DNA of 64,000 nucleotides from Acanthamoeba sp. SK_2022b (taxonomy: Eukaryota; Discosea; Longamoebia; Acanthamoebidae): positions 108,250 to 172,249 of the forward strand of contig JANDJZ010000046.1 in the NCBI GenBank assembly GCA_027943245.1, read 5' to 3'. Under the pieces are notes generated by a model that worked only from the letters and a program-made list of their open reading frames with translations, was not told the origin of the DNA and made no database searches. The position numbers and the translations under genes are program-made. This document shows positions 1-64,000 of this stretch, one piece after another (the first letter of the stretch is position 1; the number at the start of each line of letters is the position of its first letter).

Positions 1-471
1 CTTGACTACGACGGCGACGACGTGGAGGACGTGTTCTGCCTCACCTTCCAGGTACACTCGACTCCTGTGGCATCGCACGCGCCAAGCAATCCCCAGCACA
101 TGCATTCGCTCACGCTGCGCTGTGTAGACGGAACACGACACCTTTGGCGAGAGGGTCGTGTACGACCTCAAGCCCGGCGGGGAAGACATACCAGTCACCA
201 ACGCCAACCGAAAGGGTACAGCCTTGTCCAGCCTTGTTCTCTTTTCTGTTGTTCTGGTTGGTTCTTATTAGTCCTTATTGTAAGGATTTTGTTCCAATTT
301 GCCCCAACTATTCTTATCTCAACGTGTATTATCCGTCCGCAATGCAGAATACGTTGACCTCTACGTAAAGTACATCCTTGAAGATTCGATTGCTCCGCAG
401 TTCAGCGCATTTGCTCTGGGCTTCAAAACCGTTTGTGGTGGCCCGGTGCTTCAGGTTTGTACGCGCGCGCG

Positions 472-524
<53 letters not shown>

Positions 525-1020
525 TCGATCTGTGCTGAGCGCGTAACAACATTCGATGCAAGCAGCTGTTCCGGGGCGAAGAGTTGGAACAGCTCATCTG
601 TGGCAGTGCCGACCTCGACTTCAACGAGCTCGAGAAGATCGCAGTCTACCTAGAGGGATACAACGCGCAGCATCCCACCATCAGGTATAGATGATCCCCG
701 CGCTAAGCTGACGCACGCCCATCTTTTGTAGCATCGCTCAACCAAGTTGTCGCAGAGCGTTCTGGGAGGTGGTCCACGAGCTATCGGTGGAACAGAAGAA
801 ATACCTTCTCGCCTTCGTCACTGGCAGCGACCGTGTGCCGATCAAGGGCATCTCAAAGCTTACTTTTATCATCCAGCGCAACGGCCCCGACACCGACCGG
901 CTGCCCACGTCCTTCACCTGCTTCTCGCGCCTGCTTCTGCCTGAGTACTCTAGCAAGGAGAAGCTCCAGAGGATGCTCACCACCGCCATTGACAACGCTC
1001 GTGGCTTTGGCCTATGTTGA
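1..1020 (+). CDS. HECT-type E3 ubiquitin ligase, C-terminal part (5' end outside window)
   Basis: The window opens inside the HECT catalytic domain, which takes ubiquitin from an E2 as a thioester and passes it to substrate lysines. Exons joined by eye read [15 protein letters not shown], then [11 protein letters not shown], then [14 protein letters not shown], then [12 protein letters not shown], then [20 protein letters not shown]. The last exon carries [18 protein letters not shown], whose Cys is the expected catalytic residue, and the frame ends GFGLC-stop, very close to the usual GFGL(L) end of HECT ligases. Introns are short GT..AG; one holds a long (GC)n(AC)n microsatellite. The order and spacing resemble UBE3A/HECTD-type ligases, but the N-terminal substrate-binding region lies outside the window, so the subfamily cannot be assigned. 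High confidence for HECT; exact exon ends are approximate. Confidence 0.9.
462..522. repeat. (GC)n(AC)n microsatellite inside a HECT-gene intron
   Basis: An alternating GC run passes directly into an AC run of about 40 bp. It starts ten bases after a consensus splice donor and ends before the next HECT exon, so it is wholly intronic. Purine-pyrimidine alternation of this length is a typical Z-DNA-forming sequence. Translations of it as Thr-His or Val-Cys repeats are artefacts. Confidence 0.9.
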
Positions 1021-1054
1021 ACAGAGCTTTGCGTGAAGAAAGGGCGTAGGCAGT

Positions 1055-1275
1055 ATTCCAGTAACCGTAATAACGTGGTGTTTTTTTTCTCGTGGCGTCT
1101 GGTGGTAAACAAACCACACCAAGAAAATTTGTGGTAAACACCGACAAGCGTGCTTTGTGGTTGGCTGGTGTTGTGGAAGCGACATTTTGCTTACCAGTTT
1201 TTTTCATAGATGATTTATGGCCAAAAGCCAAAAAACAGTTGAATAGCAATATTACGGTTACCGGAGTATAGGAAT
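1055..1275. mobile_element. MITE-like element or left long inverted repeat of the hAT transposon
   Basis: The outer end reads GTATTCCAGTAACCGTAATA and the inner end TATTACGGTTACCGGAGTAT, so about 20 bp of imperfect terminal inverted repeat bound a 210-220 bp unit. A recognisably similar unit lies at about 3771-3996 in the opposite orientation; shared inner blocks include GCTTTGTGGTTGGCT and its complement there. The pair brackets the transposase gene. It may be the long terminal repeats of one element or two independent MITEs. I saw no clear 8-bp target duplication at the outer ends. A small hairpin (CCACGG..CCGTGG) lies just after it, near 1335. Confidence 0.6.
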
Positions 1276-1512
1276 AACGCCGGGTAGTAAAGTCGCGGCT
1301 TGTGGCTAAGTCGCGGTTAAGCCGCAGGAAAAAACCACGGCTCGCCGTGGCTAACCGCCAAGTCATTGAATTTTTTTTTTATTAATGGGGGGCACAGCTA
1401 TATAGGTCTGAAGGGGAAGACCTGGCAGGGTTGATCGCCATGATTTTCAGTCCAATTACACTGGAAAAGGGTGAGAGTTCATAGAGGTGAAAAAAAACTG
1501 GAATGTGGGAAT

Positions 1513-3542
1513 TTACTGGGGTGCATGATGAGCATTGCAAGCCAGGAACATCAGCTGGGAGACAGAGTTGCCAGCCAGAGAGCTGCAATGCTTACTGACC
1601 AGCCAGCCTCCTTTAGAGAACACACGTTCACAGGGAACAGAGGAGGCAGTGATGCACAGATACTGCTTGGCCAGCTTGGAGAGATGAGGATAGAGGACTG
1701 CATGGGTCTTCCACCAGTCCAGGGCAGGGATCTTGGTGCGTAGATCAAGAGGGGCAGTATTGTGGTAGTGGCAGATCTCTTGCTTGAGGTGTAGCATTGC
1801 TGCTGTGGTAGACTCAGGAGCAGTAGGGAATAGAGATGCTGACCTGTTGACCAGAGCTTCCCCAAAGAGCAGGCTTGCTTCCTCTCTTTCCTTCTGACTC
1901 ATCTGAGAGCAAGCAGGAGAGGGAGGGGCTACAGTAGTACCAAGCTGAGGCTCTAGCTCCTTGTAGGCAAGATCACGAGCTTTCTGAGCCAGGGCATCCC
2001 CTCCAGAAAGGAAGGCAAAGTCCTTCATGCATGCATCCAGGTAAACTGCCAAGAGGAGGTGGTTGGGGATGTTGCTTATAATGGTACCCCAACAGTCAGA
2101 GAGATCTGCCCTCAGAGCTTCCTTGAAGGTATAGGTGAGGGGAGTATCATCCTCTGAAGGTGCAAGCTTAGTGAAGAGGATGGTAACAACCATTTGCATC
2201 ACCTGGCTAATAGTGGATGCAGACTGGGAAGAGATAACCTTGGTAGCCTGGCGTAGAGGGAGGAGGACTGTAATGATATCTGCCACCACTACCCACTCAT
2301 AGTTGGTGAGAGCAGGAGGAGGCACTTTCCTGGTAGTCCTCTTCTGGCGCAGCTCCTGTAGGGCAGAAGTGACAGCAGCCCTGGACTTTTGTAGGCAGAT
2401 CAGCATCTTGCAGCAGGAGCTCCACCTGGTCTTATTGTCAATCTTCAGCTTCTTAGTACTCTCCTTGGAGATAGCCAGTTGCTTGCTGAGCTCCAGAGCT
2501 GCAACAGGAGATTGCCTGAAGAAGCTTGCTATAGCTTTGGCCTTCTGGAGTATGGGAACAAGAGACTCATGCTGTAAGCTCAGATGTACAGAGTGATTCA
2601 GTGCATGGGCTACGCAGAGAAGCCAAGGAGCAGGAATAAGTGGAGCAGCAGCACTACAGTTTGCTGCTCCATCAGTAGTCACACAAACCACAGAGGGAGT
2701 AGGAATGTGCCAACTTGAGGCTGCCTTCTTCACTTGCTTGTAGTTTGCTGACTCAGGCTCCTTCACTGCCACAACAGAGAGAAGAAAGGACTCCAGCTCC
2801 CATGCAGGAGTGATACCATGCACTACAGGTAGTGAGTAAAGTAGGGGTAAAGCAAGAGGAGTAAAGGGCATACCCATGATTGCAAGGAAGACCACATTTG
2901 CCAGGCTGGTCCAACTGTCAAGACATAAACCAAAGAAGGGGATACCATTGATCTTCTTCTGCATAGCCTCCTTGAGCTCAGCTTCACGCTCACCAAGAAG
3001 ACAGGCACACAGAGTACGCTGGCTTGGTACTGCATATTGAGGGTGGAGATATGCAACAAAGGCACAAAATGCTGCACTGTCAACAAGGGACAAAGGAACA
3101 CCACTTGATATTATAAACTGGCTAAGCTGGCAGTGCGCCTCTTCCTCAGAGAAGGAGCCTTGGCCTGTGAGTAAAGTATAAGAATCATTCCTCCAGCTGG
3201 ACACAATGTGTGGGAGTGTACCTTGATCAGGATGTTCAGCATTTATATGGAGGTGCAGGGTTGATGTTTTGTGGCTGAACTCTTTACCACACTTCTTGCA
3301 GCGGTTTGAATGCTCCCCTTCAATAAAGTGACTCCAAACATCACTCTTCCTCTTCTTGCTCCTGCATCACAGTTATGCTCAGCTGCACCAACAATACATT
3401 CTTTATTTTGATGTTTAGATTACCTGGAGATGATTGAAACCACTTCATCTTCAGGAGTGATTAGCTGCCTAGACACTTCAACCCTAGACTGGCATGTGCG
3501 CCTGTGCTGAGGAAGGCTTGGTGAGCATTCGTCTCTCTCCAT
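1513..3542 (-). CDS. hAT-family transposase with BED zinc finger
   Basis: This is a DNA transposase of the hAT superfamily, apparently full length in two exons: 3542-3424, a 62-bp GT..AG intron, then 3361-1513, in frame, 655 residues from the first usable ATG. The N-terminus has a BED finger (CKKCGKEFSHKTSTLHLH then INAEH). The RNase-H-like core shows LCLDSWTS (first Asp), VTTDGAAN (second Asp), LCVAHALNHSV (the Cys/His pair) and NKTRWSS. The C-terminal dimerisation region reads SSVPCERVFSKGG with the catalytic Glu and ends with FLACN. All expected catalytic positions are present and the core has no stop, so the copy looks recent. Codon use is more AT-rich than in neighbouring host genes. The 5' frame has no ATG further upstream before a stop. 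It is flanked by an inverted repeat pair. Confidence 0.88.
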
Positions 3543-3770
3543 CCTTGCTGTGCCACTTGCGTGCAGAGAGACACACTCAACGTGCACAGTTGCTGCACAA
3601 TCGTGCACATTTTTGACATTCCAGACTTTTTGAGGCTAACCATGGTTTAAGGTCGGTCGGAGGACTTTTTTCTATGGCTGCCACACCCAGCGTTATATAG
3701 GAATAAGTAACCTGCTGTCACCAAGAAGGAACTGGACCAGATAAAATGCAGTCTTCATATGTTATTCCTA

Positions 3771-3996
3771 GATGCCAGTAACTGTAATAATGTGGAGAAA
3801 CTTGTCTTTGGGTTTTGGCCCACAAGCCTTGTTTTAACGCCCCAGAAGAGCATTTGACTTACTGCAAAAAAACCATAAACAAAATCATGCTTACAGCAAA
3901 CGAGCCAACCACAAAGCAAGCTTGCTTTGAGTTACCACGAATTTTCATGGTGCAGTTTGGTTGTCGCCAGCAAGAGTGCGAAAAAAACACCATCGA
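3771..3996. mobile_element. MITE-like element, inverted partner of 1055-1275
   Basis: Read on the minus strand this unit runs from GTATTCCTCGATGGTG through GCTTTGTGGTTGGCT to TATTACAGTTACTGGCA, matching the order of blocks in 1055-1275 with many substitutions. Its inner edge, with TAGGAATAAC on the complement, also matches the inner edge of the other copy. It ends about 35 bp from the 3' end of the tRNA-Ala gene. It carries no coding sequence I would accept. Confidence 0.55.
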
Positions 3997-4032
3997 GGAA
4001 TACTTAAAATTGCGCAGAAGATTAAAATGAGT

Positions 4033-4105
4033 TGGAGGAGAAGGGTATCGATCCCTTTACCTCTCGCATGCTAAGCGAGCGCTCTACCATCTGAGCTACA
4101 CCCCC
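4033..4105 (-). tRNA. tRNA-Ala (anticodon AGC)
   Basis: On the minus strand a 73-nt cloverleaf can be drawn: acceptor GGGGGTG, D arm GCTC..GAGC, anticodon arm CTCGC-TTAGCAT-GCGAG with anticodon AGC, variable AGGTA, T arm AAGGG-ATCGATA-CCCTT, acceptor 3' strand CTCCTCC and discriminator A. G3 faces U70, the wobble pair that is the main alanine identity element, which supports the assignment. Position 6 faces 67 as U:U, a single mismatch. No intron; CCA is not encoded. A hAT element lies immediately past its 3' end. Confidence 0.93.
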
Positions 4106-4194
4106 TCACTATTACTATGATGTGTCTCATTCAGTACCGTTGCCAATTAGCCGACAAACAAAACAGACACAAGCGCTGCTTTTGTATCAATCGC

Positions 4195-4380
4195 ATGGAG
4201 AACGTGCCGGACGAACTGGCAGTGAGCATCTTTCAATGGTTTAACAGTGTGAGTGACCTGGTTTGCTGCTCCATGGTGTCTCGGAGGTGGTAAGCAATCG
4301 CTTCCAGCAGTGACCTCTGGACGCCCCTTTTCGTCCGTCGGTTTGGCGGCCTGCCCGATCCACATAAAATGCAATATTTA
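4195..4380 (+). pseudogene. F-box domain gene with an in-frame stop (pseudogene or sequence error)
   Basis: From the ATG at 4195 the frame reads MENVPDELAVSIFQWFN, then VCCSMVSRRW, a TAA at 4291-4293, then AIASSSDLWTPLFVRRFGGL in the same frame. Together this is a complete F-box, the Skp1-binding motif of SCF ubiquitin ligase substrate receptors, interrupted by one stop where families usually have Tyr. Removing 18 nt (GT..AG) would also restore the frame, but that is far shorter than other introns here. A TAC-to-TAA change or base-call error is the simpler reading. Downstream exons of the gene could not be resolved. Confidence 0.5.
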
Positions 4381-5307
4381 TGGATGGTACACACTGTCAT
4401 CTTCTCTATTCTTTCCATCATCTGACCGTTGCCAATGGTGAGGTGGGTAAGGAAAATGAGAAAATCAGGCTGTGGGAGAAGCGCATCGCGAGAATCGAAC
4501 GCTCTTAAGAGCTCCCCAAGTAACCCCAAGTACGTCTTGCGGCCCCCACGTACTTTTTCGGCCGCCTCCGCCTCACGTTCGATCTTAGTGCTCTCCTTAC
4601 GCTTGTGCTGAAGCATCAGAAGGGCGAACTGGAAGTATCTTTCATCACACGTCAGTCGTCACCCCGCACACTTCTTCCTACTCCTGGTCCATTGTCTCAT
4701 ACCTACCATCAGGCAGGCATATGTGGGGCTCCCTTGCTTGGGTCTTTCCTGTAGTAGTGGCCTACAGCGTGGGCCTCCGGCAAGCTCTGATAGCAACTGT
4801 GCTGGTGCGAATGCCCTTTGTACCCCTCTTTCATCTCCGCACAAATAATGCTCACACCTCCTAGCTCAGTGTCGCGCTTCTGCACGTATGAATCGTACTA
4901 CGACGAGCTGATGCTACAGCCCAGGCCCAACAAGGATCGTCTGCGCTCTGTTGCTCGCTGCTTCGTCTCAGGTACTGTCCCGCCGTCTTTGGAGCGCTGG
5001 TGATGACTTGCCCCATTCAGGCCTCGCCGTATGCGCCGCGACCGCGTTGTTGAGCTGGGTGTCGGGCGCCGGTGCGAACGCATCGATCCACAAATCGATC
5101 GAGACAGTCAGGACGCTCATCGTTACTGGGTAGCGAGGCCCTTTTGTGTCGACAGGTCGGCAATAAAGTGTCACACCGAGCTGGCTGTGTCATGTCGTTC
5201 ATCGTAGTTGACGCCATGGTGCGGCTTCGGGAATGCTCACCTCTCGTTCCTTCAGCACACCTACCCGAGCGTTACCAACGCGAAGCCTGAGCTCAACAAA
5301 TTGAAAG
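4381..5307 (+). other. Unresolved, partly coding stretch between the F-box and the GEX1-like gene
   Basis: Several exon-like segments are visible but do not form a protein I recognise. One is APTYFFGRLRLTFDLSALL at about 4550. Another, near 4865-4975, reads SVSRFCTYESYYDELMLQ then RPNKDRLRSVARCFVS and is bounded by good splice sites. A third near 5020-5130 is open in two frames. They could be the rest of the F-box protein or a separate small gene. An antisense frame at 4233-4616 looks less convincing. No function is assigned. Confidence 0.3.
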
Positions 5308-7760
5308 ATGACAAGCCCCAAGCAAAACTACGCGCAGATCCTCATTCTGGTTATCACGCTCTTGTGCGTCTACTCGAAGGCTCAGTACCAACTCGATCGT
5401 GCGGCGCCGAGTCGAGAAGCCCGCGGCAAGAGTATATTGTTCCTCTTGCTCCTTCCCAGCTCGTTCGCTGACAGTTATATGGTTGGTGCCCAGGTGTTCT
5501 GGACAGAATCTACAGAGACGTAGAGCTCAGCCAGTCAGTGCACAGCCTGTGCTGGAAGCAAGCTGTGGATAACCTCATCCAAGGATGCAAGGCCATGGAC
5601 GGTAAGGACTCACTTGAATTTTCTACTCGATCAGCTATGCGCTCACTCTGACGGCCACAGATGAAGAGCGAAGCAAGTTTGCGATGCAACTGGCCAACTG
5701 CCATTTAGAGCGCTCCGGCCTCTCCGTGCACCCGTGCACCAATGACATGGAACTCATTGAATGGTATCCCTTTCCTCTTACTCCCTTCGTACATTTACCG
5801 CTCCTCATTTATCAGTTGTCGCGCAGCACCAGACCGATCGCCAACAACCCGATCGCATTCAACGCCTACACGGGTGAGCTCTCCCCCTGGTTGCATTAGT
5901 GGCGTCTGAGTGACTGAGTGGTCTTTGGTGTGCAGAATTCCTACTGCATTCGGAGAACATCTGTTACTTCGTGCAGAGTGTCTACTTCCAGGAGAAGACG
6001 GAGCAGACCATATCTTCCTTGGCCTTTACCGCCACTGCAACGCTCGAATCCATGGAGGACCTGCAGGAACTTTCATCGAGCATGAATCGAATGCTGTACG
6101 GAGAAATATCATATGCTCACTTCTCTGTGTGTTGTGCACTAATTTCCCCTCCAGCTCGCACACGGTGCAGGCGCAGAACGAACTGGCCAGCAGCCAGGTG
6201 GCCCTTCGCGAGACGATTGACGAGATCAAGGACGATCAGCTCGAGGGCTTGCAAACCCTGCAGGCTCACTTTGGAAAACTCCAGCTCCTTTCAGGTATCA
6301 CGACCCTCCGCCACAATTCCACGTTCAGGCTAATATGACGACGTGTTGTCGTGATGCCAGGCCACATACAAGCAGGCGTAGAAGCCACAATAGAGGGCCA
6401 GCAGGCGATTCGGGATCGACAGTCGGAGTTTCGCGATCAGCAGGAGCGCATGCACGCGCAAGGGCTCGATTTCTTCAAGCACCTGAGTAGCGAATCTGCC
6501 TTTGTACGCGAGCAGATGCAAGTACGTGTTATTCATCTCGATCACCGATATTAGAGGGAACTGGGTCTGATGGACCGCGTTATGGTTCTCCTCCACAACC
6601 AAGTATTCCACCAAAGCGCAGGGCATGCTGCTGGAAGAACAAAAATCTATAATGCAGCGGGTGCAGAGCATCAAAGAATTTCAAGGCCAGCTCGTGGAGT
6701 CACAGCAGGAGTTCTTTGATCAACAGCAAAAGCTCCACGACAACACCAAACAGGTCCATTCCAATCACCATCTGAAAAGCGGTTTTCTGGAACGTGTGCG
6801 GTTGATTCTCACGCTCAATCAATCACAGCAATTGCTGGAGATTATCACCGACTCTACGACAGCTAGCCATCACCTGCACCAGCTCGTCCAGACACAGACA
6901 TCAGCTTTTCAGAATGCGGTGGACAATATCGGCGAGCTGGCCACTAAGTGAACTGCACTTCCTTCTCAAACTCACGCTCTTGGCTGCTCTCACCACAGTT
7001 AACCAACAGGTCTGAGAACACTATTGCGGCCATCCAGGAGCAGCACTTGCGGCTGTCTTCCCTACAGGCCGAACTGATAGGAAGCGTGGAGAAGGTCGCG
7101 GAGTTCCAGAGATCGATACTGGGTAGGCTCCGCCTTGCTTGTCCATTTGTGCGCCGGTGTGGCCCAGCCAGCTCATCATGCGCCTTCACAGGAGAGTTCT
7201 GCGACGTCAAGTCGATCGGCTTCTACAGCGCATTCCTCATCGCCACCTTTGTGCTCACGTCGTTCTCTTTCTCGGGTTCTGCGCGATGGCGGATGCTTAT
7301 TGGTATTGCTGACCCTCAGCCTTAACCTTGATCCGCTTGTCGTCTCACCGCCCCATTATTCGCTACCAGTTGTCGTCGCCGACGCACTCATCGAGAAGCT
7401 GCTACGCTCGTACAATTTGCGCTTTTTTTGGTGGGACAGCACCGACTCCCTCATCATCACCGCCCGCTGGGTGCCTTCCCCGCTGGCCAACTTGTTTGAG
7501 GCGCGGCACACGTGGGGCCACCTTGTTTCTCTGACCACTCCTCTTCTCTCTTTGGCGAATCGGAATAGGTGAGCGTGCTTGCGGCCGCACTGGTGCTATT
7601 CTGCTGCACGGTAGGACACAAGGACCTGGCCCAGGACAACAACCGGCTGCTGCTGGCCATGGAGGAGAGGAACGCCCGCATCCTCGACCACCTGCGACAT
7701 CAGGAAACCCTGTGGAGCATGCAGCTGAAGGAGATCGCCGACAAGCACAGACGCGCGTAG
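5308..7760 (+). CDS. GEX1/Brambleberry/Kar5-family nuclear-membrane fusion (karyogamy) protein
   Basis: The protein begins with a signal peptide (NYAQILILVITLLCVYSKAQ). The luminal Cys-rich domain typical of the family follows: LCWKQAVDNLIQGCKAM, MQLANCHLERSGLSVHPC, then after an intron CTRPIANNPIAFNAYT and EFLLHSENICYFVQS. A long coiled coil comes next (QAQNELASSQVALRETID, QQAIRDRQSEFRDQQERM). The C-terminal block begins FCDVKSIGFYSAFLIATFV and is followed by a second hydrophobic segment (VSVLAAALVLFCCTVG) and a short basic tail. This order matches GEX1, Brambleberry and Kar5, nuclear-envelope proteins needed for fusion of nuclei after gamete or embryonic fusion. About ten exons. Around 6625 the frame needs either a 19-nt intron or loss of one G in a GGG run, so check for a base-call error there. 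Confidence 0.85.
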
Positions 7761-8707
7761 ATCCCCATCAACACTGCCCTTCTCTGAAAGGCCCCTGTAG
7801 ATAAGCGTCGCGCAACTGTTGTTCAAACAGCTCTCCGCACAACTGTTGCTTGAAGAGCCGTAGTGTGTGATTGGGCAAGTTAAAAAACAACATTGCAGCG
7901 CATTGATTCGCGTTCTGCAGTCGTAACTGGCCAAGTGACCCCCCAGTCACGTCGTGTCACCCGGAAGGGAACGCCCAGCAAGGGGGAAGTGGCAACGACA
8001 GAGGCTTAGCCTCTTGGCTTCCGGATGATCCGAGACTGAGGGCAAGGGTTTCCCCGCAGCCAAGCACAGAGTCTTTTCTGGGCCGAGTAGAGCAAGCCAC
8101 CGTGTTTGCCTTTGTTCGTTGACGTTAGCGGATGGGAGCGACAGGCTTCGCTGTCCCTCAGCTGCGCTGGGTTCCCTGCAAGGAAAGGGCGTGGGGTTGT
8201 CGCCCGCACTTGGCGCAGGGCAAGGGGATTGGCGCCGTGTTGGCCACGAGTCCCACCCGTGCCAGCCGGCCTCCAGAGGCGAGAATGAAGCGAATGCCTG
8301 CCCGGCCTAATCAATAGCAAACCGGGAGGAACTGCAACACGACCGCGGCCCAAACCCAGATTAGCCCGCCAGGAAGGACCCGTGTGGCGCTGATCGCGGC
8401 ATGCTGCTGGCTGTCATGTCAGCGCCCTTCATGTCAACACGGTCAGAGCGACCTTACGCGAACCTCTCGGCCAGTTTATTTTGGGCGACGTCGCGCTGCC
8501 ATTCGGGAAGGCCCAGGGCGAGCGACATTCCCCGACAGGTCCGCAGACGGCCAAACCGCAGACCGGGCCCGCTGCGCCCGTGACCCTCTCTCGCCCTGCT
8601 CAAACCTCACTTGCACTTGCACGCGAGAGAACGACCGGCCCTCCCCTCAGCATCGCATCAACAAGTTCAGACCGTCCAAAAGACGTCGAGCAAGGAGGCG
8701 AGAAGGG
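7761..8707. other. Intergenic and probable 5' UTR
   Basis: There is about 950 bp between the GEX1-like stop and the first ATG of the CBS protein. The last 320 bp are open in the CBS frame but have no ATG, so they are taken as leader. I see no RNA gene, repeat or mobile element here. Confidence 0.5.
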
Positions 8708-11700
8708 ATGGAGGCGATGAAGAGACTGTCGAGCATGTCCGCCTTCCACCACCACCACGGCAAGAAGGTGGTGGACGACAAGCAGCAGAGCAAGAAGGAA
8801 GATGAAAGCGAGACGAGCAGCGAAGAGGAGGAGGAGGACAGGAGCGAAGAAGAGGAAGGGGAGAGAAAGCAAAAGAAGCTGAGCAAGAGCAAAAGCTTCA
8901 AGCTGAAGCTGCTGAAGAAGATGGGGCGAGGAAAGAAGGTGGCCGGCAAGGAGAGCGCAGGCAAGAATGGGGTGGCGGGCGACAAGCGCCAGATGGAGCG
9001 GGAGAGGCGTAAGGACGAGATGATCAAGAGCTACGACAAGAAGGCGCAGCTGGACGCAGCCACCACCGCCTCATCGTCTCACATCAAGGAGATTCCTCAG
9101 ACCGTGATGTGCGGGATGAATCTTCCGGGCTACAAGTCACACATCAAGAGGAGCGCTTCCTCATCATCTCCCGGATCATCATCTGCTGGCAGCGCTGCTA
9201 ACAACCGTGGACGGCGAGGCGGCGCCGAGGAACGCCGCCAAGTAGCGAACAGCAACCCGCTTCTGATTAACGATGAAAACGAGCGACGTCGAGCCGAAGC
9301 CAAGGAGAGGCATCGCGAGCTATGTAGCCTCGGGGGCGTTCTCGGTCAGAAAAATCGTTCGCCTTCCCCCTCGTCATCTTCATCCGCGGCCCAACCAAAG
9401 ATCGAAAACGGCGGAGAAGCGGCCAAAAGAGATGCGAAAAGCGAGAGGCGCAGCAGCGGCTTCCTTCTCGGCGGCCGCGTGCGCGACCAGTCCACGGCCC
9501 GCCAGCCCAGCAAGCAGCAGGCGCCGTGGGTCAAAGGCGAGAGCCAGCCGCCCGCCGGCTCGGCCAGGTGCTGTGTCGACAGCGGCGACTACGTGGAGCG
9601 CGGGGAGGAGGGCATCGACCTCATGGAGCTCCAGCGCCAGTTCCAGCAGGGCGGCGGCGCCGACGACGACGAGCGGCGCGTGCGCCTGGCCGAGGACCGG
9701 ATCAAGGGCGCCGCGCGCCTCCCGTGGTGGGGCCTCAACGCGTCGTCGGGCAAGGAGGGCCGCCGCAAGGAGTGGGAGAGGTTCTTCTCCGGGTTCAAGG
9801 TCTGCGAGCTGTGGGAGGACGACGAGGGCAACGACGAAGACTACGACGATGACGACGACGAAGAGGATGGGTGCCGCGGCAAGAAGGTGGCCTACCTCAC
9901 CGAGGAGACGACCGTGAAGGAGGCTCTCGACGTGATGAGCGAGCGCGCCCTCAACGCGCTCCCGATCTGCCTCAAGGAGGTCGACTCGACCTGCTGCGGC
10001 CACGAAGGGGGCAAGGCCAAGGCGGCCGCCGACGGCTCGCACGAGGAGGACGAGGTGCGCGAGCGCGCACTGCGCCACCTGCGCAAGTGGCGCAAGGCGG
10101 AGCTGGTGCGCGAGCGCGAGCGGAAGCAGCGGAAGCAGCGCGGCAAGACCGTGCTCGGGTGGATCGACCTGCGCGACCTCCTCACCTTTGCCGTGTTCAA
10201 ATTCCCGCGGCCGCCATCGGCCGACATCGGGATCGACGAGGTGCGGCGGCAGGGCATGGAGTTCACGCAGCACAAGATTCGGGAGCTGGTCAACATCTAC
10301 GGCATGAACGGCGGGCACGTGGTGAACGAGGAGGGCACGGGCGGGCAGGGCCGGCACCGCATCGCGGCCAACGACCGCATGCCCGCCGTGTTCCGCATGC
10401 TGCGCAGCGAGAAGGGCCTCCGCGTGCTGCCGGTCTACGACCAGAGCCAGCTCCCGCCGGAGAGCCGCTGCCTCGTGCGGGTGCTGGACACCAACGCCGT
10501 GGTCAAGTGGCTCCACCGCGTGGTCCAGGACAACCGCTCGCGCTCCCAGTTCGTGCGCGAGCTGGCCAACCGGCAGGTGCGGCACTGGGGCGCGTTCGCC
10601 GACGCGATCCTGGGCAAGGAGCTCATCTACTTCGAGACCGAGGAGATGATCAACAACTTTGACCACTTTCGGGCCAGGAAGCGCGAGCGGCGGATGAGCA
10701 AGCTCATCATCCCGTTCGGAAGCACCGACGGCGGCAGCACCGTCGAGGTGACCAAGAAGAGCTGCAAGACCCCGTCCCCGCCGCCCACGGCCAGCGACCA
10801 CCCGAAGGAGAAGATCGATCTCAACAAGCACCTCTTCACCATCTCGGCGGACCGCAGCGTCATCGACGCCTTCAAGATCATCTACAACTACAAGGTGTCG
10901 GCGCTGGGCGTCCTCGAGAAGAAGGGCAAGGAGAGGAACGTGGACGACGAGAGCAGCAGCGACGATGAAGATGACGATGACGACGAGACCGAAGAAGATG
11001 ATGAGGACAGCGATTCGTCTTCGTCATCGTCGTCTTCGTCGGGCGAAGACGAGGAGCAGACCAAGTTGCAGCGAAAGAAGAAGGAGCGGGACCAGGAGAA
11101 GGCCAGGGGGCCCAGCCTCAAGGAGGCCAAGGCCATGGTCGAAGCGGCGCGCGACAGTTCCAGCGAGGACGAGAGCAGCAGCGACGACAGCGAGACAGAA
11201 TCGGAGGAGGAGGAGGAGGAGGAGGCCAAGGCGAGCGACATGACGACGGCCACCAACGGCCTGGACCACTCGAACCAGCTCATCGACAACCCGCCGCCCA
11301 AGCGGACAGCCGACTCGCAGACGCTGTCGTCAGGGTCGCACGCCAAGCCCAGGCGATCCCAGAGCGACCCGCTGGGCCTGAGCTCGTCGAAGAAGGCCAA
11401 CGCGCACGACGCCTCGGACACGGCCAAGACGAGGTCGGAGGCCAAGGAGCGGAAGCCGCTGTGGTCGCGATCGAAGAAGCCGACGGCGAGGATCACCCGC
11501 GAGGAGATGGTGGTGCGGGCGGCGCAGGACGGGAAGCTGATCTCGCACCTGAGCTCGAGCGACCTCAAGCACTTTGAGCCCTACGCGATGATGCGATGCC
11601 TCCACATGTCGATCAAGGAGTACCTCTCCTGCTTCAAGGAGAAGAAGCCCCTCGTCACCTGCCGCCGCGACACCACCCTCCTGCAGCTGCTCGAGAAGAT

Positions 11701-11881
11701 GGCGCGCGAGGAGGTCAACCGGGTGTGGCTCCTCGCCGACGAGGACGACGACGAGGACGACAACGGACACGACCGGAAGGCGAAGCAGCAGGGCTCCGAG
11801 GCCAAGCCCAAGGACAACGGCGGACGGCCCATCGGCATGATCTCCCTCGCCGACGTGATCGCCGAAGTCACTCGCCTGTAG
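8708..11881 (+). CDS. CBS-domain protein with highly charged linkers
   Basis: Single-exon, 1,057 residues from MEAMKRLSSMSAFHHHHGKK. The N-terminal 250 residues are Lys/Glu/Ser-rich. Four CBS-like segments can be read: YLTEETTVKEALDVMSERAL (about residue 397), a segment around LRVLPVYDQSQ and DTNAVVKWLHRVVQD, LFTISADRSVIDAFKIIYNY (about 710), and LVTCRRDTTLLQLLEKMARE with PIGMISLADVIAEVTRL at the end. CBS pairs usually bind adenosine nucleotides and sense energy state. Between the third and fourth lie long Asp/Glu/Ser tracts. No catalytic domain (IMPDH, channel or kinase) is visible, so it may be a scaffold or AMPK-gamma-like regulator; that is inference. The start is chosen because no ATG precedes it in this frame and the composition changes there. 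Confidence 0.8.
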   Translation: MEAMKRLSSMSAFHHHHGKKVVDDKQQSKKEDESETSSEEEEEDRSEEEEGERKQKKLSKSKSFKLKLLKKMGRGKKVAGKESAGKNGVAGDKRQMERERRKDEMIKSYDKKAQLDAATTASSSHIKEIPQTVMCGMNLPGYKSHIKRSASSSSPGSSSAGSAANNRGRRGGAEERRQVANSNPLLINDENERRRAEAKERHRELCSLGGVLGQKNRSPSPSSSSSAAQPKIENGGEAAKRDAKSERRSSGFLLGGRVRDQSTARQPSKQQAPWVKGESQPPAGSARCCVDSGDYVERGEEGIDLMELQRQFQQGGGADDDERRVRLAEDRIKGAARLPWWGLNASSGKEGRRKEWERFFSGFKVCELWEDDEGNDEDYDDDDDEEDGCRGKKVAYLTEETTVKEALDVMSERALNALPICLKEVDSTCCGHEGGKAKAAADGSHEEDEVRERALRHLRKWRKAELVRERERKQRKQRGKTVLGWIDLRDLLTFAVFKFPRPPSADIGIDEVRRQGMEFTQHKIRELVNIYGMNGGHVVNEEGTGGQGRHRIAANDRMPAVFRMLRSEKGLRVLPVYDQSQLPPESRCLVRVLDTNAVVKWLHRVVQDNRSRSQFVRELANRQVRHWGAFADAILGKELIYFETEEMINNFDHFRARKRERRMSKLIIPFGSTDGGSTVEVTKKSCKTPSPPPTASDHPKEKIDLNKHLFTISADRSVIDAFKIIYNYKVSALGVLEKKGKERNVDDESSSDDEDDDDDETEEDDEDSDSSSSSSSSSGEDEEQTKLQRKKKERDQEKARGPSLKEAKAMVEAARDSSSEDESSSDDSETESEEEEEEEAKASDMTTATNGLDHSNQLIDNPPPKRTADSQTLSSGSHAKPRRSQSDPLGLSSSKKANAHDASDTAKTRSEAKERKPLWSRSKKPTARITREEMVVRAAQDGKLISHLSSSDLKHFEPYAMMRCLHMSIKEYLSCFKEKKPLVTCRRDTTLLQLLEKMAREEVNRVWLLADEDDDEDDNGHDRKAKQQGSEAKPKDNGGRPIGMISLADVIAEVTRL

Positions 11882-12257
11882 CCCCTGCAGTTGTTTTGTG
11901 TGACACGATCAGTGTTAGAACGGTGACCTTATGTTGGCGCTGCCAGCAATCGCACAAGGCGGGCCAACCGCGCACTCCTGGGGGGAGGGAATATGGTGGC
12001 GGACCCACAAAGTTTGTCCGCGCTTCACGCAAGCGATTGGGTCAATCACCGCGTTGTCGGCGATTGGGCCCGGGGAAAAGTAACAAAAGCGGCCAAACGG
12101 CCCGAGCGTCACAAGAAACCAAGACAAGGAAGGATGGAACCTGACCGCCTCCTGTGCACCGATGTACATGCCCATAACGCCTAATCAATCGTTTGCATTT
12201 TCGGTCACGATTTACTAGAAAGATTCTTAATCTGCGACTTTACCGTGGGTGGGATCT
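11882..12257. other. Intergenic
   Basis: This 376-bp stretch separates the CBS gene from the GPx selenoprotein and would have to hold the CBS 3' end and the GPx promoter. No clear element was seen. Confidence 0.4.
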
Positions 12258-14331
12258 ATGAAGGTCGGTGTACTGGCAGAGCGGGCGAGGGACCCCGAGA
12301 AGGGGGTGTCGGTCCAGGACCGGCGCCACCTCTTCCGTACCTACCCCAAGACCTTTGTGGGTACTGTTTTCCTGTGGCCTTTTTCATACACGCCCGTGCC
12401 GAGAGCCTCTCCCTCTGCATCTTTCGTAGCCACGCTCACCGCTGGCTACAAAAACCTGTGCAGGCTCAGAGATGGTCGATTGGGTGTACAAGAACGTTGT
12501 GGGCCTGCGGTTACGCAGCCAAGCCGTCGAGGTCTGTCAGCAGCTCATGGACACGGTGCGGAGCCTCCTCACCCCTTCCACCCTTCCTCCCCCCACGCGC
12601 TTTCTCGCGATGGTGCGGCGATTGGTGTCATGTTCGATCGACTCACGCTGCTTGTCGTGCTTCTTGTGGGGCTGATCGGTGGGTGGCCCAGGGGCTCTTC
12701 CGCCCAGTTAGTCGACGCAGGCTGGGGAAGCCCTTCTACGATGCGTCTGTCCTGTACCGCTTCACTGTACGCACGCAACACACGCACAGACAACCGTGTG
12801 CGCACATGTAGGTGGCTCTCTCTGATAGGCGGTCGTCCCATCACCTACCAGGTGGACTTCTCTGGAGGCGAGTGTGACGACGACGAGGACGACAGCGACA
12901 TTCTCGGAGAGAACAACAAGATTTCGTCAGACCAGGTGAGTGAACGATTGAAGCGCTCATGTCCAGCTGAGCTTCCTCCCGGAGAGCCTGACTTGACCTG
13001 ACCCGATCTTTGCTCGGGCCTCGTGGACTGCAGCTCGACGACATCCTCGTGGCGTTCATCAGCGGCGTCGAAATCAAGAAGAGGCGACACTTCTTGCGCT
13101 CCTACGACAACTGCTTCGTCGGTCCGTAATGGAAGCTGTGCTGTCTTGCCAGCATTTGGTCGGCCACCGCCCGCATGTGACTGACCGTGGCTTGCGCAAC
13201 CGCGACGACAGGCTCCGAGGCCACGGACTGGATCGTGGACAAGTTCAACGTCTCTCGCGTGCAAGCTGTCGAACTGGGCCAAAAGATGTTGAGCATGGTG
13301 CGAACAACGTCATTGAGTCGCTTTGTCGGTCCTGTGAGGTCCCTCAAAAAGTGGCGCGACTCACGCTTTTACCCTAACATCTTCCAGGGCTTCTTCGAGC
13401 ACGTCAGCGACCAGAACAAGCCGTTTGAGGACGCCAACGAGTTCTACCGCTTCGTGGTAGGCGCGAACCTCATTGAGTGTGGCTGTCTCCGAGCCTCATA
13501 ACAAACTCTCTCGTTTCCCTTTTCTTTACAGGACACCCAAGCGACAGGACCGCAAATCACCGATAAGACCACCCTCTACGACTTCAACGCTCTCGACATC
13601 GATAAGAACCCGGTGTCGCTCAGCGAGTACGCCGGTCGAGTGGTGCTGGTCGTCAACGTAGCGTCGTTCTGAGGTTTGACCCCGAAGAACTACACGCAGC
13701 TCCAAGAGGTGCGCCATCGCCACGTCTCTCAGGCGATCCTGTGCCTGTGTCAAGAAGAGAGAGAGATATATGCGCTCATCGCCTATCTCTTCGTCGAACT
13801 TAGTTGGTGGAGACTCACGGAGCATCGGGATTCACCGTTCTGGGTTTCCCGTGCAATCAATTCGGCAAGTACGGCGTCTTCCTCCTCTCAGCGCATGTGC
13901 GTGGCTCTGATATTCGCGAGAGACTCACCGTTACCACCGCTGTCTGGGTGGGCTGTCTGCAGGCAAGAGCCGGGCACAAACGACGAGATAAAGGAGTTCG
14001 TCAAGAAGTTCAACGTCACCTTCCCCCTGTTCGACAAGGTCAACGTAAACGGACCAAACGCCCACCCGCTCTTCAAGTGGCTCAAGGACGAGTGCGTTCT
14101 CCCTCTCCTCCCCCCCCCCCGTCCAAGGCAATCTTCGCCGTGTAGTGGCCTGATCGGCCACGGCGTGTTGGCAGGCTTCCTGGATCCCTGGGTATCAAGG
14201 GCGTGAAGTGGAACTTCACCAAGTTCTTGATCAACAAGCAGGGAAAGCCCGTCCAGCGCTACGGCCCGCCGACCGACCCCAAGTCCATCGAGAAGGACAT
14301 CCTCACTCTCATGGAGCAGGATTCCCTCTAG
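12258..14331 (+). CDS. Selenocysteine glutathione peroxidase with two N-terminal DEP domains
   Basis: Eleven exons join to 375 codons with consistent phase: 12258-12360, 12464-12555, 12692-12766, 12852-12935, 13034-13121, 13212-13297, 13388-13456, 13532-13708, 13804-13868, 13963-14091 and 14175-14331. The first DEP domain spans [28 protein letters not shown] and [10 protein letters not shown] second follows an acidic linker: [43 protein letters not shown]. The rest is a glutathione peroxidase: VLVVNVASF, then TGA at 13670-13672, then [12 protein letters not shown], with FPCNQFG and KWNFTKFLI giving the catalytic Gln and Trp. The TGA is exactly where family members have Sec or Cys, the frame continues 150 codons, and a SECIS hairpin follows. 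GPx reduces peroxides with thiols; DEP domains often bind membranes or GPCR-linked partners. That membrane placement is inferred. Confidence 0.93.
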
Positions 14332-14435
14332 CGAGGCTTTTCATGGGGTTTCAAGCCAGACTCGGAAGCGGATGGCCAGCGGGCCGTCGACGGTGATCGC
14401 GATGGACAGAACGCGTAGAAGAAGAGTGCATGCGA

Positions 14436-14490
14436 ATGAAGGCGCCACCGGAAAACACAGCCCTGGTTGCTCGTGTCGGTAGCGCCTGAT
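14436..14490 (+). promoter_or_regulatory. SECIS element in the 3' UTR of the GPx gene
   Basis: The hairpin starts 105 bp past the stop. It shows the eukaryotic SECIS plan: ATGA at 14436-14439, stem strand GGCGCCACCGG (14441-14451), an A-run (14452-14455) in the apical region, stem strand TCGGTAGCGCC (14476-14486), and TGAT (14487-14490) completing the non-Watson-Crick quartet with ATGA. The two stem strands pair as GGCGC/GCGCC and ACCG/CGGT. It would recruit SBP2 and the Sec-specific elongation factor to recode the TGA at 13670. Confidence 0.9.
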
Positions 14491-14759
14491 AAGATACGGA
14501 GCCGATTCCAACCGTCGCTCCTTGCGCTCCTTCTCCCGGACTGCCTCTCGTGACCTCTCGCCGGCTTGTTCCTCCGCGCTTGAGGGGCAAAACAAGAACA
14601 AAGTTCATTTTTCGATTGGTTGACACGTTATTTTTATTGCTTCAGCGCCGGGCAGCTTTTCACTGTAGCGGGCCCGCAAGCTTTTCTGTCGAAACCTCCC
14701 CCACCGCTTGCATCATAATCAAGAGCTGCCGGTGTGCCGCCAGTAGCACAGAACAACAG

Positions 14760-15398
14760 ATGGCCGACCAGGATAACGAGACCAAATCTGCGGCAGACCT
14801 CTACCTCATGCTCGAAGGCGTCAAGGGCCCGGTAACTGAACCTGAGCGTGAGGGCTGGATCAAGTGCCTGGCGTACGATTGGGGCGTAAGGTTTGCCGTT
14901 CACGATGCTGAGTGCAAGAAGGAAGAAGAGAAGGCCGCCGCCAGGGCAGCGGAGAGGGGCGAGAACGAAGAGGCTTGGGAGCGCAAGGTCAGGCTGAGGG
15001 TTGAGTGCTCGGCCCCCTCCGTCAGCGAGCTCACCCTCCTCAAAGAGACTGACTCTTCTTCGCCTCTGCTCTTCTACCACTCGGTCCTCTGCAAACCCGT
15101 CCGTCGGGCGGTTGTCGAGATCGTTCGGCGCTCGGACAATACGACTCTCCGCTTCGAGCTGGAAGACGTCTGGGTCTCCAGCTTCTCGTTTTCCACGCGC
15201 GACAGCGCCGGCTCGGGCAGGCCTGTTGAGTCACTGTCGCTCTACTTCCAGCACGTGACCTACGGTGTGCGGAATGGGTCCGGCAAGGCATCCACCACGA
15301 CAGGATGGGACCGCGCCAACGAAGCGGCGACTCTCGCCGGTGAATCGGTAGGGCCCTTCTGGGAAGACGACACCGAGCCGGAACAGGACATGTCGTGA
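14760..15398 (+). CDS. Hcp-fold (type VI secretion tube protein family) protein, intronless
   Basis: Uninterrupted frame of 212 residues from MADQDNETKS. It follows the bacterial Hcp pattern: DLYLMLEGVKGPVTEPER, GWIKCLAYDWGV, an acidic insert, SSPLLFYHSVLCKPVRRAVV, LRFELEDVWVSSFSFS, ESLSLYFQHVTYGV, and near the end TTTGWDRANE. In bacteria Hcp rings stack into the tube expelled by type VI secretion systems. No other T6SS gene is nearby, and both neighbours are ordinary intron-bearing eukaryotic genes. The lack of introns where every neighbour has several, and the bacterial family, point to horizontal transfer followed by adaptation to host composition. The insert of about 25 Lys/Glu/Ala-rich residues after the first motif is unusual. 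A poly(A)-like AATAAA occurs near 15412. Its role in an amoeba is unknown. Confidence 0.82.
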   Translation: MADQDNETKSAADLYLMLEGVKGPVTEPEREGWIKCLAYDWGVRFAVHDAECKKEEEKAAARAAERGENEEAWERKVRLRVECSAPSVSELTLLKETDSSSPLLFYHSVLCKPVRRAVVEIVRRSDNTTLRFELEDVWVSSFSFSTRDSAGSGRPVESLSLYFQHVTYGVRNGSGKASTTTGWDRANEAATLAGESVGPFWEDDTEPEQDMS

Positions 15399-15516
15399 AA
15401 CTGTACATGAAAAAATAAAAAGAAAGAAGAAAGTCAAGGTGGTCAACGCAGCGTGAGCGGAGAGACAAGCAGCCAGCAATTCCAATCAACAGATCTAGAT
15501 AGCATTCAACTAAAAA

Positions 15517-16715
15517 ATGGAACAGCTGCAGAAAGCCAACTTCACAGAGGTACACAAAAAATCTTCTTCATCATGCACAAGCGATCTCTGAGCACTTATT
15601 CTTCTATTGTCCCCACGATTCACAGTACTACGAGCTGCTGGAGAAGAAGATCGATGAGTTTGGGTTGCCTGTGACGCCGCCGCAGTTTCTCGCCGCAGCG
15701 ATCGGTGGCCTAGTGGTTGTCCTGTTCCTGCTTAGTGTCATCTTCAGGGGCAAGAAGACCGGCAACTCCTTCCTCTTCCTCGGGCTGTGCGGCTCGGGCA
15801 AAACCGCCCTCATGAGCCTGGTGCCCCTCCTAACCCATCACCACTCACGTCGCTCGTGTGCTCTCCTTACACTCGCCCCCCCCCCCCTCTACCTCTTGCA
15901 ATGGCAGTTGAAAAATGGAAGGGTGGTGGAGACCGTTACGTCGATGAAGGAGAACGATGTCACGTTCAAGCTGCCCTCGAACGGTCGCCAAGTTCACGTC
16001 GTTGACTTCCCTGGTTCGTTTATTTAGCAAGACTTGCCTGGCGCTTTGTCTCTCCCCTCCACTCACGTGGCTGGCCATCGGGCGACTACCTCATACAGGT
16101 CACCAGAGGCTGCGCTCGCAACTTGACACTTTCCTCCCTATTGCCAAGGGGATCGTGTACCTGATCGACTCTGTGGAGTCCCGCTCCCAGCTCACCCAGA
16201 ACGCGCAGTACGATGCGGTCCTTTTACTTGATAGAATCCGCCACTCTATCTCATCGTTCTTATCCTTCTGCTGCTGCTGCTCCTCCTCTGACTTGCCTTG
16301 TGACGCTTCCTTGTTAGGTTCCTGTTCGATCTGTTCACCAACAAGACCGTGAACAAGCGAAGGACGCCCATCCTCATCGCCTGTAACAAGAACGAGATGG
16401 TCACCGCCAAGCGCAAGGAGTTCATTCAGAGCGAGCTTGAGAAGGAGCTGTACGTTACTCCAGCCGCCAGTTGAAGTGTCCCCTGCCCCCAGCGCTGACC
16501 TTCCGGCCTACTGCTCCAGCAACCATCTGCGCGAGAGCAGCGCGCGCGGTACCCTGGGCGACATCGACGGCAAGAAGGGAGGTGTGGAGGAGATCACCCT
16601 CGGTGCCTCCGACGAGCCCTTCAAGATGGAACAGCTGCCCTTCAAGGTCACCTTTGCCGAGTGCTCCGTCAAGCAGGGCGAGGTCGCCACCATTGAAGAG
16701 TTCCTCAGCAAGTAA
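15517..16715 (+). CDS. Signal recognition particle receptor subunit beta (SRbeta GTPase)
   Basis: Exon 1 encodes MEQLQKANFTE. Exon 2 has a luminal/N-terminal piece and one membrane segment (LAAAIGGLVVVLFLLSVIF), followed by the GTPase P-loop FLGLCGSGKTALMS. Later exons give the switch region HVVDFPG and HQRLRSQLDTFLPIAKGIVY. LIACNKNEMVTAKRKEFI carries the NK-type guanine-specificity motif (family NKxD; here CNKNE). The end is a C-terminal helix, TIEEFLSK-stop. SRbeta anchors the SRP receptor alpha subunit on the ER and regulates cotranslational targeting. Length (about 270 residues) and the single N-terminal membrane anchor match the family. An exon between the P-loop and switch begins with LKNGRVVETVTSMKEND. 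Exon ends are approximate. Confidence 0.9.
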
Positions 16716-16809
16716 GCCTACCGCCACAGGCTGCCGCCATTCGCTCGGTGGAAAGGTGAAGGAAAAGACACAAGAAAATAAAACAAAAGATATACAAAAG
16801 CTTCGCGAA

Positions 16810-17916
16810 ATGGCCTCCAAGAACAAGAAGGCGGTGCAGGTGGTGCCGGTGGGTCCACTGCAGTGCAATTGCATCATCTTTGGCGACCCGCAGACCCAAG
16901 GTGCCCCAGCTCCGGGGCTTTTGCTGTGCTGCCCCCCTCCGGTCCAACGTAACTGGTCTTTTCTCTCCAGAGTGCGTGGTGGTCGATCCTGGTGGCGATG
17001 CAGACACTATAATGCGCCATTGTGGGGACTGGCACGTCTGCTACATCCTTATCACGCACGCCCACTTCGATCGTACATCACTTCTTCTCCCCACATTTAT
17101 TTTGCTGGTAGCGGCTCATGCGCTGCACCTGGTTCCCATCCAACCGTACCCCAAGACATCCTGGCCGCCGGTGAGGTGAAGCGAAGGGCCGAGGAGACGA
17201 GCTCGAAGAAGACCCTGATCGGGCTGCACCCAAGCGATCGACACATGTATGATCATCTCGACCTTCAGTGCTGCTCCTTCGGGGTACAGCTGGAGCAGTA
17301 TGTGCCATCAGCAAAAGGTGCGGTGGTGCTGCCAGCGCTTCATTAACGCATCCGCATTGGCGCCGGACTCACAACCTGAGGATCAGCCCACAAAGGCGAA
17401 GGTGGCCACAGCGCATCCTACACACTGCCCCCACCGGATCTTGAATTGAAGGACGGGCTTGAGTTGAGCCTTGCCGACGGCTCGATCAAGTGCCGAATAA
17501 TGCACACGCCCGGCCATTCACAGGTAAGTTCGCCGAGGAGAGACGACGATACAGCCCCTCGAGTGACTGCGTGTGGGCCCATACGCAGGGATCATGCTGC
17601 TTTCTCTTACAGCACATCGGTACAAGCGCCACACTTCTCTCGTCGGGCGACACCCTTTTCTGCGGCAGCGTTGGGCGCTCCGATCTTCCAGGTACCGGTG
17701 TGTCTTCTTCCCAACCAGTCAGAACCCACCAACTTCTTTTGCGCGCGTCCAGGTGGGGACGGCGTGCAGCTACTGCAGTCGATCAGGCACAAGATATACG
17801 TGCTTCCCGACAAGCTAATGGTAGTGCCCGGCCACGGGCCCTTCACGACCGTCGGTCACGAGAAGAAGTGCAACCCGTTCGTTCGTGGTACAGCTACGGG
17901 TACCGCACGTTTGTGA
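16810..17916 (+). CDS. Metallo-beta-lactamase-fold hydrolase, glyoxalase II-like
   Basis: Exons read MASKNKKAVQVVPVGPLQCN, then CVVVDPGGDADTIMRHCG, then YILITHAHFD joined over an intron to HILAAGEVKRR. This reconstitutes the THxHxDH zinc motif. Later exons give KCRIMHTPGHSQ (third metal ligand His), LLSSGDTLFCGSVGRSDLPG (the bridging Asp), and DKLMVVPGHGPFTTVGHE KK-type ending with the last His ligand. This is the hydroxyacylglutathione hydrolase/YcbL-type arrangement; substrates would be S-lactoylglutathione or related thioesters. The middle exon around 17290-17440 is hard to place because two frames are open. The end differs from family members by a short Thr/Gly tail. Confidence 0.85.
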
Positions 17917-18471
17917 CGGAGTCCCCTCCTCGTGCTCACACTGGCTCATCAACGTGATCGAACATCGACACGAGCCCTCTCGGCTCTCGCTCCGCGAAGT
18001 AGTAACAAGACGATAACGATCCCCAGGAAGCCAGAAAGTTCAAATAACGGGTTGGCGACACTGAGAAATGCAGAAAATGGTTGGTAAAAAGGCAAATCAT
18101 ATTCCACATTCTAGTCACACACCGGCGCGGAGGTGTGATTGATGTCGACTTTTAGCACACCCGGACCACGCCTGTTGGTTGCGACGAGCTGCACAGGAGG
18201 AGCACCTCCCGGCTACCCGAGAAGAAGGCCAAAAACGAAGCTGAGGGCAGGAGGAGCCTCGCGCATCAGTCTGAACAATTCACGCCCAGTACGCAGAAAA
18301 GGAATCGATTGAATCGATTCACATCCTCGACCGTGAACGAGTTCAACAGCCCAACGAACGCGTTCTGGAGAAAGCAAAGGAGAAGCTGGCAGCCGGCCTT
18401 TAATCGCTCAATTTAATCTTTAGTTCTTCCCCGAGACCCGAGATCTCACTGCCAGGGGCTCATCAGCACAT
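17917..18471. other. Intergenic
   Basis: 555 bp between the MBL gene and the LRR gene start. No repeats or RNA genes recognised; presumed terminator and promoter. Confidence 0.4.
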
Positions 18472-21400
18472 ATGGATCATGGTGATGTCGACGAAGGAGG
18501 TACCTGCGCTGCCTTTCCTGCCACCCCGCAACATCACCGTGTGCTGCAATATGCTGATAACTGCCCAAAACGGGCTTCGTTGCCAAGAGGCTAAGCGTCA
18601 GGGAATAAGGTTTTTTTCTCTCGTAGTGATACGATCTTCCATCTTCTTCACAGGGAGTGTAGCAGCGCCTCAGCTCTCCGACCAACTGGACACAGTTCTG
18701 TCATCTACACGCTCGCACACACACAGCCCGCGCCGTTCGTCCAACAACTCTTCAGACGCAGTGGTGGGCAAAGAAGAGCTCACCTTCAGCTCCGTGCCCA
18801 CCCTCCCCATGCTGGAGCTGCCCAAGGGCAGCGATTGCTTCAACACCAAATACGACTATTCCCTTGCAGTCGACAAGCCCTTCGCGTTCGACGTTCCCAG
18901 CGATAAAGAGCGTGCGTCCTCTTTCCACCTTATTTCTGGGCGCTCTCCTAGCACACACCTTCTCTTCTGCCCCTTCTCCTCGCCTTTGCCTGCAAAGCAA
19001 TGCTTGTGCTTATCATTGGCCGTGTATTGGTTTGTGTAGTGACCAACTTTCACGTGAACGTTGAGCCCGACGACTTCCTAAATGCCATCCCCGAGCCAGA
19101 CACAGGCATCTTTCCCGAAGAGTTTGATAAGGAGGTGTGGTTCTCCCTTCTCAATGTGAGGGTGTGACGATGCTCACCGGTGTCGTCGTTTTCTCCTTGG
19201 TTGCAGAAATTCGAGAAGGTAGCGGGCAACATCAGCTGCTTCGCCTACGTCCCCTACGTGTTCGTGTCTCCCGTGGAGCCCCTTCGTCCGCCCAACCAGG
19301 TGCGTCCTTCGCGCGCCTCAGAACGGATATTAATTTAATTTCTCATTACTATACATTTTGAGGTTGCCCTCACTGACAAACCCCTGGTGGTTGGACTCGT
19401 CGGACTTGGCTGCTCACGTGGTGCGGTTCTACAGATCGACGAGGCCGAGAAGTGCGAGGACGTACAAGAAATCACGAGAAAGAAGAAGGCCGCAGACTCG
19501 CGGATCACCTTCATCAAGCTGACCGATGCTCCATTGGGCTCGAAGGTGACCAAGTCGCTCGGCAAGTCTGTGCGTTCCCCGACTTATCCTCTGTGAAGCC
19601 CTGTGCCACGTTGGCTAGAGCTAACTCTTGTCGGCCCATTTTTCTGGCACCTCCCTTCCAGATCTCGCAATACGGCGGCTTGACCGTATTGATTCTGCGC
19701 TCGATCAAGCTGCAGAAGCTGGACGACTTTGCTCTGCCCAAGCTTCAGTACGTCGATCTCTCCAAGAATCTGCTCAGGACGGTCAAGGCGTGCATGGCCA
19801 TGTTCAAGCATTCGCCCTATCTCGAAGTCATCAAGCTGCAGGACAACCCCGTCACCAACAAGCCCAGCTATAGGCCAAAGGTATACGGTCCCCGTTGCCC
19901 ACTCCGCCTCTGCTTCGCATCTGTTAGGCCTTGAGGAGTGCGTGCCCTCTTACTGGCCGTGTCTTTTGCAGGTGATCGGCAATTGCACTCTGTTCCTGAA
20001 GGCCCTGGACGACCAGCGCGTGGAAATCCAGGAGAGGATCGAAGCGATGATCGCGTATGGCCCAAAGCACGTCAAGCACAACACGGGTCCCATTATGTGG
20101 GACCTCAGCTTTGTGGCCACGCCCGAAGTCAAAGGTTTGTCTCTCCCGTCCCCACACACCTACGCCCCAGCATAGGATGTGGTGAGCTCATGCCGTGGAC
20201 TCCGTTCTGACCGACCTGCTGCAGCGATGAAGACGTGGCAGCCCTCGAAGCTGGTGATGCTTACGCTGCCGAAGCAGAACCTCACCTACTTCAACGTCGG
20301 AGGGCTGGTGAACCTCGAGTACCTGGACTTGTCGAGGAATGCGATCAGAGAGATCCGGGGCATGGGCCTCGAGAAGTGCCACGCCCTGCAGCACCTCAAC
20401 CTCAAGCAGAATCTCATCATGAAACGCGAGAACCTCAAGGTGTTGGGCTTCCTGCCTTGTCTGCAGTACCTCATGCTCAAGGGCAATCCGGTGACCAAGT
20501 CGCCCGACTACAGACTGACCGGTAAGCTTTCCCACAGCACCCCCAGTTGTTGTCTTCCACCCGCCCTGAGCTGCCGTGTCTTGTTTGGGGGGGGTCTACA
20601 GTCACGTTCGAGACGCGGTATCTGCGGGGCTCCAACAGGACCACAGGTCTGGTCGAGCTGGACGAAGTTCCCATCACCATCGACGAGAGAATAGCGGCGC
20701 TGGAGGCCAACAAGACTAGCATCGACATCGCCATGTGGCGGTAGGGACTCGCCCCCTCGTGAATGAACGAGTTCTTCTCTGATGACAACGCGATGATTAT
20801 GGAACGTGCCGCGCGTGCAGTTGGAAATACGTCATCATGCAGATCTTTGGACACATGCAGATCAAATCCCCCGAGATCGTCTCGAAAATCAAGTCGCTTT
20901 CATGCCCCAAGGCCCAGCTGAGCGTCGTTGAGGTAAGGCCCCCGCCCAGGTAATACCGCCGAGTGAAGACCCGGCCGCTGACGCAGCTGTTCCCCCCCCC
21001 CAAAAAAAACAGCTATCGGGCTTCACGTCCGTCCAGTTCTTGGACCTCAGCAAGAACAGCCTCAAGGATGTCGCTGGGCTCGAGTGTTTGAACAAGTACG
21101 GCATTGCTCTCCTCGACGAAATGATGGCGAATCTCGATGCGGTGAATGACCATCGCCCGTGCTAACCACTCCTTTCCTGCATGGCGATGCGTGCAGACTC
21201 CGATTCCTCAACCTGTCCGACAATCCCAAACTGAAGTGGAAGGCCGTGCTGTCAAAGCTGAGGGCCGTGACCACGCTGGAGAAGGCCAACCTGTGCGTCA
21301 CCACGGAAGGCCACCCGCGACAGGCCGACAACAAGAAGTACCGCGCCTACGTGCTCAAGGAGCTTCTTCTCAACAACCCCGACCTTTTTGCCGTCGACGA

Positions 21401-22904
21401 GGTGCCCATCACGCCGGGCGAGCGGGTGGAGACCTTCCGCTCTATGAAGGGCGTCAAGTCGGACAAGGCCGAGCGCTATCGGTTCCTGCTGGCCGTCAAC
21501 ATCAACTCCACCCAGCCGACCAACAGGAAATACCATCCCGAGGCCGTGGCAGTGGGCAAGCAGTACGATGCGTCCAAGGTCACTAGTCTCCTCCGCCTGC
21601 ACAACATGGGCATCCAGACCGCCAACTTTAGGTGCCCACACCTCCCTCTTCATTTATGATTTTTAATTTTAATTATTAATACTACTATTTGGTTGTTATT
21701 TGTTTGTTCTATGTCTTTGCTGACTTTTACTACGAATGTCCACAGCCCGTTCGAGAATCTGGAGGAGATTAACCTGGCGCGCAACAAGCTCACCGACATC
21801 ACCACGATCGGGCTCCAGAGTCTCAAGAAGCTCAAAGGCTTGGACGTATCGTTCAACCAGATCTCGGGAGCTCTGAAGAGCGTACGACGCGCCAACGCTT
21901 CTCTCCCCTCTCGCGCCCTGCCCTCCTCTCTGGCTCTCTCGCTCGAGGCCACTCACACTCACCCCCTCCGTCTCCAGTTGGCTGCCTTCCTGGATACGCT
22001 CAAGCCGCTCGAGTGTTTGGCCATCCGGGGCAACCCGATAGTGAAGAACTTCCCCGAGGACCGCAAGAGGCTCATCTCCATGATGGCCAACATGAAGGAG
22101 GTCGACTGCCGGCTGCAGGTGATCGACGTCCAGATCTCCATCTCGGAAAGGATCGAGGCCTGGAAGAGGTGCGCTGCGCCCAAGAAGGGCTTCACCCTCC
22201 GCAGGTCGACGGCACCCGCGCCCGATCAGCTGGCGCGCTTCCGGACGGAGACGATCATGTTCCACCGCATCCCCACCCACGTGCCGGCGAGCCAGCTCAA
22301 GACGCTGGACCTGCACGAGTGCGCGTTGGCTTGGTTCGATGTCAGCAAGTTCACCAGCCTCGAGATGCTGCTCATGCGCAAGAACGACGTGCGCGCGCCG
22401 AGCAACATCACCGGCCTCCTGAAGCTCAGCCACCTGCGCGTGCTGGACTTGAGGGACAATTGCTTCGACAAGCTGGACGACTTTGTGACCATCGCGAACA
22501 GCATCGCCTCGCTTGTAGCCATCGGCCTGCGTGGCAACAAGTGCACGGCGACCAGGGACTACCGCAGCAAGTTCATCGCCCAGCTGCCGCAGCTGCACGA
22601 GTCGCGATTCCGTCTGGCAGTGATCGACAACCTGCCGATCACCATCGACGAGATCTGCAGCGCGTGGAAGGCGCCCAAGGGCATGAGCGCGCGCGAAAAG
22701 TTCTTCCACGTGCTCATCCTCCGCAAGACCCCCGACGAGACGCCGCTCCACAAGGTCTCCGAGCTGGACCTGTCCCACTGCGGGCTCACCAACATCGACC
22801 TCTCCAAGTTTTCTGGTCTGAAGAAGCTCAGCCTCCGCGGCAACTCTCTCGACGCGGCCAATCTCTTGGGTACGGCCCGAGACTATAATCGTTAATGTCC
22901 ACAC

Positions 22905-22963
<59 letters not shown>

Positions 22964-25606
22964 GCACGCGTACGAAGCTCACCTCCTTGCGTTCGACCAG
23001 ATTCTCACGTCACGGCCCTGCAGTCCCTGAGGGCGCTGGACGTGAGCGATAACAACATCTGCGACTTTACCGTGTTGATCACCATCGCGTCATCGCTGCC
23101 CGCTCTGGAATTCTTTTCCTGCAGCGGCAACCCGTGCTTCGCCAACAACGAGCCTTTGCTGCGAATCAACCTCATCTTCAAGCTGCCCGTCATGAAGCGG
23201 CTGGGCGCGCCCCTCAAGTACATCAACGGGTTCGAGATAACCATCGACGAACGGGTTCTTACCACCACCCACCCCCCTTCATCTCTATCTCCTTGTTGCC
23301 CCTCGTCTGTGCCTTCGCACTGACCGACAAAACACACGCCCACTGCGATCCGCGCCTGCCATCAACAGTGCACCGCCTTCGAGAGGGATCCTCAAATCGA
23401 CATCGAAAACTTCCGCATGGACCTCCTGTTCGAGAAGCTCGACGTCGACGAGCAACAGAGGGAGCAGGTGCTCAAGGTCCAGGAGCTCGACCTCAACTTC
23501 TTCAACCTCTCCTCCCTGCAGCGCCTGCGGCCCTTCTCGAACCTCGCGTTCCTCATCGCCAGCCACAACCACCTCAAGACGCTCGAGGAGGACGTGTTCT
23601 TCAATCTCCCGCACCTCACCTACCTCGGTACGGCGTGTGTCCGATTTTTATTTACTATTTATTTTTATTTTATTTTATTTTATTGATTGATTGTACTTTT
23701 GGGGTTTTGGCCGTGTGGACTGACCGGTCCTCGGCTGTCACACCACACACACACACGCACACACACAGATTTGCAGCACAACGACATCGAGGACAAGGGC
23801 GCCAAGCTGTTGGCCGTCTTCTCGCGTATGCCCGCTCTCAAGGCGCTCTTCATCAGGTACTCGTGACCGCCTTCTCCTGTCTTCCTTCCTTCATTCGTCA
23901 TCATTGTAGCCATGGCTCACCAGAGCGCGTCATCTGCGTCGTCCGCGTGCACAGGAAGTCGACCAAGGACAAGAGCAAGACCGCCAAGCCCAAGCAGTAC
24001 CTCAAGCGGGTGTGCTCCGTGGTGCGCCACATCGAGCTCCTCGACGGCCTGCCCAACCCCTTCTTGGTCACCGGGCCGGGCGGGTCGGGAATCCACGGAC
24101 AGGCGGCCCTGCACGGCGGCCCGCTGATGATGGCGCCCGCTGCGGGCGTGTTCGTGCCCGGCATGTTCCCCATGGGCGGCATGAGGCCCGACGAGCAGAT
24201 GCACCACTTCGTGTCGCCGGGCTACCTGCCCCACATGCCCAGCAACGGCTACGCCGAGCCGCCGCCGCAGGGCTACGGCCAGCAGCACATGGCCCCGCCG
24301 CCCTGGTTCGCTGGCGATCTCTCGTCGACCTTCTCCAAGGTGGTCGACGGGCCGCTGACGGCGCCTCCCAGCGACGCCTCCGAACCATCGGCACCGCCGA
24401 TGAACGAAGACGATGAGGAGGAGGAGGAGGACGAGGAGGAGGCCCTCTCCAGCGATTCTGACTACAGCGCCAGCGACGATCCGGACACCGATGACGACGA
24501 GGAGGACGAGGACGCCGAAGACGAGGGCGAAGGCGCGGCAGCAGCGGCACCGGTGCCAGCCGTCGCACCCGCCGCCGTGCCGCGACGCGAGAGGCAACGA
24601 GCGAGCGTGGCCACGACCAACGGCGAGGAGAGCGACGACAAGGACTCCTGGGAGAGCCCGTGGAACACGCGGAAGACGATATATCGGCCCAACAGCCTGT
24701 CGGTGTCCCGGGGCAGCACGCCGACGCCCAACAAGGTGCAACCCCTCGACGACCAGGAGTCCGACGACGATCGCGATGACGGCTTTGAGGACGAGGGCGA
24801 GCAGGAGGAGGAGTGGGAGAAGGACGCGTCCGGCAAGGGCAAGGACGCCCAGGGCGACAGCGGCGACGACGACGATGACAACAGCGAGATCGGGGAAGAG
24901 GACGAGGGTCTGGATGACGAAGACGAAGACAAGGAGAAGGAGGAGGAGAGGGATGACGCCAAGGTCCCCCGTCGACGGTCGCAGAGCGACTCCGAAAGCG
25001 AAAGCGAGAGTGAGGGCCACGACGGTGAGAGCGAGGTGGAGGCCGAGAGCGAAGTCGCGCTGGAGAGCGAACAGAGCGAGGTCGAGGTCGAGGAGGGTCG
25101 GCTGTGGGAGCGCGAGAAGGAGATCGTCCTTCAGGAACTGGAGGACGCCGAGCAGAAGAGCTTCAAGGAGTCCATGCGCCAGCAGGCCGCCGCCGCAGCA
25201 GCCGCCAACAAGAGGAAGGAGAAGGAGCGGGCCAGCCTGGACGAGGGCAAGGCCAAGAAGGGCAGCCAGCTTTTCAACAGCAAGGCGTCCCGAGTGAGCA
25301 GCTCCAGCTCGGATTCCGATGCCGACAACGGGGTGCGTCCCAGTCCCCCACAGTGGCCTCTGCGCAATCGTGCCCGGGAGTTGGCTCACTCCCCTCTACT
25401 TGTGATCGTCCACTCTCTTTCGATTGCAGGGAAAGGACGACGAGTACTGGGAGAGCGACGAGGACGAGGACTACAACGAGAACGGGTCTGGGTCTGCGCA
25501 CCGGGTGAGGAATCACTCGCTGTGGAGCTCCACGCCCACCACGTCCGCCACCCTACGCCTGCTCGCCTCGGGCGTCTCTGCCGAGGTTCTGGCCGACTAC
25601 GGCTAA
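18472..25606 (+). CDS. Very large multi-module leucine-rich-repeat protein with acidic C-terminal tail
   Basis: The start is ATG 18472 (MDHGDVDEG), because its 28-bp first exon joins in phase to GSVAAPQLSDQL. About 18 exons follow. LRRs of the SDS22 type recur: LPKLQYVDLSKNLLRTV, LVNLEYLDLSRNAIREI, FTSVQFLDLSKNSLKDV, LEEINLARNKLTDITT, LRALDVSDNNICDF, LDLNFFNLSSLQRLRPF. Blocks end in a repeated cap-like motif: ELDEVPITIDERIAAL, AVDEVPITPGERVETF, VIDVQISISERIEAW, VIDNLPITIDEICSAW and INGFEITIDER. The last 500 residues are a Pro/Met-rich stretch, then long Asp/Glu/Ser tracts and a short conserved-looking end (EVLADYG). LRRs act as protein-binding surfaces. No catalytic domain is visible. It could conceivably be two genes, but I see no promoter-sized gap. 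Confidence 0.8.
22904..22961. repeat. (AC)n microsatellite in an LRR-gene intron
   Basis: About 28 AC units lie between the exon ending in the LRR block NSLDAANLLG and the exon encoding ALQSLRALDVSDNN. A shorter AC run occurs in a later intron at about 23745-23767. Confidence 0.85.
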
Positions 25607-25802
25607 GGACAGTGTGATATCGTTTGGGTCTTCACCTTTTGTACAAAACAAGAAACAGTGCGTCGCGTTTTGTGACAGCAACAAACATATCAGCTGCATT
25701 GACGCCCCGCGGGCACGGGGGAACCCCAATCTGGCTTCCCCCGCGCGCCTCTCTGTACAATAAATAGAAGTGTTGGGTGTGTGGATGATCTCCGCGCTCT
25801 GA

Positions 25803-27430
25803 TCAGAGGAAGGCGCCCGCCTCGAGACCTTGCAGAATCCAGTTGAGCCCGAGGATGAACATCACGAGCACAACAGCCGCGTGGGCCACATTCTGCGGCG
25901 CTGCGCTCAAGCGTGTATCCTGGTTCGGGTCAGGGCACAAACGTAAGCACACGAAAATGCAAAATAATAAAACAAACAAATAAAGGCCTGGAAGGAGAGC
26001 GCACTCGCTCAGAGTGAAGCCGGCTGTTTTCAGAGTTGGTGCACTCCTTGGAGAGCAAGAGCGTCCCGTCTACGTCGATGACGCTGCCCTGCCCTTCGCA
26101 CTTCACGCTCGTGCGCTGTATCGCACATAAGGTATCACGAGCCATGCACAAGTGAGTGGAGGGCTGTGGGCACCGTAGTCGCAGAGAGGGGGGGGGGGCA
26201 GCCACTAACCTTGCTGGGCGTCAGCACCACGCGCTGCACCACCAGCTCCGAGTCAAGGACGTGAATCGCATCGGCCTTGTCAGTGGCGGCGGTGAGTGTG
26301 GAATCGCTCAGTGTCGTCTTGCCCTTGCACGAAGCAATCGAGATGCCGCCGCTCGAACGGATCTGGAGTCGCCGCAGCTCCACGCCCTCGCTGGCCTCCA
26401 CCAGGAGAGCCCCGCCGGGTCGGGCCGTGTAGTTGGCAAATACGCTGTCCTGCACCACCAGCCCGCTCGCTGCACTCCCCACCGGTGAGTCGTTTTGCTC
26501 CACGCATTGAGTAAGTGGGGGAGGCACATACTGTGTGTGACCATGAGCGCGCCTCCGGTTATCGCTGTGGACTGGTCGGCGCCCCGCCTCGACGTCATAC
26601 GGGCCTCATCGGCCGAGAGCGGCTTGCCGTCGAGGAAGTGGGCGTCCGTCACCGTGAAGTCGCTGCTCCCGGCTATGAGCACCGTCGGGCAGTGCCTCAG
26701 CTCCACGCCTGTGTGGCAGCCGCAGTCGCCTTGGGTGAGCCTCCCCCTCCCGTGGTGTTTGGGGAGGGGAAGAGGGGAGGGCGCTGACCTGAGAGAGACG
26801 ACGCGGTGCAGTCCTTGAAGGCGAACGAGGCGAGGCCGTGCTCGCAATCGAAAACGACGCGCTGGTTCACCGCGTCCTCGGGCCATCGCTTCAGGCTGAG
26901 CCATTTGGCCATCGCGTGGTCAAGGCGCGCACAGCAGACCAGCAGCAAGAGGCATTGGTTTTGTGGGGGGGGGGGGTCGAGCCCTGCGCGTACCTGATGG
27001 AGCTGTCGGTGAACACGAACCCCGCGTTCTCTGGTGCTCGGTAGACGCCGGGCCGTATCCGCACCTATGTGCGATGGTTGCGCGCCGTGTCGTGAAGTGA
27101 GCGGGAGGCCATACAGCAGGAGAGAGAGCCAGGCTTACCTCATAGTGGCCGGAATCGACGTGCCGAGCGCTCCCACCAAAGGCTGCGGCCAGGCTGCGGC
27201 ACGGTTGGTCTGCGCTCTGGCCACACAAGCCACCGGGCACGTAAGGCGCGCTCTCATCGACGTATACTGAACATTGTTTCCCATTACGTCTTAAATTAGA
27301 TGTTTACATCACCACAATAATCGCATGCAAACGGAGGCGTGCCTATTCGAAGGGCGGCACCGGTTAGGCAGTGAACAGCCAGCATAATGAGAATGGCCAA
27401 CAGCCCAACATAAGGTGAAGCGACCTTCAT
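25803..27430 (-). CDS. Secreted/surface right-handed beta-helix protein with C-terminal hydrophobic anchor
   Basis: The ATG at 27430 opens a signal peptide (VGLLAILIMLAVHCLTGAAL) followed by a Cys-rich start (PFACDYCGD). Later exons include CGQSADQPCRSLAAAFGG, RIRPGVYRAPENAGFVFTDS, FDCEHGLASFAFKDCTAS, VELRHCPTVLIAGSSDFTV, VVQDSVFANYTARPGGALLV, ASEGVELRRLQIRSSGG and ISIASCKGKTTLSDSTL. Short beta-strand turns with regularly spaced Val/Ile and Asn/Asp, as in pectin-lyase-like repeat proteins, suggest a parallel beta-helix. The last exon ends with VVLVMFILGLNWILQGLE and a very short tail, a probable transmembrane or GPI-signal segment. No polysaccharide-lyase catalytic motif was recognised, so an adhesion or sensing role is a guess. 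Exon joins are incomplete. Confidence 0.65.
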
Positions 27431-27856
27431 ATTGGCGCCAAGAGAGGTGCGAACTTGGCGAGTCAAAGAAAGATCTTGGGGTAATAAAGATGAACGCAAA
27501 TGAAGAAGTGATCCGTCCTCCTTGCTCGCCCTAGACCCCCGCCATCCCTTCGAGACGACTGCCTTCGCTTCGATGTTCGTCCAAAAACACGAGAAAATGG
27601 GTCGCGGACATATTGGACGGCAGATCACACCCAGAACACTGGAGCCATCAGGCGCTTGACCACATTCGATTCAGAACTGCGTCGGCAATGTCACAGGACG
27701 ATGAAAGTTCGTTGGAAGAAAGCATGTTGCACGTGTGATCATTTTTTGAGTATTTTTTTGTGATTAAATTGAGTAGTGGGGATCTCCAACCTTTCATACA
27801 TCCATTACTGTCGTTTCATGTTCATACAACACCAAGACCCTGTGGGGAGGGTGCGC

Positions 27857-30478
27857 TTAGTCGAGGTTCTGCTTGTAGGTGCCGACCCTCTTGTTGTTGA
27901 GCTTGGCGGTGATGGTGAAGACGGCGCCCTTGTCGCCGGTGAGGGCGTAGACGGCGGTGTAGGTGCCGTCGTTGTTGTCGGTGGTCTGGACCTCGACGTC
28001 CGAGTCGTCGGGGCCCTTGATGGCGACCGCGAAGGCGTCGCCGCCAAAGGTCTTGTTCTCGCCGCGCTTGTCGCGGGACTGGATGGTGAAGGAGAAGATG
28101 CCGAAGCCGGACTCGTCGGCGTCGGTGCCCTCCTTGCACTTGACGTGGAAGGGAGCGTCCTTGATGGGGTTGCCCTCGAAGGTGACGTTGATGTCGTAGT
28201 CGCCGGGGTGCTCGGGGTCGAACTTGACACCATAGGTGCCGTCGCCGTTGTCGGTGACGTCGGCGTGGACGTTGCCGTTGGGGCCCTTGATGTCGACGTC
28301 GAACTGGTCGCCGCCGTCGACGCGCGGGTTGCCGTCCTTGTCCACGGCGTGGATGGTGAAGAGGCCGGGCTCGTTATCAACGAGGCCCTCGAGGGCGGGA
28401 CCCTCGGCCCAGGTCTTGGAGGCGTCGGGGGTGGCCTTGACGTGGACCTGGCGGGGCACGTCCTTGATGGGCTCCTCGTGGAGGGTCACGTTGACAGTGT
28501 AGTCGCCGGGCTCGGTGGGGGTGTACTCGACGGTGTAGGTGCCGTCGCCGTTGTCGGTCACGGTGGGCTGCACGTCGGCGGGGCCCTGGATGTCGACCTT
28601 GAACGGGTCGCCGCCGTCGGTGCACTTCTGGCCCTCGGGGTCCACGGCGTGGATGGTGAACACGCTGGGCTTGGTGGCCTGGCCGCCCTCGAGGCCGGGG
28701 CCCTCAGCGTACGAGTTGCCGGCGCGGGCGCCCTCGATGAGCACCTTGTAGGGGCTGCCCTTGATGGGCTCGTCGTCGAGCGTGATGTTGACAAAGTAGT
28801 GGCCGGGGGTGGACACCTGGTAGGCGCCGTCAAAGGTGCCGTCGTTGTTGTCGGTGAGGCCCGGGTCGGCCACGTCCTCGGGGCCCTGGACCTGGACCTG
28901 GTACTTGTCGCCGCCGGTCTTGACCTGCTCGCCCTTGTCGTTGAACGAGGTGATGCGGAACTGGGCGGGCTTCTTGGTCTGGGCGCCGCCCTCGACGCCG
29001 GGGCCCGTGGCGACCGAGTGGCCGGCGTTGGGGCCGTCGACGTGGACGTGGTAGGGCGAGTTCTTGATCTGCTCGTCGCGCAGCTTGATGGTGATGGTGT
29101 AGTCGCCGGGCTTGGTCACGGTGTACTGCGCCGGGTACTTGCCGTCGCCGTTGTCGGTCACGGTGGGCTGCACGTCGCTGTCGGGGCCCGCGATGGTCAC
29201 CTCGAACTGGTCGCCGCCGGTGGGCAGCTCCTCGTCGAAGTAGTTCTTGGCCACGATGGTGAAGTGGGCCGGCTGGTAGGTGTCGGCGCCCTCGAGGCCG
29301 GGGCCGTAGGCGTAGCAGAGCGACGGGTCGGCGGTCCTCTTCTTGCGGGCCAGCTCCTCGCGCCTGCGCTGCTCCTCCTCGCTGAGGTAGTTGCGGAAGG
29401 CCGAGACGTAGGTCATCAGCGACAGCTCGTCGGGGGTGTTGACCATGTCCTCGGGGTCGATGAGCCTGGCGATGTTGTAGTTGTCGAGCGCGGTCTGCAT
29501 GGCCTTCTCGAGGTCCTGCAGGGCGTCGCCGGAGAGGGCCGACATGTCCGTCGGGGTGAGGATGCCCGGCTGGAGCGAGTCCGCCAGAGCGTTCAGCACC
29601 TTACCGTCGCACCAGCTGCGGTAGAGAGAGAGACACATTAATATTTTTGCGCAAAAATCATAAAACATTAATATTTCGCGTGATTGTTTAAAATTAAAAT
29701 TCTTTGATAATTTTGAGTATTAATTAATTGCTCACACTTACGGCACACAACCGCAAGGCGCGTAAACGGCGGGACGTACTTGGTGGTGAAGTTGACGACG
29801 GGCTTGTCGACGTTGTAGGGGGCGATCTGCTTGTTCACCCACTGGAGGAGCTCCCACTTGGGCGAACCCTCGCCGATCATGTTGATCTGGTAACGGAGAA
29901 TGAGCGTCCAGATGAGACCCAGGATCAGCTTGAGCTTGCCGTCCACGATATCTGTTCGTCGCGCAAACGCATGCGTTGCCAATAAAAATTGAGTAATTGG
30001 CGCAAATTCGAGTGTCAAGTGGCAAAATCCGAGAAGAAGATGGCGGCCAAGACGTACCCTCAGGACCAATACCGACGAGCTGGAGACCCTCGTCCTTGAT
30101 GAACTTGACGGCACGGCCGTTGTTCTCGAGGTAGTGGTAACGCATGGTGGGCTTGTTGTTGATCTTGCCGAGCGACTTGGACGAGATGATCTCGAGCAGG
30201 TTGCACAGGTTGATACCGGTGGACAAATCGGTCTCGATGTTGTCAATCTTCAGGCGCCTCTCCGAGAGGAACTGGTTGGCCCAGCGGGTGAACGCCTATA
30301 GACAAGCACCATCGCAACGACCACATCGTAAGACGAGCGCGACGTCAGAAAAACAAACAAACAAACAAACAAAAGAAAAAGAAGCGAAGCCAAAAGAACG
30401 AAGGGTGGAGGAGGAGCGAACCTTCTTCTGGACGTCGACCCAGGTCTTGTCGCCAGCGGTGGTCTGCTGTTCCGCCAT
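27857..30478 (-). CDS. Gelation factor / filamin-like actin cross-linker (ABP-120 type)
   Basis: From MAEQQTTAGDKTWVDVQKK, the second exon opens a calponin-homology domain (AFTRWANQFLSERRLKI, INLCNLLEIISSKSLGKIN). A second CH domain follows: LKLILGLIWTLILRYQI and VVNFTT joined over an intron to NWCDGKVLNALADSLQPGI. Paired CH domains bind F-actin. After a short helical linker with an EEEQRRREELARKKR stretch there are five immunoglobulin-like filamin repeats, each starting near YGPGLEG or a variant, with TDNGDGTY motifs and a closing PY/PF-HV strand. The size, about 850 residues, matches Dictyostelium ABP-120, which has six repeats. Filamins dimerise by the last repeat and gel cortical actin. 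Large antisense frames over the repeats are by-products of GC-rich codons. The gene is divergent from the PH-domain pair. Confidence 0.93.
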
Positions 30479-31016
30479 GTTGATCTCTTCCTTCGGGGAG
30501 CTGGTGTGTGGCTACTTGAGAGGAAGGGTGGAGGAGTGAAGAAGAAGCGGTCCCTTGGCTCGTTATGCTGGCGGCCTACCGGACAGGCTTCGGGAGTCCC
30601 AACCCGCCATTCGCTGGGGTCCTTGACGGCGAGTGACAAGGCACCAAATTGCGGTTGCCCCTTGTGTCGGCCACAGGTCGACAATAACACTGTGGGGCAG
30701 CGTGGTTCAAAATCAAACGGGTAGTGCCACGGGTGAGCTGGTCTTACGCGCGCGTGGTCGCTATCTCTCTTGAGCCCTTGACGGCTTATTATTATTACCA
30801 CTGACACTGTAGGCAGTGCAGGAAATGGATTTCATTCTCAGAGACATTGACTTTTTGGTTTGTGTTTTGTAGTGGTTCTGGACTTGGGTAAACGTTTACC
30901 CAAAAAAAAACCAAAAGAAAAAATGATTTTTTTTATTGCTTTGGTTATCTCTGTATCTTTTTTGGTATGCCCCAGCAGCCAGCTGGCTCTAGAAGAACCC
31001 TCTCGTTCACGAACGG
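30479..31016. promoter_or_regulatory. Divergent promoter region between filamin and PH-domain genes
   Basis: 538 bp lie between opposing start codons. It contains a perfect 20-bp palindrome at 30883-30902 and A/T-rich stretches next to it. Both genes must take their promoters from here, so shared control is possible but unproven. Confidence 0.55.
30883..30902. promoter_or_regulatory. 20-bp perfect palindrome TTGGGTAAACGTTTACCCAA
   Basis: Each half (TTGGGTAAAC) is the exact reverse complement of the other. It lies 115 bp upstream of the first PH gene's ATG, a position suited to a dimeric DNA-binding factor. The core TAAACGTTTA resembles forkhead-like half-sites; that is only suggestive. Confidence 0.5.
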
Positions 31017-32283
31017 ATGTCGACCGACGAACTGAGGTCAATCGAGTCCCCGAGGGAGGAGGAAGAGGAAGAGCGCAAGGAGAGGAGCGATAGTGCGAGG
31101 CGCCCTCGTCGCGAGTCCCGTGCGGGACACGAGTCCCGTGTGCGGAGGGGGACCGAGCCGCCTCCCCGAGCGGATGGACACGAGTCCCGTGCGCGGAGGG
31201 GAACCGAGCCGCCTCCCCGAGCAGGTGATGGTCGCTCGTCACGGGACACCTCCAGACACCGAGCTTCGACCACCCGCGAAGAAAGAGACCGATCCCGGGC
31301 CGAAGGGAGAAAGGAGAGGAGTCACCACCACGACAGGGACGGACACCACGAGAGGTATGATTCGCGAAGGAGGGAAGATCATGAGGACAAGCCCCATCGC
31401 TCGAGATCCATGTCCGAGCGTGGGTTGAAGTCGCGCCTGTCTGTTGTGGACGAAGGTGCGGAAGAGCAAGAAGGAGCCACCTCTGGTGGAGGAAGCAGCC
31501 GAGGCCGCACCAAGTCTCTCTTCAACCGCCAGCAGGGTGAAGCGCCCGTGTCTATGGAGGGCTGGATGAATTGGCTGAGCGACGGCGTGTTATTCAAGAG
31601 GTGGCGTAGGTTCTACTTCGTGCTGGAGTACCCGTGCCTCAATTTCTACGATGACGTCCTCCCCACCAACATCAAGGAGCGGGCCGTGCTGAAGCCCAAG
31701 GGGCAGATGTCCATGCGCGGGAGCACCCTCATCGACGTGAAGCTGGCAGGCGACAAAGTTCATCGCGACCACCGCGACACTCGTTTCCGCGTTCAGGGTA
31801 ACGGCAAGGAGTGGGTTCTAGAGGTCGACACTGCCCAACTCAAGACATCGTGGGCAGACGCCATTCGCATGCACATCGAGTACGCCAACCCCGGCAAGTC
31901 TTCCGAAGGTGTTAGCTTTACCTGCACGGTACAGCCCATAGTCGCTTTTGTGTTGCGATTACTCACATTCGCTCTTCGGAACGCACGTGCCAAAGGCCAA
32001 CAATGACGAAGGTACGCCGATGTGCCTGAGGATCACCATGAAGGTGATATCATTGGTGAATATGAAGACCGGTAAGCCCCTGTGGACGCGTCCCTACTGG
32101 CAGCTGCGCACGATGCAGCGTCCTCAGTCCAACACCGACGAGCTCCTTCTGGATTTTCACGAGTACGGTGGCACAACGAAGCTGCTCTTCGACAACGTGG
32201 GCGCCAACGTCGTCAGCGACTGCGCCGCCGGCATCATGAACACACACATGGAGTGGAAGGGCAACTTCCCAGCCGGCTGGTGA
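31017..32283 (+). CDS. PH-domain protein, paralogue 1
   Basis: Two exons (31017-31928 and 31996-32283, in phase) give 399 residues. The first 170 are Arg/Glu/Ser-rich and disordered, with a tandem repeat of RRGTEPPPRA. A PH domain follows: SMEGWMNWLSDGVLFKRWRR, FYFVLEYPCLNFYDD, then KEWVLEVDTAQLKTSWADAI with the invariant Trp of the last helix. The second exon encodes a further roughly 95-residue module containing ELLLDFHEYGGTTKLLFDN. PH domains usually bind phosphoinositides or partners at membranes. The second module is shared with the next gene and I do not recognise it. The Arg-rich N-terminus resembles SR-type sequence. Confidence 0.82.
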
Positions 32284-32416
32284 CCTCGTTAAAGCCCTCC
32301 ACCTGTGTTGTGGCCTTTGTACGATAAGCCTACAGTTGACTTGTTGCGTTTCCTTTTCCATGGTCTCTGCCACTGGTTAGGAAAGCTTCTTTTGTTATAT
32401 CCTAATGCGTAGAAAC

Positions 32417-32519
32417 CAAACCAAAAGAAAGCGTTTTCGTTGCCAAACAACCTTAGGAGAGGTGCGCCCATGGTTCAAACCAAAAGCGTTTTCGTTGCCA
32501 AACAACCTAAGGAGAGGTG
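32417..32519. repeat. Direct repeat in the promoter of the second PH gene
   Basis: The block AAACCAAAAG(AA)AGCGTTTTCG followed by TTGCCAAACAACCTTAGGAG occurs at 32417-32464 and again, with two single-base differences and a 2-3 bp deletion, at 32476-32519. The copies are 60 bp apart and end 45 bp before the second PH gene's ATG. The motif also resembles the AAACCAAAAG near 30908 upstream of the first paralogue. Confidence 0.75.
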
Positions 32520-32564
32520 TTCACCTCCACCAAGGATTAACAAGAAGCAGCGGGCAGCGGAGAG

Positions 32565-34045
32565 ATGTCTCGTCGTAGCCCCACAGAAACGCCTCGCCTC
32601 GACCTCAAGAAGGGGTTAGGCGAGGATCTCGGAAGAGGTAAAGACAAGTACGATAGCCATTCCGGAAGAGGTTCGCGGAGCGCCCGCTCGCCTCGCCAGA
32701 AGGAGGTCTCAACCGAGACTAGATCACGCCCCAGAGCGCCGACCAATCCAACCAGTCCGAGCAGTCCTTCCAGCAAGGGGAAGGATCGACGTCCCAAAGC
32801 TCCAGTCACTCCGACTACTCCGACCAGCAGGGAGAGAGACAGACGTCCCAGAGCGCCGACCAATCCAACCAGTCCGACCAGCAGGGATCGCTCAGACAGC
32901 TACAGGGCCAAGGAGCGATCCGATCTTCAGGGGAGTGGTAGCCGCAGCACCTACCACAGGGAACGCTCAGGAAGTGAGAGGAGGAGTAAGGACCACTACG
33001 GGACGGTCAGGGGACATAGGGTCAATAACCATTATGATGATGATGACCCTCAAACCATGTTCCGCTCACATGGCGCCGAGGAACCAAGAAGAGACCGCCG
33101 CAGCCTGAGCAGAACCTCGTCCGAGCCTCAGATCAACAAGCACAAGGTCGACAGGCAGGCCTCGCGCGGAGAGAAAGATCAGACGTCTGACGACAACGAC
33201 TACTCGTCCGAAGAGGAGGTGGAGGAGGGGGGAAAACGCGTGAAGCGCATGAGGCATTCCAAGTCTATCAACCGGGACGCGTTGTCCGAGCCGAAGCTGC
33301 TAGAGGGCTGGCTGAACTGGTTCAGCGAGGGTATCTTCTTCAGCAGGTGGAAGCGCTGCTACTTCCAGCTCGAGTACCCGTTCCTCAACCTCTATAATGA
33401 GCAGCCTTCGTCCACCATCCGCGAAAAGGCCAACCAGCCGAAGATGTCGTTGCGCGGTGGCTGTCTGGTGGACAGCGGGATGATAAACTGCCCGAAGCAC
33501 GCAGGCCACACCAGCAAGCGCTTTCGCATCCGCAGCGGCAACAAGGAGTGGGTCTTGGAGGCCGAGTCACCGGCCATCAAGGCCAACTGGGTGGAAGCGC
33601 TTCGCGAGCACATCGAGTATGCCAATCCCGCCAAGCGTGAGACGGGTGTGAGCTACACTTGCACGGTACTCCTTCCACCTGGTTGACCATTGCATCATAG
33701 AGTACTGACTACTTCCGTCCGTCTCCGTCTCTCCCTTCCGAGCAGGCCAACGAGAGCGAAGCGCCGATGAGCCTTAACATCACGTTGTGGAAGCTGAGGT
33801 TGAAGAACCTGGCTACGGGAGAGGTCGAGTGGTCCAGGAACATCAAGAAGCTGCACAAGATTCTCGAGTCCACCTCCTCCACCTCTGTGCTCCTCCTAGA
33901 CTTCCACGAGTGGGGTGGTACCACGAAGCTGACCTTCACCGCGGTGCCCGGCAAGACCATCCATGCCTGCCTCGCGGGTGTCCTGGCCACACATCTCGAG
34001 TGGGGCAGCAACTTCCCCGACAAGCTAGCAGCACTGGAGAAGTAA
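32565..34045 (+). CDS. PH-domain protein, paralogue 2
   Basis: Two exons (32565-33665 and 33746-34045) give 466 residues. The disordered N-terminus contains a Pro/Thr-rich repeat (RAPTNPTSPS, KAPVTPTTPTS, RAPTNPTSPTS). The PH domain is clearly homologous to that of the previous gene: LLEGWLNWFSEGIFFSRWKR, CYFQLEYPFLNLYNE, NKEWVLEAESPAIKANWVEA. Exon 2 again carries the unassigned module with VLLLDFHEWGGTTKLTFT. The intron sits at the identical codon (after TCT of YTCT/FTCT), so the pair arose by tandem duplication after that intron was gained. N-termini have diverged completely. Confidence 0.82.
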
Positions 34046-34178
34046 GGGAGGGAGGGAGAGAGAGAGGGAGAGAGAAGAAAGAGCGGTCCTGTGGGTCGGC
34101 CTCTCGTTCATTCAGTCTCTAATTGTATTTGAGGCTCGTATGTTATTCCCAGCTGGGCCCATCCTCACTACACGCACG

Positions 34179-35204
34179 CTACAGGGAAGGCCGCTTCTTC
34201 AACTCCAGCAGGTTGATGCTTGAGTCTCGGTACCTCGCGTCGATACGTTGCGAGGGCACCTGGAGCGCTGCATCTTAGCACGCTGCTTCATAACAAATGG
34301 CGCGGCCTACCTTGAAGAATGGGGGAAGGAATGGAGCGGGGGAGGTGGCGTACTCGTTGGGAAATGAAGAAGAAGTATTCAACACTCGACCAGAAGACTC
34401 GCGATGCGTCGGGGTTGTGCTCCTGGAAGGCCACATAGACCGTCGTGTCCTCCTTGGCGATGGCGTGCATGGTGCGCAGCAGCTCTGGGACGCATGTGTC
34501 AGTGTACACGCAGTCCGCCGCGATCAGGCAATCGAAGGTGCCGGGCAAGCCCTCCCAGTCGCTCTCGCGCCCCCTGGACCGAGCAAGCGAGTAAGTGAAT
34601 GCCACGCTCGCTCCATTCTGCGCATGCGGGTAGAGGGCTCCTACCAGAAGAGCTCTCTGCAGGTGACAGAGCCTCCGGCGGCGGCGATGACCTCCTTGTT
34701 CTTCTCCACATTGATGCGCGTTTGCGGTATCACCCATTGGCAGTCGGTGGCGGTCACCGTGGCGCCAAGGGTGGCCGCAGCAATGCCCACGACGCCGCAA
34801 CCGCTGCCAAACTCGATGGCCTTGGTGCCGCGCCCGAATGCGCCCTCGTGATGCAGCGTCTCGAGGTACGACGTAAGCACCAAGCTCTAGCGCCACCAGT
34901 GAGTGACGACCCACCAACCGGCACACTGAGATTGCGAATATGGCTGTACCGCGTCCCAAACCGTAAGGCCCAGACAGGCGGGTGAGTTGGCGATGCCTTG
35001 CTCAAGGTGCAAAGTGCGCCCATTTACATCTAGCGTGAATTCGTCGAGAAATCGCTCTTTGTCAGTGCGATTCAAGCGTCTCCATTCGCCATCGGCGAGC
35101 TTCTCGGTGGCCCACTTGGCGTCCAGTTCCTCTCTGCGTGCCTCGTAGTCTTCTCTCCAGATTTTCTTTTCTTGCTCAATGTCTGCCCAGTCTGTGCCCT
35201 CCAT
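34179..35204 (-). CDS. METTL21/FAM86-like protein-lysine methyltransferase
   Basis: The start MEGTDWADIEQEKK (35204) opens a charged helical N-terminus. Exons then read GLTVWDASLVLTSYLETLH, GTKAIEFGSGCGVVGIAAA (the SAM-binding GxGxG motif), TDCQWVIPQTRINVEKN and FDCLIAADCVYTDTCVPE. The aDCVY motif stands where class I non-histone lysine methyltransferases of the METTL21 group have (D/E)xxY. A final exon, VPSQRIDARYRDSSINLLEL, joins in phase at CGA|GTG. These enzymes methylate chaperones, eEF1A or similar cytosolic proteins; the substrate here is unknown. The 5' end of the transcript approaches a decayed tRNA-Ala copy at 35272-35328. Confidence 0.82.
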
Positions 35205-35271
35205 CTTTCGCAGAAAGAGTTGAAAAATCACGAGTAAAAAAGACGACCTAGTTTGGTTTGTGCGCCTCTTG

Positions 35272-35328
35272 ACTAAGCGCTGGCTTAGCATGCGAGAAGC
35301 GGTAAAGGGATGATACCCTTCTCCTCCA
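35272..35328 (+). pseudogene. Decayed tRNA-Ala(AGC) copy lacking the 5' half
   Basis: The sequence aligns with the 3' two thirds of the tRNA-Ala gene at 4033-4105: AGCGCTGG-CTTAGCATGCGAG (anticodon arm), a 3-nt insertion in the variable region, GTAAAGGG-ATGATA-CCCTT (T arm with one base lost from the loop) and CTCCTCCA. The D arm and 5' acceptor strand are not recognisable. A shortened T loop and missing D arm mean it cannot be a functional tRNA. Confidence 0.7.
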
Positions 35329-36827
35329 ACTGCCTTTTGCTATACCTGGGCCATACACTTCTCCAATAACCTCTATCATCATTATCAAGTGAGAAGTCGA
35401 AGATGACTGACGTTTTTTATGCATTCATGTTGTGGTGAAGCTGGTGGCTTGAGCTATGGTTTTGCAGCAGACCAACAGGGCTGTGACATTAGTGAAAAAG
35501 AGTCACTGCCTTTTTTTTCATGAGCACCAGGTTTAAAGTGATACAAGCTGTTCTTTTTTTGTTTTAAATGATGGCAGTACAGTGATCAGCTCAATCTCTA
35601 CATTATACTGGTGAATGTCAAGATGAAAATTGCTGTACCAATTACAGCCTACGCCAACACCATCTAACACCCACACCAACCCCACCACCTACCCTCCTCC
35701 TCCTCTTGGGTGAGTGTTGTTGTTGTTGTGTGTGTGGTGTGTGTGTGTGCGGTCTCCAAATAAAAAACTTCTTCTGGATACCTGGGCTCCCACCTCTGCT
35801 GCACACCATCTTTCCTCCAACTGGCTGCTACTGGCTCCACTGGCGACCATAAAACCATAAAACCGTGTTTTTAGGACTGCAAGTGCATTGAGCTGTAAAC
35901 AAAGAATGTGAGTAGTGGGTGGAGGTTTTTTTTTCTTCTTTGATAGGAGACTGAATGTCCAGTCTATGATTTCTTGAGGATTCTTTTGATGTCATCTATG
36001 GTGTTTTTCTGTTATTGCTTTATCTTCTTCAGAAGCTTTTCTTCCAAGGCAGTTGAATATGGAGTGAACCTAAAAAAATGCAATGGAAATGTACAATGTC
36101 ATTTTGCCTGTACTCTATCAGAGTTCTGTGGTTGAACAGAGTTGCAAGTGGGGTGTGATCAGTTGAGTGGAAGAGATAGCCTCCAATCCACTTGGCAACA
36201 TCAGTTTCATTTCCAAAAACGAGAAGGCTGTGCCATATGTGTGCTCTCCCAGATTAGAAAACTTGGCCTGGGTGGACATTGGAGCTGGCCAGCAGTTTTA
36301 AGGTCATGGGCTGGGTGTGCTGGGGCTGCCACTAGGTCTGCTGCACCCAACAAGGCCAACCGCCTAAGAAGAAAGCAGGTTCCAATCTGCACTCTAAGTG
36401 CTGCAGACCTCAAACACACTAGGTCTGCATCACGCAGAGTGAGTAGTTGTGAGGCCAGCACACTGCCTTGTCAAATTGAGTCACTTCAGGCACATCATGC
36501 TTCATCTGCCACTGCTTCTCCACCAGATCCTCACCATCAATGATGATGACCTCCTGCTGCTTCTTGCATGGCGTGATCACTCTTGTCTTACTGGTCCTTC
36601 TTCTTTTTCCTCCTTCTCCTTGTCACCCACTGGTGACTTAAATTGTGCACTCCGTCAGCTGCTGACCCAGTAGATGATGTGGCCAGCCAGGCAACACACC
36701 AAAAAAGACATCTGAGGGATTTATATTTTGCCTCGCCTTGGTCCACAATGGATGGAGACAACGCGGCGTTACAGCATAGAGAAAGCAGGAAGCGGTCATA
36801 AACTCGCTTCCTAAGTGCCAGAGGATG
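35329..36827. other. AT-richer accessory stretch, no intact gene
   Basis: About 1.5 kb differs in composition from neighbouring genes and resembles the transposase-bearing stretch near 2-4 kb. Frames are short and broken. One on the plus strand near 36140-36540 and its antisense at 36200-36460 have no recognisable domain, though a minus-strand piece near 36120-36230 (AKWIGGYLFHSTDHTPL) looks protein-like. Tracts of TGTTG/GTGT repeats lie near 35710-35750. I regard it as decayed transposon sequence without a class. Confidence 0.4.
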
Positions 36828-38988
36828 TTAAGGTACTTCAATGAAAAGGTCCAGTATAATGATGACCGTGGAGATGGCGCCAAAGATGAGGCCGAAGACG
36901 AGTAGGAGGATCACAGGCCACGAGTGTAGGTCCTTCCAGCTTCGGTCTGATAACTTAAGGTAGAACCAGCCAGGGAACAGGTACGAGCAACACGTGGACG
37001 CCGTACTCCCTGTGAACGCATTAGAAAAGGACACGAGGAATGGTGAAGCGGTGAGGTACCTGTCAAGCTGAAGACGATGGTAACGCCGGGGAGGGTGATC
37101 GAAAGAATGTAAGCTGGGATAATGAGCATGGCGGTGGCGAGCATCGTGCGCAGTCGGTCCTTTCCAATGAAATATTGCAGCCTGGCGCGGCATGTGATTT
37201 GTCAGACAACAAGTATAATGCTATTGAATAGGTGGAGCAACAAAACAAAAAGCCGTGGTAGGTAGTTTCACGTGCCAGGGGTGAGGCGCAATGTCCTTGT
37301 CGGGGAAAATGATATTATCCTGTAGCATGATCGAGGTTAGCATGATGACCTCACACGAGGTTAGCTTTGATACACATTCCTCCAACTGAATATAGGTAGG
37401 TTTTGGGAATGTGGATAAGCGAATTACGCACAAGAGACACGCGGCTCGGGAAAAGAACAGTGGGGAAGGTGAGGATGATGGAGACAGCAACCAGCACTTT
37501 GATGATGTCGATGAAGATGTCGTCTTCGGGATAACTTAGCAGAATGTTACCTAGGCCAGCACGAAATGTGTTGGTTATGACGTCCGCACGCACGCACGCA
37601 CACACCAAAGCGATCGGGCACGGCTGCAGATAGAAATTACTAAACCTTTGGTGTTGTCGAAGAACGAAATGTAGCCAAAGAACGCGATCACAGAATAGGT
37701 AGTGTAGGACAGCGTAACGGAGGAGTGGATCGAGTTTTGCATTCCGCTGGGGTCCTGAAAGTCTGAGATGCAAAAAGAGTGAACACGTCATACAGGAAGG
37801 AGCAGGACGGCGGCGGGGTTTACCTTTGGAGACAGGCAGGAGGCTGGTGTGGCAGGCGAAAGCGAACGTGCATGTGGAAAGGACGCTGAAGATGGAGAGA
37901 TCAAAGTTGAAGAGCGTAATGGAGCCCGCCTGATACTGTTCCACGCCTCCCACGAAGTAGTAGACGACGACAACGCCGATGAAACCCAGAATGCTGAAAA
38001 TGGAGATAAGCGAGATGAAGCGTAGCGATTGCATCTTCTCGGTGATGGAAAGCGGAAATAGAATGAAGATCGCGATGAAGGCTACAATGAACACTCGCTC
38101 GATGTAGAAGTACTCCCACATGAATTCATCCGTGCCTGGCGAGCGGGATATCAGCCTGCACGACACACGTCTACAACTCCTCTGTGTGATGTGGCGTACC
38201 TTTGATTCGCTCGCCGATAGAAGAGGTGAGCAGGTCACCGATGATGATGAGGTACGAGATGCAGGCGCCAAAATTGACAAGGATGATGGACAGCTTGACC
38301 ACCACTGCCAGCCAGTGGCCATACAGGGCTTCGGCTATGTCCTCGTAGTTCCTCGTTCGGATGTACCTGCACAACGCCGATACCGACAGACGCAAATCGT
38401 TCATCACTTGTGGCGGACGAGCACAGGAACAACGGGCGAGAGGCGCGTACTTCGGGTCTTTCCGGTCCTCTATCAGCATTTGAGAGCTTTTGTGGAGCAG
38501 GGTGAGAGAATAGTCGGAGAGGAAGGCGAAGAAGGCCAAGAATATGGTGCCCTGTATGATGCCGCAACTCTTCATCACCAACGGAAGACCTAGCAAACAC
38601 AATTATTAACACATTTTTACAAAAAATAAAAATAAAAATAAAAATACGAATGATAATGCAATAATAATAACAAAGCAATTACTATCTTGGTACCTAGAGC
38701 ACCAGCGCCAATGGTGCTGTTGGCGAGGTTGAAGACGGCGCCGGCAAAAGATGCGCCGTTTTCTGGCGGGTCAAGCGGTGGGAGCAGAGACGCCTCCCCT
38801 TCGTCCGACTTTCTGCTGGCGTAGTCGTCTTCAGCCGGTGTATCGGCGAAGAAGTCTTTGCGCCGCTCGCCGTGGGTCACCAGGAGCGAGGTGCTCTGGT
38901 TAAAGAAGTCATGTTCCAAGTCTACCGGCTGATTCTCTCCTTTTGCCCCTTGCCGAGAACCCGCGTCACTATTCTCTTCACTCATCAT
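36828..38988 (-). CDS. SLC38/AAP-type amino acid transporter
   Basis: MMSEENSDAG starts an acidic cytosolic N-terminus of about 90 residues. The first core helix follows: FAGAVFNLANSTIGAGALG joined to LPLVMKSCGIIQGTIFL, the hallmark of the amino acid/auxin permease (Aa_trans) fold. Other helices include LSIILVNFGACISYLIIIG, FIVAFIAIFILFPLSIT, FISLISIFSILGFIGVVVV, STCTFAFACHTSLLPV, TLSYTTYSVIAFFGYISFF, VLVAVSIILTFPTVLFPSR, MLIIPAYILSITLPGVTIV and ILLLVFGLIFGAISTVIII. About eleven helices fit SLC38 sodium-coupled or lysosomal neutral amino acid transporters (also plant AVT6-like). At least nine short introns. Substrate and membrane cannot be told from sequence. The stop is 36828-36830 after LFIEVP. 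Confidence 0.9.
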
Positions 38989-39107
38989 CGTTGAATACTT
39001 CTTCCGAAGAAGACTCCCTCAACTACCCAATTTTTCGCTTTTCCCATTTTTTCTCATGTGGGCAAAATTTCTTTGTACCCCAACTAACACAGTAACCTGG
39101 CTTCTAT

Positions 39108-39241
39108 GAGGATTTCATTGACCTCCACATCCAGGTTGACCTCAAGAAGGTTGTCCTTCATGACCAACATTGTGCTTTGCCAAATCCTGAAGGCTGGGTG
39201 GAGAGGCTGTTATTGCCCAATGACAGGTCAATGAAATCCTC
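39108..39241. mobile_element. Small foldback/MITE-like element with 17-bp perfect inverted ends
   Basis: GAGGATTTCATTGACCT at 39108-39124 is repeated as its exact reverse complement, AGGTCAATGAAATCCTC, at 39225-39241. The ends enclose 100 bp without coding potential. Size (134 bp) and perfect ends fit a MITE or a foldback structure. No target duplication was obvious. It is in the gap upstream of the SLC38 gene, so it could instead act in that promoter. Confidence 0.55.
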
Positions 39242-39429
39242 AGAGAACCCTAAGTGCATCAGCTCCACCCTGCCATGGAGCAAGCTTCTTCTTGGGGGGG
39301 GGATCTGTTCCAACAACTCATGACAAAAAAAAAGGTTTTGCCTTTTTAGTGTGGCTTGTACATTGCAAAAGAGTCATTGGTACTTTTTTCTGAACACGCT
39401 GTCTTATACATGACCAGATGGCTGGCTTT

Positions 39430-39595
39430 TTGTGGTGAGTGGCCAACAGCTGCCAGTGGTGGCCCAGGTGGTGTCCAGTGGTGGCCCAGCAGTGGCCATA
39501 GGCAGCCAGAGGTGGCTGGGCGGTGGCCCATGGCGGCCAGGTGGTGGCCATAGGCAACGCGGCCAACGGCGGCCAGCAGCCAGAGGCGGTGGCCA
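39430..39595. repeat. Degenerate GGTGGCC/CAGTGGCC minisatellite
   Basis: A run of imperfect units built on GTGGCC (CAGTGGTGGCCCAG, AGGTGGTGGCC, GGCGGCCAGGTGGTGG and relatives) makes up about 165 bp. No stable unit length was found by eye. It is downstream of PIG-H and upstream of the SLC38 gene, outside recognised exons. Confidence 0.65.
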
Positions 39596-39662
39596 GACTC
39601 TGCGCGAGGAAAATGGCAGCTGGAGCCACTGTTTATGTACATACGATGCCTCACTACAAAGC

Positions 39663-40412
39663 CTACAGCTGTGCTTCTTCACCTTCAGGGGATTGACCAA
39701 AGAGAAGTGCGCGAGTGGCTTTGTAGACAGGCAAGATCACATGCAAGCGTGGAAACACGTGCTGTCGAAGGACACGTACGGATTGTGAGTGGGACCAAGT
39801 CGAAACCATCAGCAGCAGGACAGTGAGCGGGTTGCGTACGCACCTCAAAGGGAAGGATCATCCGCTCCTGGCCCTTGACTAGAATGGCCATGTAATAGAA
39901 GATTGCCCACGTTTGGATGCCTTCGTTGATGATGACGGACTCGATTCGCTGTCGCTCTATGAACACCTGGCGCTGACGCCCGCTGTAGTAGCGGGTGCCC
40001 ACCTGCACGCCCAGGTCCCGCATCACCAGCAGTGACTCTGCCATTAAGCAGGTAGTCCTGTTAGTTGGCAGTGGCGCCAGCACTTCGTCACAGCGGCCAG
40101 CTACCTTCTTGCACCGATCGCCAGGCCAACCACAACCGCAGCGCCACCAGAGCAACCAGCAGCAAAGCAGCATAGCGCAGAAACCTGAGCTCGCTTCCCT
40201 GTCAAGGTTTGGAGCATTGGGATCATGATATGAATGATTCGGTTGTTGGGGGGGGGGAGTGTTACATAAAGGAGGCCTAGATTGAGAGCAAAGCTGGCAA
40301 AGAGCCAGTAATCGAGTCTGTTGAGTGGTGGCTCCACATTGGTGAGACGGAACTCTCGCACGTCGTCCGAGTGTTGAATGCACTCGTGCCTCCACTTGTG
40401 GGCAGCGCTCAT
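39663..40412 (-). CDS. Phosphatidylinositol N-acetylglucosaminyltransferase subunit H (PIG-H)
   Basis: MSAAHKWRHECIQHSDDV begins the protein. Two hydrophobic segments follow: RLDYWLFASFALNLGLLYV and, after an intron, RYAALLLVALVALRLWLAW. The PIG-H domain reads ESLLVMRDLGVQVGTRYYSG, FIERQRIESVIINEGI, FYYMAILVKGQERMILPFE. A last exon gives FPRLHVILPVYKATRALLFG, very like the family ending. PIG-H works in the ER complex that transfers GlcNAc to phosphatidylinositol, the first step of GPI-anchor synthesis. The usual length of about 190 residues agrees. Exon joins around 40240 and 39790 are by eye; alternative frames in the last 100 bp were rejected because they lose the family C-terminus. Confidence 0.87.
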
Positions 40413-40484
40413 GCAAAAAAAAAAATGCTATTTTCCCAATTTTCTCATCTTTTTATCCTTTCTGCAGCCACCAGCGACAGCAAG

Positions 40485-43400
40485 ATGGGAGTGCCCAAGT
40501 TCTTTTCTTGGCTGGCGCAAAGGTGCCCGCAAATGATCCACCCGGTGACGCGCGACTCCATCGTTGACGTTGGTACGTGCAAAAGTTTATGATTTTTTAA
40601 AAACAATTTTTTAAACAAAGGCTGGTGGGCGTTACGTGGCAGACAACCTGTATCTGGACATGAATGGTGTGGTGCACCAGTGCCGACAGGGCGCGAACAC
40701 CGAAGAGGAACTCATCGTGGCCACCTTCCAGTACATCGAAGCCCTGGTGGACATCGTGCGCCCCAAGAAGTACCTCTTTATGGCTGTCGATGGTGCGCCA
40801 CCGTTAATTCAACCGGCGGGCGATGTGCGATTCCGTACGCGTGGCCTGAAGGTGCGGTTGGTTGTGCGCGCAGGCGTGGCACCAAGAGCGAAGCAGAACC
40901 AGCAGCGACAGAGGAGGTGGCGGTCCTACGCCAAGAAGGCCAACGAGAAAGCCAACGGCGACGACGGCGAGGAGGAGGACCAAGAGCCCTCAAGTGCCGA
41001 GGCGCCCACGGCATCTTCTTCTTCTTCTGCGGCCGCCGATGCCCCCGCCGCGGTGGAGGAGTGGCCGTGTCCCCGCTGCACCTATATCAACGACACCGTC
41101 AAATCCGAGTGCGCCATGTGCCATCGCGCTCGTCCGTTGACCCCCCAAGCTACCGCCCCCGGAGAACCCTCACCACAGCAAACGGTGTGCTGTGTGCGTG
41201 CGCACGTGGGCTTGGTCGCCAATCTCACGCGTATTTGCTTCGAACGTCAATGTAGGGGAAGGAGAAGGATAGGGAGGGCGAGCTTGACGCCATCAGCATC
41301 ACCCCGGGCACGGCGTTCATGGACCGGCTCTCCCAGCACTTCCAGTACTTCATCCGCCTCAAGATGGAACACGACCACGTCTGGCAGGCCTGCACCGTCG
41401 TTTTCTCCGGCTCCGAGGTGCGTGCCCCACACGTGGTGGCCCACGAGTTCCCGCAGACCCCACCACCCAAGTCGCCTCTCTCTCGGCTGATAGACCTCCT
41501 TCTGGGACCGGACGAGCAGGTGCCGGGCGAAGGCGAGCACAAAATCATGGACTTCATCCGCGAACGTCGTGCCTCCTACCCCGATTACGCGCCCAACGAG
41601 CTCCACTCGCTCTACGGACTGGTACGGCAGCAGCTTTCGTGCGCACTTCAGAGGCGCCGTCAATGGATTGCTCACCGTGTCTGGCGCACGCCGCAGGACG
41701 CCGATTTGATCATGCTGGGCCTCGCCTCGCACGAACCGAGGTTCACGATCTTCCGCGAATACGTCAACACTGGCCCGCGAGTCAGGCGAGGCCGGGGGAG
41801 GAAGCGCTTTGTACCATGCTCCGTCGCTCTCGCTGCCGCCCTCCCTCGCTTGCTTCACAGGGCATTGGGGCTGACGCGCGTGGCGTTGGCCGACCGGAAT
41901 GCGCGCAGGGGAGACCGGAGGAGATCTTCCAGCTGCTGGACATTCCCGTGCTGCGCCAGTTCATCAAGGACGAGTTCCTCGACCTGCGCGGGAAGCTCAG
42001 CTTCGCCTACGACCTCGAGCGCATCATCGACGACTTCATTCTGATGCTCTTCCTCTGCGGCAACGATTTCCTGCCTCACCTCCCCACCCTCGAGATCGGC
42101 GAGGTGCGCCGTCGCCACCTTTATCCCATTCTTTCTCGCGTGTGCGCGCTTGTCGATGTGTATTGATTGGAGTGCAGGGAGCGTTGAACTACTTCTTCGG
42201 ACTGTACAAAGAGGTGCTGCCCACGCTCGACGGGTACATCACCGACACTCGGTCGATTCGTGGCAGAGCCCACGCTGGCGACGGGGACGACAACAGGGAG
42301 ACGAAGGACGAAGACGTAGAAGACGAAGGACAGCCGCGCGAGCGGATGTTGGTCCATTTCGAGCGCCTGGAGGCTTTCTTGGGCAAGCTGGCCGACAAGG
42401 AAGAGGAGATCCTCAACAGGCGCGTTGCCCAGGTACCCGGCTGTTCTCTCTTGCGGCTCGTCAACCGCTGATCACCACCACGTGGTGCACATGTCATGCG
42501 GCAGCGCGTTCGTGACTTCAAGCGGAAGAAGGGCAACCGCAAGCGGCGCCTGTTTGGCCTCATCCGCAAGCAGCAAAAGGAGGAAGAGCGCGCTGCGGCC
42601 CAACTATCGGCCGCCGCGGTCAGGGCGTCGTCCACCAACCCGGTCGCCGGGGGTAGTGGCGGGGTCAAGCCGGCCCCTGGCGGCGCTCCGCAGCTGGTGC
42701 GCCCCTTCTCCTCTGGCTCCATTCGCGACCCCGTTGCATTGCTGGCGTGCGCTGATTGTCGATGGCGCAATGACACATTGCGACGCCATTGCAGATCGAC
42801 TTGGGCGACGAGTTCGTCGACCTCGGGCAGTCGGAGTGTCTCAACGCCCAGGACGCGGAGGCGCTCAAGGCAGTGCTGGGCGGGGCTGGCGAAGAGAACG
42901 CCGCGGCCAGCCTCGTCGAGCTGTCGAGCGATAGCGACGAGCAGCTGCTCATCAAGATAGCGTAACATGCGCCCAATCTCTCTCTCTCTCTCTCTCTCCC
43001 TCCCCCCCCCCTCTCTACAACGTGTTTGTTGCCAGTCATTGTCATGTGGAGTGGCCGATCGTGCTCAACTTTCCCATGCGTGCGCACGCGCAGATTCAAA
43101 GAGCGCGTGAAGCTTCAGTCCATCGAAGTGCTCGGACCGAGCCAGTCGGCTCCCCGCAACGTCAAACTATTCGTCAACAAACCCGTGCGCACCAGCCACC
43201 CTTCCCCACCAACCTCTCCCTCTCCCTCCCCCCCTCTCGCTCGTGTGGTGACAGCGCACTAACTCGAGAGAATCCAACCAGAACATGAGCTTCGACGACG
43301 TGGCCGATGAGACGCCCGACCAGGAGTTTGAGTTCGAGGAGCACCAGGTGAATGATGCCGCGGAGCAGGAGGAGGACGAGCCCGTCGGGTCTAAGGCCCA

Positions 43401-43739
43401 CGCCCTCAAGGCCACCAAGTTTCGCACACTCACCCACCTCACCGTACTTGCTCCTCCGCTCCCACTCTTCGCTGGACTGCATGTTCGTTGCGCGCATGCG
43501 GTTGATTTCGTCAAACCACGCGCGCAGGTGTTCATCGAGAACAACCAAGGGAGCGAAGAGCGCACAAAGGTGAGCCACCTGGTGCTCTACGGCTTGCCGC
43601 TGGCCACCACCGACCTCTCCAAGCTCAAGCGCGTCAACCGCCGACGAGGCAGGCGTGGCCGGCCCCAACAGCAGGCGACAAGACCAGGCACAGCCTTTCA
43701 CGATCGTTGCCCGACCGCGATGGGGATACGCGACACACG

Positions 43740-43809
<70 letters not shown>

Positions 43810-45116
43810 AGTCGCACAAACGCCTGGGCGGGATGACGAGCACCGTCCGCTGGCAGAAGAGGAGCGCAGGATGCTCCAGGAGTTGGACCGCGAGGCGGAG
43901 GCGGAGCTGCAGGACGACGTGCTCCTGCGCTCGCTCAAGCCTCTGCCCGCTTCCGCTACTGGCGCACAGATCGCGGCCCTCCTTTCATCATCCTCGCCGC
44001 CCGAGGACGACAAGCAGGTGCGCACAGGCCACACAAAATTCCTTTTATGTTATTATTTATCCATTTATTTCTTATGTGTATGCAACTTATTGACGTGCCA
44101 AGCAGATGACGGAGGGCGCTAGCAAGAGGCCCGAGGTCGATCTCCCTCTCTGGCGCCGCAACTACTACCTCCACAAGATGAACATATCTCTTCCACCATC
44201 CACCACCACTGCCGCCTCTCCTGCGCCGCTCCCTTCGCCCTCCTCCAGTCCCTCCATCTTTTCCACCTCGTCTCCCTTCTCCGTTTCGTCGGCGTCGTCC
44301 CCGTTCTCGTTGGGCGGAGCCACGCCCTCCCCCTTCTCTCTCCAGTCGACCTCCTCGGCGTCGCCCTCGCTGGCGTCCCTGATCGAGAGCTACGTCGAGG
44401 GCCTCGTATGGATCTTCAAGTACTACTACGAGGGATGCGCTTCCTGGGTGCTTCCCCCCCCTCTCAGCCCTCCATCCGCTCTCTCCCCAGCCCGAGCTCG
44501 CGCTCACTCACCCATTGTCGTCTGCGATGTGATACAACAGGACTGGCAGTACGCGTATCACTACGCCCCGCTGGCCTCGGACCTGGTGCACGGGGCCACG
44601 GTGGCGGCCAGTCGACGGGTGCGGTTCGAGGTGGGCTCGCCGCTGCCGCCCTTCGAGCAGCTGCTGTGCGTGCTCCCGCCCGACGGCCTCGACCTCCTGC
44701 CGGCGCCCTACCGCCCGCTCGCCACGTCGAGTGAGTCGCCGCTGGCTCCCTACTTCCCCGCGCGTGGGGTGCGGATAGACAGCGAGGGCAAGCGCAACAA
44801 CTGGGAGTTCGTCGTGCTGGTGCCCTTCATCGAGTGGGACCGCGTGCGGGACCAGGTCCGCGCGGCCGTGCGGCCCGAGAGGGACCTCACCAACGACGAG
44901 CGGCGACGTAACGCCTTCGGTCCAGCCTGGCGCTTCGTCTACGTCGACCCCGCGACCACCGCTGCCGCAACCCCGCCGGCCACGCAGCAGCAGTTGCCCT
45001 ACCACTACCCGTCGTCCCTGCCACTCGTGTGGCCAGACATCGACCGCTGCCACGTCCTGTGCCAGCCCATGCCCGCCACCAGCCCCACTTCCACTTCCAC
45101 TTCCACTTCATCGTGA
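40485..45116 (+). CDS. XRN 5'-3' exoribonuclease with inserted RanBP2 zinc finger and PITH domain
   Basis: The N-terminus [18 protein letters not shown] and [20 protein letters not shown] joined to [63 protein letters not shown] and [13 protein letters not shown] give the catalytic XRN region with its acidic metal ligands. Between RRW and ITPGT lies a RanBP2-type finger ([23 protein letters not shown]). After the LFLCGND block and [20 protein letters not shown] comes a basic linker. A PITH domain follows: [63 protein letters not shown]. The frame then returns to XRN ([66 protein letters not shown]) to the stop. XRN enzymes degrade 5'-monophosphorylated RNA. No gap for a separate gene is visible. 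Confidence 0.85.
43742..43806. repeat. (CA)n microsatellite in an XRN-gene intron
   Basis: About 32 CA units sit between exons of the PITH region (ending [10 protein letters not shown]) and the return to the XRN linker ([20 protein letters not shown]). It reads as Thr-His or Val-Cys repeats in several frames; these are artefacts of the repeat. Confidence 0.85.
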
Positions 45117-45192
45117 CCAGGAGGAGGGTGGTGATGGGGTATGAAAAAGAAGAACGTGTCGGTGATTCATTCTATTGGTCGAGGGGCAAGGT

Positions 45193-46950
45193 CTACACGT
45201 CGGTGACGTTGATGGGCTGGTAGGTGTTGGTCCTGGCGCGCTTCTGCTTGATGTACCAGAAGAGGCCAGCACCGCCGATGAGGGCCGCGAGACCACCGAG
45301 CCCCAGGCCGAGGCCGAGGCCGAGGGCGAGCTTCTTGTTGACGCCGTTGTCGTCCTTCTTCTTGGCGGGGGAGGGCGAGGGCGAGGGCGATGCGGAGGAG
45401 CCCTTGCTGGGCGAGGCCGATGGTGTGGGCGAGGGCGAGGGCGACGAGCCCTTGCTGGGCGAGGGGGACGGCGTGCGCGAGACCGAGGAGGAGACCGAGG
45501 GGGAGGCCGTGATCGAAGGCGAGGCGGAGCGGCTAGGCGAGACTGAGGAGGAGGCCGTGGGCGAGGACGAGGGCGAGCGGCTCGGCGAGGGCGACACGGA
45601 GGCTCCCTTGCTGGGCGAGGGCGACGGGCTGGGCGAGCTCGAGGCGGTCACCGACGGGCTGGGCGAGCTGGAGGGCGTCACCGAGGGCGAGGGCGTGGGA
45701 GCCTGTGGGTTGACCGGCACGCCGGGCACGACGCGGGCAAACGCAGCGCTGGGCTGGGGCGAGGAGGTCTCCCACGTCTTGCCTTTGTCGTAGGAGAGCG
45801 CGGTGACACCGACGCGGTCGCTGAGCGGGTAGGAGCCCACCGCGACGAGGCAGCTCCAGGCGGGCGAGTAGGCCACGTCGGCCCAGCTGATGTTGGTCGC
45901 CGTGAAGGTGGGGTTCCAGCCCGCAGAGTCGCGGCGCCAGATCTGGCCGCCCGTGGTGGTCAGCACCCACGTTTCGGCGTCGACAAAGACGATGCCGGAG
46001 ACGACCGCGCCGGACGGGCTGAAGGCGGGGATCGTCAGAGCGTTCCACGTGTTGCCGGCGTCGGTGGAGATGAGGCTGACGCGACTGAGGCTGCCGGGCC
46101 CGGTAGCCAGGGCGAGGCTCGAGTTGTAAACGGCCACTTTGGTGATGGTGGTGTAGGCCGTGTAGGGGATGGACCACGTCTTGCCGCCATCGGTCGTCCT
46201 GTAGATACGACCTCCGATCGCTGTGCAGACAGCAGAAAGCTTCAGTCGAGTCGCTTGCTGTTGGAAGCTGCTTTTATGTAGTTATTTATTCTTTATTTAT
46301 TCTTTATTTAATATCTTTTGTTGTGGAGTGTGAGGGTTACTGGAAACGCACCGGCCACACCAAGGTCGAAGCCGAAGGAAACGGAACCGGAGCCGGTGGC
46401 CTCAGTGGAGCCCATGGCGATGATGTTGCTCCACGTCTTACCGCCGTCCACCGAGCGCAGAGCGACGGCAGTGTTGGCCAGCGTGCCCAACTCCAAGCCA
46501 AACGCCACGAAGGTGCCCTGCCATTGTTAAGAATTAAATAAAAATAGATTATTAATAAGCTGACGTCAGCATATAAAGTCTGGCCGGGCGAGCAAGAATG
46601 ACGATGGGTTGGGGAGGAGTTACGTTGGGGTTCAGGTCAGGTACAAAGGCCACGTCGGTGATGCGGTGTCCGGTGATTCCAGTAGCCGCCCAGGCGTTTC
46701 TGTCAAAGCCGTACAGTGCGTTGTCGCACACAACGACGAAGCCACCGGCGTCGTTGACCCCGACGGCGGCCGAGACGGGGTTGGAGGCGACCGGAAGCGA
46801 CTCGACGTGGGCAAGGAACATGAAGAGGGAGGAGTAGTCGCCGTACTCCCAGAGGGTTTGTCCCGAGACCACGGAGAACCCGCTGCCATACTGCGCCGAG
46901 GCCGTGTACGCGGTGAGAGCGAGCAACAGGCACAGCAGGAGCGTCCTCAT
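45193..46950 (-). CDS. Type I membrane protein with Asp-box (BNR) repeats and Ser/Pro stalk
   Basis: The start MRTLLLCLLLALTAYTASAQ is a signal peptide. The ectodomain carries four Asp-box motifs (S/T-x-D-x-G-x-T-W): SVDGGKTWSNI, TTDGGKTWSIP, STDAGNTWNAL and SYDKGKTWETS. This is a beta-propeller of the sialidase/sortilin/Ycf48 kind. A Ser/Pro stalk follows, made of repeated SPSPSPSKGxSxSPSPS units (about residues 400-500). A membrane helix comes next (ALGLGLGLGLGGLAALIGG) and a short basic tail with YQPINVTDV. A carbohydrate- or protein-binding surface role is likely, as stalks of this sort hold domains above the glycocalyx. No catalytic sialidase residues were recognised. Four exons; Ser/Pro repeats at DNA level could vary in length between strains. 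Confidence 0.8.
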
Positions 46951-47322
46951 TGTTTGTCGGGGGAGGGAGACAACCAACCCCGCGGCCAGCGGGCCCAGTA
47001 ATAATGCCACCACTAAAAGTTTCGGCGAAGAAAAGAAGGTTTGGCTCCGAGGCTTCCGCTTGGGATGGCTGGGCGCTGTGCAAACTGCCCAGCCGCTTGT
47101 ACCTGGCCACCCTGCATGTTGGGCTGTTGCAGAAGTTACCAAGAGGCACTCACGTTGTAGAAAAGAACTGGTCGCGAACGAGGACAACCGAAAGTGTGTA
47201 TAGAAAGCATAGTTTTATAGGGTGATGGTGTAAAGCACAAGGTAAACTATCGAAGAGAAGGGGAGGGAGGAGAGGGGCGGTCGACAGTCAGCTCGCCGGG
47301 GTGAGAGACTGACAACGGCTGC
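46951..47322. other. Gap between BNR gene and myosin II
   Basis: 372 bp with the BNR gene's promoter and the myosin 3' end. Nothing else recognised. Confidence 0.4.
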
Positions 47323-50300
47323 TTACTCGTCGGCGCGGGCAGAGCCAGCCCGCCTGGAGGCACCACGGGTGGAGGAGCCGCGGGTGGAGCCGCCACGGGA
47401 GGCGGGAGCGCCGTCGATCTCGTCCTGGAGCTGGGCGATCTTGGACTGGAGCTGCTTGTTCTTCTCGTGGAGGTCGCTGATCTCGTCCTCGAGGATCTGC
47501 TTGTCGGACTCGAGGGCCGAGTTGAACTTGGAGAGGGACTCGAGGGACTGCCTCTCGCGGTCGAGGACGACCTTCTTGAGCTCGCGGTTGGCCTCGACGG
47601 ACTTCTCCTTGGCGCGCTTCTCGGCGTCGAGGCGCGAGAGGGCGTCGTCGAGCTGGGCGCGGAGGTCGCGGACCTGACGCTCGGCGTCGCGGTTGCGCCT
47701 CTCGATGGAGTCGCGGTCGGCCTTGAGGGACTCGTTCTCGCGCTGGTAGTTGGCCTTCTGGTCCTGGGCCTTCTGCTTGTCGCTGGTCTCCTTGGCCACG
47801 CGCTTCTTGAGCTCCTCGATCTCGGCCAGGAGGCGGCGCGAGCTCGAGTCGGCGTGGCTCTTGGCGTCCTGCTCCTCCTCGAGCTGGATGCGGGCCTCGT
47901 CGAGGTCGGCCTTGAGCTTGCGATTGTCCTTGACGAGCTTGTCGTTGTCGCGGGCGGCGTCGTCGGCCTCCTGGCGCAGCTCCTCGAGCTCGAGGTTGGC
48001 CTTGTCGAGGTTCTTCTCGGCGGCGGCGCGGGCCTCCTGGGCGAGGAGCAGCTCCTCCTCGAGACGCTCGAGCTCGCCCTCGAGGCGCTTGACCTCCTCG
48101 GAGGAGGCGCCGCCGCTCTTGGGCGCGTTCTCGAGCTCAGACTGGAGCTCGGAGATGCGGTTGTTGAGCTTGCGCCTCTGCTGGGCGCCTGAGTCGCGCT
48201 CGGCGTCGAGATCGGCCTGGAGCTGGGCCACCTCGTCGAGGGCGTTCTTGCGCTCCTTCTCGAGGCGGGCGGCCGAGGCCTCGGCCTCCTCGAGGCGGCG
48301 CTTGGTCTCGTCGACCTGGGTCTTGAGGGTCTTGGCCTGGGCGGCGGCGGCATTCTTCTGGCCGTCGAGGGCGGTGACCTGGTCCTCGAGCTCGGTGAGC
48401 TTGGCCTCGAGGGCCTTCTTCTGCTTGTCGACGTTGGCGCGCACGGTGCGCTCGTCCTCGAGCTGCTCGTCGAGGTCGCGGTTCTGGTCCTTGGCGGTCT
48501 TGAGCGACTTCTCGGCGGCCGAGAGCTTGGACTTGAGCGAGTCGACCTCGGAGCGGGCGTCCTCGAGCTGCTGGCCGAGCTGCTTGGCCTTGGACGAGGC
48601 AGCCTCGCGGCCGCTCTTCTCGTCCTCGAGCTGGGCGCGGGTCTGGGCGAGCTCCTCCTCGAGGCTCTTCTTCGTCTTCTCGAGCTGGATCTTGGCGGCG
48701 GTGACGTCGTCGAGCTCGTTGCGCACATCGTCGGCGCCGCGCTCGCTGTTCTTGAGCTTGGAGCGCAGGGTCTCGGCGATGTTCTCGGCGTCGGCGAGGG
48801 CGTCCTTGGTCTCGCGGAGCTCGCGCGACAGGTCCTCCTCCTTCTTCTTGAGCGAGTCGTGCGCGGCGGCCTCGTCCTCGTACTTGTCCTGGAAATCGTT
48901 GCGCTCGGCCTCGACCTTGTTCTTGGCCTCCTGGAGGGCCTTGCGGTTGCGCTCCTCGTCCTCGAGCGAGGCCTTGAGCTCGGCCTTCTCGGCCTCGAGC
49001 TTGCGCTTCTGCTCGAGGATGTCGTTGGAGGCGGCGGTCTCCTCCTGGAGCTCCTCCTCGAGGCCCTGGACCTTCTTCTGGAGGAGGGCGTTGTCCTCCT
49101 CGAGGTCGGCCTTCTCGCCCTCGAGGTCGAGGATCTTGAGCTTGAGCGCGGCGAGGTCCTTCTCGAGCTTGTCGGCGTCCTCCTCGGCGAGCTGCTTCTC
49201 CTTGTCGAGCTTGGCGTTGGCCTCCTTGAGGGCGGCGAGCTCCTTCTCGAGGTCCTTGACCTGCTTCTTGAGGTCGTCGATCTCCTTCTGGAAGTTGCGC
49301 TGCGAGATGAGCGGGCGGGCCTTGACGTAGAGCTGGTACCAGGCCCAGTTCTTGAGCTCGAGCCAGGCGCGGATGTTGCGCTGGAGGATCTTGGCCGACA
49401 CGGTCTGCTCGCGCATCTTGTCGTACATGCGGCGGGCGAGGAAGGCGCGCGCGCCGGCCTGGATCGAGACCACCATCTTGGAGATGGCCTGCTCGCGCAG
49501 CTCCTCGATGGCGGCCAGCTGGCCGGAGCGGAAGAAGATCTTGGTGACGCCGAAGCGCACCTCGTCCTTGTTGACCTTGGTGGGCTCCTTGGCGATGAGG
49601 TGCTCGATGAGGTCCTTCACGGCGTCCTTGGTCGAGGGCGACGTGGGCGTGGCGCCGGGCTTGAGGAGGAAGTAGCGCTTGAGGAACTCGTCGTACTTGA
49701 GCCGGTTGGGCCAGCCCTTGCGCGCGATACGGATGCCCTCGAGCACACCGTTGCACTTGAGCTGGTCGAGCACGAGCTGGTCGCTCACCACGCCGGGCCT
49801 CTTGCCCAGGTTGGGGATGATGCAGCGGATGAAGTGCGGCGCCGTCGACGACAGCATCGACATGAGGTGGGCCAGCTGCTCCTTGTACTGGAAGGCGACC
49901 GTGATGAACTGGGCGCCGCCCTTGCCGCGGCCGGTGGAGCGGTTGCGCGAGCCGCCGGCGGCGGCCTTCTCCTCCTCGGCGGGCGCGGCCTTGAACGAGG
50001 GCATGAGCGACTCGTCAAAGAGGCCCGTCACGAAGCGCACCGAGCTCTTCTTGCACAGGTTGGAGAGGTCGTCCTCGAGCGGGTCCCTGTTCTTCTCGAG
50101 CCAGGCCGACGTCTGGTACTCGACCTCGCCGGCGTAGTGCACGATCTTGAAGTTGTTGGCGTCGAAGCGCGGGCGGCGGAAGTTGCGGTGGTTCTCGTGG
50201 GTCTGGAAGAGCTTCTTGGTGAACGAGGTGTCGTCGGCGTCGGGGAACACGGTCTGCTCGTCGAGGAGCGGCAGGATGCCCATGGGCTTCTTCTCGATGA

Positions 50301-52345
50301 GGTCGATGCAGTCCTGCGAGTCCATGCCGTAGTCGACGAAGGTCCAGTCGATCTTCTCGCGCTCGTACTCCTGCTGCTCGAGCGTGAACATGTGGTGGTT
50401 GAAGAACTGCTGCAGCTTCTCGTTGGTGTAATTGATGCACAGCTGCTCGAACGAGTTGTGCTGGAAGATCTCGAAACCGGAGATGTCGAGCACGCCGATC
50501 CACAGGGCCGTCTTGTCCTTGTGCGACAGGATCTTGTTGATCTTCTGCACGATCCACAGGAAGAGCCGGCCGTAGAGGGCCTTGCACAGCGCGTCGCGCG
50601 AGGCCATGGCCTTGGACTTGTTGAGCGCGCGCGTCACCCACTCGTTACCGGCCTTGATGCGCGGCGAGAGCAGGCCGGCCTTGAGCCCGGCGGCCGACAC
50701 GCCCAGCAGCTCGGCGGCGATGTTGAGCTCCACCTCGTCCTTGAGCCCGGCCGTCTCCGAGTTGACGTCGAAGAAGGGCAGGTTGCCCAGGTGCAGGATC
50801 GCCGAGATGGTCTGGAAGATCGCGATGCGCTCCTCCTCGTTGATGTTGAGGATGTCAAAGGCCTTGAGCATGTGGTCGAACTCCTTGGCGTCGTCCATGT
50901 CGTCCACCGTGTAGCACGAGTTCTGGTTGAGGAAGAAGTAGTCCTCCGGCTTGGTCAGCTTCAGCTTCTGCTTCAGCTCCTCCGGCATGGCCTTGGACAG
51001 GATCTGGTAGAAGATGTGGAAGTTCCTCTCACCGGCGCCCTGGGCCGTCACGCGCGACTTCTCGAGCAGGTAGATGAACGTGTTGGCGCCCGTGATCTGA
51101 CCGCCGGCGTTGAACTGCAGCTCGATGAACTTACCGAAACGCGACGAGTTGTTGTTCTTGGTCGTCTTGGCGTTACCGAAGGCCTCGAGGATCGGGTTGA
51201 ACTCGAGCAGCTGCTGCTCCAGCAGACCGCCCTCAGCGCGACCGGCGATCGCCGTCAGGTACTGAATGACCTTCTTCGTGTTCTCGGTCTTACCAGCTCC
51301 CGACTCACCCCTGGTGCGGGAACGCAATTGTCAGTTACCGTGCGACACACCGTGACCGGTCTTGTTTGGTCAAACATGTTTGGAATATTTGAGAAATAAT
51401 ACTAAACTCCAATAGAAAATGATAATTATGATCGGTGGTCGGGACAACAACTTGTTGAACAACCTGAGTGTAGGGGCCGTTTGAGGGGGGGGGGGCGTAC
51501 GTAATGAGCATGGACTGATTCTGCCTGGTGTTGAGCATGGCCCTGTAGGCAGCGTCGGAAATGGCGAAGATGTGAGGGGCGACCTTGTCCCTGGGGCGAC
51601 CACGGTAGATGTCGATGATCTCCGGGGTGTAGACGGGAAGCCTCTTGTAGGGGTTCACCACCACCAAGAAAAGACCCGAGTAGGTCTGCAAACGTAGATG
51701 GGGAGAGGTAAAGTGGTGAGTAACGAAGGGTCTCAAAAATCATCGAGTTAACCCAGACGAGGCGTACGTGGAAGAGATCGGCATCGTAACGCTTCTTGAG
51801 GTTGTGGAGCACGGCGGGCTCGTTGAGGTAACCAAGCTCACCCATGTCCTCCACGCCGTCGAACTTGGGCGGGTTGACGCCCAGGAAGGTCTTCTCGTTC
51901 TTGGGCTGCGACTTCTCCTACACGTTGGGCAAAAAAAGAGGAGGCCAACCACCCAAGGGTAGAGAATTCGCGGCGTGAGTGTTGGTTCTGAGCTCATCAA
52001 AGACCACCGGAAGCGGCCGCAAGATGAAGGTCGACTTCAAGAAATTTGACGTTTTACATCTTGGCCGCCTCCGGAGGCCTACCGATGTGAACTGACGGAA
52101 CACGAAGAAAGAGTGGAGTGAGTAGTTGTAGTTACCTCGCCATTCTCAAGACGGACGGTGAAGTTCTTGCCGTCATCCTTGAGAACCTCGACGTGGGCGA
52201 AGGCCCGCTCGGCGTCCTTGGTGGGCCACCACGCGAGCGTCTTGTCGCTGGCGCTCACCTGGAAACCGGTGTTCTTGTACTTGAGGTACTTGATGTAGTC
52301 GCTCTCGACCTCTCCTCCCTTCCTCCTGCGCTGAGTAGTCGACAT
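47323..52345 (-). CDS. Myosin II heavy chain (conventional, Acanthamoeba type)
   Basis: The N-terminal exon starts [20 protein letters not shown] and has the SH3-like region ([18 protein letters not shown]). Further exons give [20 protein letters not shown], then [19 protein letters not shown] and NQSMLITY. The large last exon starts with the P-loop [18 protein letters not shown] and continues with switch I ([12 protein letters not shown]), switch II ([10 protein letters not shown]), the actin-binding loop with [11 protein letters not shown], the SH1-SH2 region ([18 protein letters not shown]) and an IQ-containing neck ([19 protein letters not shown]). About 650 residues of unbroken heptad coiled coil follow. 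The end is a Gly/Ser/Arg tailpiece ([18 protein letters not shown]) with regularly spaced serines, as in the tailpiece phosphorylated in Acanthamoeba myosin II. It powers cortical contraction and cytokinesis in bipolar filaments. Total length is about 1,500 residues, as expected. The long antisense frames are shadows. Confidence 0.97.
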
Positions 52346-53015
52346 CTTGTTGTTGTTGTGAACGAACGCTGTGGTCGTTGATGTGTATTACTTACGACGT
52401 TGTTTTTGGAACCCCAGCGAGAGTGGTGGGTGTTCGCGTGGTAGTACAAGAGAAGGGTCCCTGGTTGTGTGTGTCTCGCGGGAGAGTGATGAAGAAGAAG
52501 CTGTAGAGCGGCTACCTTTCTCTTCGCTGGGTCCTTGGGCGGTTGCTTCAGCCTCCGCTCGCGCGGCTCCCACTCAGCCACGCGCTCCTGATTCGCGGAC
52601 TCGAAAATTGAGTTAGGTCGCTTGTCGACATTACCACCGGCTTGCCCCGACAGGTAGCGTTCTCAACACGCGCGTTGCACCCGTGAGATGATCGCAAACT
52701 GTCGACAGGTGAAAGGAGATACCGTACCAGAAGCGGTGTCGCCTCAGTCGATGTGCAAGGGGCGCCGAAATGAAGGACCCCCGAGAGGAAAAAGCAAGAA
52801 GGAAGCGAAAAGAACGGCTCAAAGCAAAGGAAACGTCTTTCTAGCCTCGTGTTCCGCAATCTCGCGGTGCTTTTTGTGTTCTACACGTTTCGATCCTCGC
52901 GACATACACCGCCAGTGTTTCTATAATAAACGCAATTATAATCCGATAAATAAACAGCAATGTCATTAATTATTTATTTTTATTCAAAAGTTTGTGATCA
53001 CCGCGCACGGCAGTC
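52346..53015. other. Myosin II promoter region and 3' end of the homeodomain gene
   Basis: 670 bp. AATAAA-like sequences occur near 52925-52960, where the homeodomain gene's transcript should end on the minus strand or an unseen plus-strand transcript. No gene seen. Confidence 0.4.
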
Positions 53016-56000
53016 TCACGTGGTGACGCTTGCCAGGCACCCCAAGAGGCGACCTTGTGCGGCAAACAGAACGAGCTGGTGCTTACTGTCGACATTGACC
53101 GTGGCCAGCTGGGCTGTTGATGCCCCGGCCACCGCCTGCGGCGCGTTGAGCTGGCCGAGCATGAAGGCGACCGACTCGCGGGCGCCGTCAGACGCCGGCA
53201 GAAACTCGAGAACCGTGCCTGTCTGCTCGCTGGTCTCGATCACATTCTCGTAGGCGCGATCCCCCCTGGGGCGCATGCTGGCAATGCTCATCTGAGCTGC
53301 GCATCGCTCCATTACCCTGTACAAAGCGCGCGCACGTGTCCGTGAGCGACGTGCACCGCACTCGCGTGTGCCGGCAGAGAGAGGATGCGTACGAAATGCA
53401 GTTACGATCGGAGGAGAGGCACACGAGAGGGATCGGCACTTGGCAGGAATAGAGACGAGGCGTCGGGCCGCCGCCATTGCTGGCCGATGTATCCGTAGGG
53501 GCGCTGCCGTTCGCGACCGGCACGATGCCCTGCCACGTGATCTCGCCCTGCCACGCGCATACGGGCGACGTGGTCCGCGAGGAGGGCGCGACCGAGTGGA
53601 GGGCTGTGAGGAAGTTGATGGTGTTGTTGAGCGAGGAGATGAGCGTGTTCAGGTCCATGGCCGGGTTGCCGCTGGTCGTGGTGAGCTCCCGCCGCGGGAG
53701 CTGCTGCGGGTTGTGGTGGGACGGCAGAAGGGGAGAAGGCGAGCGCGAGACCGAGGGCGACGATAGGTTGGGCGGTACGTTGACGAGGTTGAAGGGGCAC
53801 GAGGAAAGGGGAGACGACGAGCGGCTCGACGAAGTCGTCCCCGGTTCCGCGAAGCCCCCCGAGTACACCGAAGAGAAGGCCGGAAGCGAAGAGATGGGCG
53901 GGAGCAGCGGAACGAAGGCCGAAGAGGAGGAGCGGGGGCGAGGCGGAGATAGCGAGGAGAGGGGCGGGAGGATTGGAGGTTGCTGTTGCGGCGGCAGGGC
54001 GACGATGCGTGGCAGGGAGGCCCCCAACGGGAAGTGCTTGTCGGTGACGATGGGTGTCGGAAGGAGCGTCTGGTAGGGCGACGGGCCGCCGCCGTGGTGC
54101 GGCGGTGGTGCGGGGACCTCGCGTTTGGCCATGTACTTCTGAGCCGATGACTCGAAGAACTTGTCCTTGGCCCTCTTGTTCTGGAACCAGATCTGGACGC
54201 CGCGCGGTGTGAGGCCTGCGTATTGTCCCCCCCCCCAATAGCGTGAGTGACTGATGCGCCTGATACGTGGGCACAAGTACACGCGCGAAAAGGACGAGAT
54301 CGTGAAGGGCTGGAGGCGCACCTGTGGCCACGGAGATGGCCTGTCTTTTTGCTGTGTTGGGGAAGCGGGTGATGGCGTACTCAGCCTCCAAGATCTCCAG
54401 TTGCTGAGGCGTCTTCAAGCGCCGCTTGCTGAGCCTCTCCTTCTTCTGTAAATTGCGCATGTTCGAGGGTGAGGCCAAGGCACTGCGAGGGTGTAGCTGA
54501 TCGACCAAGCCAGGAGGAGTGACGGACCTTGCTTTCGGTCGACTCTTCGTGGGCGGCAGATCGCTTCTTGCCGCGTCGTGACCGCTTCTCGGACTCTATG
54601 TCGTGCGCGTCCTCGCCATCCTCTCCTTCGTTTTCAGAGTCAGCAGGTTCCTCCTTGACAGGGGACGACGACCTGCTGGAGGACAGGGCCTCGATTGCAG
54701 TCGCAGCGCTCAGCTTGTCCTCCTCGGACTCATGGCGGCCGTAAGACTGGCGCTTCTGCTCGATTGTGCGATGAGCGTAAGCCACGGTTGTCTGGCACTG
54801 GTAAGAAGAAAGGGCAAGCGGATATGTGAAACGAACCTCACCGCCCCACGGGGAGAAGGCCGATGAGGAAGACTGGATGGCTGGTCCAGGCTGGGTGAGC
54901 GCGGGAGGCAGGGCCACCGTCGTGGAGGCGGACACGCACCGAGGCGAGATACGGCCCTCGGCTGCGAGCTTGCCTTCCTCGGCTTCGAGGGGCAGGCCAT
55001 GGAAGGGAAACAAGCCTTGTATAGGGTCGCGGACCACGCAGGTCGAGTCGCGCAGGGCCGGACTGCTTGGCGAGCTTCCACTCTTGGTGACCCGTGACTT
55101 GTGGGCGCGTGGGGCAGCTCGGGAGTCGTCGGCGCTCGCTCTCCTCTTGCGCTTGGTGCTGCCGTTCGCGGAGGGCGACGTGGTCGTGGTGGTGGTCGTC
55201 GTCGTGATCGCCAGCGAAGAAGTGAGACCTCCCGCAGAGGCGAGCGGGCCGCCGTGAATGTCCCAGAGTAGCCACTCGGCTATGCGATCCTGTAGATCTT
55301 GGCAAACCTTGTCGTTGTTGTGTCCGGACGGCTGCACCAATCCACTGAGAGAGACACCATATTGATTGGTTGGATTGATTGATTGAGACAGGTCATACAT
55401 GAACGTGTGTGACCAGGAATGGGCCGCGGTGTCGTACCAGGCGAGAATCGAGTGGAGCATGTGTTGGGCGAACTGCATCTGCTGAACGATTTCCTCGAGC
55501 AACTGCTGTCTCGCTACGGCGTCACTGTCGACTGCGGGCTGCATGCTATCGATCCGGGCCTTGGTCTTGGCGAGCAGACTCTCGAGCGGCGCCCGGTAGC
55601 CGCGGAGGGTCTAGGAAAAGTGTTGCGCAACCGTGCGACACGGGCAGCAACAAGATATAAGCAAAAAAGAAAGCAAATGGCGTCGGAATAATCATAGGAA
55701 TAATGCTGATTGGTTAACGGGGCAGCGGAGGAAAAGAAAAAACCGACATTACCTGCAACCACAGATCCCTGGGGACGGCTGGATCGCGCGCTGGTGAAGC
55801 GAAAGGGCTGGGCTGGCCCCCGACGGGGGTGCCCGGTACCTGGGGGCGCCTGGCGGTCGCAGGAGCTGGCAGGATGAAGGCAATGGGGACCTTGTCAGGG
55901 CGCTTGGGGTTGGGTCGTCTCCCCAGGTTCTTCTTCTTCTTGGCGCTGGGTTGCGTCGTCTCTTGCCCGGCAGCTTCCGCGGGGCCGCTCGCTGCACATT

Positions 56001-56270
56001 TGGTTCGGAAATGGTTTACATGAGTCTCTCAACCAGGTGGACCGTTCCCTGGCGTCTGGGCCTCATGAAACGCATCTCCTGGAAACGAGGGCAATGCGTA
56101 CTCAATGATGAGGCTGCGGGGGCTGTGAATTGGCTGTCGAGCGCTTCTCCCTCGCTGGTGGTGGGGGCAAGTGCGGCCAGGCGACGAGAGATTAGCTCGA
56201 AGTAGCGTGCCTCGTCGTAGGCCCCCTTGAAGGCTTCCTCCTCGATGGTTTGGGACCATGCCTGTACCTC
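53016..56270 (-). CDS. Homeodomain transcription factor (5' exon unresolved)
   Basis: The homeodomain is split by an intron: KKERLSKRRLKTPQQLEILE, AEYAITRFPNTAKRQAISVA then LTPRGVQIWFQNKRAKDKFF with the WFQNKR recognition helix. Upstream, on the minus strand, exons encode FPGEVQAWSQTIEEEAFKGA (near 56270), an SAKKKKNLGRRPNPKRPDKV stretch, VPRDLWLQTLRGYRAPLESL and a long Ser/Thr/Glu-rich region with basic nuclear-signal clusters (STKRKRRASADD, EKRSRRGKKRSA). Downstream is a Ser/Pro-rich linker and a compact end: GTVLEFLPASDGARESVAFM, VDSKHQLVLFAAQGRLLGCL. Atypical homeodomains with such C-terminal regions occur in amoebae and plants. The true start could be ATG 56446 (MPMDEQGRQVV) or further up; two frames are open there. 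Confidence 0.83.
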
Positions 56271-56449
56271 ACCAGGGAACTGAGCAAGAAGGCCCTGACT
56301 GCGTTGTTGTTGTTGTACGAAAGCCAGTTGACAAAGATGGACGTGGTCATCAACAATGTGAGTGTCACCTTACGTTGTTGAGCGAAGAAGAGGCGTATGT
56401 ACATCTGCTCACGGACTACCTGACGTCCTTGCTCATCCATTGGCACAGC

Positions 56450-57689
56450 TCCGTTTGTGTGATTTGCCTTGGCTGCCGTGCACGTTGCAAGTAGTAGAAG
56501 AAGAAGAATTTGAGTTTACACTCTTCCACAACCCAAAGAGGCGATCGCCGTGATGCGGCGTAAGTGTGAGAAAGTGGGAGGGGAAAAACAGGTGGAGCGG
56601 GCACCACCGAATGAACAGATCGGGGGCGCCGCCCTTTCAAATAAGTTTTGTCCGCCGGCCTTCTTATTGGCCGAAATTGTTGGCGTGCCCTTCGCCTCGT
56701 GACCCAAAGAAAGGCCTACGAGGAATACTGCCCCGGTCTGCGGCTCAAGATGCGTACCCACACAGCTCAGCGGAGGGGCGTTGACGTATTTCTTACGGCC
56801 CATGGGTTGTGTCTGTCTGGCAATCGAATGGCCCAGGTTGCTCCCTCTAACGTTGACTGCTGGTGCCAATCCTTGGTGACCAACAGCGATGTTGGACACC
56901 GTATGCTGTTGCATTATCGTACGTCCTTCTAAGACCAATGTGCCGATACGGCCGGTCGGTGGTTGTGGACCTCTTGCTCCTTGCGTGCCGGCGGTGCGCG
57001 TCTCCGAAGCTCAACACAACAAACCGCGCAAAGCGCGCAGAAGCATGCTGCGGAGCTCTAGCTGACAGCCATTCGGGCCCATGAGGCAAGAGTGGCAGCT
57101 CGTACACACTCCGACCAATCGGCGCCTGTAGAACACGCTGCACCTCGCGCTTTCGGCCAATCGCTTCAGGTCATAGTCGCGGTTGAACAACCAATTCTGC
57201 GTTTTAATCATACGCCCAAACGAACACCCAGCAAACACGCTGTTGCGGCGTGCGGGCCCCTTGTCCGAAGAGATCGGCAGGCCGTGGAAAAGGTGAGTGA
57301 ATCATCTCACTCACGGTAGCTGCGCCAATTTACAACAAAAAGCTGACAGGGCCACGTCAGGGCTGTGCCCCCCCCATTAGCAAGTGTGCGTGTTGTTCCA
57401 ACGAGCCCTTTTCTCCTCTTTCCTCGCAGAGGGGTAAGGTTTTCTCTTGTCTACCAAAACATTTCCACGAGCAAGAAGAGCAAAGAGAAGACAAGAAGCA
57501 AGAAGGACCATATTGGCGTGCAACCGTGGGGGTAGACCCCTTTCACTCCCACTGCGCGCGAACTGGTCTTGCAAGACGCGCACGCTTAATTACATACCTC
57601 TGGCAGCTGCGCGCCAAGAGGCGCCTTCTTACAGTCCTTCCACCTACTAGGAACATGGCATGATGGCCGTCGAGTCGATCGTCTGCCCC
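56450..57689. other. Intergenic, nothing assigned
   Basis: About 1.2 kb between the homeodomain gene and the F-BAR gene. Frames are short and unlike coding sequence. No repeats, tRNA or mobile element recognised. Confidence 0.4.
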
Positions 57690-59293
57690 TCACAGGTACT
57701 CCACGTAGTTAGCGGGGAAGCGTCCGCCCTCTCCCGTCATTTGGTTGGTGCCGTAAATCCATCCGCTACCGTCGTCCGCCTCGACCAAAAGCAAGTCGCC
57801 GGGTTGCAAGCTGATCTCCTCTTCCTGCTCCCTCTTGAAGGCGTAGAGCGCGCGTGCCTTCCTCTCCGGCTCGGGCGGTGGCTCCTCGATCAGAGGTACT
57901 CCCTTGGCGGGGCTCGGCGACAAGCCGGACGGTGCAAGTTCTTCCACCCACCCGCTAGGGAAAGCACCAATCACGCCGTTCAACTCTCCCTGCCACCAAC
58001 CGCTCTCATCCTTCTCCGATACCGTGATGATGTCGCCCTTCTTGAAGCTCAGCTCCGGCTGCGTCTCTCCCCTGTAGTCGAAGAGCGCTCGCACCTGCAG
58101 CACCGGCGTCACCTCCGGCCTGGGGGATGGCGCCGGAACAACCTTGGCTGCCGGCGGCGAGATAGCTGCCGCTGCAACGGCAGAGGCCGCTTGTGACTGG
58201 ATCTGAGCCCCACCGGCCGAAGCGCGAGGCGACATGAGGCTGGTGACCTGACCACTCTGGCCGCGCAGAGTGGAGTTGGGAGCGAGGGTGAGCGGCCCGC
58301 CGATGGAGAGCCTTCGGTTGTCCTTCGGGTCGTAGGGTTCATAGTCCGCCTTGGGCGGCTTGGGCTTGCCGGAGCTCACCCGCTCGACGTAAGCCACGAT
58401 GTCGGCTGCCGGGTCGACCGCGTCGAGGATCGGCTGCACGGCGGCGCACCGCTCTGTGACCTGGTCGACTAGTCCGCTTTGCAGAGAGACGATGTGCTTG
58501 AGCGAAGACTGTGTGATCTGCAGTCGCTCTACCTCGAGCCGCTGCAATTCACTCATGGCCTTGGGCATCTCCGTGTCGTACATGCGCACCTGCGATTCCA
58601 CAAGCGTGGCGATCGCGGCCTTGTAGGCGGTGTCCGCCTTGATTGATATCTTCTCGTCCTTCGTCACCTTCTTTCCCAGCTTCTGCAATATGCTGCCCGG
58701 CTGCCCGCTCATCGTTGCCCGGTCGTATTCTGTACAACCAGCACATGGCATGCCATCGTACATAGTGTCCGCGTTAATGGGGGCGGTGTTTGATAGAAGA
58801 GAGAGAGAGAGAGAGAGAGCGATCAAAGTACGGGTCATTGTCTTGTACCTTCTTGGGTCTCGTCTTGTTTCCTGCGAGCCCTGTAGTAGGCAGACCTGGC
58901 CTTGTCGCGCTTTTCGGTCTGGACTTCAAGATCTTTGATGAGCTTGGTGCCCTGCTCGACTAGCGCTCTGGCCTGTCTTTTACTTTCGGCCTTGTGTTCG
59001 AGAATGTGGTCCTTCACTTCAGTGACCAGCCGATCCCCGAACTGATCGTGCCACATGGCTAGCTTCTCTGTTTCGGCGCGCAGTGCGGTCCAGGCCACCC
59101 CCAGCGAAGCGTACTCATCGATAGTCGTCATCTTCATCAACTTTTGGAGCTTCATGGCGTATTCTTTCTCCAAGAGGGCCCTCTTCTGAACGAAGATCGC
59201 CACCTCTCCCGAGAAGTGCTTACCCTCGTTCAGTCGCTTCACCACCTTTTCAAACTGATCCCACATGTGGTCAGCGAAATTGAGCGTTGCCAT
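57690..59293 (-). CDS. F-BAR protein with two C-terminal SH3 domains
   Basis: MATLNFADHMWDQFEKVVKR begins an F-BAR (FCH) domain. Its helices include KRALLEKEYAMKLQKLMKM, WHDQFGDRLVTEVKDHIL and KRQARALVEQGTKLIKDLE. After an intron at about 58735-58850 the coiled coil continues (ESQVRMYDTEMPKAMSELQR, RLQITQSSLKHIVSLQSGL). A Pro/Ala/Ser linker follows, then two SH3 domains: VRALFDYRGETQPELSFKKG with ESGWWQGELNGVIGAFPSGW, and ARALYAFKREQEEEISLQPG with GSGWIYGTNQMTGEGGRFPA. F-BAR dimers bend membranes and SH3 domains recruit Pro-rich actin regulators (WASP, dynamin). The layout resembles nervous wreck/FCHSD and amoebozoan endocytic F-BAR proteins. Confidence 0.92.
58799..58820. repeat. (GA)n tract in the F-BAR gene intron
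   Basis: Eleven GA units in the intron between the F-BAR helices. Similar GA/CT runs occur in introns at 42976-42998 (XRN gene) and at 63286-63311 and 63511-63530 (helicase gene). Confidence 0.8.
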
Positions 59294-59528
59294 CTTTGTC
59301 TCACACCGCTTCACTCGTCTGTGGACCCTGTCTTGTCAGACCAGGTAGGCTCTCTCTCTCTCTCGTAGAAAGAGCTCTTTTTACGCCCCTTGGAGTTGGT
59401 TGCACAGATGTCGACGTCATTCCTTTTTTGCGCATCTTTTGAGTTGCCTGCGGTTCCAGCGTGGCCTCTGCGAACTCTTCTCCAGGGGGTGTTGGTGCTA
59501 AAACAGAAGACGCCGCTACACGGGCAGC

Positions 59529-61195
59529 ATGCAAGAAAAAGCGATTGGCGGCAAGCCACAAACCCAGTCACGGATTGCCCGCTACAGGTTCGTGAGGAAG
59601 CTGGGCGATGGCACACAAGGCTCGGTAAAGCTCTACCGCAACACAATCACCGATAGGCTGGTAGGCTCTTCCTCGGAGTGATACTGCACCTTCGCAAGGC
59701 GGTGACATATTGAAGACGACAGGTTGCTGTCAAGAAGATGAGGCGCACGTTCAAGGACTGGAACGAATGTATGGAGATAAATGAAGTGCGGGTACGCGGC
59801 TCACGTCTTCCCTTCTTGTCTCGACGGGCGACTGACTCACTACGCAAAAACAGAGTTTGAAACAGCTATGTAGCTTTGCGCATCCCAACATCATCGTGTG
59901 CGAAGAGGTGATAAAAGAAAACGGCCGTCTTTATCTTGGTACGTCTGCTTGAAGCTTCTCTTCCTTGACCCTCACTAATGTGTGCGGTGGGGTCGAAGTC
60001 TTCGAGGTACGACAACCGTGCAAGCAAGGAAAGAGACTGCTATCATGACCCTACCTTTAGCACATGGAGGACACCCTGTACGAGCTTATTAGACGTCGGC
60101 CGCAGGGCGATCCTTTTCCTGAAACCAAGATACGCAGCGTCATGTAAGACAACATGCCCTGGCTTTGACGGCGCTTACTGATCGACAACCTGTCCAGGTA
60201 CCAGCTGCTGCAGGGACTTGCATTCATGCACGATAACGGATTCTTCCATCGAGGTACAGCGTCTCTCTTCCTGCCCGTTCCAAACCACCGGACACAAACC
60301 TAACGAGTGGATGCAGATCTCAAGCCGGAGAACCTCCTCTACACAACTGAAACAATCAAGTTATCTGACTTGTACTTGTTCCATGCGATTCTCAGCTTCG
60401 TTTGGTAAACTCAGCTAACCAAACGTCGCAGTGGCCTTGCCCGGCACTTTTCATCAGGTCCACCCTACACTGACTACATCTCAACCAGATGGTACACGTC
60501 TTTTCATGGCTGTCAACTTTCTTGCCAATACAACGTTCTACCAGTCGGGTTAACTTCTATCAACTGGAGGTATCGAGCGCCAGAGGTCATACTCAAGAAT
60601 GGAACCTACAGCTCTGCTATCGACATATGGGTGCGTGGCCTTTCTCGCGAGCAATAGCTTCTAGTTCTGACACGTGGAGCTCGTACACCAGGCCGTAGGT
60701 GCGATTATGGCGGAGATGGTGCGTAAGGCAACCGCTTGACAATAACCAGCAGCAATTTGACAACTTCTCTGCGGAGCAGTATCTCTTGCGTCCCTTGTTC
60801 CCCGGCACGAGTGAAGTGGGGCAGATGAGATGCATCTGCTCCGTGTTGGGCTCTCCCACTGAGGAGGAGTGGCCTGAGGGTGGCCGTTTTCGCACAGCCT
60901 TTCCAGCAGTAACGCTCGCCCAAGTCATGTGCAGCTGGGGTCAGTTGACGAACACACCTCACGCTCCAGATGTTGAGAGTTCCGCTCTCTCAAGTCATTC
61001 CGCACGCCAGTACCGAGGCTATCCACTTGATGCAAGCGTTGCTGATGTGGAACCCCACCCAGCGACCCAGTGCAGCAGAGGTGCGCCGCCGCTCATCTTC
61101 TGAACCCATTGCACTTTTTCTCAATCCAGCGGCCGTGTGTGCAGGCTCTCAAGTACCCGTTCTTCGAGCTCGAGTTCGGCCTGCCAGTGGCGTAG
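59529..61195 (+). CDS. MAK/ICK/MOK (RCK) family protein kinase
   Basis: The start at 59529 ([20 protein letters not shown]) leads into the Gly loop [18 protein letters not shown]. Many short introns separate [17 protein letters not shown] (catalytic Lys), [54 protein letters not shown] and [39 protein letters not shown] crosses an intron inside DF|G and carries the TDY activation motif of the RCK group. [34 protein letters not shown] and [16 protein letters not shown] complete the fold up to the stop. RCK kinases regulate cilia length in animals and algae, and Ime2 of this group drives meiosis in yeast. Acanthamoeba lacks cilia, so the role is open. No C-terminal tail beyond the kinase domain, unlike MAK and ICK. 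Confidence 0.87.
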
Positions 61196-61278
61196 CTAGC
61201 CGCGGCGTTTCATTGAGAGAAGAACGGCAAGGCAAGCACTTCCCACCAATAAATAGAGTTGAGAGACACCAAGGCACG

Positions 61279-61793
61279 CTAGCTCCACTTTGCGGCCTCC
61301 TGTGGGCCGATCAGGCCGTCGGTGCTGATGAGCTGCGTGATGACTTCTATCAGGCCGCTGTGACTGATGTCGAACATGGGGTCGCTGATCTTTGCCGTGA
61401 GAAGCTTGTCCAGCTCCACTTTCAGTTCCTACATACGCAAACAGGCAACTGTCGTCAGTTGAAACTTCGTGAGGTTGGCTTGTGCGGGGTCGAAAGAGGC
61501 TGTGCCTTGGTGAGGACAGCGATTCGAGGATCAGCGCGGAACTGTATCCATTCGTCGACCTTGATGATCTTGAGATGGTGCACGACGTCGATCTCCCGCC
61601 CAAAGAGCAGCAACGGGTAATGCGACACCATGCTGGACTGGCGTACGAACACCTTGCTTGTTTTGACCTTCTCGCCGAACAGCAGCCACGGCGACTCGAA
61701 CTCGTTCACCGAAAAGTTCACCGAGCTCGGGTGCAGGAACACACGACCTATTCGCCCCCCCCCCCGCGACTGCGGTTCAGCGGACAAGATCAC

Positions 61794-61868
<75 letters not shown>

Positions 61869-64000
61869 CACTGCAGGGTGGGTCTCGAGCTTACCGTCGT
61901 CTCTGGTGTAGAACTTGAGGTCCCTCGCATCGTGGGGCTGGGCTATGGAACCCGGGATGACCTGCACGTACCGCGTCTCGGGCGACGAGATGCGCACGAC
62001 GTTGGGGTAAAGGCCGCAGCAGAGGGCGGCCTTGACGATGCGCGTGTTCTTGGCGTTGATGTTGAGCCGCGCACCCGTGGCCTCCTTCACGCCGTCGCTG
62101 CCTCTTCCGGCGGCCTTGGCCTGCTTGTTCATGAGCCGCGTGCTCACTCGCTGGTCGAGGAACCCGATCTCGGAAAGAAGCTCGGCGTACTGCCGCTTCA
62201 GATCGGCGATGGCCTGCAGCGCCGGGCGAGACAGGAATTTCTGCAACGATGCATCGATGCCGGCCGCGACTCGAGGCAATCAGCGGTGCCCTCTTGTCGC
62301 TATGAATGGGGGGGGGGAGGAGGGGAGGATGAGGAGAGGCGAGGAGGAACGCACGTCATTGCAGTATTGCATCTCTCTGCCGTCGGCCTTGGCGGCGAGC
62401 CATCCGTTGTAGGCGTTCATGAGGGTCAGGTGGTCGCTCTTGTCCAACGCGAGGCCCAAGCGAGCCTGGTTGGCCTCCTCGCGTCGGTCGGGAGGCGAAT
62501 AGAAGGCCGACTTGCCGGCGCTCATGGCCGCCGCGATCGTCAGCACCGGGTCGAGGCAGCAGAGGATGGCCCCGAACAGCATCATCTTCCCGATGTGCAC
62601 GTCCACCGGCAGTTGCGCTGCGGGCCGTAGGACATTGGGGGGAGGGGGAGAGGGGGAAGAGCGACTCTCAGGGATAGTTCAATACCGTATGGACATACAT
62701 TGGGGGGGAGGGCACGTACCGAGATGGTAGCCCAGAGGGGTCAGCTTCTCCTCTTCCTTCTGGAGCGCGTTGACTTGATGCAGCGTCTTTGGGAGTCGAG
62801 GTCAACTCGAAGCCAACAACAACAACAACAACAACAACACATACGTATAAACACACAAGGAGGGCGCCGTACGTTCAGCGCGGACTGGATGGCGTGGTCG
62901 TCCGGAGGCTGGAGGGCCTGGTGCAGGAACTGCTTCACGGTGCCCCGCACATTGAGGAGCTTTATCTGCAAGCACAGCTGCTCCAGCGGCACTCGCAGTA
63001 TCTCGGGCGGCCTTCAGCGTGAGAAGCAATGAGGGAGGCAAGGCGGTCGTTAGCGAAGGCCATAAGCGGGAAGGAGAGAGGTGTCCGACACCCACCGTTG
63101 ATCCATAAGCTCTGCGTGGCGCCGCTCCGTGTAGAGCTTGAAGCAGAGACCCTTCTTGACTCGACCGGCACGACCTCGTCGCTGCGCGGCGTTGGCCTTG
63201 GCGATCCACGTCTCGCCCAGACACGACAGCTTGGACACTGCGCCACCGTCGCTACACGTCAACACAGCGCACTAAGGGGATAAACAGCGAGAGAGAGAGA
63301 GAGAGAGAGAGGATGGTGCGCACCGGGATCGTACTGCATCTCGTTCATCTTGCCGGTGTCGATCACCACCACCACGTCGTCGATGGTGACCGACGTCTCG
63401 GCGATGCTGCGCAGCGAGGGAGAGTGGGAGTCAGGCTTTAAAATTTCTGCCTCGCCCGGGGTGGGGATCAGGGCAAAAGGGCGAGAGCGTGGAGGTGGCC
63501 AAAGAGGGAGAGAGAGAGAGAGAGAGAGACGCACTTGGTCGAGAGGATGATCTTGCGCACGCCCGGGGGCGGTCTCTCGAAGACGCGCTGCTGCTGCGAG
63601 GTGGAGATGGACGAGTGGAGCGGCAGGACGAGGTACTTGTTCTCCGCCCGCCGGTCCCGAGCGCTGCGCTGCAGGCGCTCGAGCATCGTCAGGATATCCG
63701 CCATCCCCGAGAAGAACACCAGAATGGCGCCCTTGCTTCCACTACCCTTCTCCTGATGTGTGCGTTTATGTGCGCGCAAAATTAGCGCAATGCGATACGC
63801 ATGACATGTAGACGTAGACGGACGCGCACCTCGGAAAGCTCGGGGAAGGCGCGCTCGCCTTCCTCGCAGATGTAAAAGATGAGGTGCTCGAGCAGGGCCG
63901 GGTCGAGCTTGTTCTCGTTGATGGTCGCCAGGGCCTCGCGGGTCTCCATCGAGTAGGCCGCATACGAGCGGAGGATGTCCTCCCGCCGCTTGCCCTCCTC
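61279..64000 (-). CDS. DEAH-box RNA helicase (DHX29/36/57 group), C-terminal part
   Basis: The gene runs off the right edge, so motifs I-III are missing. Visible minus-strand exons: LATINENKLDPALLEHLIFY, AILVFFSGMADILTMLERL, YLVLPLHSSISTSQQQRVF, KIILST then IAETSVTIDDVVVVIDTG (motif V region), AKANAAQRRGRAGRVKKGL (motif VI), LGYHLAQLPVDVHIGKMML, FGAILCCLDPVLTIAAAMS (helicase-associated domain) and ALCCGLYPNVVRISSPETRY (OB-fold). The end is FVRQSSMVSHYPLLLFGREI, WIQFRADPRIAVLTK, then LKVELDKLLTAKISDP and a short tail. ATP-driven 3'-5' unwinding of structured RNA or G-quadruplexes, or translation initiation, are known family roles. The last intron appears to use a GC donor. Member within the group cannot be settled from this half. 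Confidence 0.88.
61797..61867. repeat. (AC)n microsatellite in a helicase-gene intron
   Basis: About 35 AC units in an intron of the DEAH helicase gene, between the OB-fold exons; the transcript carries (GT)n. A (CAA)n tract at about 62815-62840 lies in another intron of the same gene. Confidence 0.85.

Follow-up and report, generated by a model that had tools for sequence, protein, structure and literature searches.

GPX4 is a soluble, peripheral membrane enzyme that protects membranes from lipid peroxidation (ferroptosis). Glutathione peroxidases (GPx) rely on Gln, Trp and Asn as catalytic partners; GPX1-3 feature an oligomerisation loop, and the 2-Cys, thioredoxin-dependent Cys-GPx enzymes carry a resolving Cys in the EFC helix. 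DEP domains are often membrane-binding, and some dock on receptors or other proteins rather than on lipids. Among selenoprotein fusions, several have been named in algae, none of them with a DEP domain in the sections of that article covered here (PMC7539508), and a 2021 study of Acanthamoeba castellanii redox enzymes names, in the portions covered, a single GPx, which has no UGA (PMC8038987). Across titles and the beginnings of abstracts, with most subscription papers outside this scope, we found no account of a GPx fused to DEP or PH; publications naming both 'glutathione peroxidase' and 'DEP domain' were mostly medical reviews among the matches listed. Here we analyze a 64,000-nucleotide stretch of an Acanthamoeba genome, referred to as the window, which contains a predicted DEP-DEP-GPx gene with a TGA codon at the catalytic site. 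Profilins support the amoebozoan origin: of five profilin matches in the genome, the two compared with solved structures fit profilins I, IA and II of the PDB best, at up to 251 bits and, as read from the alignment, with 119 of 125 residues identical to 1F2K, an A. castellanii profilin. The organism is thus an Acanthamoeba, though probably not the strain from which that profilin came. This is a new domain architecture inside a known enzyme family, with relatives that annotation has hidden.

Gene model and domain organization

The gene, a prediction from the genomic DNA of one assembly, comprises 12 exons on the plus strand (12134..14331) that would encode 382 residues with selenocysteine (Sec) at position 254, and its N-terminus agrees with those of homologs. 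The first-pass annotation had proposed eleven exons and 374 residues; its in-phase joining and GT-AG borders (10 of 10 introns) stand, but its start, exon count and length do not. In an alignment of relatives, a conserved start of the form M...L.C(T)... is missing from the 374-residue model. Since this start is matched in the window by MEPDRLLCTD, the product of a conserved exon 1 (12134..12163, with a GT donor at 12164), the start was moved to 12134. The ATG at 12258 was rejected as a start in favor of this upstream exon: it is intronic and forms the end of intron 1, which spans 100 nt with GT and AG borders, ends at 12263, and is followed by VGVLAER regained in phase. All 11 introns of the resulting model are GT-AG and 75-136 nt in length, and the gene is presumably transcribed and spliced as modeled. 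It is single-copy: when the DEP-PH-GPx relative P0117 was used as a query against the genome (44.9 Mb, 1129 contigs), only GPx pieces were recovered, with no second DEP- or PH-GPx. The downstream neighbor (14760-15398, plus strand) is a 212-residue ORF whose product resembles the Hcp protein of type VI secretion (PF05638; 65 bits against a cut-off of 23.5), here in an amoeba genome, and the upstream neighbor (8384-11881, plus strand) is a 1165-residue ORF with three CBS-domain stretches (PF00571).

The first DEP domain begins in exon 2 (12264..12360), continues through exon 3 (12464..12555) and ends at YRFT in exon 4 (12692..12766). Exon 5 (12852..12935) encodes an acidic linker of 28 residues, after which the second DEP begins in exon 6 (13034..13121), continues through exon 7 (13212..13297) and ends at YRFV in exon 8 (13388..13456). 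Pfam DEP (PF00610, cut-off 32.7) scores 71.0 bits on the first half and 88.0 on the second, and the two DEPs share 43% identity across 74 aligned positions. Four intron positions are common to both: a phase-0 border ahead of each domain (between CTD and VGV, and between SDQ and LDD), a phase-1 intron between FV and GSE, a phase-0 intron before GLF or GFF, and a phase-0 border behind each domain, after YRF(T/V). Each DEP is therefore a three-exon cassette with phase-0 introns at both ends, and the shared intron positions suggest, most simply, that the pair arose by tandem duplication of this cassette. DEP1 is the sole basic domain (net charge +7), against -10 for the linker and -3 for DEP2. The predicted structure has a pTM of 0.48 and a linker pLDDT below 50, leaving the relative DEP placement unsure, and neither Foldseek nor VIA-align returned, among the best 50 matches of each, an entry spanning DEP-DEP and GPx.

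The GPx part begins after a phase-0 intron, with exon 9 (13532..13708) encoding its beginning and the catalytic site, followed by exon 10 (13804..13868, with Q285 of the catalytic tetrad), exon 11 (13963..14091) and exon 12 (14175..14331, with W343, N344 and a TAG stop). The three tetrad residues, numbered 277, 335 and 336 in the 374-residue model, are intact, and Pfam GSHPx reports one domain at 141 bits (cut-off 27). As the first-pass annotation proposed, the TGA at 13670..13672 falls at the GPx catalytic position, precisely that of the GPX4 Sec, in the context NVASF-TGA-GLT. Alignment to human GPX4 requires gaps of only one or two residues, and the best stretches to GPX1 and GPX2 stop at query residues 126-127. 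The oligomerisation loop is absent from this domain, as is a resolving Cys, EFV replacing EFC and the sole other GPx-domain Cys lying within FPCNQF. On sequence grounds, the GPx part is GPX4-like.

Probable selenocysteine decoding

Eukaryotic SECIS elements combine an ATGA/TGA core, a helix of 10-13 nt and an unpaired AA within the 3' UTR. The hairpin expected after the stop codon is present: a predicted SECIS (14428..14502, plus strand) has its core ATGA at 14436, an AAAA bulge 12 nt further on and a TGAT ending at 14490, with the core beginning 104 nt past the stop that ends at 14331. With a 12-nt 5' strand and up to 11 pairs it matches the eukaryotic pattern as we coded it, and it would lie within the transcript. 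By chance this pattern arises with at least 11 pairs in 1 of 20,000 simulated 429-nt regions, and with at least 9 pairs in 30 of 20,000; a looser pattern, allowing an AA or CC bulge and at least 9 pairs, arises in 11 of 2000 simulated 309-nt regions. Across both strands of the window, this hairpin alone is an AA-type site with at least 9 pairs, and the pattern matches 2 of 592 overlapping tiles, consistent with one site. The looser pattern also picks out a CC-type site at 51074 of the window, and gives 9 matches on both strands of approximately 402 kb of other loci, of which 4 represent a thioredoxin reductase (TrxR) element in two loci and 5 lie elsewhere. The folding energy of the stretch is ordinary for its composition (z -0.53, with 60 of 200 shuffles as good). 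Rfam SECIS_1 gives 14.6 bits (E 5.5) on the 289 nt at 14332-14620, below its cut-off of 35, and Rfam reports no SECIS up to E 10 on 11900-15000. Run against the whole genome with E values up to 10, SECIS_1 returned 3 other sites, the hairpin at 14436 not among them. The best match genome-wide, also under the cut-off at 24.8 bits, is found 3' of a TrxR gene and serves as a positive control; the final match to that TrxR includes one in-frame TGA, read GC-stop-G-stop. Such an ending is described for A. castellanii TrxR-L, according to the sections of that study covered here (PMC8038987).

Genes of the Sec machinery were found in the genome: a tRNA-Sec on contig C500, which is the one relied upon, a selenophosphate synthetase (SPS) matched in pieces that each fall under the model's cut-off, and an eEFSec match consisting of one 49-position piece. 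A higher-scoring tRNA-Sec on C315 (L010) ends in an encoded CCA and has a bacterial look, as have an intronless selD on C367 (L034) and intronless GPx genes on C339 (L002) and C1037 (L003-L004); these four probably represent either contigs of bacterial origin within the assembly or genes gained by transfer. Because C315 and C367 look bacterial, the case for Sec machinery rests on C500 and on the genes matched in exon-like pieces. Elsewhere, a strong SECIS-like hairpin of 12 pairs (L019, G000:C356:58503-58575, minus strand; SECIS_1 24.0 bits, under the cut-off) lies 3' of fragments similar to a DSBA thioredoxin domain (21.2 bits, below the cut-off of 25.6), making this region a candidate for a further selenoprotein. 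For the gene under study, the sequence data make it very likely that Sec is inserted at UGA 254. A selenium-dependent peroxidase was thus probably missed in the A. castellanii study, as far as the portions covered extend (PMC8038987).

Relatives and the wider DEP/PH-GPx family

Protein database searches identified DEP-DEP-GPx relatives in 13 sequence clusters among the matches listed, placing the same domain order in other proteins. The first-pass annotation had taken this architecture to be undescribed, which agrees with the literature covered above, but it is not unique given these clusters and the DEP-PH-GPx proteins described below. It had also anticipated that annotation would cut such a gene at its TGA. 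In the protein database, 11 of the 13 relatives (P0001, P0003, P0005, P0006, P0007, P0009, P0010, P0012, P0121, P0123 and P0124) end exactly at the residue before the catalytic site, an interruption known from protein sequences alone and seen as a protein end rather than as a TGA. P0002, with 382 residues, has Trp at the catalytic site and continues to a complete GPx, so that a single open frame holds both DEPs and the GPx; P0122 ends ahead of the GPx. The family is hidden by annotation because 12 of 13 relatives are either cut at the catalytic codon or read as Trp there. None of the 13 has Cys at the catalytic site. A profile search whose query stopped at the Sec codon gave matches of 118 to 458 residues (best 120 of 121 matches), so full-length Cys forms would be findable if they were in the database and shared query words. 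P0012, from the eukprot collection, carries the DEP tandem and the GPx as far as the Sec codon. The fragment P0130 retains what looks like an intron where intron 7 lies but lacks intron 8, reading YRFV-DTEAAGP with GPx directly behind DEP2, and the fusion is consistent across the relatives that reach the DEP2/GPx junction. Among the proteins listed, 39 of 333 have Trp at the catalytic position of the GPx. Gene callers have most likely translated a UGA there as Trp, and this residue could be used to flag hidden selenoproteins among proteins predicted from metagenomes. In IMG/VR no relative was found, with 152 pattern matches and none confirmed.

Further relatives combine DEP and GPx with a PH domain, as counted from listings of the best 120 matches (one of them of 3485) that do not amount to a census. 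Pfam analysis of 20 relatives placed DEP and GSHPx both above cut-off in 12, and DEP, PH and GSHPx all above cut-off in five (P0017, P0018, P0155, P0242 and P0246). The DEP of P0030 and P0239 falls narrowly under the cut-off, and the PH of P0241 and P0243 falls under its own; P0117 and P0029 align with the DEP-PH-GPx proteins and are not reported by the Pfam PH model, and neither domain was seen in the oomycete P0028. The catalytic residue is Trp in P0018, P0030, P0117 and P0239 and Cys in P0017, P0029, P0238, P0241, P0242, P0243, P0244, P0246, P0248 and P0250, while P0155 stops at the site. The DEP of P0250 is our own reading, precomputed domains showing GPx only. P0241 (BASA81_005555) is a Batrachochytrium salamandrivorans entry, placing a DEP-containing Cys-GPx under a chytrid genome.

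A tree of 58 GPx domains, in which branches were starred at a support threshold of 95/80, groups 31 rows at 94/93, just under that threshold. This set includes both DEP-DEP rows, which pair with support of 98/90, 13 of the 14 rows that we labeled DEP-PH, each of the 6 PH rows, the two DEP rows and a further 8 without a recognized DEP or PH; the remaining DEP-PH row, P0018, falls outside it. The DEP-PH label changes 9 times on the tree, with 4 changes forced by starred branches, and the architecture has therefore been repeatedly gained or lost; from sequence, one old origin with losses is possible. We tentatively suggest, at somewhat under even odds, that DEP/PH-GPx proteins make up a subfamily of signal-gated selenoperoxidases that is ancient among eukaryotes and has been overlooked. 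Modules that read membrane lipids (DEP-DEP, DEP-PH or PH) would be built into a GPX4 enzyme, switching lipid-peroxide repair to the membrane at which an oxidative burst or a phospholipase signal arises, and Cys would have taken the place of Sec repeatedly.

Proposed function and comparison with known systems

Our preferred reading, to which we assign a probability of roughly 0.6, is of a twelve-exon DEP-DEP-GPX4-type gene whose UGA likely encodes Sec via a 3' UTR SECIS, and whose DEP tandem likely brings the enzyme to a membrane to reduce phospholipid hydroperoxides. The UGA would be decoded with the help of the predicted hairpin, and the DEP tandem would carry the enzyme to the membrane by binding that is probably lipid- or signal-gated. 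Catalysis would be monomeric and thiol-dependent: a hydroperoxide would oxidize the selenol, which glutathione or protein thiols would reduce again, and the substrates at the membrane would be phospholipid hydroperoxides. Membrane-recruited lipid repair, an idea raised by the first-pass annotation, is plausible and is the function that we favor. Evidence telling against this reading is the ordinary folding energy of the SECIS stretch, its SECIS_1 score far under the cut-off, its absence from the genome-wide SECIS_1 results, the capacity of DEP domains to bind proteins in place of lipids, the net acidity of DEP2 and the linker, and the unsure placement of the two DEPs. With a membrane-recruiting module built in, such an enzyme would allow one to see in a natural case whether GPX4 is limited by its targeting, and to learn at what times and sites, phagosomes for instance, lipid repair matters to an amoeba.

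The same selenoprotein might instead use its DEP tandem to dock on a protein, such as a receptor or G-protein complex in the manner of RGS7 or Dishevelled, and so place a peroxidase at a signaling complex, where it would sense or relay peroxide instead of repairing lipids. The closest folds among the matches listed include the DEPs of Dishevelled (one with Frizzled 4), RGS7 (with GPR158), Epac and P-Rex1, and both DEP2 and the linker are acidic; however, a GPX4-type domain free of the oligomerisation loop and the resolving Cys fits lipid substrates, and a PH domain takes the place of DEP2 in some relatives, and we regard protein docking as doubtful. An improbable variant makes the gene a selenium-gated source of two products, with low selenium letting the UGA stop translation so that a 253-residue DEP-DEP protein competes with the full enzyme. 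The position of the UGA at codon 254 of 382, behind two complete DEP domains, would permit this, but three introns lie 3' of it, and a stop upstream of introns is expected to trigger nonsense-mediated decay. That the TGA is a nonsense mutation, in a decaying gene or one making only a DEP-DEP protein, is highly improbable: the frame formally has a stop, but the GPx frame beyond it is open for 128 residues over four exons with GT-AG borders, a SECIS-like hairpin is present, and relatives are interrupted at the same residue or, like P0002, read on. Equally improbable is that a DEP gene and a neighboring GPx gene were wrongly joined, as a model predicted from one assembly might allow, since no ATG occurs in frame between exon 9 and the stop that precedes it at 13499, and DEP2 and GPx are contiguous in P0002 and P0130. 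We reject a nonsense mutation, a split into two genes and an origin in bacteria in view of the 11 GT-AG introns and the relatives interrupted at the same residue.

Returning to the membrane-recruited selenoperoxidase, its nearest described enzyme is human GPX4 (6hkq, 2obi, 7l8m), which lacks the 207-residue DEP-DEP part and acidic linker of this gene and has Gln rather than Phe before Sec. Within the same genome and enzyme family, the GPx on contig C598 differs in having Cys (NVASKCGFT), an EFC motif and no DEP that we could see; it is probably the Hyr1 homolog ACA1_365760 named in the sections of the A. castellanii study covered here (PMC8038987). DEPTOR (7dkl), whose DEP tandem is of the phosphatidic-acid-binding kind, likewise has two tandem DEPs; of the PDB sequences it matches the DEP part best (105 bits), and it is also the best Foldseek match. 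Both DEPs of the gene match 7dkl by sequence, but their relative placement is different or unsure: the modeled tandem as a whole, its own placement being unsure, does not superpose on that of DEPTOR (rmsd ~15 Å). Moreover, DEPTOR binds mTOR and has a PDZ domain and no enzyme, as described in the parts of that work covered (PMC8439649), whereas DEP-DEP-GPx carries one. The DEP-PH-GPx proteins share with it a DEP, a second module and a GPX4-type GPx with a Sec-like or Cys site, and differ in having PH where DEP-DEP-GPx has DEP2 and Cys in 10 of their 14 tree rows.
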